Below are positions 1 through 64,000 of a DNA stretch of 64,000 bases, one piece after another. The stretch lies in contig NZ_LMGZ01000021.1 in NCBI RefSeq assembly GCF_001427605.1, positions 1 to 64,000 on the forward strand. The letters run 5' to 3'. The notes beneath the pieces are model-generated. The model had not been told where the DNA came from, did not search any database, and was given only the letters and a program-made list of their open reading frames with translations. Made by a program: the position numbers and the translations under genes. The DNA comes from Devosia sp. Root635. Its GTDB lineage: Bacteria > Pseudomonadota > Alphaproteobacteria > Rhizobiales > Devosiaceae. Within the stretch, counting starts at the first letter, position 1. Each line of letters opens with the position of its first letter.

Positions 1-98
1 GTGTTGGCGATGCGCTTGCAGATACCGCCGGCGGGTGCGTCAATGTCCAGCCAGCGTTTAGAAACGTCGATTCCTATCCAGGTCGGTGATAGCGTCAT
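1..98 (-). CDS. IS110-family transposase, N-terminal fragment
   Basis: Only the first 32 residues are in the window; the gene runs off the left edge. They start at an ATG at 98-96 and contain WIGIDVSKRWLDI, the opening strand of the RuvC-like DEDD domain of IS110 transposases, with the first catalytic aspartate at about residue 11. These enzymes cut and join DNA through a Holliday-junction-like mechanism and, in the IS110 subgroup, are guided by an RNA encoded in the leader next to the start codon. Whether the C-terminal Tnp20 domain with its serine is intact cannot be seen. The gene faces away from plsY. Confidence 0.8.
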   Translation of the reverse strand, partial: MTLSPTWIGIDVSKRWLDIDAPAGGICKRIAN

Positions 99-245
99 GA
101 GGCCTGTCCCTGTGATGCGAGGTCCATTGCAACTGGCCTCGTGCAACTGTTCAGGTGGTCAAGAGCGGGCGGGGACCCGTGCCGGCTCGCGGTCTCACAA
201 CCTGGGACCCAACGGTCTCCCGCCCGCGTCAATCATGACACAATC
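99..245 (-). ncRNA. Candidate IS110 bridge RNA region
   Basis: This is the noncoding leader directly upstream of the transposase start, where IS110-subgroup elements encode their bridge (seek) RNA. A perfect 9-bp stem joins 165-173 (GCGGGCGGG) to 219-227 (CCCGCCCGC), enclosing about 45 nt. Inside, GGGACCC occurs twice (172-178 and 204-210) and CGGTCTC occurs twice (near 190 and 213), as might be expected of a loop with paired guide segments. A second region at 125-150 carries a GCAACTG repeat. The stem is seen; the function is inferred from family and position, and the RNA ends are guesses. Confidence 0.4.
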
Positions 246-325
246 AAACAACACAGGGGCCCATCCTGAGGTCGCGCCCCAGCCGCAAGGTGGTTGGTTT
301 GAACCACCGGACTTGCCTCACCATC

Positions 326-362
326 TCGGGATGGATCCCGGCTCAAGGCCGGGATGACATCG
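326..362. repeat. Dispersed palindromic intergenic repeat (GGATCCCGGC/GCCGGGATGACA type)
   Basis: GGATCCCGGC, a short AT-containing centre and GCCGGGATGACATCG form a hairpin. A diverged copy lies at 54887-54916. It separates the IS110 end from plsY and is probably native intergenic sequence, not part of the IS. Confidence 0.6.
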
Positions 363-432
363 AGTTGGGGAAGCCCCCTTGTGGGAACCACCGCGCTGGG
401 GCTACTTTTCTGCACAATTTGAGAGGAAACCA

Positions 433-1041
433 ATGCCAACCGACCTGATGCCGCTGCTCTACGCCATCGTCCTCGGCTATCTCTGCGGCTCCGTCCCCTT
501 CGGCCTGCTGCTCACCCGCGCCGCCGGGCTTGGCGACATCCGCGATATCGGCTCGGGCAATATCGGGGCGACCAATGTGCTGCGCACCGGCAATCGCTGG
601 GTCGCCGGTGCCACGCTCGTCCTCGACGCCGCCAAGGCCGCCCTGCCCATTCTCGTCGCCCGCTACTGCTGGGGCGAAAACGCCGCCATGCTCGCCGCCA
701 TCGGCGCCTTGCTCGGACACTGCTTCCCGGTCTGGCTCAATTTCAAGGGCGGCAAGGGCGTCTCGGTGATGATCGGCTCGCTCCTCGCCCTTTCCTGGCC
801 GGTCGGCCTCATCTTCTGCGCCGTCTGGCTGGTCATCGCCTTCGCCCAGAAAATGAGTTCGCTCGCCGCGCTCACCGCCGCCGCCACCGCGCCGATCTTC
901 GCCTTTGTCGTGGTCAATGAATGGCTGGCCGGCGCCATTGCCGTCATGGCCATCGTCCTTTTCTTCCAGCACCGCGAAAACATCGCCCGGCTGATGGCCG
1001 GCACCGAGCCAAAAATCGGCTCGGAGAAAAAGGCCTCCTAG
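433..1041 (+). CDS. plsY: Glycerol-3-phosphate acyltransferase PlsY
   Basis: 202-residue multi-pass inner-membrane enzyme that transfers the acyl group of acyl-phosphate to glycerol-3-phosphate, the first acylation of phospholipid synthesis. All three family motifs are visible: GSVPFG at 19-24, GSGNIGATN at 40-48 and GHCFPVWLNFKGGKGV at 95-110. I chose the ATG at 433 (MPTDLMP) because GAGAGG sits just upstream and the transmembrane helix begins at once. An in-frame start at 379 would add a non-family hydrophilic leader. The stop is 3 nt before dprA, so the two are probably co-transcribed. In relatives pyrC often lies upstream; here an IS110 end does. Confidence 0.95.
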   Translation: MPTDLMPLLYAIVLGYLCGSVPFGLLLTRAAGLGDIRDIGSGNIGATNVLRTGNRWVAGATLVLDAAKAALPILVARYCWGENAAMLAAIGALLGHCFPVWLNFKGGKGVSVMIGSLLALSWPVGLIFCAVWLVIAFAQKMSSLAALTAAATAPIFAFVVVNEWLAGAIAVMAIVLFFQHRENIARLMAGTEPKIGSEKKAS

Positions 1042-1044
1042 CCG

Positions 1045-2166
1045 TTGGCGCCGCGCCCGGCTGCCACTCTCACCGATACCCAGCGCCGCGATTGGCTGCG
1101 CCTGCTGCGCACCGACAATGTCGGCCCCGCCACCTTCCGCCAGTTGCTGACCCGTTTTGGCTCGGCCGATGCCGCACTCGACGCCCTGCCCGGCCTGCTC
1201 AGGCGCACCGCCAAGCCCCTTCGCATCCCCACGCAATCCGAGGCCGAAGATGAAATCGCCGGCCTTTCCCGCTATGGCGCCCGCCTCGTCGCCGGCGGCG
1301 AACCCGATTATCCGCCGCTCCTCGCCTATATCCCCGCCGCCCCGCCGCTCGTCACCATGGCCGGCGGCCAGAACCTCGATTGGCTCCGCACCGTCGCCAT
1401 TGTCGGCGCCCGCAACGCCTCGGCCGCCGGCATCAAGATGACCCGCCTCTTGGCCGGCGATCTCGGCGAGCGCGGTTACACCGTGGTCTCCGGCCTCGCC
1501 CGCGGCATCGACACGGCGGCCCACCGCGCCACGCTCACCACGGGCACCATCGCCGTCCTGGCCGGTGGTTTCGACAAGATTTATCCCGACGAAAACATCC
1601 CCCTCGCCCACGACATTCTCGACAATGGCGGGTGCCTGCTCACCGAAATGCCGCTGGGCTGGGAACCCCGCGCCCGCGACTTCCCCAGACGTAACCGGCT
1701 GGTTTCCGGTCTCTCCCTCGGCGTCGTCGTGGTCGAAGCCGCCAAGCGCAGCGGTTCGCTCATCACCGCCCGCCTGGCGCTGGAGCAGAACCGCGACGTC
1801 TTCGCCGTCCCCGGCTCCCCACTCGATCCGCGCGCCGAAGGCGGCAATACCCTCATCCAGCAGGGCGCCAAACTCATCACCGGCGCAGCAGACATCGTGG
1901 AAACCCTGGGCAGTGCCGACCCGTCCCGCAACGCCCTCTTCGACCGCGATTGGGAACCCGACCTCCTCCCAGATACGCCGCCACCCAGCGAAGATGACCG
2001 CTCCCGCCTGCTCTCCTCGCTCAGCGCCACGCCGATCGACGTCGACGAACTAGTCCGCCAGTCCGGCCTCCCCGCCTCCGCCATGCAGATGTTGCTGCTC
2101 GAACTCGACCTCGCCGGCCAGATCGAATGGTCCAGCGGTCAGCTGGTAGCGCTGAAATACAGCTAG
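1045..2166 (+). CDS. dprA: DNA-processing protein DprA
   Basis: 373 residues. DprA binds incoming single-stranded DNA and loads RecA during natural transformation; it is widespread even where competence is unproven. Order seen: a helix-hairpin-helix-like N-terminus (about 10-60), a Rossmann-fold core with VGARNAS (about 120-126), SGLARGID (149-156), a later PRRNRL-type segment, and a C-terminal winged helix (about 315-373) ending in GQLVALKYS. The start is a TTG three bases after the plsY stop; no ATG gives a better N-terminus. It is translationally close to plsY, an arrangement common in alphaproteobacteria. Confidence 0.93.
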   Translation: MAPRPAATLTDTQRRDWLRLLRTDNVGPATFRQLLTRFGSADAALDALPGLLRRTAKPLRIPTQSEAEDEIAGLSRYGARLVAGGEPDYPPLLAYIPAAPPLVTMAGGQNLDWLRTVAIVGARNASAAGIKMTRLLAGDLGERGYTVVSGLARGIDTAAHRATLTTGTIAVLAGGFDKIYPDENIPLAHDILDNGGCLLTEMPLGWEPRARDFPRRNRLVSGLSLGVVVVEAAKRSGSLITARLALEQNRDVFAVPGSPLDPRAEGGNTLIQQGAKLITGAADIVETLGSADPSRNALFDRDWEPDLLPDTPPPSEDDRSRLLSSLSATPIDVDELVRQSGLPASAMQMLLLELDLAGQIEWSSGQLVALKYS

Positions 2167-2310
2167 ACCCCCTCATCCGCCCTTCGGGCACCTTCTCCTA
2201 CGAGGGGAGAAGGGGACTCGGTGGTTAGCCAGGAGTGGAGCCACCCCTCGCCCCTTGTGGGAGAGGGGGATTTTTGCGGCGTTCAGCCGGAAAAATCGGG
2301 TGAGGGGTTG
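2167..2310. repeat. Two dispersed palindromic intergenic repeats in tandem
   Basis: 2167-2213 has CCCTCATCCGCCCTTCGGG followed by CTTCTCC...GGGGAGAAGG, the same unit that recurs near 56910-56984. 2231-2310 has GGAGTGGAGCC, CCCTCGCCCC, GTGGGAGAGGG and later GGGTGAGGGG, a unit that recurs at 6118-6192 and, inverted, at 57026-57092. Both fold into hairpins and lie between the convergent dprA and murB, where they may help end transcription. Confidence 0.6.
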
Positions 2311-2331
2311 CCGCCGCAAACTCGATGCCAG

Positions 2332-3345
2332 CTAGCAGAACACCGGCTCCTCATGCAGTTGCACGCCAAACCGCTCCCGTACCGTCAACTTCACATGCTC
2401 GGCCAGCGCCCGCACATCCCCGGCCACGGCCCCACCATAATTCACCAGCACCAGCGCATGCCGCTCCGACATGCCCACCGGTCCCAGCCGAAACCCCTTG
2501 AGCTCGCTTTTCTCGATCAGCCACCCGGCCGACAGCTTCAACCGTCCATCCGCCTGCGGAAAAACCGGGGCGGCTGGAAACTCCGCCAGCACCGGTTCAG
2601 CGTCCGCCACCGAAACGATCGGATTCTGGAAAAACGAGCCGGCATTGGGCGTCACCCGCCAGTCCGGCAGCTTGGAATTTCGCAGCGCCACGACCCGGTC
2701 CATCAACGCGTGCGGCGTCACATCTCCGGCAATATCTGCCAGGCCCGCAAAATTCTGGTTGGGCACCCATGGTGTCGGCAGCAGCAGGCGCAGCGACAGG
2801 ACCACGTAGCGATCGGGTTCGTGCTTGAACAGGCTGTCGCGATAGGCAAACGCACATTCCTCCCTGAGGAATGTTCGCGCCGTTCCGGTCACGCGGTCAT
2901 AGGCGACCAGGGATTCGAGCACATCGGCCACTTCGACCCCATAGGCCCCGATATTCTGCACCGGTGCTGCGCCAACCGTGCCCGGGATGAGAGCGAGATT
3001 TTCGATCCCGCCCAGGCCCTGCCCGACGGTCCAGGCCACCAGGTCATGCCAGGTCTCGCCCGCCGCGGCTTCAACGAGCACCCCGTGCTTGTTGGTCTCC
3101 ACGATGCGCCGGCCCCGGATCGCCATCACAGCGGTAATGCCGTCAAACTGGGGCGCCAGTACCACATTGCTGCCCCCGCCCAATATGCGCAAAGGCAGGC
3201 CCTGCGCCGCAGAAGCCGCCAGCACCTCGGCCACCATGGCTGGCTCGGTAATAGACACGCCCAGGCGCGAATGCGCGCCCAGCGCCAGCGTATTATGCGC
3301 CGAAAGGTCGAAATCCGGAATCAAGGCAAGGCTCGAATGGGTCAT
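2332..3345 (-). CDS. murB: UDP-N-acetylenolpyruvoylglucosamine reductase MurB, type I
   Basis: 337-residue cytoplasmic FAD enzyme that reduces UDP-GlcNAc-enolpyruvate to UDP-MurNAc in peptidoglycan precursor synthesis. Seen: the FAD-binding LGGGSN (55-60), IPGTVGAAPVQNIGAYG (120-136), FAYRDSLFK with the catalytic arginine at 169, NAGSFFQNP with the proton-donor serine at 237, and a glutamate pair near 332. The YRDSLFKHE loop and length match type I MurB (the E. coli kind) more than the shorter type II form usual in the alphaproteobacterial division cluster. It stands alone, divergent from topA. The genome may hold a second murB in the dcw cluster, which cannot be checked here. Confidence 0.92.
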   Translation of the reverse strand: MTHSSLALIPDFDLSAHNTLALGAHSRLGVSITEPAMVAEVLAASAAQGLPLRILGGGSNVVLAPQFDGITAVMAIRGRRIVETNKHGVLVEAAAGETWHDLVAWTVGQGLGGIENLALIPGTVGAAPVQNIGAYGVEVADVLESLVAYDRVTGTARTFLREECAFAYRDSLFKHEPDRYVVLSLRLLLPTPWVPNQNFAGLADIAGDVTPHALMDRVVALRNSKLPDWRVTPNAGSFFQNPIVSVADAEPVLAEFPAAPVFPQADGRLKLSAGWLIEKSELKGFRLGPVGMSERHALVLVNYGGAVAGDVRALAEHVKLTVRERFGVQLHEEPVFC

Positions 3346-3378
3346 TGCGGTGCCCTATCAGAATCGGCCGCAAAAATC

Positions 3379-3395
3379 CTCTCTCTAAGAGAGAG
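3379..3395. promoter_or_regulatory. Perfect CTCTCTCT/AGAGAGAG palindrome in the murB-topA divergent region
   Basis: Two 8-bp arms meet at a single central base, 34 bp upstream of the murB start and about 90 bp upstream of topA. It could be an operator for either gene or a structural element. No regulator can be assigned. Confidence 0.3.
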
Positions 3396-3420
3396 CGCAT
3401 CGCCACCTCGTTTGCCTGCA

Positions 3421-3466
3421 TTGACACCGCATCGCGGCTTCACCATGTTGCGCCACTTCTTATAAA
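3421..3466 (+). promoter_or_regulatory. Candidate topA promoter region
   Basis: A perfect TTGACA at 3421-3426 is followed after 17 bp by CATGTT. Alternatively TTCACC at 3439 pairs with TATAAA at 3461-3466 across 16 bp. Either would start transcription shortly before the topA ATG at 3488. Sequence inspection cannot separate them. Confidence 0.4.
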
Positions 3467-3487
3467 GCGTTGCGGAACGGGTATTCC

Positions 3488-6115
3488 ATGAAGGTCGTCG
3501 TCGTTGAAAGTCCGGCTAAAGCCAAGACAATCAACAAATATCTGGGTTCAGGCTATGAAGTCCTGGCCTCTTTTGGCCATGTCCGCGACCTGCCGGCCAA
3601 GGATGGGTCGGTCCGTCCCGACGAAGACTTCGCCATGTCCTGGGAGGTCGATACCGCCTCCCGCAAGCGCCTTTCCGATATCGCCAATGCCCTCAAGGGC
3701 GCCGATGGCCTGATCCTCGCCACCGACCCGGATCGCGAAGGCGAGGCCATTTCCTGGCACGTGCTCGATGTTCTGCGCCAGAAGAAGGCCCTCAAGAAGG
3801 ACACCCCGGTCCAGCGCGTGGTGTTCAACGCCATCACCAAGGACGCCGTCACCACGGCAATGGCCAGCCCGCGCGAAATCGACATGCCGCTGGTCGATGC
3901 CTACCTGGCCCGCCGCGCCCTCGACTACCTCGTCGGCTTCACCCTCTCGCCCATCCTCTGGCGCAAGCTGCCCGGCTCCCGTTCGGCCGGCCGCGTGCAA
4001 TCGGTCGCTTTGCGCCTGGTCTCCGACCGCGAAGCCGAAATCGAAAAGTTCAAGGCGGATGAATATTGGTCCGTCGAGGCCAAGCTGGCCCAGTCCGGCA
4101 AGAGCTTCCTGGCCCGTCTGTTCTCGGTCGATGGCAAGAAGACCGACAAGCTCGATATCAAGACCGGCGAAAATGCCGCCGAGCTGAAACAGCTCATCGA
4201 AGCCGGCCAGTTCAACGTCTCAAACGTCGAAAAAAAGCCGACCAGGCGCAATCCCTATGCGCCCTTCACCACCTCCTCGCTGCAGCAGGACGCCTCCTCG
4301 CGCCTTGGCCTGTCGCCATCACGCACGATGCAGATCGCCCAGCGCCTCTACGAAGACGGCCTCATCACCTATATGCGAACCGACGCCGTGCAGATGGCCC
4401 CCGAGGGCATCGCCATGGCCCGGTCGGTGATCGGGAAATATTTCGGCGAGGAATACCTCCCCGAAAAGCCCCGCATCTACCAGACCAAGGCCAAGAACGC
4501 CCAGGAAGCGCACGAGGCCATCCGCCCGACGGATATGTTCAAGCGCCCCGAACAACTCCATATCGATGCCGACCAGGCCAAGCTCTATGGCCTGATCTGG
4601 CGCCGCACCCTCGCCTCTCAGATGAAATCCGCCGAGATCGACCGCACCAGTGTCGACATCGCGGTCAATATCCCCGGCCGCGCGGTGGAACTGCGGGCCG
4701 TCGGCTCCGTCGTCACCTTCCCCGGCTTCCTCAAGCTCTATGGCGTCGAGGTCAAGTCCGACGAGCCTGATGACGAGGATGAGGAAAGCCGCGAACTGCC
4801 CCCGCTGGCTGTCGGCGACAAGCCCAGCCTGCAGCAGGTCGATATCGAGCAGCATTTCACCCAGCCGCCCAGCCGCTATACCGAAGCCAGCCTCATCAAG
4901 AAGATGGAAGAGCTCGGCATCGGCCGCCCCTCGACCTACGCGGCAACCCTCACCACCCTCAAGGACCGCGACTATGTCCGCCTCGAGGGCAAGGCCCTGC
5001 ATCCCGAAGACCGCGGCCGCATCGTTACCGCCTTCCTCGAAAATTTCTTCAACCGCTATGTGGAATACGGTTTCACCGCCGGGCTCGAAGAACAGCTCGA
5101 CGAGATTTCGGCCGGCGACCTCGACTACAAGCAGGTGCTGCGCGACTTCTGGCGCGATTTCACCGCGGCCACCGAGGAGATCAAGGATCTCCGCGTCTCC
5201 GAAGTGCTCGATGCGCTCAACGAGGCCCTGGCCAGCCGCATCTTCCCGCCCAGGGAAGACGGTTCCGATCCCCGCCGCTGCCCCACTTGCGGCACCGGCC
5301 AGCTCTCGCTGAAACTCGGCAAGTTCGGCGCCTTCATCGGCTGCTCCAACTATCCCGAATGCAAGCACACGATGCAGCTTTCGGACGCGGCCTCCGGCCA
5401 ATCCAGCGAGGCCGCCGTCGGAGACGGCATTCTCGGCACCGATCCGGAATCGGGCGAGGAAGTCTTCCTCAAATCCGGCCGTTTCGGTCCCTATGTCCAG
5501 CTCGGCGACGGCAAGGAGCCCAAGCGCTCCTCGCTCCCCAAGGGCTGGGATTCGGCCGCCCTGACGCTGGAAGGCGCGCTCAAGCTCCTCTCCCTGCCGC
5601 GCGAAGTCGGCCTTCACCCGGAAACCGGCCTGCCCATCTCGGCTGGCCTCGGCCGCTACGGCCCCTTCGTGCTGCATGACGGCAAATATGCCAACCTGCC
5701 CGACGTCGAGGAAGTCTTCACCGTCGGCCTCAACCGCGCCGTCGACCTCATCGCGCAAAAAGCCGCCGGCGGCTTCCAACGGGGCAGTGTCTCGGCAATC
5801 AAGACCTTCGAGCATGACGGTGGGCCCATCAAGATCGCCATCGGTCGCTTCGGCCCCTACGCCAATCAGGGCAAGGTCTACGCCAACATTCCCAAGGATA
5901 CCAAGCCTGAGGATGTGACGCTGGAGCAGGCGATTGCGCTGATTGCCGCCAAGATCGAAGCTGGGGGCGGCAGGAAGAAGGCACCGGCCAAGAAGGCTGC
6001 CGCCAAGAAGCCGGCAGCGAAATCCACGAGCGCGAAAAAGCCGGCCGCCAAGAAAGCACCAGCAAAAAAGGCCGCGCCGAAGAAGACGGTAAAGGCGGAA
6101 GACGTTCCGTTCTAG
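3488..6115 (+). CDS. topA: DNA topoisomerase I
   Basis: 875-residue type IA topoisomerase that relaxes negative supercoils through a covalent tyrosine-DNA intermediate. The Toprim domain starts with VVESPAKAKTI (4-14) and carries the metal-binding DPDREGE at 80-86. The active-site tyrosine is in EDGLITYMRTDA at about 295. One tetracysteine zinc module lies at about 598-626 (CPTC...CSNYPEC). It is followed by topoisomerase C-terminal repeats that keep the FGPY fold but have lost their cysteines. The last 40 residues are a lysine/alanine tail (AKKAAAKKPAAK type), as in many alphaproteobacterial enzymes. The ATG at 3488 begins the conserved Toprim strand; an upstream in-frame start adds six non-conserved residues. 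Confidence 0.97.
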   Translation: MKVVVVESPAKAKTINKYLGSGYEVLASFGHVRDLPAKDGSVRPDEDFAMSWEVDTASRKRLSDIANALKGADGLILATDPDREGEAISWHVLDVLRQKKALKKDTPVQRVVFNAITKDAVTTAMASPREIDMPLVDAYLARRALDYLVGFTLSPILWRKLPGSRSAGRVQSVALRLVSDREAEIEKFKADEYWSVEAKLAQSGKSFLARLFSVDGKKTDKLDIKTGENAAELKQLIEAGQFNVSNVEKKPTRRNPYAPFTTSSLQQDASSRLGLSPSRTMQIAQRLYEDGLITYMRTDAVQMAPEGIAMARSVIGKYFGEEYLPEKPRIYQTKAKNAQEAHEAIRPTDMFKRPEQLHIDADQAKLYGLIWRRTLASQMKSAEIDRTSVDIAVNIPGRAVELRAVGSVVTFPGFLKLYGVEVKSDEPDDEDEESRELPPLAVGDKPSLQQVDIEQHFTQPPSRYTEASLIKKMEELGIGRPSTYAATLTTLKDRDYVRLEGKALHPEDRGRIVTAFLENFFNRYVEYGFTAGLEEQLDEISAGDLDYKQVLRDFWRDFTAATEEIKDLRVSEVLDALNEALASRIFPPREDGSDPRRCPTCGTGQLSLKLGKFGAFIGCSNYPECKHTMQLSDAASGQSSEAAVGDGILGTDPESGEEVFLKSGRFGPYVQLGDGKEPKRSSLPKGWDSAALTLEGALKLLSLPREVGLHPETGLPISAGLGRYGPFVLHDGKYANLPDVEEVFTVGLNRAVDLIAQKAAGGFQRGSVSAIKTFEHDGGPIKIAIGRFGPYANQGKVYANIPKDTKPEDVTLEQAIALIAAKIEAGGGRKKAPAKKAAAKKPAAKSTSAKKPAAKKAPAKKAAPKKTVKAEDVPF

Positions 6116-6117
6116 CA

Positions 6118-6192
6118 AGGAGTGGCGTTCCCCTCGCCCCTGTGGGAGAGGGCCGAACAATCCGCGTTCAGCGGATTTTTCGGCTAAGGGGT
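6118..6192. repeat. Dispersed palindromic repeat between topA and the dipeptidase gene
   Basis: A GGAGTGG...CCCTCGCCCC...GTGGGAGAGGG...GGCTAAGGGG unit, the second copy of the family seen at 2231-2310. It sits between convergent genes and can form a hairpin. Confidence 0.6.
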
Positions 6193-6215
6193 CTCTCCGC
6201 TTGCCGAGCGACGCC

Positions 6216-7253
6216 CTACTTCATCACCCGCTCCACCATTCCTACCCAGTTCCCCAGCGCGATCTTGCCGACCAGCTCGGTTCCATAGCCCTTGTCCAGC
6301 AACGCCTGCAGCAGCCGCCGCACGCCCGTCACATCCCCGATGACCGCTGGCACCATGGCTCCGTCGAAATCCGATCCCAGTGCAACGCCGTCCTCGCCCA
6401 GCGCGTCCACCAGCGCATCGACATGACGGACCATCACCTCGATTTCCGTGTCGGCCACGAATTTCCCATCCGGTCGCAAAAAACCCGTGGCGAAATTCAG
6501 CCCCACAATCCCCTTGCTCTCGGCAATGGCGGCCAGTTGCCAGTCCACCAGGTTGCGCGCATGGGGGCTGATCGCATGCACATTGGAATGCGTCGCCACC
6601 AGCGGATGGCTGCTGATCGCGGCCACGTCGCGGAACCCCGCGGCATTGAGATGGCTGAGATCGAGCATCACGCCCATGCCATTGCACACCCGCACCAGTT
6701 CCTTGCCCGCATCGCTCAGCCCCGGCCCGATATCGGGGTCGACACTGTGCCGGAACGGCACCCCGGTCCCGAATTCATTGGCCCGGCTCCAGGTAATGCC
6801 GATCGACCGCAGCCCGGCCGCATAGAGCAGCTCCAGCGACCGGAACTCGGTATCGATGGCCTCAGCCCCCTCGATATGGAAAATCGCCGCCAGCGTGTCC
6901 GCCGCCAGCGCCGCGCGCAGTTCCGCTGCATTGCGGCACACCGCCAGCGCCCCCGCCCGCTCCAACCTGAATAGTATCGACGCCATCCCGCTGGTCGACG
7001 CCATCGCATCGCTCCAGGCCAGCTCCGGCGGCAGGTCGGGGCTGAGCGCGGCACTCACCGTGGCAAGCCCGGTCTTGAGCGGTGGCGGAAACATGGCGAA
7101 AAACCCACCCGCCATGCCGGCCGCCCTGGCCCGCGGCAGATCGATATGCCCCTCCCTGCCCCCCTCGATGAACGCCCGCTCCTTGTCGGCCCCCTCTGCC
7201 TCCAGCAAGCGCAGCAGGGTGTCGTTATGGCCGTCGAAGAAGGGAATGGTCAT
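6216..7253 (-). CDS. M19-family membrane dipeptidase (renal dipeptidase type)
   Basis: 345-residue zinc peptidase-fold protein. The family hydrolyses dipeptides, including mixed L/D forms. Metal ligands are in place: DGHND at 7-11, the bridging glutamate in HIEGAE (E128), histidines at 201 (LDLSH) and 222 (ATHSN), and the aspartate in GSDFDG (D295). There is no signal peptide or lipid anchor, so despite the family name this enzyme should be cytoplasmic. The gene is alone, convergent with topA. Substrate is unknown; peptidoglycan or nutrient dipeptide turnover are both plausible. Confidence 0.9.
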   Translation of the reverse strand: MTIPFFDGHNDTLLRLLEAEGADKERAFIEGGREGHIDLPRARAAGMAGGFFAMFPPPLKTGLATVSAALSPDLPPELAWSDAMASTSGMASILFRLERAGALAVCRNAAELRAALAADTLAAIFHIEGAEAIDTEFRSLELLYAAGLRSIGITWSRANEFGTGVPFRHSVDPDIGPGLSDAGKELVRVCNGMGVMLDLSHLNAAGFRDVAAISSHPLVATHSNVHAISPHARNLVDWQLAAIAESKGIVGLNFATGFLRPDGKFVADTEIEVMVRHVDALVDALGEDGVALGSDFDGAMVPAVIGDVTGVRRLLQALLDKGYGTELVGKIALGNWVGMVERVMK

Positions 7254-7337
7254 GGGATGGTCCGGGGAATCGGCGATTGGACAGGCACTCTACCACCTCT
7301 TGTCGGACTCTCAGTCGACCACCCTCCTCCTTGCGGG

Positions 7338-7640
7338 GATATGAAATTGGCAGGCTGCAATGTTTCAGTCGTCTCCCTCCCCCTTGCGGGGCTTGGAGCG
7401 ACCCGAAGGGTCAAATCGCTCCATGGAGCGATTTGAGTGAACAAGGCCATGAGGGCTGTGCCCGAATGGCTGGATCAAGGGTGGGGATGTTTGGCCCCGA
7501 TATCCGGGCTAAACGACACCCCCTCCCAACCTCCCCCCGTCAAGGGGGAGGAACCGCGCGGCGGACGTGGCGAGGTCGTGCCAGCCCATATGCGATAGCC
7601 GTCCCCGCAAGGGGGAGGGAGAGCGAGATAGGACAAATTG
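7338..7640. repeat. Composite dispersed intergenic repeat (gene-free 7254-7694)
   Basis: This gene-free stretch is mostly repeat. 7338-7388 reads, inverted, almost as 54708-54760 (CGACTGAAACATTGC, then GCCTGCC, then TTTCATAT). 7481-7520 carries GGGTGGGGATGTTTGG and GCCCCGATATCCGGGCT, the core shared with 47340 and 54668. 7521-7620 has further CCTCCCCC...AAGGGGGAGG palindromes and GGCGAGGTCG as at 54799. An internal GGAGCG...CGCTCC inverted repeat lies at 7395-7430. No open frame here looks real. Confidence 0.65.
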
Positions 7641-7694
7641 GCAATCCCGCTGCGGATGCCCTATCTATCGGCCACCTTTCTCAGAAACGACCCA

Positions 7695-9980
7695 ATGGCC
7701 AAGCCACCTATCAAAAAACCCCGCAACACGTCCGGCCCGCGCCGCGCCACCTCCCCGCGCGCGACCGAGCTGCCCACCCGCGAGCAACTCCTCGAAGCCC
7801 TCGCCCAGCAATCCGATATCAAGGGCAAGCGCGATCTCGCCAAGGTCTTCGGCATTCGCGGCGACATGCGCCGTCCCTTCAAGGCCATGCTGGCCGAGTT
7901 GGAGGGCGAAGGCATCATCACGCGCACGCGCAAAGCCCTGCGCCGCACCGCCGCCTTGCCCCACGTCACCGTGCTCGATATTCCCGTCGATGCCGATCCC
8001 GACGATCTCCACGCCTATCCGGCCCAGTGGAACGAGGAGGAAGGCGACAAGCCCCGCGTCACCGTACTTGGCGGCCGCGACGCCCGTGTCGTCCCCGCTC
8101 CCGGCGACCGCATCCTGGCCCGCATCGATGCCGGCGAGGGCGACGTCCCCGTCTACACCGCCAAGGCGATGAAAATCCTCGACAAGCCGCGCCGCGGCCA
8201 GATCGGCATTGTCCGCATGGATGATGATGGTGCCCGCCTCATCCCGGTGGATCGCAAGCAGAAGGAAATGCGCATTCCGCTCGGCGACCTGCTCGATGCC
8301 AGGGACGGCGACCTCGTCGAAGTGGAAGTCAAACTCTCCGGCCGCCTGATGATCCCGCGCGCCAAGGTGACATCCGTCATCGGCAACCCGGCATCCGAAG
8401 GCGCCGTCAGCCTCATCGCCATCCACAATCTGGAAATCCCCTATCATTTCCCCGCCTCCGTCATCCGCGAGGCCGAGGAGGCGAAGGAAGCCACGCTCAA
8501 GGGCCGCGAAGACTGGCGCGACCTTCCCCTGGTCACCATCGACCCACCCGACGCCAAGGACCACGACGACGCCGTCCACGCTGCGCCCGACGAGGACCCG
8601 GCCAATCCCGGCGGCCATGTCGTCACCGTGGCCATTGCCGATGTCGCCGCCTATATCCGCCCCGGCACGGCGCTCGACCGCGAAGCCTATCTGCGCGGCA
8701 ATTCGGTCTATTTCCCCGACCGGGTCGTGCCCATGCTGCCCGAGCGCATCTCCAACGAACTCTGCTCGCTCAAGCAAGGCGAGCCGCGCGCCGCCCTGGC
8801 GGTTCGCATGGTCATGGGCGCCGATGGCAAAAAGCTCCGCCACAGCTTCCATCGCATTCTCATGCGCTCGGCCGCCAAGCTCAGCTACGGCCAAGCCCAA
8901 GCCGCCATCGACGGCAATGCCGACGACCAGACCGGCCCCTTGCTGGACACCATCCTGCGCCCCCTCTGGGCCGCCTATGACGCAATGGCCTCGGCGCGGG
9001 ACAAGCGCGGCCCGCTCGATCTCGACTTGCCCGAACGCAAGATCGTGCTCGATGACAAGGGATTGGTGAAGGACATCCGCATTCCCGAACGCCTCGACGC
9101 CCACCGCCTCATCGAGGAAATGATGATCGCCGCCAATGTCGCGGCCGCCGAAACGCTGGAAGAAAAACACACGCCTCTGCTCTACCGCGTGCACGATGTG
9201 CCCAGTAGCGAAAAGCTGGAAGCCCTGCGCGACTTCCTCGGTTCGCTCGATATTTCGGTGAAGAAGTCAGATGCGGTCCGCGCCAGCGATTTCAACGGCA
9301 TCCTCACTCAGGCCCGCAAGGCCGGCAATGTCGAACAGGTGTCGGAAATGGTGCTCCGCAGCCAGGCCCAGGCCGTCTACGACAACGAGAATCTGGGCCA
9401 TTTCGGCCTCAACCTCGACCGCTATGCCCACTTCACCTCGCCCATCCGCCGCTATGCCGATCTCATCGTCCACCGCGCCCTGATCGCGGCCCTCGGCCTG
9501 GGCGCCGATGGCCTCAGCGAAAACGAAGCCTTGCGTCTGCCCGGCATCGCCCAGCACATCTCGGCCACCGAGCGCCGCGCCATGCTGGCCGAGCGTGAGA
9601 CCGCCGATCGCCTGCTGGCGCAATTCCTCGCTGCCCAGATCGGCGCCCGCTTCGAGGGCCGCATATCGGGCGTCACCCGCTCGGGCCTTTTCGTCCGCCT
9701 GCTCGAAACCGGCGCCGACGGCTTCATCCCCGCCTCTACCCTGGGCGAGGACTATTACCGCTATACCGAAGACCAGCAGGCCATGATCGGCGATCGCACC
9801 GGCGAGAAATTCGCCCTGGGCGACCGCGTCACCGTCCGCCTGCTCGAAGCCGCTCCAGTGGCCGGCGCCCTGCGCTTCGAGCTGCTATCCGAGGGCACGC
9901 GCGGCAATCCGTCATCTGGCCGGCGCGGCCAGAAGCGCCCATCTAGGTCTTACGGCCCGCGGGGCCGGAAGAAGAGGTAA
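7695..9980 (+). CDS. rnr: Ribonuclease R
   Basis: 761-residue processive 3'-to-5' exoribonuclease that degrades structured RNA, acting in mRNA decay, rRNA quality control and with tmRNA. Order seen: a basic N-terminus and winged helix, cold-shock OB domains, the RNB catalytic domain with IDPPDAKDHDDAVH at about 282-294 (magnesium-binding aspartates), an S1 domain at about 650-735 (FEGRISGVTRSGLFVRL), and a lysine/arginine-rich tail. The canonical motif has Gly-Glu where this has Pro-Pro; the aspartates are kept. The ATG at 7695 begins MAKPPIKKP; the upstream in-frame extension reads through repeat DNA and was rejected. The stop overlaps the next start as TAATG. Confidence 0.94.
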   Translation: MAKPPIKKPRNTSGPRRATSPRATELPTREQLLEALAQQSDIKGKRDLAKVFGIRGDMRRPFKAMLAELEGEGIITRTRKALRRTAALPHVTVLDIPVDADPDDLHAYPAQWNEEEGDKPRVTVLGGRDARVVPAPGDRILARIDAGEGDVPVYTAKAMKILDKPRRGQIGIVRMDDDGARLIPVDRKQKEMRIPLGDLLDARDGDLVEVEVKLSGRLMIPRAKVTSVIGNPASEGAVSLIAIHNLEIPYHFPASVIREAEEAKEATLKGREDWRDLPLVTIDPPDAKDHDDAVHAAPDEDPANPGGHVVTVAIADVAAYIRPGTALDREAYLRGNSVYFPDRVVPMLPERISNELCSLKQGEPRAALAVRMVMGADGKKLRHSFHRILMRSAAKLSYGQAQAAIDGNADDQTGPLLDTILRPLWAAYDAMASARDKRGPLDLDLPERKIVLDDKGLVKDIRIPERLDAHRLIEEMMIAANVAAAETLEEKHTPLLYRVHDVPSSEKLEALRDFLGSLDISVKKSDAVRASDFNGILTQARKAGNVEQVSEMVLRSQAQAVYDNENLGHFGLNLDRYAHFTSPIRRYADLIVHRALIAALGLGADGLSENEALRLPGIAQHISATERRAMLAERETADRLLAQFLAAQIGARFEGRISGVTRSGLFVRLLETGADGFIPASTLGEDYYRYTEDQQAMIGDRTGEKFALGDRVTVRLLEAAPVAGALRFELLSEGTRGNPSSGRRGQKRPSRSYGPRGRKKR

Positions 9981-10375
9981 TGGGAATGGGTTCGAAGAGT
10001 CTTGAGGAGCGCAGTGTCGGTCAGGCCATGTGGCGGGGCACGCTGTGCAAGTGTCCCCATTGCGGCAAGGGCCGCATGTTCCGCGCCTATCTCAAGGTGA
10101 CCGATCAGTGCGAAGCCTGTGGCGAACAGCTCAACCTGCATCGCGCCGATGACTTCCCGCCCTATATCGCCATCATGATCGTCGGCCACCTGCTGGTCGG
10201 TCTCATGCTGCATATGGACATGGCCTATCACGTCAATCCGCTGACCTATCTCTATACCATGGTCCCGCTCGGCATCGTGCTGCCGTTGCTTATCCTCCCC
10301 TCGGTCAAGGGGTCCATAGTGGGCCTGCAATGGGCCAACCACATGTACGGCTTCGGCACCGGCCAGGTGGACTGA
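9980..10375 (+). CDS. DUF983 small membrane protein
   Basis: 131 residues, overlapping the rnr stop by one base, so probably translationally coupled. The N-terminal third has two CxxC pairs (CPHCGKG and CEACGEQ), likely a zinc ribbon. It is followed by two hydrophobic helices (about 61-79 and 88-106). DUF983 proteins are widespread in alphaproteobacteria and have no established function. In this group they sit beside rnr, and a link to cytochrome oxidase assembly has been suggested elsewhere, but nothing here tests that. A second ATG six bases in is equally possible as the start. Confidence 0.85.
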   Translation: MGMGSKSLEERSVGQAMWRGTLCKCPHCGKGRMFRAYLKVTDQCEACGEQLNLHRADDFPPYIAIMIVGHLLVGLMLHMDMAYHVNPLTYLYTMVPLGIVLPLLILPSVKGSIVGLQWANHMYGFGTGQVD

Positions 10376-10376
10376 G

Positions 10377-10509
10377 TGCCACGCCCTCGTGGTTCGAGGG
10401 TCGCTACGCTCCCGCCTCACCATGAGGGCTACTCTTGATGCGGTAGCCCAGCAGCCCTCATGGTGAGGTGCGCGTTCTTCACGCGCCTCGGACCACGAGG
10501 GCGTGGTAC
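10377..10509. repeat. Long inverted repeat downstream of DUF983
   Basis: The arms are about 55 bp (10377-10432 and 10451-10509): GCCACGCCCTCGTGGTTCGA and CCTCACCATGAGGGCT on the left, AGCCCTCATGGTGAGG and GACCACGAGGGCGTGG on the right. The transcript would form a large cruciform-like hairpin just after the DUF983 stop. A single-arm relative is at 17287-17350. The central arm (TCGCTACGCTCCCG against GCGCGTTCTTCACGCG) is diverged. Confidence 0.75.
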
Positions 10510-10531
10510 CATGGTAAGGATACACTGCGTC

Positions 10532-10559
10532 TTGACTTCCGGATCAAAATCCGTAGGTT
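10532..10559 (+). promoter_or_regulatory. Candidate rpmG promoter
   Basis: TTGACT at 10532-10537 and TAGGTT at 10554-10559 are separated by 16 bp, placing the start near 10566 and giving a leader of about 54 nt before the ribosomal protein L33 gene. The -35 is strong and the -10 is weak. Confidence 0.35.
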
Positions 10560-10574
10560 GCGCCCAAATTCAAA

Positions 10575-10604
10575 GCGCCGCCATTTCGCGGCGCCTTATT
10601 GTTT
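10575..10604 (+). promoter_or_regulatory. Leader hairpin with U-rich tail before rpmG
   Basis: GCGCCGC (10575-10581) pairs perfectly with GCGGCGC (10588-10594) around a CATTTC loop. CTTATTGTTTG follows, 16 nt before the start codon. It could be an attenuator or an autoregulatory structure in the L33 leader, or only the end of an upstream transcript. Confidence 0.4.
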
Positions 10605-10619
10605 GTCGAGGACACCCCA

Positions 10620-10787
10620 ATGGCCAAAGCCGCTTCCGTCAAGATCAAGCTCGTGTCGACGGCTGATACTGGCTACTACTACGTCACCAAGAAGAACGCT
10701 CGCACCCAGACCGAGAAGCTCTCGTACAACAAGTACGATCCGGTTGTGCGCAAGCACGTCGAATTCAAGGAAGCCAAGATCAAGTAG
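10620..10787 (+). CDS. rpmG: 50S ribosomal protein L33
   Basis: 55 residues beginning [13 protein letters not shown] and containing [10 protein letters not shown] and the KLSYNKYDP segment typical of proteobacterial L33. It is a small basic protein of the large subunit near the E site. This form lacks the CxxC zinc pairs of zinc-type L33, so it is the zinc-independent kind. The ATG at 10620 follows a GAGGAC ribosome-binding site; an upstream in-frame start would add a non-family leader. The gene is alone, between the leader hairpin and a strong terminator. Confidence 0.96.
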
Positions 10788-10815
10788 TCTGGTTTTCTAC
10801 CTGCTGAAAAGCGCG

Positions 10816-10846
10816 AAAGCCCCGCATTGAAAATGCGGGGCTTTTT
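10816..10846 (+). terminator. Intrinsic terminator of rpmG
   Basis: AAAGCCCCGCATT and AATGCGGGGCTTTTT form a perfect stem with a very short loop and a run of T, 30 nt after the rpmG stop. Confidence 0.9.
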
Positions 10847-10849
10847 GCT

Positions 10850-11210
10850 GTCCGTTTAACGAGAGCCCGATCTCGATGCTAACAGTACGTTAACGCATTC
10901 ACCCCAAGTGTGAACGGCGTCGGACCGGAAGTTCGCTGCTGAAATGGATGAGTGGCTGGTCCGGAGCGGCATGTCGAAGAGGCCACTCTGTCCGCATCCG
11001 GACCAACCGCCCTACGGGACTCAGGAGTTGCGGCGGACCTGAGAGAAGCCGTAGGGAACCCTCAGCGACTGTCCCAAAATGGGTCACTCACTGTGTTGAG
11101 GGCAACCTACCGCTTGCCGGCGAAAACTCAAGCAGAACCAGCCGCTTGCAGCCGGTAAGCTCTTGTTAATTATAACGGATAACCCTAACGCGTCCAATTG
11201 CGCAGAGTTT
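10850..11210. other. Gene-free stretch between rpmG and pleD
   Basis: About 360 bases without a supportable gene. Short frames exist in several phases, but none has a ribosome-binding site plus recognisable content. AT-rich bases near 11163-11185 (TTGTTAATTATAAC) stand out from the surrounding GC-rich DNA. The middle, with GGTCCGGAGC and GGACC repeats near 10960-11010, could be remnant coding sequence. Confidence 0.4.
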
Positions 11211-12581
11211 TCAAGCCGCGTCGAAGACGACCCGGTTCCGCCCCTCGCGCTTGGCGCGGTAGAGCGCTACGTCGGCCCGCTTGATCAGCGATTCCGGCGT
11301 GTCGGCGTCACTCTCGTTCAGCGTCACACCGGCCGACACCGTGACCGATAGCGGCCTTCCGGCATTGACCTCGAAACTGCGCTCCGCGATCGACTGGCGC
11401 ACCCGCTCGGCCACGAGTTCGGCTTGGGCATAATCGGTGTCCGGCATCAGCACGACAAATTCCTCGCCGCCGAATCTACAAGCAAGATCAACGCCTCTGA
11501 TGTTTCGCTTCAAGCGTGCTGCGAACTCCTTGAGCACCGCATCGCCGATATCGTGGCCATAGCCGTCATTGACCGCCTTGAAGTGGTCGATATCCAGGAT
11601 CATCAGCGCCATGTCACGCGCCTGGCTCTGCGCCTTGCCCAGCATCACGCCGAGATGGCGGTCGAAATAGCGCCGGTTGTAGAGCCCGGTCATGTCGTCG
11701 GTCACGGCCAAGGCCATGGTATTGTTGACGCTTTGCCGCAGCTCCAGCGCATAGCGGTGCCGGCGGATTTGTGTACGCACCCGCGCCGCCAGCTCGTTGC
11801 GCTCCACCGGCCGCGAGATGAAGTCATTGACCCCCAGGTCCAGCGCCCGCACCACCTTGGGCTTGTCGGCCTCCTCCGACATCAGAATGATCGGCAGGTT
11901 GCGCGTATGCTCCAGCGTGCGGATTTGCGAGCATACCCGCAGCGGATCGAAATCGGTTAGGGCCATGGCCACCAGCGCCAATTCGTAATTGGCGCCAGTG
12001 ACTTGGAATACCGCATCGGCCGGCTGGATCAAGATATCCACGTCGTGCTCAGGTGTGAGATAACCCTTGATACGTTCGGCATGGCGCTGATCGGTGTCGA
12101 CGATGAGAATGGAGCCGCCAGTCGTATTGATCTTGTCCATCGCCCGCATCGCGTCTTCGATGGCGATCTGCTGTCCGGTCATGGCGCGGGCGCGCAGTTC
12201 ATCGGTCAGCGTTTTGAGGCGCACGAGACTCTTGACGCGCGCCATGAGTTGCATGTCGTCGACCGGCTTGGTCAGGAAGTCGTCAGCGCCGACTTCGAGC
12301 CCCTTCACCCGGTCGGAGGGCTGGTCCAGCGCCGTGATCATCAGCACGGGAACATGCTGCGTCCTGGGATTGGCCTTGAGCCGCCGGCAGACCTCGAAGC
12401 CGTCCATCTCGGGCATCATGACATCGAGCAAAACGATGTCTATGTCAGAATTATTAGCAATATCAATGGCTTGCAGGCCAGACGAGGCCGTAGCGACCTC
12501 GTAGTATTCGGCGGTCAGCCGTGCTTCGAGCAGGCGGACATTGGTGGGGATATCGTCAACGATCAGTACGCGTGCAGTCAC
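11211..12581 (-). CDS. pleD: Response regulator/diguanylate cyclase PleD
   Basis: 456 residues; makes cyclic di-GMP and drives the motile-to-sessile transition in Caulobacter-type cell cycles. REC1 has the acceptor D53 (VLLDVMMPEMDG). REC2 is degenerate, with ALTDFDPL where the acceptor should be, as in PleD generally. The GGDEF domain has RFGGEEF at about 369-375 and the inhibitory I-site RGVD just before it, so product inhibition is expected. I chose the GTG at 12581 (VTARVLIVDD), which gives the Caulobacter length; the longer in-frame extension overlaps divK. It lies 92 nt downstream of divK, probably in one operon. Confidence 0.94.
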   Translation of the reverse strand: MTARVLIVDDIPTNVRLLEARLTAEYYEVATASSGLQAIDIANNSDIDIVLLDVMMPEMDGFEVCRRLKANPRTQHVPVLMITALDQPSDRVKGLEVGADDFLTKPVDDMQLMARVKSLVRLKTLTDELRARAMTGQQIAIEDAMRAMDKINTTGGSILIVDTDQRHAERIKGYLTPEHDVDILIQPADAVFQVTGANYELALVAMALTDFDPLRVCSQIRTLEHTRNLPIILMSEEADKPKVVRALDLGVNDFISRPVERNELAARVRTQIRRHRYALELRQSVNNTMALAVTDDMTGLYNRRYFDRHLGVMLGKAQSQARDMALMILDIDHFKAVNDGYGHDIGDAVLKEFAARLKRNIRGVDLACRFGGEEFVVLMPDTDYAQAELVAERVRQSIAERSFEVNAGRPLSVTVSAGVTLNESDADTPESLIKRADVALYRAKREGRNRVVFDAA

Positions 12582-12673
12582 TGGAATAGCCCCGAAACCT
12601 GTCGCCGGCCGCAGGCGTCCCCCAGCGGCGTCGAGCGGGCTGACCGGGCAGGCAGGCGGGCTGGCTCTGCTGG

Positions 12674-13045
12674 TCAGGCCGGCCCAATGTAGCGGGCAAT
12701 AGTTTCCAGAAAGTGAGGCACGGAGATCGGTTTGCTGATGTAACCCTCGCAACCGCCTTGCAGAATCCGTTCCTCGTCGCCCTTCATGGCGAAGGCCGTG
12801 ACGGCGATGACCGGGATATGGGCCAGGTCGTCATCGTCCTTGAGCCACTTGGTCACCACCAGGCCCGAAACCTCCGGCAATTGGATATCCATGAGAATCA
12901 GGTCGGGATGGTGGGCGCGTGCAAGATCGAGCGCCTCCATACCGTTGCGGGTCTGGATGACGGCATAGCCGCGCGATTCCAGCAGATCGTTGAAGAGCTT
13001 CATGTTGAGCTCATTGTCCTCAACGATCATCACAGTCTTTGGCAT
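12674..13045 (-). CDS. divK: Single-domain response regulator DivK
   Basis: 123-residue receiver without an output domain. The phospho-acceptor is D53 ([13 protein letters not shown]), the acidic pair is ED at 9-10, and the switch residues are in [12 protein letters not shown] and the lysine of YISKPI. DivK is phosphorylated by DivJ and dephosphorylated by PleC and, through DivL, lowers CtrA activity to set polarity and division timing. The divK-pleD order and the divergent DUF3572 gene match the Hyphomicrobiales arrangement. Confidence 0.95.
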
Positions 13046-13108
13046 CGGTCCTTCCTCGCGCCGCTAAGGCGCTGGCGGCGCTTCGCTTTGCCGCCCTGTT
13101 GAGCTACC

Positions 13109-13423
13109 ATGCAATCTCTTACAAAACACCAAATGAGGCCGGCAGTGCCGCGTTCTGAGACAGTCGAAACTTCCGTGGCTTCACTGGCCGATTCCTGCCT
13201 CGGCTATCTCGCGGAAAACCCCGATGAACTGCTGGCTTTCATGCAATTCGCCGGGCTCGACCCGGATAACCTTCGCCGTTCTGTCGGCTCAGCCGCCCTG
13301 CAAAACGGCCTCATCGACTATTTTGCCTCAAACGAACCGATTCTGCTCGCCCTCTGCGCAAATTCCGGCACCTCGCCCGAACAGTTCATGCGGGTGTGGC
13401 ATCGGCTCAACCCCTCGGGGTGA
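13109..13423 (+). CDS. DUF3572 family protein
   Basis: 104 residues, mostly helical, with a core of LADSCLGYLAENPDELLAFM and a later LIDYFASNEPILLALC segment characteristic of DUF3572. Function is unknown; the family is largely confined to alphaproteobacteria and recurs beside divK. The annotated ATG at 13109 adds a short basic leader; the ATG at 13133 (MRPAVPRSETVE) is a reasonable alternative. It is three bases upstream of dinB and so likely in its operon. Confidence 0.8.
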   Translation: MQSLTKHQMRPAVPRSETVETSVASLADSCLGYLAENPDELLAFMQFAGLDPDNLRRSVGSAALQNGLIDYFASNEPILLALCANSGTSPEQFMRVWHRLNPSG

Positions 13424-13426
13424 TCC

Positions 13427-14752
13427 GTGGCCCTCGACTGGCTCTGCCGCGATTGCCTGAACCACGGCTCCAGCGCTGCCGTGCCCGCCCGCTGTCCGGG
13501 CTGCGGCTCACCGCGTCTGCGCAGCCATGCAGAACTGTTCCAGCTCTCGACCGCTCATGTCGATTGCGACGCCTTCTATGCCTCGGTGGAGAAGCGGGAC
13601 GATCCCAGCCTGCGCGACAAGCCGCTGATCATCGGCGGCGGCACGCGCGGCGTCGTCTCCACCTGCTGCTACATCGCCCGCCAGTCCGGCGTCCGCTCGG
13701 CCATGCCCATGTTCCAGGCCAAGAAACTCTGCCCCGACGCGGTCATCATCAAGCCGAACATGGCCAAATATGTCGGCGTCAGCCGCCAGATTCGCCAATA
13801 TATGGACGCCCTGACGCCGCTGGTCGAACCGCTCTCCATCGACGAAGCCTTCCTCGATCTGTCGGGCACCCAGGCCCTCCACAAAGCCCCGCCTGCCCTC
13901 GTCCTGGCCCGATTCGCCCGCGCCATCGAAACCGACCTCGGTGTCACCATCTCGGTCGGCCTCAGCCACAACAAGTTCCTCGCCAAGGTTGCCTCGGACC
14001 TCGACAAGCCGCGCGGCTTCGCCGTTATCGGCAAGGTGGAAACCCTGTCTTTCCTGGCGCCCAGGCCCATCAGCCTGATTTACGGCGTCGGCAAGGTGTT
14101 CGCCGAAACCCTGCGTAAGGACGGCCTTACCACGATCGGCCAGTTGCAGAGCGAGCCCCCGGAAAACCTGATGCGCCGCTATGGCGAAACCGGCGCGCGT
14201 CTCGCCCGCCTGTCCCGCGGCGAGGATAGCCGCCGCATTTCGCCTGACGGCGAGATGAAAACCGTCTCGTCTGAAACGACATTCAACAGCGATATCAGTG
14301 ATCTGGATCAGCTTTCTACCGAACTGCTCAATGTCACCGAGCGCCTGTCCGAACGGCTCAAGGCCAAGGGTGTTGTGGGTGACACGGTGACGCTGAAACT
14401 CAAATCGGCCGGTTTCCGCTTGCGCACACGCGCCCGGCATTTGATGATCCCCACGCAATTGGCCAATGTGATCTACGAAACCGGCCGGTCGCTGCTGGAG
14501 CGCGAGGTCGATGGCACAGCTTTCCGGCTGATTGGAATCGGTGTTTCGGGTATCGATACCGCCGACGGCAGCGATCCGGCCGATTTGCTGGAGCCAGCCA
14601 TTGCCCGCAAGGCCGCCGCCGAGCGGGCCATGGACCGTGTGCGCAATCGCTTCGGCCGGGAGGCCGTGGTGCGGGGCAAGCTCTACCGAGGCAAGCCGGC
14701 GCTCCTGCCGGCAGAACCAGATGACGACCAGAACGAAGGCAACACAAAATGA
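13427..14752 (+). CDS. dinB: DNA polymerase IV with N-terminal zinc ribbon
   Basis: 441-residue Y-family translesion polymerase. Catalytic acidic residues are in HVDCDAFYASVE (D46) and SIDEAF (D139, E140). A palm, thumb with helix-hairpin-helix (about 215-245), and little finger follow. Residues 1-30 add a CxxC-X12-CxxC zinc ribbon (C7, C10, C23, C26) absent from E. coli DinB. I see no clear beta-clamp motif at the C-terminus by eye, only an acidic tail. The GTG start is three bases after DUF3572, and the stop overlaps ridA as ATGA, so the three are co-translated. Confidence 0.93.
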   Translation: MALDWLCRDCLNHGSSAAVPARCPGCGSPRLRSHAELFQLSTAHVDCDAFYASVEKRDDPSLRDKPLIIGGGTRGVVSTCCYIARQSGVRSAMPMFQAKKLCPDAVIIKPNMAKYVGVSRQIRQYMDALTPLVEPLSIDEAFLDLSGTQALHKAPPALVLARFARAIETDLGVTISVGLSHNKFLAKVASDLDKPRGFAVIGKVETLSFLAPRPISLIYGVGKVFAETLRKDGLTTIGQLQSEPPENLMRRYGETGARLARLSRGEDSRRISPDGEMKTVSSETTFNSDISDLDQLSTELLNVTERLSERLKAKGVVGDTVTLKLKSAGFRLRTRARHLMIPTQLANVIYETGRSLLEREVDGTAFRLIGIGVSGIDTADGSDPADLLEPAIARKAAAERAMDRVRNRFGREAVVRGKLYRGKPALLPAEPDDDQNEGNTK

Positions 14753-15207
14753 CCAGTCCGATCGAGAAGCTCCGCGAATACGGCTACGAACTGCCCGCGC
14801 CCAAGGCCCCGGTCGCCAGCTATGTCCCAGTGACCCGGACCGGCAATATCCTCTACGTCTCCGGCCAGATTTCGGCCGATGCGAACGGCGTGGTCACCGG
14901 GCTGCTGGGTGACACCATGAACGTGGTGCAGGGCGGCAATGCCGCCGAACTGGCAGCGATCAACGTGCTCAGCCAGATCGTCCATATGGGCGGCGTGCAG
15001 CTGGAAGACATCAAGCGCATCCTCAAGGTGACGGTGCTGGTCGCTTCGACCCCCGAATTCACCGAGCAGCACCTGGTGGCCAATGGCTGCTCGAACCTGC
15101 TGGTGGGCGTGCTGGGCGACAAGGGCAAGCATGCCCGCGCGGCCTTCGGCGTCGCCTCCCTGCCCTTTGGCGCGGCGGTCGAGATCGAAGCGGTCGTGGA
15201 AGTCTGA
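14749..15207 (+). CDS. RidA/YjgF family protein
   Basis: 152 residues, one RidA domain. RidA proteins hydrolyse reactive enamine/imine intermediates from PLP enzymes; this longer form belongs to the subgroup with a VSGQISAD N-terminus and the HARAAFGVASLPFGAAVEIE C-terminus that carries the conserved arginine. It probably trimerises in the cytoplasm. It overlaps dinB by four bases. Its precise substrate is not predictable because RidA subfamilies differ, and the archetypal dehydratase partner is not nearby. Confidence 0.88.
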   Translation: MTSPIEKLREYGYELPAPKAPVASYVPVTRTGNILYVSGQISADANGVVTGLLGDTMNVVQGGNAAELAAINVLSQIVHMGGVQLEDIKRILKVTVLVASTPEFTEQHLVANGCSNLLVGVLGDKGKHARAAFGVASLPFGAAVEIEAVVEV

Positions 15208-15268
15208 TCGCTACATCATCGTCACATTCCGGTGTCATTGCAGCATCTCAACCACGAGGAGGGCCATC

Positions 15269-16027
15269 ATGACCGAACCTCTGTTTCCCAATCCGATTGC
15301 CCATCGCGGCCTGCATGACCGGGCCAGCGGCATTATCGAGAACAGCGCCAGCGCCTTCGAGGCCGCCATCGTCGCGGGCTTCACCATCGAATGCGACGTA
15401 CAGCTCAGCAGCGACGGCGTGCCGGTCATCTTCCACGACGATGACATGAAGCGCCTGCTGGGCAAGGACGGCGCCATCGCCGACTGCGCCGCGGCCGAGA
15501 TCACCACCACCAGGCTGCTCGACAGTGCGGCCGGCGATTGTCCGCAGAAATTCAGCACCTTCCTGGCTCAGATCGCCGGGCGGACGCTGCTGCAGATCGA
15601 GCTTAAGCATCAGCGCGACCCGGCCGGCACCCAATTGCTGGCGCGGGCCGTGGCCGAAGCGCTCAAGTCCTATGACGGGCCCGTGACGGTGGAATCGTTC
15701 GATCCCCACCTGCTGACGGCCATTCGGCAGTTCGGCTTTGCCGGTCCGCGGGGCATCATCACCTATGACTATGAGCCCAACGAGTGGGACGGCCACCTGA
15801 CCGAGGAGCAACGCTTCACCCTGCGGCACCTGCTGCACTGGCACGAGACGCAGTTCGATTTCATCTCCTGCGACAGGAATGCCCTGCAACTCCCGGCCAT
15901 CAACTTCTGGCGGGCTCTCGGCAAGCCGGTGACGGGTTGGACCATTCGCTCGCAGGCCGAGGCGGACGCGGCACGCCCCTATGCCGACCAGATCGTCTTC
16001 GAAGGCTTCTCGCCCAAATCCGCGTGA
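15269..16027 (+). CDS. Glycerophosphodiester phosphodiesterase family protein
   Basis: 252 residues with a single GDPD TIM-barrel. Conserved residues are in AHRGLHD (H12, R13), ENS (E25, N26), ECDVQLSSDG (E41, D43) and the acid-base histidine of FHDDDM (H56). The family cleaves glycerophosphodiesters to glycerol-3-phosphate and an alcohol. There is no signal peptide, so it is a cytoplasmic UgpQ-like enzyme. The ATG at 15269 has GAGGAGGG seven bases upstream. It follows ridA by 61 nt and may share its transcript. Confidence 0.9.
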   Translation: MTEPLFPNPIAHRGLHDRASGIIENSASAFEAAIVAGFTIECDVQLSSDGVPVIFHDDDMKRLLGKDGAIADCAAAEITTTRLLDSAAGDCPQKFSTFLAQIAGRTLLQIELKHQRDPAGTQLLARAVAEALKSYDGPVTVESFDPHLLTAIRQFGFAGPRGIITYDYEPNEWDGHLTEEQRFTLRHLLHWHETQFDFISCDRNALQLPAINFWRALGKPVTGWTIRSQAEADAARPYADQIVFEGFSPKSA

Positions 16028-16106
16028 TCGTTCGCCGGCACAACCTTACATTGGCCGGCGAAAGGTCCTATCTTTGGCCGACCATTGACTCCCGCCGGGA
16101 TTTCCC

Positions 16107-17285
16107 TTGGCAGACCAGCCCACTTTTCGCGCCACCATCCATCCCAGCACCGCGAGCATTCCCGCCGCCGTGTGGAACAGCCTTGTGCCCTCGACCGACG
16201 GGCGCAGCGACAACCCGTTTCTCGACCACGCCTTTTTCCTGGCGCTGGAAGAGTCAGGCTGTGCCACCGGGCGCACCGGCTGGCAGCCGCAACACATCCT
16301 GCTGAGCGACGACAGCGGCCAGCCGCGCGGCCTGATGCCGCTCTTCCTCAAGTCCCATTCCATGGGTGAATATGTCTTCGACCATGGCTGGGCCGACGCG
16401 TTGGAGCGGGCCGGCGGCCACTACTATCCCAAGCTGCAATGCTCGGTGCCCTTCACCCCGGCCACCGCACCCAAGCTGCTGGTGCCCTCCGGCGACCCCA
16501 CGATCCGCGCCGCGCTGCTCTCGACGGCCCAGCAATTGGCCATCCAGCGCAACGCCTCTTCGGTCCACGCCACCTTTGTCCCGGAAGCCGAGGCCGGGGA
16601 AATCGAAGCCGATGGCTGGCTCAAGCGCGCCGATACGCAGTTCCACTGGCACAACCAGGGCTTTGCCAGCTTCGACGACTTCCTCGACACGCTCTCCTCG
16701 CGCAAGCGCAAGACCATCCGCCGCGAGCGGCGCGACGCGCTGGCCGGTGGCCTGACCGTCAAGTGGCTCTCCGGCAGCGACCTGCGCGAAGAGCACTGGG
16801 ACGCGTTCTACGCCTTCTACGAGGATACCGGTGCCCGCAAATGGGGCCGGCCCTATCTCAACCGCGAATTCTTCTCGCGGCTGAACGCAACAATGGCCGA
16901 CCGCATCGTGCTGATGCTGGCTTATGACGGGCCCGAAGCCATTGCCGGCGCCATCAACTTCGTCGGCAAGGACCGCATTTTCGGTCGCAACTGGGGCTGC
17001 ACCCGCGAGGTGCCGTTCCTGCATTTCGAGCTCTGCTACTACCAGGCCATCGACTATGCCATCGCTCACAAGCTGGACGTGGTGGAAGCCGGCGCGCAGG
17101 GCGAACACAAGCTGGCACGGGGCTATGCGCCGGCAACCACCTGGTCGACCCACTGGATCGCCCATCCCGGTCTGCGCGAGGCCGTGGCCGACTATCTCGG
17201 GCACGAGCGCGCCTCGGTCGAGCGAAACCAGGAGCTGCTCGAGCAATTCACCCCCTTCCGCAAGGGTGAGCGGACGGGCAGATAG
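16107..17285 (+). CDS. FemAB/GNAT-like acyltransferase family protein (DUF482)
   Basis: 392 residues of the DUF482 (PF04339) family, related to FemAB aminoacyltransferases and often named peptidoglycan biosynthesis protein without direct proof. Landmarks: PFLDHAFFLALEESG near the start, MPLFLKSHSMGEYVFDHGWA, the SSRKRKTIRRERRDA basic stretch, and VEAGAQGEHKLARGYAP near the end. The start appears to be a TTG at 16107 with GCCGGGA upstream. It is cytoplasmic, with no membrane segment. The acyl donor and acceptor are unknown. It runs in the same direction as the GDPD gene, 79 nt downstream. Confidence 0.8.
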   Translation: MADQPTFRATIHPSTASIPAAVWNSLVPSTDGRSDNPFLDHAFFLALEESGCATGRTGWQPQHILLSDDSGQPRGLMPLFLKSHSMGEYVFDHGWADALERAGGHYYPKLQCSVPFTPATAPKLLVPSGDPTIRAALLSTAQQLAIQRNASSVHATFVPEAEAGEIEADGWLKRADTQFHWHNQGFASFDDFLDTLSSRKRKTIRRERRDALAGGLTVKWLSGSDLREEHWDAFYAFYEDTGARKWGRPYLNREFFSRLNATMADRIVLMLAYDGPEAIAGAINFVGKDRIFGRNWGCTREVPFLHFELCYYQAIDYAIAHKLDVVEAGAQGEHKLARGYAPATTWSTHWIAHPGLREAVADYLGHERASVERNQELLEQFTPFRKGERTGR

Positions 17286-17286
17286 A

Positions 17287-17350
17287 TGCCACGCCCTCAT
17301 GGTGAGGTGCGAGCCCTTCGCGAGCCTCGAACTACGAGGGACGTGCCACG
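17287..17350. repeat. Dispersed palindromic repeat (CACGCCCTCATGGTGAGG type)
   Basis: CACGCCCTCATGGTGAGG, GCGAGCCCTTCGCGAGCCTCG and GAGGGACGTG fold into a nested hairpin. It is a single copy of the unit that forms the long inverted repeat at 10377-10509. It separates two same-strand genes and could limit readthrough. Confidence 0.65.
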
Positions 17351-17393
17351 AACGCACTTTCCCCCACTCGCCAACCGCCGTATGTAGGACGTC

Positions 17394-18518
17394 ATGATCT
17401 GGGACATTTTTGTATTCCTGCTGCAGGCCGCCCTCGTCTTCATCGTGTCGACGGCGCTGTTCGACGCGCTCCACTGGACGTTGCACAAATGGGAAGGGTC
17501 CAGCATCCCGCTCTTGCGGACCTTTTCGTCCTGGCATTGGGTGCATCACAAGTTTCTCGGCCTCGACATGCAGATCAACCCGGCCTATGCGCGGGCCAAT
17601 ATCTGGTTCCATATCCTGCCCGAATACCTGACCTCGCTGGCGGGAACGCTGGTGTTCCTGCTGGTCTTTCCCTGGCCGGTGATTGCGGCCGTGGCCGCCA
17701 TCCGTACCGTCATGCTGGTGATGACGCTGCGCGAGGAAGGGCTCGACTATAACCACATGTCGATGGATCGCGTCGGGGGGCAGCAAGGCCTGCTCTGGGT
17801 GGATAACAACTACCACGCCATGCACCACGTCTATCCGCACAACTTCTTCTCGTCCTTCGCCAATGTGTTCGACCTGATCTTCGGCACTACCTGCCAGATC
17901 AAGGGCCGCCGCTTCCTGGTGACCGGGGCCAGCGGCGCCTTTGGCTCGGCCATGGTGGACAAGCTGATCCGGCTGGGCGGCATAGTCGAAACCGCCAGGT
18001 CCGGCGTGGATTTCACCCAAGGCAACTACGCCGCCATGCGCGAAAAGCTGGAGCGGGCCGACGTCCTGGTGCTAGCGCATGGCGCCAAGACCGACGATTG
18101 CTGGAACGCCAACAACGTCACCTTCCGCGAACTGACCGAACTCTTCACCGAGATCGGCAAGGCGCGCCTCGCCCCGCCCGAAGTCTGGGCGTTGGGCTCG
18201 GAGGTCGAGTTCCACGGCGATATGGGCATGGACGAGCTCAAGGCCTATTCGGCCTCCAAGCGCGCCTATGCTCTACGAGCCCGCGACTATTACCGCTCCG
18301 ATGCCCTGATCTACCGGCACATCGTGCCGTCCTCCTTCACCTCGGCCATGGGCAAGGGCGCCATGAGCGCGGCAACGGCGGTCAATATTGCGCTCTTCTT
18401 CATCCGCCGCGGCTTCCGCTACGTCCCGGTTACGCTGACCGGGCTGGCCGTGCTCAACTATTTCCGTTTCCGCTTTTTCCAGAAGGACCAGCCGGACGTT
18501 TCCCAGCCGGCGGAGTGA
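17394..18518 (+). CDS. Bifunctional fatty acid hydroxylase/sterol desaturase-like and SDR protein
   Basis: 374-residue fusion. The membrane N-terminal half has the histidine boxes of the FA-hydroxylase superfamily: HWTLH (27-31), HWVHH (48-52), NHM (120-122) and NNYHAMHH (138-145), expected to hold a di-iron centre. From about 170 a short-chain dehydrogenase follows, with VTGASGAFG (176-184) for NAD(P) and YSASK (285-289) as the catalytic pair. The substrate is unknown; a lipid that is hydroxylated and then oxidised or reduced would suit both halves. The HIT gene begins three bases after the stop. Similar fusions are annotated in other alphaproteobacteria, but I know of no characterised member. 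Confidence 0.82.
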   Translation: MIWDIFVFLLQAALVFIVSTALFDALHWTLHKWEGSSIPLLRTFSSWHWVHHKFLGLDMQINPAYARANIWFHILPEYLTSLAGTLVFLLVFPWPVIAAVAAIRTVMLVMTLREEGLDYNHMSMDRVGGQQGLLWVDNNYHAMHHVYPHNFFSSFANVFDLIFGTTCQIKGRRFLVTGASGAFGSAMVDKLIRLGGIVETARSGVDFTQGNYAAMREKLERADVLVLAHGAKTDDCWNANNVTFRELTELFTEIGKARLAPPEVWALGSEVEFHGDMGMDELKAYSASKRAYALRARDYYRSDALIYRHIVPSSFTSAMGKGAMSAATAVNIALFFIRRGFRYVPVTLTGLAVLNYFRFRFFQKDQPDVSQPAE

Positions 18519-18521
18519 ACC

Positions 18522-18938
18522 ATGAGCTACGATCCGTCCAATATCTTCGGCAAGATCCTGCGCGGCGAAATCCCGGCCCACCGGGTTTATGAGGATGACA
18601 CCGCCCTGGTGATGATGGACATTTTCCCGCAGTCACGCGGGCATGCGCTGATCATTCCCAAGGCGGCCTCCCGCAACCTGCTCGATGCCGATCCTGTCGC
18701 GCTGGCGGCGGTGATTCCGCTGGTGCAGAAGGTGGCCAATGCGGTCAAGCAGGCCACCGGTGCCGACGGCATCCGGGTGGTGCAGTTCAACGAAGCGCCG
18801 GCCGGGCAGACGGTGTTCCACCTGCATTTCCACGTCATCCCGGTCTATGAGGGCGTCGCCCTTGGCACCCATGGCGGCGGCAAGGCAGACGACGCGGACC
18901 TGGCCGCCCTGGCCAGGGATATCGCCGCGGCACTCTAG
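18522..18938 (+). CDS. HIT family hydrolase
   Basis: 138 residues. The nucleotide-binding histidine triad is HLHFHVIP (H100, H102, H104), with NIFGKILRGEIPAH at the start as in the Hint branch. Hint proteins hydrolyse AMP-linked phosphoramidates and bind purine nucleotides. CGGAGTG lies just upstream of the ATG, and the gene follows the desaturase/SDR fusion by three bases, so they are co-transcribed. Convergent with lolD, 10 bases away. Confidence 0.92.
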   Translation: MSYDPSNIFGKILRGEIPAHRVYEDDTALVMMDIFPQSRGHALIIPKAASRNLLDADPVALAAVIPLVQKVANAVKQATGADGIRVVQFNEAPAGQTVFHLHFHVIPVYEGVALGTHGGGKADDADLAALARDIAAAL

Positions 18939-18948
18939 ATGCTGTCGA

Positions 18949-19635
18949 TCACAATGTGTGATCGACCACCAATCCGCCCTTGAGCGTCACGATGCGGTCG
19001 GCGCGGCGCGCCAGGTCGTGGTTATGCGTGGCGATGAGGGCGGCAGCCCCTTCATTCTTGATCAGGCTGGCCAAGGCCGCGAACACCACGTCGCTGGTTT
19101 CCGGGTCGAGATTGCCGGTCGGCTCGTCGGCAAGGATCACCTTGGGATGGTTGGCGGCGGCGCGGGCGATGGCGATGCGCTGTTGCTCGCCGCCGGACAG
19201 TTCCGCCGGCCGGTGGCTGGCGCGGGGCGCCACGCCCAGCAGGTCGAGCAGTTCCATGGCGCGACTGTGGGCTTCGGCTGGTGACTTGCCGGCGATGAGC
19301 TGCGGCATGGTGACGTTTTCGAGCGCTGTGAATTCCGGCAGCAGGTGGTGGAACTGGTAGACATAGCCCACGGTCGAGCGGCGCAATTGCGTCCGGCCAC
19401 GATCGCCGAGCTTGCTGGTCGGAATGCCCATGATGGCGACTTCGCCACTCTGGGGGCTCTCCAACAGGCCCGACAGGTGCAGCAGGGTCGATTTGCCGGC
19501 GCCCGACGGCGCCACCAGCGCCACCAGCTCGCCGCTGTTGACCGTGAGGTTGGCCGCTTCGAGCACGCGGACCATGCTGTCGCCCTGTCCATAGTGGCGA
19601 TGGACATCGGTCAGAACCAGATGCGGTTTACTCAT
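18949..19635 (-). CDS. lolD: Lipoprotein-releasing ABC transporter ATP-binding protein LolD
   Basis: 228-residue ATPase of the LolCDE complex, which pulls mature lipoproteins out of the inner membrane and passes them to LolA. Walker A is APSGAGKST (42-50), the signature LSGGEQQR (146-153), and Walker [13 protein letters not shown] (166-177), the MacB/LolD-type sequence. It overlaps the permease gene by eight bases in the proS-lolE-lolD operon. No lolA is in this window. Confidence 0.95.
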
Positions 19636-21013
19636 AGCGCAGGGCCTCGACGGGGTCGTATTGCGCCGCCCGCCAGGCGGGATAGAGCGTCGCCAGGAAG
19701 CTCAGGCCCAGCGCCAGGCACACCACCACCGTCACCTCAACCGGATCGGTCTTGGAGGGCAGCGAAGACAGGAAGAACACTTCGGGCGGGAAGATAGCCA
19801 CGCCGAGCGTGTTGGAGACGAAGGCCCGCAAGGGCTCGGCATTGGCGGCGACGATCAACCCCAGCACCACGCCGCTCAGCGTGCCGATAACCCCGATCGT
19901 CGTGCCGGTGATCGAGAAGATGCGCATGATCGAGCCGCGCGTGGCGCCCATCGTGCGCAGCACGGCAATGTCGGAACTCTTGTCCTTCACCAGCATGATC
20001 AGGCTGGAAATGATGTTGAAGGCGGCCACGAGGATGATCATCGACAGGATGGTGAACATCACCACCCGCTCCACCTGCAGCGCCGAGAAGAATGTCTCGT
20101 TGCGCTGCTGCCAGTCGGTGAGGATCAGCGGGCGGGTCGACGGATCGGCCTGCAGCCGTTGGCGCATGACGGCGATGTTGTCGGGGTCGTCGATGAAGAT
20201 TTCGGCAGCCGTCGCCTGGCCGATATGGTCATAGGCGGCGTCGATTTCCGCATTGGTCGGCGGCGGGTCGAGCGGGCCGGTGCCGGGCGGCGACATGCCG
20301 GGCTTGAGCACTTCGTCGACCATCTTGAAATAATCCTGCGCCGGCTCGAGCGGCATATACATGAAGAAGCTGTCGAACTCGACCATGCCCAGGTCGAAGA
20401 TGACATTGACCGGATAGGACCGGATTTGCGGCGTCGAACCGAACGGCGTCATCGCCCCGTTCGGATTGATGATCTGCACCTGGTCGCCCAGCGACACGCC
20501 GAGCGTCTGCGCCAGCCGGTAGCCGATGGCCACGCCCTTGCTCTCGTCCCATGCGTCCCAGCCGCCCTGTTCGGCGGCATTGTAAAGCAGCTTGAGCTTT
20601 TTGAGGTTTTCCTCGTCCATGCCGCGCACGGTGACGCCCGTGGAACTGCCCTGCCCCGAAGCCAGCACCTGGCCCTCGACGAAATAGACGGCAAAGCTCA
20701 CGCCATCGATCTGTTCGAGCGCCGCCACCGTCTCCTTGTAGTCGGTGAATTCGCGCTCGATGGGATAGGCGGTGAAATGGCCGTTGAGGCCCAGTATCTT
20801 GGTCAGCAGCTCCGCGCGGAAGCCGTTCATCACCGACATGACCACGATCAGCGTGGCCACGCCGATGGCGACGCCGACCATGGTCAGGCTGGCGATCACC
20901 GAAATGAACGCCTCCTTGCGGCGGGCGCGCAGGTAGCGCCCGGCAATCATCCATTCGAAGCGCGAAAAGGCGCGCGTGCCCTTGTTCAGCAGAGGCGGCG
21001 CCGGTTCGGTCAA
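19628..21013 (-). CDS. lolE: Lipoprotein-releasing system permease (LolC/LolE family)
   Basis: 461 residues with the FtsX-like topology: one helix near 33-60, a large periplasmic domain (about 60-310), then three helices. [14 protein letters not shown] at the start is the LolC/E signature, and [15 protein letters not shown] marks the ATPase-contact loop. Alphaproteobacteria generally have one permease, here acting presumably as a homodimer with LolD. The start is a TTG overlapping the proS stop (ATTTGA), so it is translationally coupled. The LolC/LolE naming is arbitrary in this lineage. Confidence 0.92.
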
Positions 21014-22359
21014 ATGTCGGTCTTTCGCTGCGGTTCGATAAGACCCTTGAGCCGCGCCACGGCGTCGGCGATCGGCAGTGTTTCGCGCTCGCCGGTCTTG
21101 CGATGCTTGATCTCGGCTTCGCCCGCGGCAAGGCCGCGCGGCCCCAGGATGATCTGGTAGGGAATGCCGATCAGGTCTGCCGTGGTGAACTTGGCACCGG
21201 CGCCCTGGTCGCGGTCATCGTAGAGCATGTCGATGCCGGCGGCGTTCAACTCGTCATAGAGCTTTGTGCAGGCCGCATCGCAGGCCGCGTCGCCCGCCTT
21301 GAGGTTGATGAGCACGGCCTCGAACGGCGCCACGCTCACCGGCCAGATGATGCCGGCATCGTCGTGGAAGGCCTCGATGAGCGCCGGGACCAGGCGGGTC
21401 GGGCCGATGCCGTAGGAGCCCATATGCACGGTGATTTCCTTGCCGTCGGGACCGGTCACGGTCGCCTTCATGGGTTCGGAATACTTGGTGCCGAAGTAGA
21501 AAATATGGCCGACTTCGATGCCGCGCGCCGAAACCCGGAATTCCTCCGGCACGGCCGCTTCATATTCGCCCATGTCGACCATTTCCTCGGTCGCCGCATA
21601 GAGCGAGGTCCAGTCCTCGAAGATCGGCTTGAGGTCGCCGCGGAAATCGGTATCGGGGCCGGGGATGGGTTTGTCGAGCAGGCGCCGGTCGCAGAAGACC
21701 TGGCTTTCGCCGGTATCAGCCAGCACGATCCATTCGTGGCTGAGATCGCCGCCGATGGGGCCGGTATCGGCGCGCATGGGAATGGCGGTCAGGCCCATGC
21801 GGGCATAGGTGCGCATATAGGCCACGAACATGCGCTCGTAGGCGGCGACGGCATCTTCCTTGCTCAAGTCGAAGGAATAAGCGTCCTTCATCAGGAATTC
21901 GCGGCTGCGCATGGTGCCGAAGCGCGGACGCACCTCGTCGCGGAACTTCCATTGGATGTGATAGAGGTTCAGCGGCAGGTCCTTGTAGGACTTCACATAG
22001 GCCCGGAAGATGTCGGTAATCATCTCCTCATTGGTGGGGCCATAGAGGAATTCGCGCTCGTGCCGATCCTCGATGCGCAGCATTTCCTTGCCATAGGCGT
22101 CATAGCGCCCGCTTTCGCGCCACAGGTCGGCCGACTGGATGGTGGGCATCAGCAGTTGGATCGCGCCGGAGCGGTTCTGCTCCTCCTCGATGATCTTCTG
22201 CACCTTCATCAGCACCTTGTAGCCGAGCGGCAACCAGGAATAGAGGCCGGAGGCCTGCTGGCGGATCATGCCGGCACGCAGCATCAGGCGATGCGAAACG
22301 ATTTCGGCTTCCTTGGGAACGTCGCGCAGCACTGGCAAAAAGTAGCGAGACAGGCGCAT
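21010..22359 (-). CDS. proS: Prolyl-tRNA synthetase
   Basis: 449-residue class II synthetase of the short type without the editing insertion. Motif 1 surrounds [15 protein letters not shown], motif 2 includes [17 protein letters not shown], and motif 3 lies near [11 protein letters not shown]-terminal anticodon-binding domain follows. The ATG at 22359 ([11 protein letters not shown]) is the conserved start; an in-frame extension of 30 residues is not family-like. In relatives proS follows DUF1467 directly; here about 1.2 kb of other genes intervene. Confidence 0.96.
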
Positions 22360-22473
22360 GTGAACTCCCGAAAACGTCCGTCGACTCAAGGCTTTTGTTG
22401 ATGCCCACTCAAATCCTACTCGTCCATCCGATGCAAGCATGGAAGGCATGCAGAATCTGCGTGACAGGGCGAA

Positions 22474-22637
22474 ATCTTGTTGTTAGGGTCCGTCGCAATA
22501 AAACAAAGGCGGCCCAAACCGCCGGACGTCGACAACGTCAAGGGAGGAGCGTTGGCTGCCGCTTCAATAGCGTGCCTAAGACCAACGTATTGTCGAACAA
22601 ACTCTTTTCAGCGGGGCCTTGTGCCCCGCTTTTTTGT
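22474..22637 (+). ncRNA. Candidate structured small RNA between proS and the yjbR-like gene
   Basis: A strong plus-strand terminator at 22610-22637 has no plus-strand gene before it. Upstream of it are two further hairpins: GGCGG/CCGCC (22508-22523) and GACGT/ACGTC (22525-22539). A purine-rich AGGGAGGAGC at 22541-22550 follows. A weak promoter may lie in TTGTTG (about 22474) and the AT patch CAATAAAACA (22494-22503). No open frame here uses the Shine-Dalgarno-like motif without running through the terminator. I read it as an sRNA or leader; I recognise no known family. Confidence 0.4.
22610..22637 (+). terminator. Strong intrinsic terminator upstream of yjbR-like gene
   Basis: AGCGGGGC and GCCCCGCT pair around CTTGT, followed by TTTTTTGTTT. 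It is oriented for plus-strand transcription and ends 49 bases before the YjbR-like start, so that gene must have its own promoter or depend on readthrough. Confidence 0.88.
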
Positions 22638-22685
22638 TTCCGGTGGCGAAGGTAAGCCAGCCAGAGGCATTCGTGGAGGTTTCGC

Positions 22686-23012
22686 ATGGCTGATGGAGCC
22701 GATCTCCGGCGCATGGCTCTCGCCCTGCCCGGAACCACCGAAGCGCCGCATTTCGATCGGGCGGCGTTCAAGGCGGATCGCATCTACGTGACGCTCGATT
22801 CCAGTGGGCGGACGGCGAATTTCAAGTTCACCCCCGACGAGCAGGAATTCAAATGCCAGCTCGCGCCCGAGGTGTTCAGGCCCATCGACAATGGTTGGGG
22901 TCGTCAGGGCTGGACGACGGCCATACTGGCCGCGGCGACTCCAGATGACCTGCGGGCGGCGCTGGAAATGGCTCATGCCAACGCCGTGGGTAAGCCGAAG
23001 CGGAAGCGCTGA
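22686..23012 (+). CDS. MmcQ/YjbR family protein
   Basis: 108 residues of the YjbR fold. It begins ADGADLRRMALALPGTTEAP and keeps the family core (HFDRAAFKADRIYVTLD, later NGWGRQGWTTAIL). These proteins resemble the CyaY-like/DNA-binding fold and have no firm function. GGAGG lies upstream of the ATG at 22686. It is a monocistronic plus-strand gene inside an otherwise minus-strand region, convergent with the secreted-protein gene five bases away. Confidence 0.85.
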   Translation: MADGADLRRMALALPGTTEAPHFDRAAFKADRIYVTLDSSGRTANFKFTPDEQEFKCQLAPEVFRPIDNGWGRQGWTTAILAAATPDDLRAALEMAHANAVGKPKRKR

Positions 23013-23017
23013 CCCCG

Positions 23018-23494
23018 TCAGCCGCATCCGTCGAGCATGGCCGCAAAGCCGTCGCCATGGTCCGCACCGGCAAAGTGCCAGGCACGGTCCCGAAATGTCA
23101 GGGTCACCAAGTCGCTCTCGGCATAGATCGCCCGCGCGATATCCGCGACGCTCGCCTCACCTCCGCTCGTTGCCACGGCCAATCCGCCGTCGATTTCGGC
23201 GACTTCTCCAACCAGCTCCGAGAACGGCGTGCCGTTCAACGTCACCTTGACCACTTCGCGCTGGCCGATCCCTGCTGCCGGCTGTTGCGTGCGAAATTGT
23301 GCGTTGATCGCCCCAGGCGCCGACGAGAAGCAATAGAAGACCAACTGGACGTCGTTGGTGAAATTGTCGGCCGCCACCCAATGCAGCACATCGCTGTCAC
23401 CGGCGTCCATGCCGTGTTCCCAGGCCGCCGCGGGCAAGACAAGACCCGCAAGCAGCGCCCCGGCAAACGCTCCATTCAGAAACAGGTGTCGCAT
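23018..23494 (-). CDS. Secreted two-cysteine protein, unknown function (paralogue of the 54046 gene)
   Basis: 158 residues with a signal peptide (MRHLFLNGAFAGALLAGLVL, cleavage after about AAA24, leaving Trp at the new N-terminus). The mature part has only two cysteines, C55 (VFYC) and C157 (second from the end), so one disulfide is likely in the periplasm. The last 46 residues align without gaps to the protein encoded at 54046-54528 (IARAI..ESDLVTL against IATAL..AKDMIVI; both end D-x-C-x). GGGGAGGGATC precedes the ATG. I do not recognise a named domain. It lies between DUF1467 and proS, a joint that is usually gene-free in relatives. Confidence 0.75.
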   Translation of the reverse strand: MRHLFLNGAFAGALLAGLVLPAAAWEHGMDAGDSDVLHWVAADNFTNDVQLVFYCFSSAPGAINAQFRTQQPAAGIGQREVVKVTLNGTPFSELVGEVAEIDGGLAVATSGGEASVADIARAIYAESDLVTLTFRDRAWHFAGADHGDGFAAMLDGCG

Positions 23495-23556
23495 TGATCC
23501 CTCCCCCGACCGAAAGTCGCATAGCCGGGCCGCAGGATCACCCCGCAGTCAGGGGG

Positions 23557-23805
23557 TTAGCGGTTCCAATAGTGATGCAGCGTTTCATTAGTGAGGCCCC
23601 ACAACAGCAGGCCAGTCATCACGATGGCGATGCCAGTAGCGATCAGCGCGCGGCGCAGCAGGTGCGGCGTGGCGGGAGCGGCAGGCTCGGTGCCCGCCGT
23701 GATCTTGCCCACCTCGATCTGGCTGCGATTGCCGATCGGCAGAACAGCGACAAAGCTCAGCCACCAGATGACGAAGAAAACCGCGATGATGGAGCCGATC
23801 TGCAT
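23557..23805 (-). CDS. DUF1467 family membrane protein
   Basis: 82 residues with two transmembrane helices (about 4-24 and 53-71) and the family segment WWLSFVAVLPIGNRSQ. Function is unknown. The gene regularly sits between rnj and proS in Hyphomicrobiales. It follows rnj here by 93 bases, with a hairpin in between, so it may be the last gene of the nuo-birA-rnj run or have a separate transcript. Confidence 0.85.
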   Translation of the reverse strand: MQIGSIIAVFFVIWWLSFVAVLPIGNRSQIEVGKITAGTEPAAPATPHLLRRALIATGIAIVMTGLLLWGLTNETLHHYWNR

Positions 23806-23846
23806 GGCTTTTCCTTCCGCTGCAATGCGCCCTCAATACGCCCGGA

Positions 23847-23872
23847 GCGGTTCCCGCGAAAGCGGGAACCGC
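23847..23872. repeat. CCCGCGAAAGCGGG-type hairpin between rnj and DUF1467
   Basis: GCGGTTCCCGC, GAAA, GCGGGAACCGC: an 11-bp perfect stem with a GNRA tetraloop. The core recurs twice, as an inverted pair, at 63444-63520. It may stabilise or attenuate the transcript past rnj; there is no U-tract on the minus strand. Confidence 0.6.
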
Positions 23873-23898
23873 CGTTTCCTATTGCCGCATCCAGGTGG

Positions 23899-25572
23899 TC
23901 AGACCCGATGCACGAAGACCGAAACGTTCGGCTTGCGGCCCCAATAGGCGTTGACCTCGTTGCGAATGGCCTTGAACAGGGCCGAGTTCAGCACTTCGGT
24001 ATCGCTGCGCCGCTTGGGTGGCATGGATTTGAGCACGCCGGCAACGGTGTCTTCCACCAGCTCGGTCAGCGACTCGTCCTCGGTCTCAGGCAGGCCCTCG
24101 ATGACGAGATCGGGACCGGACACGACCTGGCCCCCGCCATTGACGGCGAGGCTGACCACGACATGGCCACCAAAAGACAGGCGGCGGCGGCCCTTGACGC
24201 CGGACTCTTCGGGCGTGCAGAGCACGAGCCCATCGAGATAAAGCTCGCCCGTCCGCACCTCGGCCGGGAAGGCCATCGGCTCGGGGAACAGGCGCACGAG
24301 ATCGCCGTTGCGGGTCTCGCAGACAGCGGGGATGCCTGAATCGCGGCCTAGCTTGGCGTGGGCTTCCAGATGGACCGCTTCGCCATGCACGGGCACCAGC
24401 ACGGCCGGCTTCACCCACGAATAGAGCCGGCGCAATTCTTCGCGGCGCGGGTGGCCGGTGACGTGGACCAGGCCGTCATTCTGGGTGATGACCTCGACGC
24501 CCTTGTCGATCAGCCGGTTCTGGATGTCGATGACTTCGCGCTCATTGCCTGGAATGGCCCAGGACGAGAAGATCATGCGGTCGCCGGCATTGAGATCGAT
24601 CACCGGATGTTCGCCGCGCGCAATGCGGGCAATGGCGGCGCGGGCTTCGCCCTGGCTGCCGGTGCAGATCAGCACGATCTTGTTGCGGGCGATGGACTTG
24701 TAGGCATCCTGGTCGAGCAGCGGCGGCAGGCCCTCGAGCATGCCAAGTTCGCGGGCAATGCCCATGATGCGATGCAGCGACCGACCGGACATCACCACCT
24801 GGCGGCCGGCTTTTTCGGCGGCACGGACGATGGAGATGACGCGACCGACATTGGACGCGAAAGTGGTGACGGCGACACGATTGGGGGATTCGGCGATCAT
24901 GGCGGCGAGGTTGGCCGCGACTTCGGCTTCGCTCGGGCTTTCGCCGTCCTTGAGCGCATTGGTCGAGTCGCAGATCAGCGCCAGCGGGGTGGACGTGTCC
25001 TCGCCGATCTTCTGCAACCGCGCCACATCGGTCGGGGCATTGCCAACGGGCGTCGGATCGAGTTTCCAGTCGCCGGTATGCAGCACGCGGCCGATCGGGG
25101 TGGTGATCAGCAGGGCATTGGATTCGGGAATCGAGTGGGCGACGTTGATCGCCTCGATGGTGAAGGGCCCCACCGTGAACGGCTTGCCCGGCCGCATGAT
25201 GGTGACGTCGACATTCTCGACAATGCCATCCCCTGCCCGCTTGGCGGCCAGCATGGCGGCGGTGAAGGGCGTGCAGAAGACCGGCTTCTCGAAGCCGGGC
25301 CACAGATCCAACACGGCGCCGTAGTGGTCTTCGTGCGAATGGGTGAGGATCAGTCCGAGCACGTCGTCGGCGCGTTCCTCGAGAAATTCGGGGTTGGCCA
25401 TGATGAGTTCGATACCCGGCAGGTCGGGCCCGCCGAAGGTGACGCCGCAATCGACCACGATCCACTTGCGCGAGCGTTCCGGCCCGAATCCGTAGGCGCC
25501 CATATTCATGCCGATCTCGCCAACGCCGCCGAGCGGTACGAAGACGAGTTCATCCCTTTGGTTTTTGGCCAT
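23899..25572 (-). CDS. rnj: Ribonuclease J
   Basis: 557-residue beta-CASP metallo-beta-lactamase RNase with 5' exonuclease and endonuclease activity, matures 16S/23S rRNA in rhizobia. The zinc motif is LTHSHEDHYG (H78, H80, D82, H83), followed by HSIPESNALL and LHTGDWKLDPTP. The beta-CASP part includes STNALKDGESPSE and TGSQGEARAA; VPVHGEAVHLEAHAKL follows, with a C-terminal domain near 460-557. It lies 70 bases downstream of birA on the same strand. Together with RNase R this window holds two major RNA-decay enzymes. Confidence 0.95.
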   Translation of the reverse strand: MAKNQRDELVFVPLGGVGEIGMNMGAYGFGPERSRKWIVVDCGVTFGGPDLPGIELIMANPEFLEERADDVLGLILTHSHEDHYGAVLDLWPGFEKPVFCTPFTAAMLAAKRAGDGIVENVDVTIMRPGKPFTVGPFTIEAINVAHSIPESNALLITTPIGRVLHTGDWKLDPTPVGNAPTDVARLQKIGEDTSTPLALICDSTNALKDGESPSEAEVAANLAAMIAESPNRVAVTTFASNVGRVISIVRAAEKAGRQVVMSGRSLHRIMGIARELGMLEGLPPLLDQDAYKSIARNKIVLICTGSQGEARAAIARIARGEHPVIDLNAGDRMIFSSWAIPGNEREVIDIQNRLIDKGVEVITQNDGLVHVTGHPRREELRRLYSWVKPAVLVPVHGEAVHLEAHAKLGRDSGIPAVCETRNGDLVRLFPEPMAFPAEVRTGELYLDGLVLCTPEESGVKGRRRLSFGGHVVVSLAVNGGGQVVSGPDLVIEGLPETEDESLTELVEDTVAGVLKSMPPKRRSDTEVLNSALFKAIRNEVNAYWGRKPNVSVFVHRV

Positions 25573-25642
25573 GGGTCAGTTCAGTCCTTTCGAGCGCAGC
25601 GCCGGATCGATCATTGGTCGCCGGTCGCGCGCGTTGTTGTGG

Positions 25643-26473
25643 TCAGCTTCGGGCGCTGGCCGTTGCCCCAAAATGGACGTCACCCGCCGTGATGGCGATG
25701 CGACGGTTGTCGTCGGCGCGGACGATCAGGCGCCCCGCGTCGTCGATGGTCTCGAAAATTCCACGTAGCACATCGCCGTTCTGGCTGACCGCCACCGGCG
25801 CGCCAATGCCAGCCGCGGAGGCGCGCCAATGCGTCAGCACGTCGCCGATGCCACGCCCGTCGTTCCACAGGCCGAACGTATCGACCCAGGCATCGCTCAG
25901 GGCCTCGAACACATCCTCGGCCCTGCGGACCACGCCCAGATCGCTGAGGCTCGTAGCTGGATAAGGCAAACCTTGGGGCGCGGCGATTACGTTGACGCCG
26001 AAGCCGATTGCGACGGCATGACGGCCGTCGGGCAGCTTGCTGGCCTCAAGCAATATGCCGGCGAGCTTGGCGCCGTCGGCCAGCACGTCGTTGGGCCATT
26101 TGAGCGCGATGCGGGAATTGCCCCCAAGTGCATCGGCGCCATCGATGCCGATCTTGACCAGTCCGCCCGGCAGGATGGCCGAGAGGGCGCGGTTGAGGGA
26201 TACGCCGGCCACGAAACCCAGCGTTGCCGCCAAGGTGGGATCGGCTTCGGGGACAATCAAGAGCGTGGCGGCCAGGTTGCCATGCGGGCTTTCCCATTGC
26301 CGGCCTCGACGGCCCCTGCCCGCGGTCTGCTGGCGGGCCGCGAACCAGATGCCGCCGGGATCGCCGGCATTTGCCGCTTCGATCGCCTCGGAATTGGTCG
26401 AACCGACCGCGTCATGGCCGCGCAGCCGATATCCGGCCGCGCGCGCTGTGGGTCCGAGGACGAAGTCCGGCAC
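25643..26473 (-). CDS. birA: Biotin--[acetyl-CoA-carboxylase] ligase
   Basis: 276 residues; activates biotin to biotinyl-AMP and attaches it to carboxyl carrier protein. The biotin-AMP loop is QQTAGRGRRGR (48-58) with the GRGRRGR core, followed by KWPNDV (125-130) and KLAGIL (136-141). A C-terminal SH3-like domain (about 220-270) is present. There is no N-terminal DNA-binding domain, so it is a class I ligase and not the bio repressor. The start is a GTG directly abutting the nuoN stop, so it is translated from the nuo transcript. Confidence 0.94.
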   Translation of the reverse strand: MPDFVLGPTARAAGYRLRGHDAVGSTNSEAIEAANAGDPGGIWFAARQQTAGRGRRGRQWESPHGNLAATLLIVPEADPTLAATLGFVAGVSLNRALSAILPGGLVKIGIDGADALGGNSRIALKWPNDVLADGAKLAGILLEASKLPDGRHAVAIGFGVNVIAAPQGLPYPATSLSDLGVVRRAEDVFEALSDAWVDTFGLWNDGRGIGDVLTHWRASAAGIGAPVAVSQNGDVLRGIFETIDDAGRLIVRADDNRRIAITAGDVHFGATASARS

Positions 26474-27919
26474 CTAGAACAGGCTTCCGGCGGCAGTATG
26501 GGCAAAGCTGGCCAGGGGACTGCCGACGGTAAAATAGTAGGTGACGAGAAGGAAACCGCTCAGGCCCATGATGATGTTGAGCTCGGCAGGCACGGCCTCG
26601 AACTTGGCGACCGGCTCGTCGAAATACATGATCTTGATGACGCGCAGGTAGTAGAAGGCGCTGACGGCCGAAGCCAGCACGCCGATGACCGCCAGCACAT
26701 AGAGCTGGGCGTCGATGGCGGCAAGGAAGGCGTGCCACTTGGCAAAGAACCCGGCCAGCGGCGGCATGCCGATCAGCGAGAACATGATGATCGCCATTAT
26801 GGCGGCGACGAAGGGCCGGGCCTGCGCGGCGCCGGCGAGATCGCTGATATTTTCTACATAACCGGCTTCGGTCCGCAGCGACAGGATGCAGGCGAAAAGC
26901 CCCACCGTCATGGTCACATAGATGGCCATGTAGATGGCGACGCCCTCGACACCAACCTGCGTCCCCGAGGAGAGGCCAACCAGCGCGAAGCCGACATGGC
27001 CGATCGAAGAATAGGCGATGAGCCGCTTGATGGACTTCTGGCCGATGGCCGCGAAGGCCGCCAGCACCATGGAGGCGATGGAGAGGAAGATGACGATCTG
27101 CTGCCAGTCATGGCTGATGCCCTGGAACGTATCCATGACCAGCCGGACCATCAGCGCCATCGCAGCAACCTTGGGCGCCGTGGCAAAGAAAGCGGTGACC
27201 GGGGTCGGCGCGCCTTCATAGACGTCGGGCGTCCACATGTGGAACGGCACGGCCGAAATCTTGAAGGCAACACCGGCGAGCAGGAACACCACGCCGAAGA
27301 TCAGCCCGATGGAGCGGCCTTCGCTGGCGATGGCCAGCACGATTTCCTGCAGGTTGGTATGGCCGGTGAAGCCATAGATCAGCGAGGCGCCATAGAGCAG
27401 CATGCCGGAGCTGAGGGCGCCGAGCACAAAATATTTAAGGCCGGCTTCGGTCGCCTTGCCGTCGTCACGCTTGATGGCGGCGAGCACATAGAGTGACAGC
27501 GACTGCAATTCGAGGCCGACATAGAGGCTCATCAGGTCGTTCGCCGAGACCATGGCCATCATGCCCAAAGTCGCCAGCAGGACCAGGATCGCGTATTCGA
27601 ACTTGTGGGTGCCGTGTTCCTCGGCGCGCGGCAAGGCCAGCAACAGCGAGAAGGCCGATCCGCCCAGCACCAGCACCTTCATGAAACGGGCAAAGCTGTC
27701 GCCGATGAAGACGCCATTGAACAGCACGCCTTCTGCCGGTGCGAAGAGGATCAGCGCGGCCACCACGAGGAGCAGCAGCACGGAGGCGTAGGACACAAGG
27801 ATCGAGCGTTCCTTGTTGATCGCCACGCCGACCATCAGCAGCACCACAGCGCCCAGAGCCAGGAGCATTTCAGGATAGGCGGGAGCCAGGCTCGCGAAAT
27901 CGATAACGTCTGAGTTCAC
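26474..27919 (-). CDS. nuoN: NADH-quinone oxidoreductase subunit N
   Basis: 481-residue antiporter-like membrane subunit of Complex I, one of three proton-pumping modules. About 14 helices are evident. Conserved charged positions are in [38 protein letters not shown] and [17 protein letters not shown], the Mrp-type proton channel. The GTG start is nine bases after nuoM. It is the last nuo gene; birA follows immediately. Confidence 0.96.
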
Positions 27920-27928
27920 GGGACTCTC

Positions 27929-29503
27929 CTAGTGGGCAGCAGGCTCGGCCGCGGCCGGCTCTGCGGCAGCAACCGGTTCAGCATGGACAAGCGGCGCCTG
28001 TGCATCGGCGAGCGACACGGCCGGATCGAGGCCAACAGCGGTCGCATAATGCGACACCAGGTTGTCAACGGCCGCGGCGGTCGTGTCGAGAATCGGCGCC
28101 GGATAGAAACCGAAGACGATGGTCAGCACTATCAGCGGATAGAGGATGATCTTCTCGCGCAGGTCGAGATCGAGGATGGCCTTGAGACTGTCCTTGGTCA
28201 GGGCGCCGAAGATGATCCGGCGATAGAGCCACAGCGCATAGCCGGCCGAGAAGATCACGCCGAAAGCGGCGCCGAAGGCGACCCAGGTGTTGACCTGGAA
28301 CACACCGATCATGGTCAGGAATTCGCCGACAAAGCCCGACGTGCCCGGCAGGCCGACATTGGCCATGGTGAAGACCATGAAGGCAAAGGCATAGCGCGGC
28401 ATGCGTTCCACCAGGCCACCATAGGCGGCAATATCGCGGGTATGTATGCGATCATAGATGACGCCGACGCAGAGGAAGAGCGCGCCCGAGACGATGCCGT
28501 GGCTGATCATCTGGAACATGGCGCCCTGGATCCCCAAAGCGTTGCCGGCAAAGATGCCCATGGTCACGAAGCCCATATGGGCGACCGACGAATAGGCGAT
28601 CAGCTTCTTCATGTCGGTCTGCACCAGGGCGACCAGCGAGGTCACGATGATGGCGGCGACGGAGAGGAAGAAGATGATGTTGGCGAACTGCGCGGAAGCA
28701 TCGGGGAACATCGGCAGGCTGAAACGCAGGAAGCCGTAGCCGCCAAGCTTCAGCAGGATCGCCGCCAGAATGACGGAGCCCGCCGTGGGCGCCTGCACGT
28801 GGGCTTCCGGCAGCCAGCGATGGAACGGCCACATCGGCATCTTGACCGCAAGCGAGGCGAAGAACGCCCACCACAGCCAGGGCTGCCAGGATTTGGGGAA
28901 TTCATGGGTCAGCAGCTTGGCAATATCGGTCGTGCCGCCATTCCAGTACATCGCCATGATGGCCAGCAGCATCAGCACCGAGCCGATGAACGTATAGAAA
29001 AAGAACTTGTAGCTGGCCTGGATGCGGGCCGCGCCACCCCAGATGCCGATGATCAGGAACATCGGCAGCAGCGTGCCTTCGAAGAACACATAGAACATGG
29101 CCAGATCGAGCGTAGTGAATACGCCGATCATGAGGGTTTCCAGCACCAGGAATACGATCATGTATTCCTTGACCTTGATCTGGATGCTCTCCCAACTCGC
29201 CAGGATGGCGAAGGGCATCAGCAGCGCGGTCAGCACCACGAACAGCACCGAAATGCCATCGACGCCGACGCGGTAGCCGATGGTGTCGCCAATCCAGGCG
29301 TAGTTGACCACGAACTGGAAGCCCGGGTTGGATGGGTCGAAGCTCTGCCACATGGCCAGCGACAGTGCGAACACGATGACCGTGACGATCAGCGTCATCC
29401 AGCGGATGGCGTTAAGGGCGGTCTTGGGCGTGAACAGCAGCACCGCCGCGCCAGCGAAGGGCAGCCAGGTGAGGACCGTGAGGATAGTGTTTTCGAAGGT
29501 CAT
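27929..29503 (-). CDS. nuoM: NADH-quinone oxidoreductase subunit M
   Basis: 524-residue antiporter-like subunit. [36 protein letters not shown] and [15 protein letters not shown] mark the channel core. The C-terminus ends in an alanine/glutamate-rich tail ([13 protein letters not shown]) longer than in E. coli and probably cytoplasmic. The ATG overlaps the nuoL stop by one base (TGATG), giving translational coupling. Confidence 0.96.
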
Positions 29504-31566
29504 CAGATCAGTCCCCCGGCCGCGATGGCCCAGGTCAACAGCGCCGCCACGCCGATCAGCATGGCGAAGGCATAGTGGTAGACATAGCCGGACTGGAGCC
29601 TGACCATCCAGGAGGTCACGTTCTGCACGCGGCGGCCAAGGCCTTCGGTGATCTTGTCGTCGATCAGCCAGTCATCGAAGCCCTTCCAGAAGGCGCGTCC
29701 GATCCACAAAGCCGGCTTGACGAAGATCGTGTCGTAGAGCTCGTCGAAATACCACTTGTTGAGCAGGAACTGGTAGAGCCCCGGATTGGTGGCGGCCAGC
29801 CGGCCCGGCAGTTCCGGACGGCTTATATACATGAAGTAAGCGGCGACGAAGCCGATGATCATGGCAATCGTGGCGCTCCACTTGGCCCAGAGCGGGACAT
29901 GGTGGGCTGCCTCGATAAGCTCGTGATCGACGACGATCGAACCGGCGAAGAAGTGCTGGATGTGCTCCACATCGTGGAAGAACATGCCGTAGAACACCGC
30001 GCCCGCCAGCACCGCACCGGCGCCCAGCACATAGAATGGCACCAGCATCACGTTAGGTGCCTCATGGGCATGGTCATAAGCCGAGCCATGGTCATGACCG
30101 TGGTCATCGTGGGCCGCGTGATCGTCATGAGTATGATCGCCATGGCCGTGACCGGCTGGACGTGGGGTGCCGTGGAAGGTCAGGTGCACCAGGCGCCACG
30201 AGTAGAAGCTGGTGAACAAAGCGGCGATGACCAGCAGCCAGAAGGCGAACATGCCGGTATTGCCGCCCACGGCGTAGGCCGCCTCGATGATCGAATCCTT
30301 GGAGAAGAAGCCGGCAAAGCCCAGGAAGTCCGAACCCGGAATGCCGACGCCGGTCAGCGCCAGCGTGCCGATCATCATCATCGCATAGGTGATCGGGATC
30401 TTCTTGCGCAGCCCGCCCATGTTGCGCATGTCCTGCTCGTGGTGCATGGCGTGGATGACCGCGCCGGCGCCCAAGAACAGCAATGCCTTGAAGAAGGCGT
30501 GGGTGAAGAGGTGGAAGATGCCCGCCGAATAGGCCCCTGCCCCCAAAGCCACGAACATGTAGCCGAGCTGCGAACAGGTCGAATAGGCGATGACGCGCTT
30601 GATGTCGTTCTGCACCAGGCCCACCGTGGCCGCGAAGAAGGCGGTGATGGCGCCGATGACCAGCACGACGGTCATGGCAAAAGGCGAGGTCTCGAACAGC
30701 GGCGACAGGCGCGCCACCATGAACACGCCCGCCGTCACCATGGTCGCGGCATGGATCAGCGCCGACACCGGGGTCGGGCCCTCCATGGCGTCGGGCAGCC
30801 AGGTGTGCAGCAGGAACTGCGCCGACTTGCCCATGGCGCCCATGAACAGCAGCAGGCAGACCACGGTCATGGCATCGAGCTGCCAGCCGAGGAACTGCAT
30901 GATCGGCAGGCCCGTGGTGGCGAATTCACCGGCCGCATGGAAGGCGCCATCGAAGTCGATATGGCCCAGCACCATGAAGGCGCCGAAAATGCCGAGCGCA
31001 AAGCCGAAGTCACCCACGCGGTTGACGATGAAGGCCTTCATCGCAGCAGCGGTGGCCGACGGACGCGTGTACCAGAAGCCGATCAGCAGGTAGGAGGCCA
31101 GGCCCACCCCTTCCCAGCCGAAGAACATCTGCAGGAAGTTATCGGCCGTCACCAGCATCAGCATGGCGAAGGTGAAGAGCGAGAGATAGGCGAAGAAGCG
31201 GTTGCGATGCGGGTCATCGGCCATGTAGCCGATCGAATAGACGTGAACCAGGCTCGACACCGTATTGACCACGACCAGCATGATGGCGGTCAAGGTATCG
31301 ACGCGGAGAATCCAGCGCAGGTCCATGTCGCCGACCTGGATCCAGCGCATGACTTCCACCTTGAGCACGGCGGTATGGCCATCGACCTCGGCGCCGACCA
31401 GCCCGCCGCCAAAGGCGACAGGCAGGAAGACGACCCAGCTCAGCACGGCCGAAATCAGCAGCAGCCCGGTGGTGATATACTCACTCGGACGGTGTCCGAT
31501 GGTACGGCCCAGCAGCCCCGCGATCAGCGCGCCGATAAGGGGCAGGAAAACAATCGCCTGAATCAT
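29503..31566 (-). CDS. nuoL: NADH-quinone oxidoreductase subunit L
   Basis: 687-residue distal antiporter-like subunit with the long C-terminal lateral helix that braces NuoM and NuoN. The core includes [39 protein letters not shown] and [18 protein letters not shown] histidine/aspartate-rich cytoplasmic or periplasmic loop near residues 473-500 ([16 protein letters not shown]) could bind metal and is more extreme than in E. coli. Eleven bases follow nuoK. Confidence 0.96.
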
Positions 31567-31577
31567 AGCGGTGGTTC

Positions 31578-31892
31578 TTAGCCCTTCATCATGTTGACGT
31601 CTTCAACCGCGATCGAGCCGCGGTTGCGGTAGAAGATTACGAGGATGGCGAGGCCGATGGCGGCCTCGGCAGCAGCCACGGTGAGGATCAGCAGCGCAAA
31701 AATCTGCCCCTGCAGGTCGCCGAGTTCGGCGCTGAACGCCACCATGTTGAGGTTCACCGCGAGCAGGATCAGTTCCACCGACATCAGGATGACGATGATG
31801 TTCTTGCGGTTGATGAAGATGCCGAACACGCCGAGCGTGAACAGGATTGCTGCTACGGTCAGGTAGTGACCGAGCCCGATACCCAAGCCCAT
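31578..31892 (-). CDS. nuoK: NADH-quinone oxidoreductase subunit K
   Basis: 104 residues, three transmembrane helices, the ND4L homologue. The two buried glutamates of the central proton axis are in [11 protein letters not shown] and [11 protein letters not shown]. The two extra N-terminal residues relative to many NuoK do not change the start call, since [11 protein letters not shown] is the only suitable ATG. It lies between nuoJ and nuoL in the standard order. Confidence 0.96.
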
Positions 31893-31901
31893 TTATGCCT
31901 C

Positions 31902-32510
31902 CTACAACCCTTGACCGCTTTTGACTTTGACGACTTCGAGCGTTTCCGAAGCCCGGCGCGCGACCTGGTCGACCGGGTTCTGACGCTTCACATTGGCCTT
32001 GTGCTTGAGGGTCAGCACGATGGCGCCGATCATGGCGACCAGCAGCACGGCGGCCGCCCCCTGGAACAGGAAAACGTAGCGCGTATAGAGCACCTGCCCG
32101 ATGGCCCGCATATTGTCGACCGTGCCGTCGATCGGCAGCGCCGCGCCACCCGCCGCTTCGGGCGAAATCACGAAGCTGCCGGCCAGCAGCAGCAGTTCGA
32201 GCAGCAGCACGATGCCGACAATGACGCCGACCGGCGCATATTGCAGGAAGCCCTGCCGCATCGAGGCAAAGTCCACGTCGAGCATCATCACGACAAACAG
32301 GAACAGCACCGCGACGGCGCCCACATAGACGACGATCAGCAGCAGCGCCAGGAACTCGGCGCCCGCCAGCATGAACAGACCCGAGGCGTTGAAGAACGCC
32401 AGGATGAGGAACAAAACGGCGTGGACCGGATTGCGCCCCGAAATGACCATCACGGCCGAAACGATGGCAATCGCCGAGAACAGGTAGAAGAAGAATAGTG
32501 GAAGGGTCAT
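31902..32510 (-). CDS. nuoJ: NADH-quinone oxidoreductase subunit J
   Basis: 202 residues, five helices, the ND6 homologue. The pi-bulge helix contains VYVGAVAVLFLFVVMMLD, whose tyrosine-valine-glycine turn moves during coupling. The C-terminal cytoplasmic tail (about 160-202) is basic. The next gene, nuoK, begins nine bases later. Confidence 0.96.
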   Translation of the reverse strand: MTLPLFFFYLFSAIAIVSAVMVISGRNPVHAVLFLILAFFNASGLFMLAGAEFLALLLIVVYVGAVAVLFLFVVMMLDVDFASMRQGFLQYAPVGVIVGIVLLLELLLLAGSFVISPEAAGGAALPIDGTVDNMRAIGQVLYTRYVFLFQGAAAVLLVAMIGAIVLTLKHKANVKRQNPVDQVARRASETLEVVKVKSGQGL

Positions 32511-32521
32511 GCTCTTCCCTC

Positions 32522-33010
32522 TCAGCGATACGGCGCGTCGGCGCTGAGGTTGGCGGCGATCTCACGCTCCCAACGGTCGCCGTTGGCGAGGAGCTTTTCT
32601 TTACTGAAATAGAGCTCTTCACGCGTTTCGGTTGCAAATTCGAAGTTCGGACCCTCGACGATGGCGTCGACCGGGCAGGCTTCCTGGCAGAAGCCGCAAT
32701 AGATGCACTTCACCATGTCGATGTCGTAGCGCACGGTGCGGCGGGTGCCGTCATTCTGGCGCGGACCGGCCTCGATGGTGATGGCCTGGGCCGGGCAGAT
32801 GGCTTCGCAAAGCTTGCAGGCGATGCAGCGCTCTTCGCCGTTGGGATAGCGACGCAAGGCGTGTTCGCCCCGGAAGCGCGGCGATACATGGCCCTTCTCG
32901 AAGGGATAGTTGATGGTCGGCTTGGGCGAAAAGAAATAGCGCATGGTCAGGAAGAAGGCTTTCACCAGCTCCGTGAGCAGCAGCGTGTTGACGAACTGGG
33001 CGGCGCGCAT
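32522..33010 (-). CDS. nuoI: NADH-quinone oxidoreductase subunit I
   Basis: 162-residue ferredoxin-like subunit carrying clusters N6a and N6b. The two [4Fe-4S] motifs are [11 protein letters not shown] with C62, C65, C68 and C72, and [11 protein letters not shown] with C102, C105, C108 and C112. The N-terminal amphipathic helix anchors it to the membrane arm. Its ATG overlaps the nuoH stop by one base. Confidence 0.97.
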
Positions 33011-34107
33011 CAGGCCATCCCTCCATGCCAGCCCCAGCCGGTGAGCTGAAGAACGAAAGCGACAATGATGACCATGGCCAGCGACAGCGGCAGGAACAGC
33101 TTCCAGCCGATGCGCATCAACTGGTCATAGCGATAGCGCGGCACGATAGCCTTGGCCATGGCAAACATGAAGAACACCAGGCTCACCTTGATGAAGAACC
33201 AGACCAGGCCCGGAATCCAGGTGAAGGGCGGCAGGTCTATCGGCGAGGCCCAGCCACCCAGGAACAGCACGGTGGTCATGGCGCACATCAGCAGGATCGA
33301 GATGTATTCGCCCAGCATGAACAGCAGGTAGGGCGTCGCCGAATATTCGGTCATGAAGCCGGCAACCAGCTCGGACTCGCCTTCCACCAGGTCGAATGGC
33401 GGGCGGTTCGTCTCGGCCAGGGCCGAGATGTAGAACACGATGAACATCGGGAACAGCGGCAGCCAGAACCAGTTGAGGAAACTGAGCCACGGTACGCCGA
33501 GCATATAGGCGAGGCCCATTTCCTGCTGCGCGACGACGATGTCGGAAAGGTTCAGCGACCCCACGCAGAGCAGCACGGTGATGATGACGAGGCCGATGGA
33601 GACTTCGTAGGACACCATCTGCGCGGCGGAACGGAGCGAGCCGAGGAACGGATATTTCGAGTTGGACGCCCAGCCACCGATGATGACGCCATAGACGCCG
33701 AGCGATGAAATGGCGAGCAGGTAGAGAATGCCCAGATTCACATTGGCAATGGCCAGGCCCGCATCGACCGGGATCACCGCCCAGCCGGCCAGGGCCAGCG
33801 TCGCGGTGATCAAGGGCGCCAGCAGAAACAGCACCTTGTCGGCGCCGCCCGGAATGACGGCTTCCTTGAGGGCGAATTTCAGCAGGTCGGCAAAGCTCTG
33901 CAGCAGGCCGAACGGCCCGACCACGTTGGGACCGCGCCGCATCTGTACCGCAGCCCAGACCTTGCGGTCGGCCAAGAGGATGAAGGCCGTGAAGATCAGG
34001 AGGCCAACCAGCAGCAGCAGGGTCTTGTAGACCAGGCCGACCTGCACACCCCAGCCGAGGACCGGGATGCCGAGCAGGTAGTCGAGTGCGGAGAGAATAA
34101 AGTCCAT
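33010..34107 (-). CDS. nuoH: NADH-quinone oxidoreductase subunit H
   Basis: 365 residues, eight or nine helices, the ND1 homologue that forms much of the quinone chamber and joins the peripheral and membrane arms. Conserved loops are [22 protein letters not shown] (R, P and the E-channel side) and [20 protein letters not shown]. The gene follows nuoG by nine bases. Confidence 0.97.
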
Positions 34108-34116
34108 TGGTCTCCC

Positions 34117-36219
34117 CTACTCCGCTGCCTGCCGCAACCCGGCAGCCATGGCGGCGCATTCGCCCATGACGGCGGAAGCGCGGGCAATCGGATTGCTAAG
34201 ATAGAAATCACTGACAGCCGAACCGAACGGCGCCGACTTGGTCTTGGTGGCAGCCTTAGCCAGCTTGGCGACATCGGCAGCCGAACCGGAGGCAATCTGG
34301 TCGATACGGGCCAGATGTGGGAAGTCGCCATAAATGGCGGCACGGAGCTGGGTCAGCGAGTTGAACGGCAACGGCTTGCCCATGGCGCCCGAGAGAGCGC
34401 GGATGATCGCCCAGTCTTCCTTGGCGTCGCCCGGCGGGAACACGGCGCGGCTGGTCACCTGCACGCGACCCTCGGTATTGACATAGGTGCCCGACTTTTC
34501 GGTATAGGTCGCGCCCGGCAGGATGACGTCGGCGCGGTGCGCACCGGCATCGCCGTGGCTGCCGATATAGACGACAAATGCCTTGCCCATGGCCGACATG
34601 TCATATTCGTCGGCGCCGAGCAGGAACAGCACGTCCAGCTCGCCCTTGCCGGCCAGACCGATCTGGTCGGCCGAACAGACACCACCGTCATGCGGCACGA
34701 AACCGATGTCGATGCCGCCGACGCGGCTGGCCGCATTGTGCAGCAGCGCAAAGCCGTTCCAGCCTTCGGCAACGTTGGCGCCGCTGGCCAGCTTGGCGGC
34801 CAGCGCGATCGTGTCACGGCCCACCTGTTTGCCGAGCTTCGCATGGGAAACCGCGGCTTCGCCGACGATGATTAGCGGGTTCTTGGCATTGGCGAGAGTC
34901 CGGGCGAATTCGCCCTTGCCGGCAGCCAGTTCGGCCAGGGTCTCGAAGCCTTCGCCGAGATAGGCATAGTCATAGGTCAGGTCGGCACGCTCGCCGATGA
35001 CGGCGATCGGCAGGCCCTTGGCGCGCCAGGTCTTGCGGATGCGCGCATTGATCAGCGACGCTTCCTTGCGCGGATTGGCGCCGATGATGAGGATGGCGTC
35101 GGCCTGCTCGATGCCTGCAATCGTCGGATTGAAGATATAGGCCGAACGCGGCATGGACGGGTCGATCCCCGACATCGCCGGACGCACATCGGTCATGCCC
35201 GAGCCAACTGACGCCAGCAGGGCCTTGAGCGCATACATTTCCTCGACGGCCGACAGGTCGCCGGCAATGGCGCCGACCTTGTTGCCGGCCTTTTTAACAC
35301 GGGTGGCGACAGCGGACAGCGCTTCGTCCCAGCTCGCGGGCTGCAGCTTGCCGCCCTTGCGCACATAGGGGCGGTCGAGCCGCTGGCTCTTGAGGCCGTC
35401 CCAGATGAAACGGGTCTTGTCGGAAATCCACTCTTCGTTGATGGCCTCGTTGATGCGCGGCAGAATGCGCATCACTTCGCGGCCACGGCTGTCGACGCGA
35501 ATAGCGGAGCCCACGGCATCCATCACGTCCACGCTTTCGGTCTTCACCAGTTCCCACGGACGGGCGTTGAAGGCATAGGGCTTCGAGGTCAGCGCGCCAA
35601 CCGGGCAGAGGTCGATGACATTGCCCTGCAACTCGCTGGTCAGCGCCTGCTCCAGGTAAGTCGTGATTTCGGCGTCTTCGCCACGGCCCAGCAGGCCCAT
35701 TTCGGCAATGCCGGCGACTTCGGTGGTGAAGCGGACGCAGCGCGTGCAGTGGATGCAGCGGTTCATCGAGGTCTTGACCAGCGGGCCAATATACTTGTCC
35801 TCTACGGCGCGCTTGTTTTCGGCGAAGCGGTTCTTGTCCACGCCATAGGCCATGGCCTGGTCCTGCAGGTCGCATTCCCCGCCCTGATCGCAGATAGGGC
35901 AATCGAGCGGATGGTTGATCAGCAGGAATTCCATCACGCCTTCGCGGGCCTTCTTGACCATCGGCGTGTTGGTGAACATTTCGGGCGGCTCGCCATTGGG
36001 GCCGGGCCGCAGATCCTTGACCGACATGGCGCAGCTGGCTTGCGGCTTGGGCGGACCGCCCTTCACCTCGACCAGGCACATGCGGCAGTTTCCGGCCACC
36101 GACAGGCGCTCGTGATAGCAGAAGCGCGGGATTTCCGCGCCGGCGGCCTCGGCCGCCTGCATCAGCGTGTAGTAATCAGGAACTTCGACGAGCTGGCCGT
36201 CGACCTTGATGGTTGCCAT
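34117..36219 (-). CDS. nuoG: NADH-quinone oxidoreductase subunit G
   Basis: 700-residue molybdopterin-oxidoreductase-derived subunit. N-terminal [2Fe-2S] N1b ligands are C34, C45, C48 and C63. The N5 [4Fe-4S] ligands are H103, C107, C110 and C116 (HPLDCPICDQGGEC). N4 uses C155, C158, C161 and C205 (CIHCTRC, DLCPVGAL). The C-terminal two-thirds keep the molybdopterin fold but no cofactor-binding cysteine. The extra N7 cluster of E. coli-type NuoG is not seen, which fits the shorter alphaproteobacterial/mitochondrial form. Confidence 0.96.
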   Translation of the reverse strand: MATIKVDGQLVEVPDYYTLMQAAEAAGAEIPRFCYHERLSVAGNCRMCLVEVKGGPPKPQASCAMSVKDLRPGPNGEPPEMFTNTPMVKKAREGVMEFLLINHPLDCPICDQGGECDLQDQAMAYGVDKNRFAENKRAVEDKYIGPLVKTSMNRCIHCTRCVRFTTEVAGIAEMGLLGRGEDAEITTYLEQALTSELQGNVIDLCPVGALTSKPYAFNARPWELVKTESVDVMDAVGSAIRVDSRGREVMRILPRINEAINEEWISDKTRFIWDGLKSQRLDRPYVRKGGKLQPASWDEALSAVATRVKKAGNKVGAIAGDLSAVEEMYALKALLASVGSGMTDVRPAMSGIDPSMPRSAYIFNPTIAGIEQADAILIIGANPRKEASLINARIRKTWRAKGLPIAVIGERADLTYDYAYLGEGFETLAELAAGKGEFARTLANAKNPLIIVGEAAVSHAKLGKQVGRDTIALAAKLASGANVAEGWNGFALLHNAASRVGGIDIGFVPHDGGVCSADQIGLAGKGELDVLFLLGADEYDMSAMGKAFVVYIGSHGDAGAHRADVILPGATYTEKSGTYVNTEGRVQVTSRAVFPPGDAKEDWAIIRALSGAMGKPLPFNSLTQLRAAIYGDFPHLARIDQIASGSAADVAKLAKAATKTKSAPFGSAVSDFYLSNPIARASAVMGECAAMAAGLRQAAE

Positions 36220-36223
36220 GGCC

Positions 36224-37531
36224 CTACTCCGCAGCGATCGACGGCACGGCGCCGTCGCTGGTGGACGAATATGTATACTGGTCGATCCGCTCTTCGATGA
36301 CGTGGCGGAAGTTGCGGATCAGGCCCTGGATCGGCCACGCAGCGGCATCGCCAAGCGCACAGATGGTGTGGCCTTCGATCTGCTTGGTCACTTCGAACAG
36401 CATGTCGATTTCGCGCTTCTGGGCGCGGCCCTCGACCATGCGCTCCATGACGCGCATCATCCAGCCGGTGCCTTCGCGACATGGCGTGCACTGGCCGCAG
36501 CTCTCATGCTTGTAGAAAGCCGAGAGGCGCCAGATGGCCTTGATGATGTCGGTCTGCTTGTCCATGACGATGACGGCAGCGGTGCCCAGTGACGAACCCA
36601 CTTCGCGCAGTCCGTCGAAGTCCATCACGGCATTGCGCATCTTCTCGCCGGGTACGCAGGGCACCGAAGCGCCACCGGGAATCACGGCCAGCAGGTTGTC
36701 CCAGCCCCCGCGAATGCCGCCACAATGCTTCTCGATGATCTCCTCGAAGGTAACGCCCATGGCTTCTTCGAAGGTCGCCGGCTTGTTCACATGGCCGGAA
36801 ACGCACATCAGCTTGGTGCCGGTATTGTTGGCGCGGCCGATCGAGGCGAACCAGGCGCCCGAACGGCGCAGGATTTCCGGCACGACGGCGATGGATTCGA
36901 CGTTGTTGACCGTGGTCGGGTTGCCATAAACGCCCATGCCGGCCGGGAACGGCGGCTTGAGGCGGGGCTGGCCCTTCTTGCCTTCGAGCGATTCCATCAG
37001 CGCGGTTTCTTCGCCGCAGATATAGGCGCCGGCGCCGTGGTGGACGATGATATCCAGATCCCAGCCGTGGATATTGTCCTTGCCGATCAGCTTGGCCTCA
37101 TAGGCCTGCTCGACGGCGGCCTCGAGGCGCTGGCGTTCGCGGATGAACTCGCCGCGCACGTAGATGAAAGCAAGATGGGCATCCATGGCGCGGGCGGCAA
37201 GCAGGCAGCCTTCCACGAGATGATGCGGATCATGCCGCAAGATATCTCGGTCCTTGCACGTGCCTGGCTCGCTCTCGTCCGCGTTGACCAGCAGATAATG
37301 CGGACGACCGTCATTGACCTTGGGCATGAAGGTCCATTTGAGCGCGGTCGGGAAACCGGCGCCGCCGCGGCCACGCAGGCCCGAGGCCTTCACCTCGTTG
37401 GTGATCCAGTCACGACCGGCATCGATGAATTCCTTGGTCCCTACCCAGGCGCCGCGCGCACGCGCACCTTCGAGCGTCCAGTCGCCCTGGCCGTAGAGAT
37501 TGGTGAAAATGCGGTCCTTGTCAGCGAGCAC
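36224..37531 (-). CDS. nuoF: NADH-quinone oxidoreductase subunit F
   Basis: 435-residue flavoprotein that accepts hydride from NADH. FMN-binding [16 protein letters not shown] begins near 51, NADH-binding [19 protein letters not shown] lies mid-protein, and the N3 [4Fe-4S] ligands are C345, C348 and C351 (CGQCTPC) plus the later cysteine of TICALGD. The start is a GTG at 37531 with AGGAG eight bases upstream; no in-frame ATG precedes the conserved sequence. Confidence 0.96.
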
Positions 37532-37542
37532 TCTTCATACTC

Positions 37543-38844
37543 CTAACGCGGCTTCTTGCCGAAGACGCGGATATATTCGGCCTCGCCACCCTTGGCGAGC
37601 GCGGCGGCCTGGGCAAGCCAGTTGTCGCGGGCCACGCGGCCCTTGAAACTCAGCGAGTCCTCGACCTTGGCAATGTCACTGGCGGTAAACTTGGCCACCT
37701 GGCTCCATTTGGTGATGCCCAAAGCATGCAACTTGCTCTCAAGCACCGGACCAACACCCGAGATCAGCTTGAGATCGTCCGGCACACCCTTAGGCGCCTT
37801 GAACAGCGGCGCAGAGCCGCCCTTTTCGGCAACCGGGTTCACTTCGGTAGGAGCGGCCTTGCCCGGCTTTGCAGCCTTGCTCTTGGCCGCGCTGGTGGTC
37901 GTTGCGCCAACAGCGGGAGCAGCCTTGGTGGCCTTGCCCGGTGCCTTGCCGCCATCGACCTTGGCGGCCTTGGACTCGGCGCCGGTGGCGTCTTCACGCA
38001 TCGCCTTGTTGGGCTTGCCATTGGCCTTGGCCGAAGCATTGGCGGCCTTGCGCTCGCCTTCGGCCTTGGCCTGGGAAACCTTGGCACCTTTCGGCGTGCC
38101 CTTGAGGGCCGGCGCAGCCTCCTCGCTCACATCCTTCGGCTTGGACGCCGTGGTCGGGGCGGGTGCGGCGGCCGCAGGCGCCGCGGCATCGGCCGGCGGC
38201 GGGGGCGGCACGAATTTGGTGCGCTTGGCACTCGGCTTTTCGAGCAGCGTCGTCCGGCCACCTTCGGCCGCGGAAGTCAGCCGGTCGATCTGCGGACCCG
38301 GCTTGATCGTGTCACCCTTGCCGGCGGCGAAGGCATCGACAATCTCTTCGAAACGCTCGGCCGTCAGGTCTTCATAGGTGTCGTGATAGATCGTCACCAT
38401 CGGCGCGTTGACGCAGGCGCCAGCACATTCCACCTCTTCCCAGCTCATCGTGCCATCGGCATTGAGATGGTGCGAATCGGGGTGGATCTTGGATTTGCAG
38501 ATGTCGATCAGATCCCCGGCGCCGCGCAGCATGCAGGGCGTGGTGCCGCAAACCTGGATATGGGCGCGGCTGCCCACCGGCTGCAACTGGAACTGGGTGT
38601 AGAACGTCGCCACTTCCAGCACGCGGATATAGGCCATGCCGAGCATGTCGGCGATCGTCTCGATCGTCGCGCGGCTGACCCAGCCATCCTGGTCCTGCGC
38701 CCGCATGAGCAGCGGAATAACGGCAGATTGCTGACGGCCGGTCGGGTAGAGCCCGATCTTCCACTCCGCCCATTTGGCGTTTTCAGCAGTAAAGGCGAAC
38801 GCGGCCGGTTGAACCGACTCGTCCGCAAGGCGACGCGCAACCAT
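37543..38844 (-). CDS. nuoE: NADH-quinone oxidoreductase subunit E with long C-terminal extension
   Basis: 433 residues against about 160-220 in most bacteria. Residues 1-200 are the thioredoxin-fold NuoE with the [2Fe-2S] N1a ligands C99, C104, C140 and C144 (CGTTPC, ECAGAC). Residues about 205-345 are an alanine/lysine/proline-rich disordered linker ([16 protein letters not shown], then AKPGKAAP-type repeats). Residues about 350-433 form a helix-hairpin-helix-like domain ([19 protein letters not shown]). It overlaps nuoD by one base. Extended NuoE occurs in related alphaproteobacteria; the role of the added domain is unknown to me. Confidence 0.94.
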
Positions 38845-40037
38845 TAGCGATCAACCTCTCCGAACACGATATCGAGCGAGCCAAGGATAGCCGAGACGTC
38901 AGCCAGCATGTGGCCGCGACACAGGAAATCCATGGCCGACAAATGTGCGAAACCCGGCGCGCGGATCTTGCAGCGGTAGGGCTTGTTGGTGCCGTCGCTG
39001 ACCAGATAGACGCCGAATTCGCCCTTGGGCGCTTCCACGGCGGCATAGACCTCGCCGGCCGGAACCTTGTAGCCCTCGGTATAGAGCTTGAAGTGATGGA
39101 TCAGCGCTTCCATGGAGCGCTTCATTTCGCCCCGGCTCGGCGGAACCACCTTGCCGTCGAGCGAGGACACCGGACCCTTGCCATCCGGCGCGTTCAGCTT
39201 GTCCACGCACTGCTTCATGATGCGGGTCGACTGACGCATCTCTTCCATGCGGATGAGATAACGGTCGTAGCAGTCGCCGTTCTTACCGATCGGAACGTCG
39301 AAATCCATCTCGGCATAGCATTCGTAAGGCTGGCTCTTGCGCAGGTCCCAGGCAGCACCCGAGCCGCGCACCATCACGCCGGAAAAGCCCATATTCCAGG
39401 CGTCTTCCAGCTTCACCACGCCGATATCAACATTGCGCTGCTTGAAGATGCGGTTTTCGGTGAGGAGCGTGTCGATATCATCCAGCGCCTTGGGGAAGGT
39501 CGAGCAGAAGGTGTCGATATCGTCGATCAACGCCTGCGGCAGATCCTGGTGGACGCCGCCAGGACGGAAATAAGCGGCGTGCATGCGCGCGCCTGAAGCG
39601 CGCTCGTAGAACACCATGAGCTTTTCGCGCTGCTCGAAACCCCAGAGCGGCGGAGTGAGCGCGCCCACGTCCATGGCCTGCGTGGTCACGTTCATCAGAT
39701 GCGCCAGCAGGCGCCCGATTTCCGAATAGAGCACGCGGATGAGTTGACCGCGGCGCGGCACTTCGAGCCCGAGCAATTTCTCGACGGCCAGGGCAAAGGC
39801 ATGCTCCTGGTTCATCGGCGCCACATAGTCGAGGCGATCAAAATAAGGTACGGCCTGCAGATAGGTCTTGGATTCGATCAGCTTCTCGGTGCCGCGATGC
39901 AACAGGCCAATATGCGGATCGACGCGCTCGACGACTTCGCCGTCCAGTTCCAGGATCAGGCGCAGCACGCCGTGCGCGGAAGGATGCACGGGGCCAAAAT
40001 TGATCGTGAAATTGCGAACTTCGGCTTCAACAGTCAT
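38844..40037 (-). CDS. nuoD: NADH-quinone oxidoreductase subunit D
   Basis: 397-residue 49-kDa-type subunit derived from the large subunit of NiFe hydrogenases, without the metal cysteines. It forms the quinone pocket with Nuo[15 protein letters not shown] near the start holds the quinone-binding histidine; [10 protein letters not shown] and the C-terminal [11 protein letters not shown] are typical. It overlaps nuoC by four bases and nuoE by one. NuoC and NuoD are separate genes here, unlike the E. coli fusion. Confidence 0.97.
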
Positions 40038-40651
40038 TGCTTGGCCTTCTCGTCACCGGGCAGCACGTAGTCGGTACCTTCCCAAGGCGACAGATAGTCG
40101 AACGAACGATATTCCTGCATCAGCTTGACCGGCTCGTAGACGACGCGCTTGCGCTCTTCGTCGTAGCGGACCTCCACGAACCCGGTGGTCGGGAAGTCCT
40201 TGCGCAGCGGATGGCCGTCAAAGCCATAGTCGGTCAGGATGCGGCGCAGATCGCCATGGCCCGAGAACAGCATGCCGTAGAGGTCATAGGCCTCACGTTC
40301 GAACCACTCAGCACCCTTGAAGACGCCGGTAATGCTCGGAACCGGCGTCACGTCGTCAGCCGAAACCTTTACGCGGATACGCTGATTCAGATGCGGGCTC
40401 ATGAAGTGGTAGACGACATCGAACCGCTCGTCGCGCGCCGGATAGTCGGCGCCGCAGACATCGACAAAGCTGATGAACCGGCAGCGCGGGTCGTCGCGCA
40501 GGAAGGTGGCTACCGCCACAATCGCGTCTCTTTCGGCCGTCAGGGTGAGTTCGCCAAAGGCAACTTCCTGGAGCAGAATCGCCGGGCCGAGGGAGCGTGC
40601 AATGTGCTCGCCAAGGTCCACAAGCGGATCGACCTGGATTACTTCATCCAT
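40034..40651 (-). CDS. nuoC: NADH-quinone oxidoreductase subunit C
   Basis: 205 residues, the 30-kDa-type subunit of the peripheral arm. The signature is [20 protein letters not shown] followed by [17 protein letters not shown]. It has no cofactor. The ATG at 40651 begins [10 protein letters not shown], and the stop overlaps the nuoD start. Confidence 0.96.
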
Positions 40652-40662
40652 TCTGGGTGACC

Positions 40663-41244
40663 CTAGCGTTCGATGGTGCCGGTGCGGCGGATTTTCTTTT
40701 GCAGCAACAGAATGCCGTAAAGAAGCGCTTCAGCCGTGGGCGGGCAGCCCGGGACGTAAACGTCCACCGGCAAAACGCGATCGCACCCCCGCACGACCGA
40801 ATAGGAATAGTGATAGTAGCCGCCACCATTGGCGCAGCTACCCATGGAAATGACGTAGCGCGGCTCCGGCATCTGGTCGTAGACCTTGCGCAGGGCCGGA
40901 GCCATCTTGTTGGTCAGCGTGCCGGCAACGATCAGCACGTCGGACTGCCGCGGCGAGGCGCGCGGTGCGGTGCCGAAGCGCTCGATATCGTAGCGCGGCA
41001 TCGACATCTGCATCATCTCGACGGCGCAGCAGGCCAGGCCGGTCTGCATCCACATCAGCGAGCCGGTACGGGCCCAGTTGACGAGCTGCGATACGGTCGA
41101 GACGAGGAAGCCCTTATCGGCGAGTTCGTCGGTGACGTCGGTGAAAAAGGGGTCCGCCGCGCCGGCCGTTTTGCCCGTACGCGGATCGACCATGCCCGAG
41201 GGGCGCGGCGCGACCAGCGTACCGGTTGCTTCACTCAATCCCAT
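40663..41244 (-). CDS. nuoB: NADH-quinone oxidoreductase subunit B
   Basis: 193 residues; carries cluster N2, which donates electrons to quinone. The ligands are the adjacent C72-C73 (LACCAVE), C137 ([10 protein letters not shown]) and C167 (VPGCPP). I start at the ATG at 41244 (MGLSEATG), which has GGAAAGGGG upstream and overlaps the nuoA stop by ten bases. An in-frame start seven codons earlier would run deeper into nuoA and lacks a better ribosome-binding site. Confidence 0.96.
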
Positions 41245-41600
41245 TCCAGGGCCCCTTTCCGCCATTCATAGATAAAGCCGATAGTCAGGACGGCGAGGAA
41301 GATCATCATCGACCAGAAGCCGAACCAGCCGACCTCACGGAAAGCCACGGCCCAGGGAAACAGAAACGCCACTTCGAGGTCGAAGATGATGAAGAGAATC
41401 GCGACGAGATAGAATCGCACGTCGAACTTCATGCGCGCATCGTCAAAGGCATCGAAGCCCGCCTCGAACGCCGAAACCTTCTCGGGGTCAGGGTTCTTCA
41501 CGGCAACGATGAACGGAGCAACCAGCAGGGCAAGGCCGATAAGGCCGGCCACGCCAAGGAAAATGACAATCGGCAGATAGTCGCTGAGCAAGTCGGTCAT
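41235..41600 (-). CDS. nuoA: NADH-quinone oxidoreductase subunit A
   Basis: 121 residues, three helices, the ND3 homologue and first gene of the operon. The loop between helices 1 and 2 has [21 protein letters not shown] (the mitochondrial form has a cysteine where this has A/F). [17 protein letters not shown] carries the conserved membrane acidic residues. The operon then reads A to N without interruption. A promoter is proposed at 41694-41722. Confidence 0.96.
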
Positions 41601-41693
41601 GCGGCAGCCTGTTTCTAGTCCGGCCGGGCGACCGGGTGCGAGAGTTGCGCAGGCAATTGGGGCGAGCGAACCAACGCAAACGTTGATGGCTTG

Positions 41694-41722
41694 GGCTTAG
41701 ACCTTTGGCTATCCGGTTTCAA
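41694..41722 (-). promoter_or_regulatory. Candidate promoter of the nuo operon
   Basis: On the minus strand TTGAAA (41722-41717), a 17-bp spacer and TAAGCC (41699-41694). The start would be near 41687, giving a leader of about 86 nt before nuoA. The spacing is ideal and the -10 resembles those of the two tRNA promoters in this window. Confidence 0.45.
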
Positions 41723-41732
41723 GGGAAAGAAA

Positions 41733-41753
41733 ATATGATCGGTACAATCATAT
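41733..41753. promoter_or_regulatory. Dyad ATATGAT-N7-ATCATAT upstream of the nuo promoter
   Basis: Perfect 7-bp inverted arms flank a 7-bp centre in an AT-rich patch of an otherwise GC-rich region. The centre lies about 56 bp before the proposed start, where activators often bind. The half-site TGAT/ATCA recalls Crp/Fnr sites, but the spacing is 7 and not 4 or 6. The regulator is unknown. The surrounding gene-free stretch (41601-41982) shows nothing else beyond this, the promoter and two hairpins near 41897-41967. Confidence 0.4.
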
Positions 41754-41887
41754 ATGCAGGGAGCAAAGGCCCGCAATATCCGCATTCCGGGCACGCTCCT
41801 GCCGGCAACAGCATGCTCGGATTCGCGGTCATTTTGGAAACGGGCAGGAACTGGGAGCGGCCGCAAAACAGGCATGCGACACGGCCA

Positions 41888-41967
41888 AACCAAAACGGCG
41901 AACCGTGTTAGCGGTTCGCCGAATTGGGTTTGCAAGACGCTAGGTCAGGAGGGCGGTGAACCGCCCT
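41888..41967 (-). terminator. Hairpins downstream of the omp25-like gene
   Basis: On the minus strand AGGGCGGT/ACCGCCCT (41950-41967) is followed by GGCGAACCG/CGGTTCGCC (41897-41920) and then GTTTTGGTTTGG. The second has the shape of an intrinsic terminator for the gene ending at 41983. Confidence 0.6.
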
Positions 41968-41982
41968 GCCCGATTGCAAAAC

Positions 41983-42564
41983 TTAGAAGTGGTAGAACAC
42001 GCCAACGGTTGCCTTGGCACCTTCGAAGAAGGAGTCGGCAGCACCGTCGAAGTCGCCCTGGCCGACGATTTCACCGCGAACGGTGATTGCATCGGTCACG
42101 GCCAGTTCAACACCGCCACCGAGCTGGTACACGCCGGTATTCACGGCGCCGCGGTTATGCGTGCCGAGACCACCGATGGCATAGACGAGAACCGAGTCGG
42201 TCACGACAGCACCAGCGCGCAGGTTAGCGAAGAATTCGCTGCTGTTGGTGGCGCTGCTGTTCCAGAGGTAGTCGCCGGTGACTTCAGCGCCGATCAGGAA
42301 AGGATCGACGGGGATGAAGTTCACGCCGAGGGCAGCGCCGAGCACACCCGAGGTCGTGTTGACGGGAACGGTAGCATAGGTGCTGGCATCGGAGCCGGTG
42401 AACTGGCCGCCGGCGCGAACGCCTGCATAGAGACCTTCCCAATCGAAACCAGCAGCTTCATAGATCGGCTGCGGGGTGGTCGGGATGATGAGGTCGGCGG
42501 CCTGAGCACCACCAACGAGCAGCGCGGCAGCAGCCACACCGAGGGTAAGCGAACGTACAAACAT
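41983..42564 (-). CDS. Outer-membrane beta-barrel protein (Omp25/Opa family)
   Basis: 193 residues. The signal peptide (MFVRSLTLGVAAAALLVGGA) is cut before ADLIIP. The mature barrel begins DWEGLYAGVRAGGQF, the FxGxYxG-type first strand of Omp25/31 porin-like proteins of Hyphomicrobiales. It ends in the FYHF outer-membrane sorting signal with C-terminal Phe. I chose the ATG at 42564 because GGGAG precedes it; an ATG five codons upstream overlaps that site. Probably structural or a small-molecule barrel. It is a paralogue of the next gene (42872). Confidence 0.85.
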   Translation of the reverse strand: MFVRSLTLGVAAAALLVGGAQAADLIIPTTPQPIYEAAGFDWEGLYAGVRAGGQFTGSDASTYATVPVNTTSGVLGAALGVNFIPVDPFLIGAEVTGDYLWNSSATNSSEFFANLRAGAVVTDSVLVYAIGGLGTHNRGAVNTGVYQLGGGVELAVTDAITVRGEIVGQGDFDGAADSFFEGAKATVGVFYHF

Positions 42565-42816
42565 ATCTTGCACTCCCATAGAGTTAACCGTAGTCGAACG
42601 ACTAGATGCATCAGGGTAACGCGCGTGACAACCCTTTGGTCGCTCAAATTAGGCAATGCGGATAACGCCAGATGACCATTTGAGGGCGGGTGTTGCGCCA
42701 ATGCCGCGCAATTGGCCCAATTTGAGACAAATTTGATCTATCGAGCAGACCGATACGGCGACGAGGTGTCGCAATCTGGACCCGACTGAGTCTCTCCATC
42801 AAGCGTCTGTTATGGC
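42565..42816. other. Intergenic region upstream of the first omp gene
   Basis: No gene is visible. It should hold the promoter and leader of the minus-strand omp gene. The bases 42640-42740 are rich in AATT and TTTGA segments compared with the coding DNA, but no single promoter stands out. Confidence 0.4.
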
Positions 42817-42850
42817 CCAAAACGAAACGGCCCCGCCGGGGCGGGGCCGT
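42817..42850 (-). terminator. Intrinsic terminator of the second omp gene
   Basis: On the minus strand ACGGCCCCGCC and GGCGGGGCCGT pair around a short CC-rich loop, followed by TTCGTTTTGG. It lies 22 bases after the stop at 42872. Confidence 0.85.
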
Positions 42851-42871
42851 AATTCCGGCGATCGATTCGAA

Positions 42872-43423
42872 CTAGAAGTGAAAGTTCGCGCCAACGGTGA
42901 ACTGGTCCTTGGCATTGGTTCCGCCATCGAGCGGGAAGCCGTGGAGGTATTGCGCTTCGACGGTGATGCTGTCGGTGACCGCGAGTTCCACGCCGCCACC
43001 CAGCAGCACGTCCTGCTCATCGGGCGGGCCAAGGTCTATGCCATAGCCGCCCGCCGCGTAGACCAGCACATCGTCGCTGACGACAAGGCCGGCCCGGCCG
43101 AGAATCTGGCCATAAGTAGTCTCGCCGACGCTGCCGCCGCTCAACCCATGCACGGCGACTTCGGCACCCAGCAGGTAGAAGTCGAACTGGGCATTGACGC
43201 CGGCCTGGACCCCAAGCCCATATTGCGTGCCGCTGGTATTGCCATTCTGAGCGCCGCCATAGACACCGGCATAAAAGCCGCTCCAGTCAAAACCGGGTTC
43301 CTCGTAGACCGGCATCTCGGCGGGAGTGCTGGTGGGGACCGTGATCAGGTCCGCGGCAAAGGTGCTGCCCATCGGGATGGTGGTGGCGAGCGCCGCAAGC
43401 GCCATTTTGTTGAACAAGCTCAT
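42872..43423 (-). CDS. Outer-membrane beta-barrel protein (Omp25/Opa family), paralogue
   Basis: 183 residues. The signal peptide (MSLFNKMALAALATTIPMGS) is cut before ADLITV. The mature part parallels the 41983 gene: ADLIxxPTxTP, an EEPGFDWSGFYAGVYGG first strand, VLxYAxGGxG, LLGGGVELAVTDSITVEAQY, and a C-terminal NFHF. AAGGAG precedes the ATG at 43423. The tandem arrangement and shared motifs show local duplication. Monocistronic, with its own terminator. Confidence 0.85.
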   Translation of the reverse strand: MSLFNKMALAALATTIPMGSTFAADLITVPTSTPAEMPVYEEPGFDWSGFYAGVYGGAQNGNTSGTQYGLGVQAGVNAQFDFYLLGAEVAVHGLSGGSVGETTYGQILGRAGLVVSDDVLVYAAGGYGIDLGPPDEQDVLLGGGVELAVTDSITVEAQYLHGFPLDGGTNAKDQFTVGANFHF

Positions 43424-43669
43424 CGCTGTTCTCCTTACTACTGGACCGTCCGGACTTGATGAACGCGGTGCCTTCGCGCCGGTTCCGCCCTGGGTCATGG
43501 GGGCCTTTCCCGGAATGCGACCCGATGATTCCGGGTTTCGGGAACAGCCGACAGCATTGGTTTGCTTGGGTTTGCGGGCGAAAACCCGTCGCTCAGGCGG
43601 CCAGAATAGGGCAGCGGCTTTGCGTTGCCGATCGGTCACAGTCGGGACCGGCAACGCTTTTGTCCGGTT
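43424..43669. other. Intergenic region between msrA and the second omp gene
   Basis: No gene. A GCGTTGCCG/CGGCAACGC stem with a 14-base loop lies near 43630-43655, just after the msrA stop, and may end that transcript although no U-run follows on the minus strand. Confidence 0.4.
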
Positions 43670-44383
43670 CTAGAGCGTGCCTACCAGCACCGGATCGTCG
43701 CGATAGGCATCGGGAAACAGGGCCTTGAGCGCCGCGATCTTGGGCAGGTCGTGGAAAGCGATATAGGGCCAGGTGGGATTCAGCGTCAGGAAATCCTGAT
43801 GATATTGCTCGGCCGGGTAAAAAGCCTTGAACGGCTCTATCGTGGTGACGATCGGCCCTTCGAAAAGGCCGGTTTCATCGAGCTGGGCGATATAGGCCCT
43901 GGCGATATCGGCCTGCTCGTCACTCAACGGGAAGATGGTCGAGCGATACTGCGTACCGTGGTCGGGGCCCTGGTAGTTGAGCTGGGTCGGATTGTGGGCG
44001 ACAGAGAAATAGATCTGCAGCAGCTTGCCATAGCTCACCACCGAGGGGTCATAGGTGACCTCCACGGTTTCGGCATGGCCGGTGCTGCCGCTGCCGGTCT
44101 GCTCGTAGGTTGCGGTTTCGGCGGCGCCCCCGGAATAGCCGGAAACGGCACGGGTCACGCCGGTCACATGCTGGAACACGCCCTGCACACCCCAGAAACA
44201 GCCGCCGGCGAAAACGGCTTTGGCCGTTGTGCCGGTATCGGCGAGGTCCGTGGCGGGGGGTGGAATCTCGACGGGCGCTTCCTGGGCGGCGGTCGTTTGA
44301 CTCCATTGGATGAATGTCAGCGCAGGCAGGACGAGCAGCGCGGCCAGGACGGCACGGCGGCCGGTCGAAGAGGAACTGGGCAT
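43670..44383 (-). CDS. msrA: Peptide-methionine (S)-S-oxide reductase MsrA, exported form
   Basis: 237 residues. An N-terminal hydrophobic segment (about 11-27) followed by TTAAQEAP suggests export or a membrane anchor; the MsrA domain starts near 54. The catalytic cysteine is C62 in AGGCFWGVQG. YxGGxxxxxxY-type (SGYSGGAAETATYEQTGSG) and GHAETVEV follow. No resolving cysteine is evident near the C-terminus. It would repair oxidised methionines in the periplasm, which needs an electron donor not encoded nearby. Confidence 0.9.
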   Translation of the reverse strand: MPSSSSTGRRAVLAALLVLPALTFIQWSQTTAAQEAPVEIPPPATDLADTGTTAKAVFAGGCFWGVQGVFQHVTGVTRAVSGYSGGAAETATYEQTGSGSTGHAETVEVTYDPSVVSYGKLLQIYFSVAHNPTQLNYQGPDHGTQYRSTIFPLSDEQADIARAYIAQLDETGLFEGPIVTTIEPFKAFYPAEQYHQDFLTLNPTWPYIAFHDLPKIAALKALFPDAYRDDPVLVGTL

Positions 44384-44485
44384 TTTGCAAACCTTGGTTG
44401 GAACAACTTGCTCGTCAGTTCGTCCTGTATGCGCCTCCGGTTACAGAGGATCACCTGCCTCACGGCGAAATGAAGCCCTGATCGG

Positions 44486-45532
<1,047 letters not shown>

Positions 45533-45535
45533 GAG

Positions 45536-46378
45536 TCAGCCTTTCAGCCCGGTATGGGCCAGCCCTTCGACGAATTGCTTCTGCGCCACGATGAAGACCA
45601 AAAGAACCGGAATGGCCGTCATGGTCGCCGCGGCGAGCTGGATGTTCCACATGGCGCCGCCATAGGCGTCGGTGAACTGGGTCAGTGCCTGCGGCAGGGT
45701 GAACATCTGCGTCGAGGAGAGGAATACGATGGGTTCGAGATAGAGGTTCCACGAGTGGAGGAAGGTGAAGATGGCCACGGCACCGAGCGCCGGCTTGGCC
45801 AGCGGCAGGGCGATGAGCCAGAAAATCTTGAAGCGTCCCAGGCCATCGACGCGGGCGGCCTCTTCCAGCTCGACCGGTAGGGCGATGAAGAACTGGCGCA
45901 TGACGAAGGTGGCAAAGACCGAAGGCGCGCCGAAAATGGGCACGAGGATCAGCGGCCAGTGCGTATTGATCATCCCCCATTTGAGGAACATCTGGAACAG
46001 CGGCACGATGGTAACTTCCGACGGGATCAGCAGCCCCAGGAGCACGACCATGAAGATGGCATTGCTGAAGGGGAACTTGATGCGCGCGAAAGCGTAGCCG
46101 GCCATGGACGAGATGATCATGGTCCCGCCAGTGACCAAGGCGGCGATATAGGCCGAGTTCCAATACTGCCGCGCGAAGGGTTGCAGCTCGAACACCCTGG
46201 CATAGGTGGAAAAGTCGAAGCGGCGCGGCCACAGGTCGGGCGGGAAGGCGAAGATATCGCTGATCGGTTTCACCGATGAGGTGAGCATCCACCAGGTCGG
46301 GAAGACGAAGGGGATCAGCAGCACGCACATCAGCCCGTAGAGCGCGACTTTCATGCGGGGGGAGAGATCAGTTTTCAT
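45536..46378 (-). CDS. Sugar ABC transporter permease (MalG/UgpE type)
   Basis: 280 residues, six helices. The ATPase-contact EAA loop is LEEAARVDGLGRFKIFWLI. FPTWWMLTSSVKP near the start and the PSVFATFVMRQFF run fit the second permease of CUT1 systems. I start at the ATG at 46378 (MKTDLSPRMK), which overlaps the end of the first permease by eleven bases; an in-frame start 12 codons further is inside that gene. Confidence 0.92.
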   Translation of the reverse strand: MKTDLSPRMKVALYGLMCVLLIPFVFPTWWMLTSSVKPISDIFAFPPDLWPRRFDFSTYARVFELQPFARQYWNSAYIAALVTGGTMIISSMAGYAFARIKFPFSNAIFMVVLLGLLIPSEVTIVPLFQMFLKWGMINTHWPLILVPIFGAPSVFATFVMRQFFIALPVELEEAARVDGLGRFKIFWLIALPLAKPALGAVAIFTFLHSWNLYLEPIVFLSSTQMFTLPQALTQFTDAYGGAMWNIQLAAATMTAIPVLLVFIVAQKQFVEGLAHTGLKG

Positions 46379-47288
46379 AGAAGACGATCCGCTTGCGCAT
46401 CTGCCACTGGACAAAGGTGAGCAGCGCGACGATCACGAACAGCAGGATCGACAGCGTCGAGCCGTAGCCGAAGAAGTGGAACTGGAAGGCCTGCTGGTAG
46501 AGATAATAGACCAGCACGGTCGTCGTCATGCCGGGCCCGCCCTGGGTCAGCACCGCGATCTGGGCGAAGACCTGCAACGAGCCGACGATGGTGATGATCG
46601 AGGTCAGCAGGATGGTGGGCGAGATCAGCGGCAGCGTGATGCGGCGGAACTGCTTGAAGCGCCCTGCCCCATCGACCCGCGCGGCCTCGTACAGTTCCCT
46701 GGGCACGCCCTGGAGGGCGGCTAGGAACAGGATCATGTTGAGCCCGACATTCTTGAACACCTGTACGACGATGACTGAAATCATCGCGGTTGTCGGCGTG
46801 CGCAGCCAGTTGGGGCCCTCGACGCCGATCAGTTGCAGCAATCCGTTGATGCCGCCGTTGTTCTGCAGCAGGAAGCTCCAGACGATGGTCCAGGCGACCA
46901 GCGAAACGACGACCGGCGAGAAGAACAGCGTGCGGAAAAGGGTGATGCCCTTGAGCTTCTGGTCGAGCAGTACGGCCAGCAGCAAGGCCAGGCTCATGTT
47001 GAGGACGACGAGCCCTGCGGAAAACACGGCCGATGACAACAGGACCTGCGGCAGCGCCTTGTCGGCCAGCAGCATCTGGTAGTTGGCGGCGCCGACATAG
47101 TTGAACGTATTGGCCAGCACGTTCCACTCGTGCAGCGAATAGTAAAAGACCAGGCCCAGCGGAAACAATACGAAGGTGACGATGCCGATAAGCTGCGGCG
47201 CGATGAAGGCATAGCCGGCAGCGGCGTCGCGGCGCTCAATGGTCCAGAAGGGACGCTTTCTTCGTGGAGTGTCGGCCGCGATGGTCAT
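46368..47288 (-). CDS. Sugar ABC transporter permease (MalF/UgpA type)
   Basis: 306 residues, six helices, lacking the large periplasmic insertion of E. coli MalF. The EAA loop is LYEAARVDGAGRFKQFRRI. AGYAFIAPQLIGIVTFVLFP forms the first membrane helix. GGAAAGAGC precedes the ATG. The upstream SBP gene is 132 bases away across a dispersed repeat, so transcript levels may drop between them. Confidence 0.92.
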   Translation of the reverse strand: MTIAADTPRRKRPFWTIERRDAAAGYAFIAPQLIGIVTFVLFPLGLVFYYSLHEWNVLANTFNYVGAANYQMLLADKALPQVLLSSAVFSAGLVVLNMSLALLLAVLLDQKLKGITLFRTLFFSPVVVSLVAWTIVWSFLLQNNGGINGLLQLIGVEGPNWLRTPTTAMISVIVVQVFKNVGLNMILFLAALQGVPRELYEAARVDGAGRFKQFRRITLPLISPTILLTSIITIVGSLQVFAQIAVLTQGGPGMTTTVLVYYLYQQAFQFHFFGYGSTLSILLFVIVALLTFVQWQMRKRIVFYEN

Positions 47289-47292
47289 GCTC

Positions 47293-47402
47293 TTTCCTTC
47301 TCCCTCCCCTTTGCGGGGAGGGTCGGGGTGGGGGGCGAGAGCCCCGATATCCGGGCCAGCCTACCCCCCACCCTTGATCCCTCCCCGTACGGGGAGGGAG
47401 GC
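47293..47402. repeat. Composite dispersed repeat inside the sugar operon
   Basis: CTCCCTCCC..GCGGGGAGGG, then GCCCCGATATCCGGGC, then CCCCACCCTTGATCCCTCCC, GGGGAGGGAGGCGACTG. The last 40 bases match 54690-54731 closely. It sits between the binding-protein and first permease genes. As a hairpin it could protect the upstream message or reduce expression of the permeases, as intra-operon REP elements do. Confidence 0.65.
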
Positions 47403-47420
47403 GACTGCTTGATCTGCGCC

Positions 47421-48689
47421 TCAGCGCGCCAGCAACGGGCCGACGCTGTCGCAGACCGATTGCAGCACGGCGGGGATATCGGCATCGGCAACCCAGAGGC
47501 TGTCGAGCGAGGAACGGACGGTCTGCTGGATCTGGGCGAAGTTGGTGTGCCCCGGCAGCACCGAGCCGGTGGAGATACCATCGATCACCACGTTGTCGAT
47601 CTGCTCGGCCGAAAGCAGCGGGTTGGTCGAGGCCAGCGTCTCGGCGTTGAGCAGGCTGGCCCGGGCCGGCGGGAAGAACTGGGCCAGCTTCTGGCTGTTT
47701 TCAGGGTTGGTCATATAGGCGAGGAACTCCACGGCCGTCGCGGCATTGGGGCTGGCGGCAAAGGCGCCGACGCCGGCTTGGCCGACCACGGCATAGTGGC
47801 CGACCGGGCCGGCCGGCAGCGGGACCAGATCCCAATCGAAGGGATTTTCCTTGGGCAGCAGCGAGGCGCGGCTGATCTGGGTGATGGTCATGCCGGTTTC
47901 TCCGGCGAAGAAATCGATGTCCTCGCCCGGTCCGGGCATGGCCTTGTCGGTGAAGATCGCCTTGTGAATGGCGGTCATGGCGTCGACCATTGCCTTGTCC
48001 GTGAAGGTGCAGGTCTTGCCATCGGCGCTCCAGGGCGACGCGCCCCAGCCGTTCCAGATGGAGGCCATGTTCTGCCAGACCTGGTACTTGAAATCGCGCA
48101 GGACGAGGCCCGTCTTGCCGGATTGGCCGACTGCGGCCGCGCTGGCAAAGGCATTGTCCCAGGTCCAGGCATCCTCGGCGATCAGCTCGGCCGGGGTCTT
48201 GGCGCCAGCGGCCTTGATAACGTCGTTGTTGACGAAAATGGCGAAGGGCGAGGTGGAGAAGGGATAGGCGTAAAGCTGGCCGTCCTTGGTCCACAAAGCG
48301 GTGGCCTGCTCGCTGACATCGGCGATGTCGTACCCTTCGGTGGCGGTGAAGGCGTCGGTCAGGGGTGCCAGCGCGCCGGAATTGACGAAGTCGGCGGCGG
48401 TGGTTTCCAGAATCCAGGCCAGGTCGGGCGGGTTGCCACCGGCGATCTGGGTGGTGAGCGTGGTGGTGTAGCTGTCGAAAGGCAGCGGCTCGAAGCTGAC
48501 CGTGACATTGGGATGGGTCGCCTTGAAGCCCTCGGCGATCTCGTTGAACATGGCCAGATGCGCCTCGTTGGCGCTCCAGATGGTCATGCGCAGGTTGACA
48601 GCGTCCTGGGCCCAGGCGGTGCCGGACCAGGCCAGGGGCAGCAGGATTCCGGCGACGGCCGCCGTGGTCTTCAGTTGGGAAATCTTCAT
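47421..48689 (-). CDS. Sugar ABC transporter substrate-binding protein
   Basis: 422 residues. The signal peptide (MKISQLKTTAAVAGILLPLA) is cut after AWAQ. The mature part is a CUT1 family 1 binding protein: VNLRMTIWSANEAHLAMFNE, GGNPPDLAWI, then ALWTKDGQLYAYPFSTSPFA near the hinge. AGGAGGAAC precedes the ATG at 48689. It captures the unknown carbohydrate in the periplasm for the two permeases and ATPase downstream. Confidence 0.92.
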   Translation of the reverse strand: MKISQLKTTAAVAGILLPLAWSGTAWAQDAVNLRMTIWSANEAHLAMFNEIAEGFKATHPNVTVSFEPLPFDSYTTTLTTQIAGGNPPDLAWILETTAADFVNSGALAPLTDAFTATEGYDIADVSEQATALWTKDGQLYAYPFSTSPFAIFVNNDVIKAAGAKTPAELIAEDAWTWDNAFASAAAVGQSGKTGLVLRDFKYQVWQNMASIWNGWGASPWSADGKTCTFTDKAMVDAMTAIHKAIFTDKAMPGPGEDIDFFAGETGMTITQISRASLLPKENPFDWDLVPLPAGPVGHYAVVGQAGVGAFAASPNAATAVEFLAYMTNPENSQKLAQFFPPARASLLNAETLASTNPLLSAEQIDNVVIDGISTGSVLPGHTNFAQIQQTVRSSLDSLWVADADIPAVLQSVCDSVGPLLAR

Positions 48690-48714
48690 TGGTTTGTTCC
48701 TCCTGTTGAGTCGT

Positions 48715-50328
48715 TCAATATCCGCGTACGTCGGGCCAGTGGATCTCGATCCCCTCGCCATGGAGACGTGCCTGGAAGTCGGTGAGCTGGGCCTGGTTTT
48801 CCTGCACCTGGTGCGGTGTGAGCCCGTGATTGAGACAGTGCGCGGCGAGCAGGCCGGCGACTTCGCCGACATTCCACTCGACCGGATGCAGCCGGTAGCA
48901 ACCGTTGGTGATGTGGGTGGTGCCGATATTCTTGCCGGCCGGCAGCAGGTTCTTCACCCGGCGCGGCAGCAGCGCCCCCAACGGGATTTCGAAGGGCGCG
49001 GATTCCACGTCGACATAGTTGTCGCCACCCGTGGAGGGATGGAGATCGATGCGGTACATGCCGATACCGATGCTGTCCCTGTAGGACCGCGACAGGGCAT
49101 TGCCATGGACGGCCATCGACACGTCCTGCTCCACGATGCGGGTAACTGGCAGAATGCGGCGGCTTTCCCGGATATAGGGCGCCATGGCCAGGCCATGATC
49201 GGTGCCGGTGACGTCGCCGCGCAGGCGCAGGCCGGGAAAGCCGACCCCGCCATCGACGCGCGGGGCTTCGGTCTGCAGCCAGTAGAACACCGCATAGGAG
49301 AGATCGGCGGCGGCCTTGAGGTGGTGCGCCTTCTCGTTCTCGGACACATCGATGATCGTGTGTTCCATATAGTCGATCATCGGCCAGTTCACGAGGCAGA
49401 TGTCCGAGCCATAGGCGCCGGGCACGAAATTGCGCCGGGCGGCGATACGGCGGAAGGTCCAGAGATTGCCGTCGCCGGGATTGCGGCGCTGATCGGCATC
49501 GACCAGCAGCGGGTCGTCGTCCGGATTGGGCGTGAAGCTGCGTTCGGTGATTTCGAGCGTGCGCGGATGCGGCGCCTTGAAGCCCAGCAGCGGGCCGCCC
49601 CAGAATTCGGGCTGGTATTGCCGCCAGAAATCATAGTTTTCCGGCTTGTCGATGGTCTGGTCACCGTCGACGTGATCGATGGCGAAGCATACCGACACAG
49701 CCTGCACATTGTCGGGCTGGGCCACCGCCGGCGCGCTGGGCTCGCCGGTATCGGACTGCGCTTCGAAGCCCTTGGCATATTCGGTGCCGGTGAGCGGCAG
49801 CAGGTCGCCAAGCTCGGTGGCGTCCACCACATAGTCGGCGGAAACCTCGATACGCGCGCCGCCATCGCGATGTTGCAGCGTGATCGAGCGGACAGTATCG
49901 CCGTCGACATCGGCGGTCACGGGCCGATAGGGCTGCAACACAATGAGCTGCCCGCCGCCGCGCCATGGCGCCAGCATAGCTTCGATTACGGCGACGCCGA
50001 CGCGAGGTTCGGCGCAGAGCCGGCTGACCCAGCCGGCACCGGGGTTGAGATCGCCCCAGGCGCGGCTTTCCGCCGTCAGCGGATAGTGATCGCGATAATA
50101 CTGGCGGATGCCGTTGCGGAGCTGGCGATAGCTGCGGGTGACGCCGAACTGCTCGACCCAGCTATGCTCGTCGGGCGGCACGGCCTGGCTGGTGAGCTGG
50201 CCGCCAAGCCAATCATATTCCTCGCTCATGATGACGGTGCGGCCCGAGCGCAAGGCGCCGAGCGCAGCGGCTACGCCGCCCAGCCCGCCGCCGGTGATGA
50301 GGATGTCCGCGCGCAATTCTTTGGTCAT
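48715..50328 (-). CDS. FAD-dependent oxidoreductase, PF12831-like, of the sugar operon
   Basis: 537 residues. The Rossmann loop ITGGGLGGVAAALGALRSG (11-30) binds FAD, and ADYVVDATELGDLLPLTG mid-protein resembles the FAD_oxidored family found near sugar transporters. The C-terminal part has LLPAGKNIGTTHITNGCYRLHPVEW, a flavin-contact region. There is no signal peptide, so it acts in the cytoplasm, presumably on the imported compound or a derivative. It overlaps lacI by four bases (ATGA) and precedes the SBP gene by 25, tying it to the operon. The substrate is not predictable. Confidence 0.85.
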   Translation of the reverse strand: MTKELRADILITGGGLGGVAAALGALRSGRTVIMSEEYDWLGGQLTSQAVPPDEHSWVEQFGVTRSYRQLRNGIRQYYRDHYPLTAESRAWGDLNPGAGWVSRLCAEPRVGVAVIEAMLAPWRGGGQLIVLQPYRPVTADVDGDTVRSITLQHRDGGARIEVSADYVVDATELGDLLPLTGTEYAKGFEAQSDTGEPSAPAVAQPDNVQAVSVCFAIDHVDGDQTIDKPENYDFWRQYQPEFWGGPLLGFKAPHPRTLEITERSFTPNPDDDPLLVDADQRRNPGDGNLWTFRRIAARRNFVPGAYGSDICLVNWPMIDYMEHTIIDVSENEKAHHLKAAADLSYAVFYWLQTEAPRVDGGVGFPGLRLRGDVTGTDHGLAMAPYIRESRRILPVTRIVEQDVSMAVHGNALSRSYRDSIGIGMYRIDLHPSTGGDNYVDVESAPFEIPLGALLPRRVKNLLPAGKNIGTTHITNGCYRLHPVEWNVGEVAGLLAAHCLNHGLTPHQVQENQAQLTDFQARLHGEGIEIHWPDVRGY

Positions 50329-51362
50329 TTGATCCGGATGGTCTGGGTGGAAACGGGGCCGAGGGTTTCGCCCTCGACCGGTTCGCAAGGCAGCAGCAAT
50401 TGCTCGACGGGCGCATCGTCCTCGACGCGACGCACCAGCATCTGCGTGGCGGCGCGGGCCATGGCCTCGCGCGGGATGGCAAAGGAGGTGAACCGGGTGC
50501 CGGTGGCCTGCTCGGCCCGGATGTGGTTGCCGATCACCACGATCGACAAATCGCCGGGAATGGAGAGACCACGATTGCGGGCCAGCGCCTCGACGGCGAT
50601 CGCGTCGGCCAGCTCGGTGAAGAAAACGCAGGTGGCGTCGGCGGCGAGCAGGATGTCGAGCACTTCGGCGGCGGGGCGGCCGACGGCATTGATATTGGTG
50701 ACGAGATCGGCCCCGCCGATGGCCTCCTGAAAGCCCTGCCAGCGATCCTCAGAGGATTCGGCACCCTGATTGAGGCCGACATAGGCGATGCGGTGGTGGC
50801 CGAGGTCGCGGGCGCGGTGGACCAAGGCCGAGGTGGCGGGGGCATAGTCGCCGCCGACATAGGGCACGGGACCGCCGGCATCGTCGCGGCGGCCGACGGC
50901 GACGAAAGGAAAGTCGCCGGTTACCAGGCGCTCCAGCTCGGCTGGATCGAACTGGCGACCCAGGATGATGCAGCCGTCGGCAAGGCGCAGGCGGACATTG
51001 TCGCCGAAGATCTTGCGCCTGGTGCCGGCGCCGGTGAGCAACAGCAGGTCGTAGCCCAGCTCCTGCGCCGCCTCCTCGATGCCGAGCAGGAAGGGCGTGA
51101 AAAAGTCTGCTTGCGCCGAGGGAAAGGCCGGCTCGTAGGTGAAAACGCCGAGGATGCGGTTGAGGCCCTTGACCATGCGGCGGGCGACCGGATCGGCGAC
51201 GTAGCCGGTGTCGCGGATGACCTTGTTCACCCGATTGCGGGTTTCGGCGGGAATGCGGCCGTCATTGCCATCGGCGCCGTTCAGCACCAGCGATACGGTC
51301 GCCTGGCTCACCCCGGCCAACCGAGCGATGTCGCGTTGCGTCAGGCGCTTTGCAGCCGCCAT
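50325..51362 (-). CDS. LacI-family transcriptional regulator
   Basis: 345 residues. The N-terminal helix-turn-helix is LTQRDIARLAGVSQATVSLV (7-26), with the hinge near RNRVNKVIRDTGYV. The sugar-binding domain begins at about 68 (NRILGVFTYEP) and is of the periplasmic-binding type. It heads its own operon and is translationally coupled to the FAD oxidoreductase. Two matching operator sites sit at its promoter, so I expect it to repress the whole operon and itself until the transported compound binds. Confidence 0.93.
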   Translation of the reverse strand: MAAAKRLTQRDIARLAGVSQATVSLVLNGADGNDGRIPAETRNRVNKVIRDTGYVADPVARRMVKGLNRILGVFTYEPAFPSAQADFFTPFLLGIEEAAQELGYDLLLLTGAGTRRKIFGDNVRLRLADGCIILGRQFDPAELERLVTGDFPFVAVGRRDDAGGPVPYVGGDYAPATSALVHRARDLGHHRIAYVGLNQGAESSEDRWQGFQEAIGGADLVTNINAVGRPAAEVLDILLAADATCVFFTELADAIAVEALARNRGLSIPGDLSIVVIGNHIRAEQATGTRFTSFAIPREAMARAATQMLVRRVEDDAPVEQLLLPCEPVEGETLGPVSTQTIRIK

Positions 51363-51379
51363 TGCGTTCTCCTCAAGCC

Positions 51380-51412
51380 GCTAATGCGTATTAGCAGTTA
51401 TGCGTATTAGCA
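51380..51412 (-). promoter_or_regulatory. Tandem LacI-type operators
   Basis: ATGCGTATTAGCA occurs twice in direct orientation, at 51384-51396 and 51400-51412. The first forms the palindrome GCTAAT-GCGT-ATTAGC (51380-51395). The second covers the proposed -10 element. A 16-bp repeat offset means two dimers would lie on different faces of the helix. Binding would block polymerase at the lacI promoter. Confidence 0.7.
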
Positions 51413-51429
51413 AATTGAAATGCTGTCAA
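51401..51429 (-). promoter_or_regulatory. Candidate promoter of the lacI sugar operon
   Basis: A perfect TTGACA (51429-51424), a 17-bp spacer and TACGCA (51406-51401). The ribosome-binding site GAGGAG lies seven bases before the lacI ATG. The -10 overlaps the second operator. Confidence 0.5.
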
Positions 51430-51646
51430 GGATGGGGAGATAAGTCGCTGGGGACATCGGCTTCGGCGGAGGAATGCGGCGGAGCGGCGCCCCGCTGAGG
51501 CTGGGAATGGCTGGGGTTGAAGCACGCCGGCGCTATCAGTTCGACTTTAGCGCGCCGGACAAATGTCGGCGCCTGCTCAAGCGAAAAGCGGACAATGCCA
51601 TCAGGCACCACCCTTGCAAGTCTCTGGCAATTTCAAAGAGAAAGGG

Positions 51647-51723
<77 letters not shown>

Positions 51724-51760
51724 AGCGCGGGCGAACTGGTCGTTCGCGCAACGTGGCGTC

Positions 51761-51789
51761 CGTTTACCGAGCACCTTGGTCCAAGTCAA
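51761..51789 (-). promoter_or_regulatory. Promoter of tRNA-Asp
   Basis: TTGACT (51789-51784), a 17-bp spacer and TAAACG (51766-51761). The start would fall near 51754, about 30 bases before the tRNA. The remaining bases between the two tRNA genes hold nothing recognisable. Confidence 0.55.
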
Positions 51790-51952
51790 GCGAGCAAGTT
51801 GGGATCGACGCGACATTTTCATGAATGTCGAAGCCAGATGTGGAAAAGTGCCTGCGCCACAGGCGCTAGCGGCAATTGCCTGAAGCGTAAGGTGAGATTC
51901 GCGCGACGGGCGAATTCGTTAGCAGACTGCTAACATCGAGAGGGGGAAACGA

Positions 51953-52028
<76 letters not shown>

Positions 52029-52058
52029 GCAGGACCGAATGGTCCGCGAAGGTGGCCC

Positions 52059-52087
52059 TGATTAGGGCCCCTGCCCGCCAGCGTCAA
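52059..52087 (-). promoter_or_regulatory. Promoter of tRNA-Val
   Basis: TTGACG (52087-52082), a 17-bp spacer and TAATCA (52064-52059), placing the start about 24 bases before the tRNA. It begins right after the hupB terminator. Confidence 0.55.
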
Positions 52088-52091
52088 CCGG

Positions 52092-52129
52092 CAAAAATGA
52101 AATGGCCCCGGCGCAAAGCGCTCGGGGCC
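52092..52129 (-). terminator. Intrinsic terminator of hupB
   Basis: On the minus strand GGCCCCG and CGGGGCC pair, with GAGCGC/GCGC extending the stem. ATTTCATTTTTG follows. It begins 28 bases after the hupB stop. Confidence 0.88.
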
Positions 52130-52156
52130 GATCGGTATGCCGATCCAGGAGCGGTC

Positions 52157-52429
52157 TTAGTTGATCGCGTCCTTCAGGCCCTTGCCGGGCTTGAACTTGG
52201 CCTGGTTGGAGGCCGGGATCTTGATCTCGGCGCCGGTGGCCGGGTTGCGACCGGTCGAAGCCTTGCGCTGCGATACGGCAAAGGTGCCGAAACCGACCAG
52301 ACGGACTTCTTCACCGGACTTCAGCGAGCCGGTGATTGCCTCGAACACTGCGTCCACAGCTTCAGCGGCCTGTGCCTTGGTGATCGTCGCTTTGTCGGCG
52401 ACGACGCCAACCAGATCGTTCTTGTTCAT
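52157..52429 (-). CDS. hupB: HU family DNA-binding protein
   Basis: 90 residues. MNKNDLVGVVADKATITKAQ starts the helical dimerisation part, VRLVGFGTFAVSQRKASTGR leads into the DNA-binding arm, and GRNPATGAEIKIPA carries the intercalating proline. It compacts and bends DNA. In rhizobia hupB directly follows lon; here about 4.5 kb of efflux and secreted-protein genes separate them. Confidence 0.96.
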   Translation of the reverse strand: MNKNDLVGVVADKATITKAQAAEAVDAVFEAITGSLKSGEEVRLVGFGTFAVSQRKASTGRNPATGAEIKIPASNQAKFKPGKGLKDAIN

Positions 52430-52635
52430 AGCGTTTCCTCACAGTGAATTGCCCGCCCTCGCTGGCGAACCTAAAACGCGGCAACCCTTGGTCGATTCTG
52501 TACGAAAGGCAAGGATTTCCGGGCTTTTCACGAGGCCGGACGGTGCAAAGCTGTTAATGGACCGGAAACTTCAGCCTCGCAAGTCCGGATTGTTGGTTTT
52601 CGCCGGTTTTCCGGGCTTTCCTGCCTGTTCCGAGC

Positions 52636-53835
52636 CTATTCGCCAACCGCGGGAGCCGGCGTGGCCCGGCGCCTGATTCCCAGCATAAGGGGTAGTGCCA
52701 ACAGGTAAATTCCGGCCCCGATGATCCAGATCAGCCCCGGCCAGGTGCCCCGGATGGCGAAATAGGTGAAGCTGAAAAACAGGGGGCCGAAGACCGCAGC
52801 CAGGCTGACCAGGCTCGCCAGCACGCCCTGCAACTGCCCCTGCTTGTCGGGCCCCACCTGAGTCGTGGTGAGCGATTGCAACGCCGGCATGCCGATGCCG
52901 CCGAGCGCGAAGAGCGGCGCCAGGGCAAAGACGATCCAGCCCTGGGTCGCGATCCCCATAATGCCAAGGGCGGTGAGTTCGCAGGCCATGCCGACGACCA
53001 GCGCCCAGCGCTCGCCGAGCCGCGCCACGGCGGGACCGGTGAGAAAGGCCTGGGCGCCGGCATGGAAGACGCCATAGGCACCGAGCGACAGGCCGATCAT
53101 CAATCCATCGAAGTGGAAGGCATCCTCACCGAACAGCGCCCACATGGTGCCATAGATGGTGCCGACGAAATTCATGATGACGAAGATGGCCATCAGGGGA
53201 ATCAGGGCCTTGAAATCGAAGGCCCATTTGAGCGGTTTGAACGGGTTGAGCGTATCCCAATCGAATTTCGCCCCTGGCGTGCCCTTGCGCGATTCGGGCA
53301 GCACGAACAGGGCCAGGGCGAAGTTGACGCCATTGAGCAGGGCCGCCGCGATAAAGGGTGCGCGAACCCAGATATCGCCCAGCACGCCGCCCAGCACCGG
53401 CCCGATGATGAAGCCGATGCCGAACATGGCATGGAACAGGCCGAAGCGCCTGGCGCGTTCTTCCTCGGTCGAAATGTCGGTGATGTAGGCCGTCGCCACC
53501 GCCATATTGGCGCTGGTAATGCCCGAAATGGCGCGGCCCAGCACCAACATCCAGAGCTCGGGCGCGAAGGCCATGACGAGATAGTCGATGGCGGCGCCGG
53601 CCAGCGAGACCAGCAGGACCGGACGGCGGCCGAAGCGGTCGCTGAGCACGCCCAGAATGGGCGAGAACAGGAACTGGCAGGCTGAATAGAGCGCCAGCAT
53701 AATGCCGAGCAGCGTAGCGACCTCGGACATATGCCCGACATCGCGCAACAAAGCCGGCAGGATGGGAAAGATCAGGCCGATGCCGATGGAATCGAGCGTG
53801 ACGGCGGCGAGAATGACGATGAGGGCCTTGTTCAA
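52636..53835 (-). CDS. MFS efflux transporter, Tet-like (first copy)
   Basis: 399 residues, 12 helices. LFSPILGVLSDRFGRRPVLL is motif A of drug:proton antiporters; GRAISGITSANMAVATAYI and GIGFIIGPVLGGVLGD are motifs B and C of the 12-TMS Tet branch. The start is a TTG at 53835 with AGGAG six bases upstream; it aligns with the start of the related pump at 56151 (both N-K-A-L-I-V-I-L-A). An upstream ATG would add ten unrelated residues. The substrate is unknown; true tetracycline resistance should not be assumed. Confidence 0.85.
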   Translation of the reverse strand: MNKALIVILAAVTLDSIGIGLIFPILPALLRDVGHMSEVATLLGIMLALYSACQFLFSPILGVLSDRFGRRPVLLVSLAGAAIDYLVMAFAPELWMLVLGRAISGITSANMAVATAYITDISTEEERARRFGLFHAMFGIGFIIGPVLGGVLGDIWVRAPFIAAALLNGVNFALALFVLPESRKGTPGAKFDWDTLNPFKPLKWAFDFKALIPLMAIFVIMNFVGTIYGTMWALFGEDAFHFDGLMIGLSLGAYGVFHAGAQAFLTGPAVARLGERWALVVGMACELTALGIMGIATQGWIVFALAPLFALGGIGMPALQSLTTTQVGPDKQGQLQGVLASLVSLAAVFGPLFFSFTYFAIRGTWPGLIWIIGAGIYLLALPLMLGIRRRATPAPAVGE

Positions 53836-54045
53836 GGGATGCTCCTGGTAGCCGCCAGCCGGCAAAGGGAAGTAGGGTGTTCACGGGCGCGTTACAAGCC
53901 CGGCTGGTTATGAAGGCCGGTGCTGACAGAGGGTGGCAGCAGGGCCGGCGGGCATTGCGCCGCCTTTGACGTGCCCCCTATTCGAGGGCTGATCGCCTCG
54001 GCAGGTGCTGGCACGATGGGGTACTCAGCAAAATGGAATTTCCCG
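53836..54045. other. Divergent intergenic region
   Basis: Between the TTG-started pump and the secreted-protein gene. I see no copy of the TetR operator found at 56170-56222, so the two pumps are probably regulated differently. Confidence 0.4.
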
Positions 54046-54528
54046 ATGACAAAAAACTTCGTGGTGGCGATCAGCGCGGCGATGCTGGCCATGATCGGTC
54101 CGGCCCAGGCCTGGATCCTTGAGGATGACGACTTCATCCCCGCGATCAGCCAGGTGGACCAGACCGGCCAGTTTGAACTCAGGATGATCTGTGACGCGCT
54201 GATGGGCAGCTATGCCATGCGGCTCACGACCAACCAAATCTGGTCGGATGCCGATGCCGGCTCCGGTGACGTGCAGGTCGCCTTCGAAATAAACGGCGAC
54301 CCGCGCGGCAGCCATGGATTTGTCCCTGCGCGGGGACGCAGCGATAGGCTGGGTGCAGATGTGGTGGAACTCACGCTCTACGAGGGCGCCGCGGGCTGGG
54401 ACCGGATTGCTACAGCACTGCCCGTGGCAAAGGACATGATCGTCATCCAGTATGGCGACCAGGCGATCGAGTTCGAGGCCGGCAACTACAACGACGCGAG
54501 CTGGGAGCTGTACGACGCCTGCTCGTAA
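54046..54528 (+). CDS. Secreted two-cysteine protein, unknown function (paralogue of the 23018 gene)
   Basis: 160 residues. The signal peptide (MTKNFVVAISAAMLAMIGPA) is cut after AQA22, again leaving Trp first. Cysteines are only C49 (RMIC) and C159, second from the end, a spacing of 110 against 102 in the paralogue. Shared C-terminal pattern: IATAL, D then four aliphatics, D-x-A-x-x-F, D, and a final D-x-C-x. The core is probably beta-rich with one disulfide. It is single-gene, between two minus-strand pumps. The ATG at 54046 was chosen to begin at the signal peptide; the ribosome-binding site is weak. Confidence 0.75.
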   Translation: MTKNFVVAISAAMLAMIGPAQAWILEDDDFIPAISQVDQTGQFELRMICDALMGSYAMRLTTNQIWSDADAGSGDVQVAFEINGDPRGSHGFVPARGRSDRLGADVVELTLYEGAAGWDRIATALPVAKDMIVIQYGDQAIEFEAGNYNDASWELYDACS

Positions 54529-54639
54529 TGCGGACATGTCCAGGCACTCTTGTCGTAACCAGCCGGGCCCGTACGCCTTGCCGGAACACTCCCCTCGGGG
54601 GGTATTCGTCCATGAACCTGCGGGCGGCAAATATTGCGG

Positions 54640-54812
54640 TCGACTCCATCCCCCAATGGTGGGTTGGCCCCGATATCGGGGCTAAACATCCCCCACCCTT
54701 GAACCCTCCCCGCAAGGGGAGGGAGTCGACTGAAACATTGCGGCCTGCCCGTTTTCATATGCGATTCCCCCTGCGTCCAGGGGAGGAGCGGCGGATTTGG
54801 CGAGGTCGAGTT
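54640..54812. repeat. Composite dispersed repeat (main copy) in gene-free 54529-54966
   Basis: The clearest copy of the family: the perfect palindrome AGCCCCGATATCGGGGCC-type core (54666-54682), CCCCACCCTTGAACCCTCCC, CGCAAGGGGAGGGAGTCGACTG, AAACATTGC and GCCTGCCCGTTTTCATATG, then GGCGGATTTGGCGAGGTCG. Parts match 7338-7640 and 47293-47402, in both orientations. The rest of the stretch, 54529-54640 and 54813-54886, shows no gene. Confidence 0.7.
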
Positions 54813-54886
54813 CTGGATTATCCAGGCACCTGCCCCGCGCGCCTCGCCCTGCTCCGGGCTTTCGGACCAATGCGGACATGGATCCC

Positions 54887-54916
54887 TGCCTGCGCCGGGA
54901 TGACATCGCGTCAGTT
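54887..54916. repeat. Diverged copy of the GGATCCC/GGGATGACA repeat
   Basis: GGATCCCTGCCTGCGCCGGG followed by ATGACATCGCG. Compare 326-362. It lies just after the end of the second MFS gene. Confidence 0.5.
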
Positions 54917-54966
54917 GATGTCATGAGGTCATATGGGGGACCGGGGTATGCTCTATGCGCGGCTGC

Positions 54967-56151
54967 TCACGCGGCCACGGTCTTTGGCGTCCTGACCGTG
55001 GCGAACAGCGGTGTTGCCAGCAGATAGAGCCCTGCCCCGACGATCCAGATCGTGCCGATCCAGATGTCCTTGGTCGAGAAAAATATCGCTGTGGTCAGCA
55101 CCGGCCCGACGATGCCGGCGAGGCTCATCAGGCTGGCCATCACGCCCTGCAACTGACCCTGCTGGTCATCGCCGACGCGACTGGTCAGCAGCGACTGCAG
55201 CGCCGGCATGGCGACGCCGCCCAGGGCAAAGAGCGGCGCTACCGCATAGCCCATCCAGCTCTGGTCGGCGAAGGCCATCAGGATATAGGCCAGCATATCG
55301 AAGGCGACGCCGATCATCAGTGTTCCCAGATCGCCGAAGCGGCGCGACAGCGGCCCGACGAGAAATGCCTGGGTCAGCGTGCCGCAGATGCCGAACACGG
55401 CGAAGGACAGGCCCATATGCACCAAATCCCAGCCAAAACGCGCGGCGCCGTACAGCACCCAGATGGTTCCGGGGATTGCCGCAACGAGGCCGAAGACGAC
55501 CGATACGGTGACCATGGGCAGCAGGGGCCTGAAATTCCACAGCCAGACCAGCGGGCGCAGCGGGTTTAGCTCCTTGACGTCGAACTTGCCTTGGCTGGCC
55601 TTGCGGCTTTCCGGCAGCACGAAGAGGGCGACGAGCAGGTTGATGCCGTTGAATGCCGCCGCCGCCAGGAAGGGCGACCGCAACCACCAGGCGCCCATGA
55701 CGCCGCCGATCACCGGGCCGATGATAAAGCCGGTGCTCATCACGGCGCCCACAAGGCCGAAGCGTTGCGCGCGCTGATCCAGCGGGGTGATGTCGGTGAT
55801 ATAGGCGCTGGCCACCGCCATGTTGGCGCTGGTGATGCCGGCCATGGCCCGGCCGACCACGAGAATCCAGCCAAGCGGCGAAAGCGCCATGACCAGGTAA
55901 TCGATCAAGGTGCCGGCCAGCGAGAGCAGCAGTACCGGGCGCCGGCCGAAGCGATCGCTGAGCGCGCCCAGAACCGGGGAGAAGATGAACTGCATCAGCG
56001 CATAGACCACCAGCATGAGGCCGTAGAGCAGAGCGATGTCACCATTGGCGGTGACCTCGGCCAGCAGGTCGGGCAGGATGGGGAAAATGAGGCCACCGCC
56101 AATGGCGTCGATGGCTACAGTGGCAAGAATGACAATCAGGGCCTTGTTCAC
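54967..56151 (-). CDS. MFS efflux transporter, Tet-like (second copy, TetR-controlled)
   Basis: 394 residues, 12 helices, clearly related to the pump at 52636 over its full length (NKALIVILA start, LGALSDRFGRRPVLLLSLAG motif A, GRAMAGITSANMAVASAYI, STGFIIGPVIGGVMG). The GTG start at 56151 has GGAGG seven bases upstream. It is divergent from a TetR gene across three operator-like palindromes, the arrangement of tet(A)/tetR. The inducer and substrate are unknown. Confidence 0.9.
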   Translation of the reverse strand: MNKALIVILATVAIDAIGGGLIFPILPDLLAEVTANGDIALLYGLMLVVYALMQFIFSPVLGALSDRFGRRPVLLLSLAGTLIDYLVMALSPLGWILVVGRAMAGITSANMAVASAYITDITPLDQRAQRFGLVGAVMSTGFIIGPVIGGVMGAWWLRSPFLAAAAFNGINLLVALFVLPESRKASQGKFDVKELNPLRPLVWLWNFRPLLPMVTVSVVFGLVAAIPGTIWVLYGAARFGWDLVHMGLSFAVFGICGTLTQAFLVGPLSRRFGDLGTLMIGVAFDMLAYILMAFADQSWMGYAVAPLFALGGVAMPALQSLLTSRVGDDQQGQLQGVMASLMSLAGIVGPVLTTAIFFSTKDIWIGTIWIVGAGLYLLATPLFATVRTPKTVAA

Positions 56152-56169
56152 GAGGACCTCCAGAGGTAC

Positions 56170-56222
56170 TTTATCGGTGATAAATCAATTTATCGGCGAT
56201 AAGCACCCTTATCATCGATAAG
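56170..56222. promoter_or_regulatory. Three evenly spaced TetR-type operators
   Basis: Three 15-bp palindromes start exactly 19 bp apart: TTTATCGGTGATAAA (56170-56184), TTTATCGGCGATAAG (56189-56203) and CTTATCATCGATAAG (56208-56222). Each keeps the TTATC-N5-GATAA framework, close to classical tetO (TATCA-N-TGATA). They fill the space between the divergent pump and tetR starts, so bound repressor would cover both promoters. Confidence 0.8.
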
Positions 56223-56235
56223 TCAAGGGGCGTGC

Positions 56236-56871
56236 ATGGCTATTGATCGTGATCGTATCGTCGACGAGGCGCTGGCTCTGCTCAACGCGGTGGGCATCGA
56301 CAAGCTGACGACGCGGAAGCTGGCCGAACGCCTGGGCGTGCAGCAGCCGGCGCTGTATTGGCATTTCAAGGACAAGTCGGCTTTGCTCGACGCGGTGAAC
56401 AGCGCGATGCTGGCGCGGTACCACACCCATCGCCTGCCATCGCCCGGACAGGACTGGGTGGACTTCACCTTCGCCAATGCCCGCAGCATCAGGTCGACGC
56501 TCCTCTCGGTGCGGGATGGCGCGCGCCTCACGGCCGGCACACGGCCATCGGAGAGCGAGTTCGCCGACACCGAAAAGGTGTTGCGGCTCTATGTCGATGC
56601 GGGCTTTTCACCGGCGGAGGCCTTCGGCATCGCCATCTCGGTGACCCGCTATGTGGTGGGCTACGTGCTGGAGGAACAGGGCGAGCGCGAACGCAGCGAC
56701 GAGGAAGCCGATGACGGCGTCAACGCGATGGCGGAGGTGGCGGCATTCCCCCTGTTGTCGGAAGCGCTGGTGCCGCTGTTCAAGACGGGAACCATCAATA
56801 CCGAAGCCGTGTTCGAGGGCGGGCTGCGCTATATGGTGGAGGGGATGAAGCGGAGTTTGGCGGAGCGGTGA
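56236..56871 (+). CDS. TetR-family repressor (TetR class)
   Basis: 211 residues. The N-terminal helix-turn-helix is LTTRKLAERLGVQQPALYWHFKDKSALLD, nearly the canonical TetR recognition helix (QPTLYWHVKNK in TetR). The C-terminal TetR_C-type domain includes the helices that bind inducer. It is divergent from the adjacent pump and should repress both genes through the operators at 56170-56222. A ribosome-binding site AAGGGG lies eight bases before the ATG. Confidence 0.92.
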   Translation: MAIDRDRIVDEALALLNAVGIDKLTTRKLAERLGVQQPALYWHFKDKSALLDAVNSAMLARYHTHRLPSPGQDWVDFTFANARSIRSTLLSVRDGARLTAGTRPSESEFADTEKVLRLYVDAGFSPAEAFGIAISVTRYVVGYVLEEQGERERSDEEADDGVNAMAEVAAFPLLSEALVPLFKTGTINTEAVFEGGLRYMVEGMKRSLAER

Positions 56872-56909
56872 ATGGGGCGGGTTGGATGGCGCTGCATCCC
56901 GCGATGCTC

Positions 56910-57092
56910 TCCTTCTCCCCTCGTGGGAGAAGGTGCCCTCCGGGTCGCTTCGCGCCCGAAGGCAGGCTCCGGGCGGATGAGGGGACGCGGGGCCAGCCCC
57001 GGCATTGAAGCATGGCAGGACGCAGACCCCTCACCCGCAATTTCTTCTGGACGAAGCCCCCTCTCCCACAGGGGGCGAGGGGGGCTCCACTC
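56910..57092. repeat. Two dispersed palindromic repeats downstream of tetR
   Basis: 56910-56984 has CCTTCTCCCCTCGTGGGAGA, AGGTGCCCTCCGGG and CGGGCGGATGAGGGG, an inverted relative of 2167-2213 with an insertion. 57026-57092 has CCCCTCACCCGC...CCCCTCTCCCACAGGGGGCG, AGGGGGGCTCCACTC, an inverted relative of 2231-2310. The remainder of gene-free 56872-57174 ends in the terminator below. Confidence 0.6.
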
Positions 57093-57120
57093 AAAGGGCC
57101 GGACGGTGCCATAGCCCGCA

Positions 57121-57157
57121 AAACAAAACGGCGGCCCTTTGTGGACCGCCGTTTTTC
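57121..57157. terminator. Bidirectional terminator between tetR and lon
   Basis: ACGGCGG (57129-57135) pairs with CCGCCGT (57147-57153). TTTTTC follows on the plus strand and TTTTGTTTTG on the minus strand, so it can end both convergent transcripts. Confidence 0.85.
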
Positions 57158-57174
57158 ATTCAATCCCAGCCTGT

Positions 57175-59607
57175 TTAGTGCGGCAGGCCGGCTGTGGCGT
57201 CTTCGCCGGTGTCGACCGTGGTCGAAACCGCAGGCGTGGTTTCCTCAAAATTCCATTCGATCGGCTCGGGCTTGCGGACAAGCGCGCGCTCGATGACCTG
57301 GTCCATGCGGGAAACCGGCACGATTTCCATGCCTTCCTTGACGATGTCAGGGATCTCGGCGAGGTCGCGAACGTTCTCTTCGGGGATCAGGACGGTCTTG
57401 ATGCCACCGCGCAGCGCTGCGAGGAGCTTTTCCTTGAGGCCGCCGATGGGCAGCACCCTGCCCCGCAAAGTGATCTCGCCGGTCATGGCGACATCGTTGC
57501 GGACGGCAATGCCGGTCATGACGGAGACGATGGCGGTGGCCAGCCCGATACCAGCCGAGGGACCATCCTTGGGGGTGGCGCCTTCGGGCAGGTGGACATG
57601 GATGTCGCGCGTGTCGAACATCGGCGGCTTGATGCCGAAATCGATGGAGCGTGAACGGACATAGGCCGTTGCCGCAGTCAGCGATTCCTTCATCACTTCC
57701 TTGATGTTGCCGGTGACCGTCATGCGGCCCTTGCCCGGCGTCATCACGCCTTCGATGGTCAGCAGCTCGCCGCCAACCGAGGTCCAGGCCAGGCCCGTCA
57801 CCAGGCCGACCTGCGATTCGGCTTCGATTTCGCCGTGCTTGTAGATGTCGGCGCCGAGGAAGCGGGTGAGCTTTTCCTCATCGATGACCACGGTCTTGAC
57901 CTTCGTCTTGACAATCTCGGTCACGGCCTTGCGCATCAGCTTGCTGATTTCGCGCTTGAGGTTACGCACGCCCGCTTCGCGGGTATAGCGCTGGATCAGG
58001 GCGGTCAGCATCTCGTCGGACAGCTCGAACTCGCCATGGGCGAGGCCGTTTTCCTTGAGCGTCTCGGGGATCAGGTGCTGCTTGGCGATCGCGTGCTTCT
58101 CCTGCTCGGTATAGCCGGACAGGCGAATGATCTCCATGCGGTCCATCAGCGGGCCGGGAATGTTGAGCGTGTTCGAGGTGGTGACGAACATCACGTCGCT
58201 CAGGTCGTAGTCGACCTCGAGATAGTGATCGGCAAAGGTGTGGTTCTGCTCGGGATCGAGCACTTCGAGCAGTGCCGAGGACGGGTCGCCGCGGAAGTCC
58301 TGGCCCATCTTGTCGATCTCGTCGAGCAGGAAGAGCGGATTGGACTTGCCGACCTTCTTGAGCGACTGGATGACCTTGCCGGGCATGGAGCCGATATAGG
58401 TGCGGCGGTGGCCGCGGATTTCGGCTTCGTCACGGACGCCGCCCAAGGCCATGCGCACGAATTCGCGGCCCGTCGCCTTGGCGATCGACTTGCCCAGCGA
58501 GGTCTTGCCGACGCCCGGAGGGCCGACGAGGCAGAGGATCGGGCCCTTGAGGGTGCCGGTGCGGCCCTGCACGGCCAGATATTCGAGGATGCGTTCCTTG
58601 ACCTTTTCGAGGCCATAGTGATCCTCATCCAGCACCTTTTCGGCGAGGACCAGGTCGCGCTTGACCTTGCTCTTCTTGCCCCAGGGCAGGCCGAGCAACG
58701 TATCGAGATAGTTGCGGACGACGGTGGCTTCGGCCGACATCGGGCTCATCGACTTGAGCTTTTTCAGCTCGGCCTCGGCCTTGGTCCGGGCTTCCTTGGA
58801 CAGACGGGTCCTGGCGATGCGCTCCTCGATCTCCTGGATCTCGTTGGAGCCCTCTTCGCCGTCGCCCAGTTCCTTCTGGATCGCCTTCATCTGCTCGTTG
58901 AGGTAATATTCGCGCTGCGTCTTTTCCATCTGGCGCTTGACGCGGGAACGGATGCGCTTTTCCACCTGCAACACGCCGATCTCGCCTTCCATCAGGCCGA
59001 GAATCTTCTGGAAGCGCTCGGCGACCGAAACGGTCGAGAGCAGGTCTTCCTTCTCGTTGATCTTGATGACGAGGTGGCTGGCAATGGTATCGGCGAGCTT
59101 ACTGTGGTTCTCGATCTGCCCGACGGCGGCGACGACCTCGGCCGAAATCTTCTTGTTGAGCTTCACATAGCTCTCGAATTCGGTGGTGGCCGAACGCGAC
59201 AAAGCCTCGATCTCGGTGGCGTCTTCCTCCGGCTCGGGCAGGATGGAAGCCTCGGCCTCGAAATAGTCCTCGGTCTGCAAGTACCGGTCGATGGTGGCGC
59301 GGTTGAGCCCTTCCACCAGCACCTTGACGGTGCCGTCGGGCAGCTTGAGCAGCTGCAGCACGGTGGCGATGGTGCCGGTGGCGTAAATCTGGTCCGGAGC
59401 CGGATCGTCGTCCTGCGCGTTCTTCTGGGTCACGACGAGGATGTGCTTGTCGTCGCGCATGACTTCTTCAAGCGCCTTGACGGATTTCTCGCGGCCGACG
59501 AACAGCGGCACGATCATGCCGGGGAAAACGACGATATCACGCAGGGGTAGAACTGGGTAAACCCGGTCCCGGCTGAAATCGCCAGTGGCGGGGGTGACGT
59601 CCGTCAT
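57175..59607 (-). CDS. lon: ATP-dependent protease La (Lon)
   Basis: 810-residue soluble AAA+ protease that degrades misfolded and regulatory proteins. The N-terminal substrate-binding domain starts near [18 protein letters not shown]. Walker A is GPPGVGKTS at 362-370. The catalytic dyad is S684 in [10 protein letters not shown] and K727 in GGLKEKLL, 43 residues apart as in E. coli. The ATG at 59607 (MTDVTPATG) has AAAGGAT upstream; the in-frame extension was rejected. A heat-shock-type promoter is proposed upstream. Confidence 0.97.
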
Positions 59608-59700
59608 CTCGTATCCTTTCCGGGGCGCGCGGGAGGAAGGAGAGAGGTGCGCGCCCGTTATAGACAGCTCCAGCATTCGAGGCTGGGCTGATTCCGGTTA

Positions 59701-59730
59701 ATAAATAGGTTCGCCTATGGGGCCCGCAAG
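59701..59730 (-). promoter_or_regulatory. Candidate RpoH (sigma-32) promoter of lon
   Basis: On the minus strand CTTG (59730-59727), a 17-bp spacer and CCTATTTAT (59709-59701). This fits the alphaproteobacterial heat-shock form CTTG-N17-CYTATNT. The leader to the lon ATG would be about 85 nt. A TTGACT two bases upstream of the CTTG could also serve sigma-70. Confidence 0.5.
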
Positions 59731-59830
59731 TCAACCTTCGCGCTTTTGTGACGGTTAAGACGTGAACGCACAGGAGATATGCGGGCGCGGGCGGGAACAG
59801 CGGTGTGGCCTGCATCCATGATTGATGCGA

Positions 59831-60979
59831 TCAGCCCAGGATCCGGCTACGCAGGTCGGCGATGGCCCGTACCATGCCGACCTGCCGCGCCACGCCGAGC
59901 TTGTGCATGCCGGCCTTCACCTGGTCGCGCACGGTATGCAGCGAGACATCGCGCTGGCGGGCGATCTCGTCGATGGTCAGGCCATCAGCGACCATGACCG
60001 CAACGGCAATCTCGCTCACCGTCATGCCGAACTCGGCCTGCAATTGGGCATCAAGCGCCGCGGCGCTGACCTGCGGCCGCAGGGCGACCAGCAGATAGGG
60101 CTCGGAAGAGCCCGGCGGCAGGCCAAGGGGGATGCTGCCGAGCTTGTCGCTATCGAGGCGGCCCATGCGCACCACGCCGCCATGCCCCCACCGGTCCTGC
60201 GCCCGCACGACTGACGATACCGAAGCCCGTCCGTCGCTCAGCCCCGACAGGGCTTTCTGCAACGCGGAATCGGCATATGGATCGACGAAATGCAGCCGGC
60301 CCAACGCATCATAGCGCAGCCAGGCGCCCTGCTCCGCCAGTTCCAGCGCCTGGCTGTTGGCATATCGGACCTGCCTTGCGCCGTTGATGGCGAGAATAGC
60401 CCCACCCCCGCCCGGGACCACGGGATCGCCCAATTCGGCATGGGCGATCCCATCGAAATGGACCCGCCCGATCTCGAGGGCATGGCGCATATGCGGCGCC
60501 AGAATCCGCAGCGTGCGTAACCAGCCATCTTCGTAGTGAGCGTAGCGCTGCTCCATGTTGCCGCCCAGCACGAAGAAGCGCGAATGGTCACGCGCCAGCA
60601 CGACCCCGGCCCCGGTGCGCACATCGCCCTGCGGCAGCACCCACTCATTGTAGAAACTGGTCGCAAACAGCTCTTCTTCGGGCAAGCACTGCGCCGAGGT
60701 CACCGGTACACCGACGGGCGCACGCGCCAATCCGTCGGCCCACGCATTCAATTGCCCGTAATGCTCGGCATAGGTGGCCATGAAGTCCGGATCATAGCCG
60801 TAATACAGCGGCTCCGGCGCGAAGCGCGTCTTGACGTCATAGCCGTAGAGATGGGTGCTGACCATGCCGGCAGAGGTCGACAGGCGCGTGAGGAAGGTCT
60901 GCCAATAGGACTGGTCCAGCGCTGCTGCGAACAGCACCGAGGTCAGTTCCACCACCTTGTCGACATCAAGCGTCGGCAC
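59831..60979 (-). CDS. LuxR-type helix-turn-helix regulator, unknown ligand
   Basis: 382 residues. The C-terminal 65 residues are a GerE/LuxR DNA-binding domain (SEIAVAVMVADGLTIDEIARQ, then RDVSLHTVRDQVKAGMHKLG). The first 300 residues have no receiver aspartate pocket or PAS box that I can name; VLARDHSRFFVLGGN and GAILAINGARQVRYANSQAL suggest a sensory fold, the last PAS-like. The start is a GTG at 60979 with GGGGGGAAC upstream. It lies between lon and clpX, a place that is gene-free in rhizobia. No autoinducer synthase is nearby. Confidence 0.82.
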   Translation of the reverse strand: MPTLDVDKVVELTSVLFAAALDQSYWQTFLTRLSTSAGMVSTHLYGYDVKTRFAPEPLYYGYDPDFMATYAEHYGQLNAWADGLARAPVGVPVTSAQCLPEEELFATSFYNEWVLPQGDVRTGAGVVLARDHSRFFVLGGNMEQRYAHYEDGWLRTLRILAPHMRHALEIGRVHFDGIAHAELGDPVVPGGGGAILAINGARQVRYANSQALELAEQGAWLRYDALGRLHFVDPYADSALQKALSGLSDGRASVSSVVRAQDRWGHGGVVRMGRLDSDKLGSIPLGLPPGSSEPYLLVALRPQVSAAALDAQLQAEFGMTVSEIAVAVMVADGLTIDEIARQRDVSLHTVRDQVKAGMHKLGVARQVGMVRAIADLRSRILG

Positions 60980-61052
60980 GTCGTTCCCCCCGGCGCCCGT
61001 GCCGGACGCCACGGCAACTATATGCAAACGACTGCATGGGAGAGCAAGGGGA

Positions 61053-61086
61053 GAAGACAAAACGCCGGGCGCATGGCCCGGCGTTT
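61053..61086 (-). terminator. Intrinsic terminator of clpX
   Basis: AAACGCCGGGC and GCCCGGCGTTT pair around a five-base loop, followed on the minus strand by TTGTCTTCTCC. It starts 24 bases after the clpX stop. Confidence 0.85.
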
Positions 61087-61109
61087 GCAAAATTCTATTG
61101 CTGAAGACG

Positions 61110-62387
61110 TTATGCCGTTGCCGGCTCTTCGTCCTTCTTGCGCTCGGAATAGATGTAGAGCGGACGCACATCCTTGCCCTTCACCACTTCCTCGCTGATC
61201 ACCACTTCCTCGACGCCTTCAAGCGAGGGCAAGTCGTACATGGTGTCGAGCAGGATCGCTTCCATGATCGAGCGGAGGCCGCGGGCGCCGGTCTTGCGCT
61301 CGATGGCCTTTTCGGCGATCGCCTTGAGGGCGTCCTCGTGGAAGGTGAGTTCCACTTCCTCCATCTGGAACAGGCGCTGGTACTGGCGCACCAGGGCGTT
61401 CTTGGGGGCGGTGAGGATTTCGATCAGGGCGGCGATATCGAGGTCTTCCAGCGTCGCCAGCACAGGCAGGCGGCCGATGAATTCGGGGATCAGACCAAAG
61501 CGCACCAGGTCTTCCGGGGCGACATCGGCGAGGATCTGGCCGACGCGACGGTCGTTGGGGTCCTTGACCACGGCCGAGAAGCCGATGCCCGAGCCTTCGC
61601 CGCGGGCCGAGATGATCTTTTCCAGCCCGGCAAAGGCGCCGCCGCAGATGAACAGGATATTGGTCGTGTCCACCTGCAGGAATTCCTGCTGCGGGTGCTT
61701 GCGGCCGCCCTGGGGCGGAACCGAAGCCACGGTGCCTTCCATGATCTTGAGCAGGGCCTGCTGCACACCTTCGCCCGATACATCGCGGGTGATGGACGGA
61801 TTGTCCGACTTGCGGGAAATCTTGTCGACTTCGTCGATATAGACGATGCCGCGCTGGGCCTTTTCCACATTGTAGTCGGCCGACTGCAGCAGCTTGAGGA
61901 TGATGTTTTCCACATCCTCGCCGACATAGCCGGCTTCGGTGAGCGTCGTGGCATCGGCCATGGTGAAGGGCACGTCGAGAATACGGGCCAGCGTCTGGGC
62001 CAGCAGCGTCTTGCCCGAACCGGTGGGACCGATCAGCAGGATGTTGGACTTGGAGAGTTCGACATCCTGGTTCTTGCTGGCATGGTGCAGCCGCTTGTAG
62101 TGGTTGTGGACGGCCACGGAGAGCACGCGCTTGGCGCGGAACTGGCCGATGACATAGTCGTCGAGCACCTTGCAGATCTCGGCAGGGGTCGGCACGCCAT
62201 CGGAGGACTTGACCATCGAGGTCTTGTTCTCTTCGCGGATGATGTCCATGCACAGCTCGACGCATTCATCGCAGATGAACACGGTCGGACCGGCGATCAG
62301 CTTGCGAACCTCGTGCTGGGATTTCCCGCAGAACGAGCAGTAAAGCGTGTTCTTCGAGGTTTCGCCGTTCGTTGTCTCTTTGGACAT
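61110..62387 (-). CDS. clpX: ClpX, ATPase subunit of ClpXP
   Basis: 425 residues. The zinc-binding domain has C17, C20, C39 and C42 (CSFC, CDEC). Walker A is GPTGSGKT (120-127), and the ClpP-contact IGF loop reads IGF in [37 protein letters not shown] is the sensor region. It unfolds tagged proteins and feeds them to ClpP; in this group CtrA is a key substrate. The ATG at 62387 (MSKETT) has GGGAG upstream. Confidence 0.97.
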
Positions 62388-62468
62388 CCTGGTCACTCCC
62401 GGGGGCAGAGCGCCCCCAAAACTCAGCGTTATCGGAAACCGTAACGCCGAAGGCATAAACAAAGTCTA

Positions 62469-62499
62469 AGCCGGAACGATCCTAAAGACCGTTCCGGCT
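62469..62499 (-). terminator. Hairpin between clpP and clpX
   Basis: AGCCGGAACG and CGTTCCGGCT pair around an 11-base loop, followed by TAGACTTTGTTT on the minus strand. It may partly end the clpP transcript; clpX may also be read through it. Confidence 0.7.
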
Positions 62500-62561
62500 C
62501 GGTGCAATTGCGCGCGGATCACAGTCCACGGCGCATCGGAGTTGTGCTTAACGTAGGTCAA

Positions 62562-63191
62562 TCAGCTCGCGGCATCCGGAACGATGCGCTTTTCCATGAC
62601 GCTGTCGATGATGCCGAAGGCCTGCGCTTCCTCCGGGGAGAGGAAGTTGTCGCGCTCGAGAGCGCGCTCGATCTCGTCGTAGGTGCGGCCGGTGTGCTTC
62701 TCATAAATCTGATTAAGACGGCGCTTCAAGCCCTCGACTTCCTTGGCATGAATCAGGATGTCGGTGACCTGGCCCTGATAGCCGCCGGACGGCTGGTGGA
62801 CCATGATGCGCGAGTTCGGCAGCGAGGTGCGCATGCCTTTTTCACCGGCCGTGAGCAGCAGCGAGCCCATGGACGCAGCCTGGCCCATGACCATGGTGGC
62901 CACGGCCGGGCGGATGAACTGCATGGTGTCGTAGATGGAAAGACCTGCTGTCACCACGCCGCCGGGGGAGTTGATATAGAGCGCGATTTCCTTTTTCGGA
63001 TTCTCCGATTCGAGGAACAGGAGCTGCGCCACGATGAGCGAGGCCATGTTGTCCTCGACCACGCCGGTCACAAAGATGATGCGCTCGCGCAGCAGGCGCG
63101 AATAGATGTCGAAGGCGCGCTCGCCGCGGTTCGACTGCTCGACCACCATGGGAACGAGCGTGTTCATGTAGATATCGTGCGGATCCCGCAT
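62562..63191 (-). CDS. clpP: ATP-dependent Clp protease proteolytic subunit ClpP
   Basis: 209 residues. The catalytic triad is S107 (GQAASMGS), H132 (MVHQPSGG) and D181 (LERDNFLS). Fourteen subunits form the chamber capped by ClpX. The ATG at 63191 ([10 protein letters not shown]) has AAAGGGGC upstream and starts a typical ClpP propeptide region; a 35-residue in-frame extension was rejected. Rhizobia often carry several clpP genes; this is the one paired with clpX. Confidence 0.96.
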
Positions 63192-63544
63192 GTGATGCCC
63201 CTTTTGCCGTGCCGGGTCGCGGACCGGGCTGGCCGTTTTCTCAGGTTTGAAACACGATCCCTTCCCGAACTCGGACATCGGGGGTCCGGGGATCATGCCG
63301 AAATTCGAATCGACGCGACGGCCGATTGCAGACTATGCCGCCTTAAGGGCGGGTAAAGGCACAGATAGGCGGCAATGGGCCGGGCTTCAATAGGTGTCGG
63401 CGGGAAGGGTGAACGCGCTGTTGGCAATCGGCACCCACCGCGTCACTCCCGCGAAAGCGGGAACCCCTGTTTACCCGAACCATCCCGAAACGGAGGTCCC
63501 CGCTTTCGCGGGGATGACTCCGCGGAGAGGCGCAGGCTTCCGGC
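63192..63544. other. Intergenic region upstream of clpP
   Basis: No gene. It should hold the clpP promoter on the minus strand; I could not identify a convincing heat-shock or housekeeping element. 63444-63520 is a repeat pair, listed separately. Confidence 0.4.
63444..63520. repeat. Inverted pair of CCCGCGAAAGCGGG repeats
   Basis: CACTCCCGCGAAAGCGGG (63444-63461) and CCCCGCTTTCGCGGGGATGA (63498-63517) are inverted copies separated by about 36 bases. A related hairpin is at 23847-23872. Such units are dispersed between genes and may serve as transcription end points for the small gene next door. Confidence 0.65.
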
Positions 63545-63775
63545 TTAAGCCGAAAAGCTGACCGCCACGCCCTTCTTGCGGAAATAGGCCTGCATCAGCT
63601 TGCGGCCCTGGCGGTTGGACTGGGCCAGCTTGCCGGGCTCGAACACGGCTTCCTTGGCACCCTCGCTGGCCATGGCGGCCTTGAGGGCGGCAATGTGGGT
63701 ATCGAGGTCTTCGTTGTCGGCCTTGATCGAGGCGTAGATATTGTCGATGGCCTGGTTCAGGGTCAGGTCGCTCAT
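63545..63775 (-). CDS. Small hypothetical protein
   Basis: 76 residues, MSDLTLNQAIDNIYASIKAD..., predicted helical, with a basic C-terminal part (LMQAYFRKKGVAVSFSA). There is no signal peptide or membrane segment. GAGGAG lies upstream; the ATG at 63775 has better spacing to it than an in-frame ATG three codons earlier. I recognise no family. The coding look is good: it is the only long frame on this strand, has a strong ribosome-binding site and ends next to a repeat. Confidence 0.65.
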   Translation of the reverse strand: MSDLTLNQAIDNIYASIKADNEDLDTHIAALKAAMASEGAKEAVFEPGKLAQSNRQGRKLMQAYFRKKGVAVSFSA

Positions 63776-63894
63776 GGCATGCACTCCTCAGTCGCGCTGG
63801 CGCCTTCAAGACATCATCGGCGCGGGCTTGCCAAGCCCTTTCGGTGACTTTGTCCGGGCAGCCCCCGTGGCGCCGCCCGGAATTGGCATGGCCG

Positions 63895-64000
63895 TCAGGG
63901 CAGACGGAATTCCGGTCGAGCCTCGCCGGTCTCGCTGTGGCGATGATCCTCGATGAGCGGCCGGATTTCGAGGCGGCAATGGGCGGCGATGGGGTCGTCG
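63895..64000 (-). CDS. C-terminal fragment of an unidentified protein
   Basis: The last 34 residues of a minus-strand gene that extends past the window: DDPIAAHCRLEIRPLIEDHR, then HSETGEARPEFRLP and a TGA at 63897-63895. The reading frame stays open to the edge and its composition is protein-like, but no domain can be named from this tail. In rhizobia trigger factor often precedes clpP; this tail does not look like trigger factor. Confidence 0.55.
   Translation of the reverse strand, partial: DDPIAAHCRLEIRPLIEDHRHSETGEARPEFRLP

What the first reader, a model, noticed from the sequence alone, without database searches (positions are those of the whole stretch)
1..290. IS110 left end with a possible bridge RNA next to plsY
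The minus strand opens an IS110 transposase (WIGIDVSKRWLDI). Its leader has a perfect 9-bp stem (165-173 with 219-227) enclosing a 45-nt internal region in which GGGACCC and CGGTCTC each occur twice. IS110-subgroup leaders encode bridge RNAs whose loops hold target and donor guides. Repeated short segments inside one loop are what split guides could look like. That this leader works as a guide RNA is inference.
Basis: partly seen in the sequence, partly recalled or inferred. Interest (0 to 1): 0.7.

Follow-up and report, generated by a model that had tools for sequence, protein, structure and literature searches.

The report
RNA-guided IS110 element in genomic repeats
The window starts inside a jumping gene whose leader very probably makes a guide RNA that steers it into a repeated DNA motif of its host; this is a known kind of mobile element, with a few details that depart from the textbook example.

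Summary
The window begins at a contig start inside an IS110-subgroup element. A full copy on another contig (L011) is 1,102 bp: 159-nt leader, 310-aa transposase, 10-nt right non-coding end. The leader carries a predicted bridge RNA. Its target loop holds UUGGGUCCC (left guide) and GAGCCGG (right guide), which fit the two halves of a REP-like repeat, ATGGG(T/C)C[CC]GGCTCAAGG. That repeat abuts 4 of 5 left ends (the fifth follows a probable assembly join) and 5 of 5 right ends. The donor loop matches both element ends. Eleven aligned leaders support the fold by two-sided changes. Across 29 element clusters, guides fit their own flanks better than in any of 20,000 re-pairings. Transcription and activity are inferred.

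It is a new member of a known kind. Two details depart from the published IS621 description: a CC core where T is called almost invariant, and no room for the 5' stem loop. CC-core elements mostly carry an arginine (11 of 12) not seen in 28 CT-core ones; a lead.

The parts
1..98 (-). 5' end of the IS110 transposase gene (ATG at 98-96), cut by the contig start
   Evidence: the full 310-aa copy in L011:1672-2601 has PF01548 + PF02371 and NF033542 above its cut-off
99..257 (-). Left end / leader of the element (159 nt from core to start codon), predicted bridge RNA gene
256..257 (-). Core dinucleotide CC at the left end; recurs at the right end (GTTG-CC-GGCTC)
   Evidence: Junctions compared with unoccupied repeats
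232..237 (-). -10-like hexamer CATGAT; with TTG-CC-T of the joined right and left ends it resembles a promoter that exists only in the circular form
   Evidence: (no shuffle control): best spacer 17 nt in 8 of 8 CC clusters, 7-9 of 12 consensus bases; TG before the -10 in 6 of 8. One search found no promoter-like site in linear L011:1400-2628. Function inferred
219..227 (-). Target-loop stem, 5' strand (continues at 217-214 after a bulged A at 218)
165..173 (-). Target-loop stem, 3' strand (continues at 177-174)
   Evidence: 9 of 13 stem pairs show two-sided changes
204..212 (-). Left target guide UUGGGUCCC (includes core CC); same sense as target top strand ATGGGTCCC / ATGGGCCCC
191..202 (-). 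Inner hairpin of the target loop (pairs 202-200 with 193-191)
182..188 (-). Right target guide GAGCCGG, complementary to CCGGCTC on the right flank
181..181 (-). Predicted handshake base C (would pair with donor position 7, G)
   Evidence: By analogy with IS621 (PMC11208158 passages) and sequence; inference
143..150 (-). Left donor guide ACAGUUGC, same as right end ...ACAGTTG-C
   Evidence: Sequence; ACAGTTG is invariant in 11 of 11 leaders
118..141 (-). Inner hairpin of the donor loop
109..114 (-). Right donor guide CACAGG, complementary to the left end CCTGTG
   Evidence: RNAalifold pairs these columns; in L022 (CT core) the guide base changes with the core
108..108 (-). Predicted handshake base G (would pair with target position 7, C)
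   Evidence: By analogy with IS621 and sequence; inference
103..155 (-). Donor loop with closing stem CCTG (155-152) / CAGG (106-103)
   Evidence: of 4 pairs 3 never vary and 1 varies on one side, so little covariation support for this helix
258..264 (-). Left half of the target site (ATGGGCC before the core), remnant of a G-type REP arm
258..374 (.). Host BIME-like repeat: interrupted G-type REP arm, spacer, intact A-type arm GGATCCCGGCTCAAGGCCGGGATGACA from 333

Best explanation
The element is an IS110-subgroup insertion sequence. After excision, its joined right and left ends form a promoter that transcribes the leader as a bridge RNA. The first loop (left guide UUGGGUCCC, right guide GAGCCGG) pairs with the bottom-left and top-right strands of a REP arm; the second loop pairs with the joined element ends; the recombinase exchanges strands at a CC core. 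Shown by sequence: the element, its ends, target and core, the guide-target and guide-donor matches, and the conserved RNA fold. Inferred from the IS621 precedent: the circular form, transcription, RNA binding and catalysis.
For: Complete copy L011 with IS110 domains and PDB relatives ISCro4 (9t56) and IS621 (8wt6), E 9.3e-35 and 7.5e-34. Layout 159-nt leader / 10-nt right non-coding end. 4 of 5 left-end occurrences and 5 of 5 right-end occurrences in the genome abut REP halves fitting the guides. 29 clusters: summed own-flank guide score 424.5, best of 20,000 re-pairings 370.0. Among the 8 CC clusters, 4 of all 40,320 permutations (the true one included) reach the observed sum. Guides change with flanks between elements: GGGTCC (G000), GGGCCC (G116), GGATTC (G362), GTGCACC (G253), GAGCCTC (G029); right guides GAGCCGG (G000), GACCGG (G358), TTTGCCGG (G029) with majority flanks CCGGCTC, CCGGTC, CCGGCAAA. 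Fold.
Against: No transcript or activity data. Single-sequence fold energy is ordinary. No copy in this genome is assembled with both flanks. The inner left end of the C1 copy has no REP flank: it follows a partial left end; I left that flank out of the score and typed in the other four. Own flanks ranked first in only 15 of 29 clusters (ties counted against; some clusters share near-identical targets). Off-guide flanks exist, e.g. L147 with TTTGCCTCC against guide UGUGCACCC. The left guide's first base does not match the flank in G000 or G116. Element ends were set by hand from terminal motifs: 78 of 120 relative loci plus L011 were used, the rest dropped for missing, unclear or duplicate ends. 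Donor guides had no permutation test.
Confidence: 0.93

Rival explanations
1. The leader is only a structured 5' untranslated region that limits transposase expression, and the protein alone recognises the palindromic REP.
For: A strong stem close to the start codon. For the REP-inserted ISPpu9, two small RNAs and the secondary structure of the mRNA 5' untranslated region regulate the transposase (PMC8450116, title and start of abstract in a listing).
Against: It does not explain why loop segments match target and donor and change with the flanks over 29 clusters, nor the two-sided stem changes. A regulatory role beside guiding is not excluded.
Confidence: 0.04
2. The guide matches are by-products of insertion: copies gain flank-like sequence by self-insertion or recombination inside their own leaders.
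For: L148 has a left flank reading as another copy's left end up to its left guide; the C1 copy has a partial second left end.
Against: Both guides, one sense and one antisense, sit at matching places of the leader in elements without any such duplication.
Confidence: 0.01
3. The element is of the IS1111 subgroup with its RNA at the right end.
For: The IS1111 element ISPa11 also targets REP sequences (passages of PMC11187229).
Against: Only 10 nt lie between the stop codon and the right-end core, against 159 nt on the left.
Confidence: 0.01

Closest known systems
IS621 of E. coli (IS110 subgroup, bridge RNA; PMC11208160 and PMC11208158, passages seen)
   Same: Recombinase homologous over query residues 7-308, with residues aligned to D11, E60, D102, D105 and S241 conserved (read by eye); RNA gene in the left end; left guide sense and right guide antisense; core included in both guides; REP target; promoter-like match across the right-left junction; handshake bases fit
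   Different: CC core instead of CT; no room for a 5' stem loop ahead of the target loop; different REP and guides
REP-targeting IS110 elements ISPpu9, ISPpu10, ISRm19 (PMC1525189, passages)
   Same: IS110-family elements inserted specifically in REP sequences (7/7, 7/7 and 4/4 in that paper's table); ISRm19 is from Sinorhizobium meliloti, to my recollection the same order as this host
   Different: Their sequences were not compared; guides, core and ends not tested here
ISEc21 and IS1111 seekRNA elements (PMC11187229, passages)
   Same: A non-coding region makes an RNA with two short segments matching opposite target strands; upstream of tnp in the IS110 type
   Different: IS1111 members carry it downstream of tnp

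Membership tests
IS110 family, IS110 subgroup | DEDD (RuvC-like) domain plus Transposase_20 domain | tested here: met
   PF01548 and PF02371 above gathering scores; NF033542 207.4 bits against cut-off 140
IS110 family, IS110 subgroup | Long left non-coding end, short right end | tested here: met
   159 nt against 10 nt
Bridge RNA (IS621 type) | Two stem loops with internal guide loops in the left-end RNA | tested here: met
   (11 leaders); the donor-loop closing stem hardly varies
Bridge RNA (IS621 type) | Left guide matches left target (pairs bottom strand), right guide pairs top strand of right target, both including the core | tested here: met
Bridge RNA (IS621 type) | Donor guides match right end and left end | tested here: met
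   ACAGUUGC / ACAGTTGC and CACAGG / CCTGTG; no permutation test made for donors
Bridge RNA (IS621 type) | 5' stem loop before the target loop (structurally conserved among IS110 orthologues per PMC11208158; the same passage says its deletion only slightly reduced recombination) | tested here: not met
   Left guide starts 45-49 nt from the core in 8 of 8 CC clusters, and the -10-like box occupies nt 21-26 of the window's leader. The RNA start is predicted, not measured. CT clusters L022, L027 and L032 are short too
Bridge RNA (IS621 type) | CT core, second base T almost invariant (PMC11208158) | tested here: not met
   CC on both sides; 8 of 29 clusters are CC
Bridge RNA (IS621 type) | RNA is transcribed, bound by the recombinase and directs recombination | not testable with these tools
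   Needs experiment

The most novel reading that the evidence does not exclude
The element belongs to a subgroup of bridge recombinases with a CC core and a compact bridge RNA of about 125 nt without a 5' stem loop. Core preference may have shifted with an arginine just after the E60 loop (R64 here, aligned with IS621 A70). It is R in 11 of 12 CC elements (the other, L166, has C) and in none of 28 CT rows. On the tree of 28 clusters the CC core needs two changes.
Probability: 0.5. Interest if true: 0.6.

Novelty: new member of a known kind. Interest (0 to 1): 0.4.

Why it matters
The relatives form a natural reprogramming series: elements with alignable leaders differ in guide and in target together. 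If confirmed, the CC-core group would widen the usable core sequences of bridge recombinases and point to a residue to test. For the host it is an ordinary REP-dwelling insertion sequence.

Tried and rejected
Rfam scan of window 1-1000 with a relaxed threshold: four sub-threshold hits (sX15, mir-668, C4, L25 leader), taken as chance. Single-sequence fold energy: uninformative. Promoter scan of linear L011:1400-2628: none found, but that scan asks for 9 of 12 consensus bases, more than the junction site has (8). A first leader alignment (A1) held a wrongly placed G358 row and was replaced by A2; no result rests on A1. RNAalifold's outer helix (columns 1-6 with 172-177) is read as left end against right donor guide, not as an RNA helix. 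A residue comparison gave 13 columns that nearly separate CC from CT elements; most probably follow descent, and only R64 was followed to further elements.

The partial second left end in the C1 copy was first considered a nested insertion. The junction reads GTTGTGAG-CCCCTGTG, which fits no guide-directed site; two N lie nearby (L011:1425 and 1670) and contig C19 ends at the same base, so an assembly join is likelier; not settled.

The CC/CT split is not a survey of cores: ends were sought with C[CT] motifs, and elements with other or unclear ends (e.g. L060, L090) were dropped.

Literature searches: IS110 + bridge RNA, IS110 + repetitive extragenic palindromic, IS110 + core dinucleotide, bridge recombinase, Devosia + IS110, IS621, seekRNA. 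I saw listings, and passages of PMC11208160, PMC11208158, PMC11187229 and PMC1525189; no paper was read whole and no supplement was read. I saw no CC-core bridge RNA described in them ('CC core' had 0 occurrences in PMC11208160), but that paper selected guides with CT cores, so other cores were probably in its data.

Full report
What is there. The window is G000:C21:1-64000 and base 1 is the contig start. The minus strand from 98 encodes the first residues of an IS110 transposase. A search of the window's own genome with window 1-440 gave 67 matches, among them a 99% identical leader on contig C1 and further left ends on C4 and C19. The C1 copy (L011) has a 310-residue transposase at 1672-2601, then TAA, ten bases and the right-end core ...ACAGTTG-CC. 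Counting one CC, the element is 1,102 bp (L011:1513-2614). Pattern CTACAGTTGCCGG occurs five times (C1:100, C1:409605, C11, C12, C22), all close to contig ends, so the assembler probably collapsed about four copies.

Family. Pfam and NCBIfam place the protein in IS110; its PDB relatives are ISCro4 and IS621. Five catalytic positions of IS621 (D11, E60, D102, D105, S241 as named in PMC11208158, passages) fall on D, E, D, D and S in the alignment, read by eye with a two-residue offset for the chain. The host family is probably Devosiaceae: L117 (G096, same family as the window's genome) shows the same leader and right end as L035, a record titled Devosia sp..

Target. Several fetched stretches of this genome carry two REP-like arms in inverted orientation. 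Two kinds recur: A-type GGATCCCGGCTCAAGG, 28 exact sites, and G-type GGGCCCCGGCTCAAGG, 12 exact sites; GGGTCCCGGCTCAAGG has none. Five left-end occurrences were found. Four are preceded by a REP half: C1 (outer), C4 and C19 read GGGTCCC, and C21, the window, reads GGGCCCC; none reads GGATCCC. The fifth, the inner left end of the C1 copy, follows a partial left end and has no REP flank. My arithmetic: G at that base in 4 of 4 occupied against 12 of 40 unoccupied exact arms gives p about 0.013 if copies are independent; C1 and C4 share their surrounding repeat, so they may not be (with three, about 0.037). All five right ends read CCGGCTCAAGG; in four the far arm is visible: CGATGACA twice, GGATGACA once, GGGTGACA once (the fifth, is cut). 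The exchanged bases are CC: donor GTTG-CC-TGTG, target GGRTC-CC-GGC or GGGCC-CC-GGC.

Guides. Read 5' to 3' on the minus strand, the target loop holds UUGGGUCCC (212-204), which equals the top strand of the left target at eight of nine positions for ATGGGTCCC sites, and at seven plus a wobble for the window's own flank ATGGGCCCC. GAGCCGG (188-182) is the exact complement of CCGGCTC. The donor loop holds ACAGUUGC (150-143), equal to the right end, and CACAGG (114-109), complementary to the left end. Orientation follows the IS621 rule in PMC11208160 (passages). The predicted handshake bases also fit (C at 181 with donor G; G at 108 with target C); this is inference.

Comparative test. I assembled 29 element clusters from 78 of 120 relative loci plus L011, setting ends by terminal motifs and copy comparison. 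Each leader was scored for its best left and right guide against every cluster's majority flanks, G-U at half weight. For G000 the four REP flanks were typed in, in place of the inner C1 flank. The sum for true pairings was 424.5; 20,000 re-pairings reached at most 370.0; own flanks ranked first in 15 of 29, ties counted against. Within the eight CC clusters 4 of 40,320 permutations, the true one included, did as well. Against: individual copies depart from the guide, for example L147 (left), L123 and L124 (left), L124, L125 and L129 (right).

Fold. Eleven leaders (the window's and ten relatives, two of them from one genome) were aligned (A2). RNAalifold predicted 30 pairs, 15 with two-sided changes. 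The structure I wrote from the G000 leader had 98.3% of 297 cells paired and 13 of 27 pairs with two-sided changes (shuffle means 89.0% and 4.0; 0 of 500 as high), and fell to 33.6-48.5% paired when slid by 1-3 columns; one measure, further pair types, was reached by 24 of 500 shuffles. The shuffles do not keep relatedness. Nine of the 13 target-stem pairs carry two-sided changes; the donor closing stem hardly varies and so says little.

Core and 5' end. Eight of 29 clusters have CC, the rest CT; because ends were sought with C[CT] motifs this is no survey of cores. On a 28-row tree the CC label needs two changes, though one row (Pros) is long and poorly placed. PMC11208158 calls the second core base T almost invariant in IS621 and related orthologues. 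In the CC clusters the left guide starts 45-49 nt from the core. A promoter-like match whose -35 spans the right-left junction, with a 17-nt spacer, lies just before the target stem in 8 of 8 (7-9 of 12 bases; TG before the -10 in 6 of 8); CT clusters score 3-8, and there was no shuffle control. If it is the start, no room is left for the 5' stem loop. Some CT elements (L022, L027, L032) are equally short, so this is not tied to the core. Residue 64 is arginine in 7 of 7 CC rows and 0 of 20 CT rows (Pros and L059 left out there). In elements looked at afterwards, L021, L064, L149 and L167 (CC) have R and L166 (CC) has C; L150, L152, L153, the G249 and G1138 groups, L155, L168 and L169 (CT, read by eye; L152 by its right end only) have no R; L157 was left out because its end is unclear. 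This is a lead, confounded in part by descent.

Verdict. The element is a new member of the bridge-RNA IS110 subgroup, targeted to the host's REP repeats, with a CC core and a compact RNA as its points of interest.

Noticed in passing
L011:1447-1510 (G000:C1): The C1 copy has a partial second left end (about 64 nt) in front of the full one; two N lie nearby and contig C19 ends at the same base, so probably an assembly join.
   Followed up: partly
L148 (G253:C21), left flank: A copy's left flank reads as another copy's left end up to its left guide (GTGTGCACCC), as if the element had inserted into its own guide sequence, which is followed by CCGG like a target. The right flank does not continue the other copy.
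   Followed up: partly
window 258-374 and other sites in G000 (67 matches, several per site): BIME-like repeats with two REP arms, often an A-type and a G-type, in inverted orientation about 100 nt apart.
   Followed up: partly
L116, L118-L126, L128-L130 (G116): Thirteen fetched copies (of 14 matches) of a 68-72% identical element in one single-contig genome; left flank GGGCCCC in 11 of 13; several have disrupted transposase frames. Described only.
   Followed up: partly
G005, G045 and G032 loci: CT-core relatives in the same genus sit in other palindromic or repeated flanks (e.g. CCTCCCCCT / CTCAGGGGGAGG).
   Followed up: no
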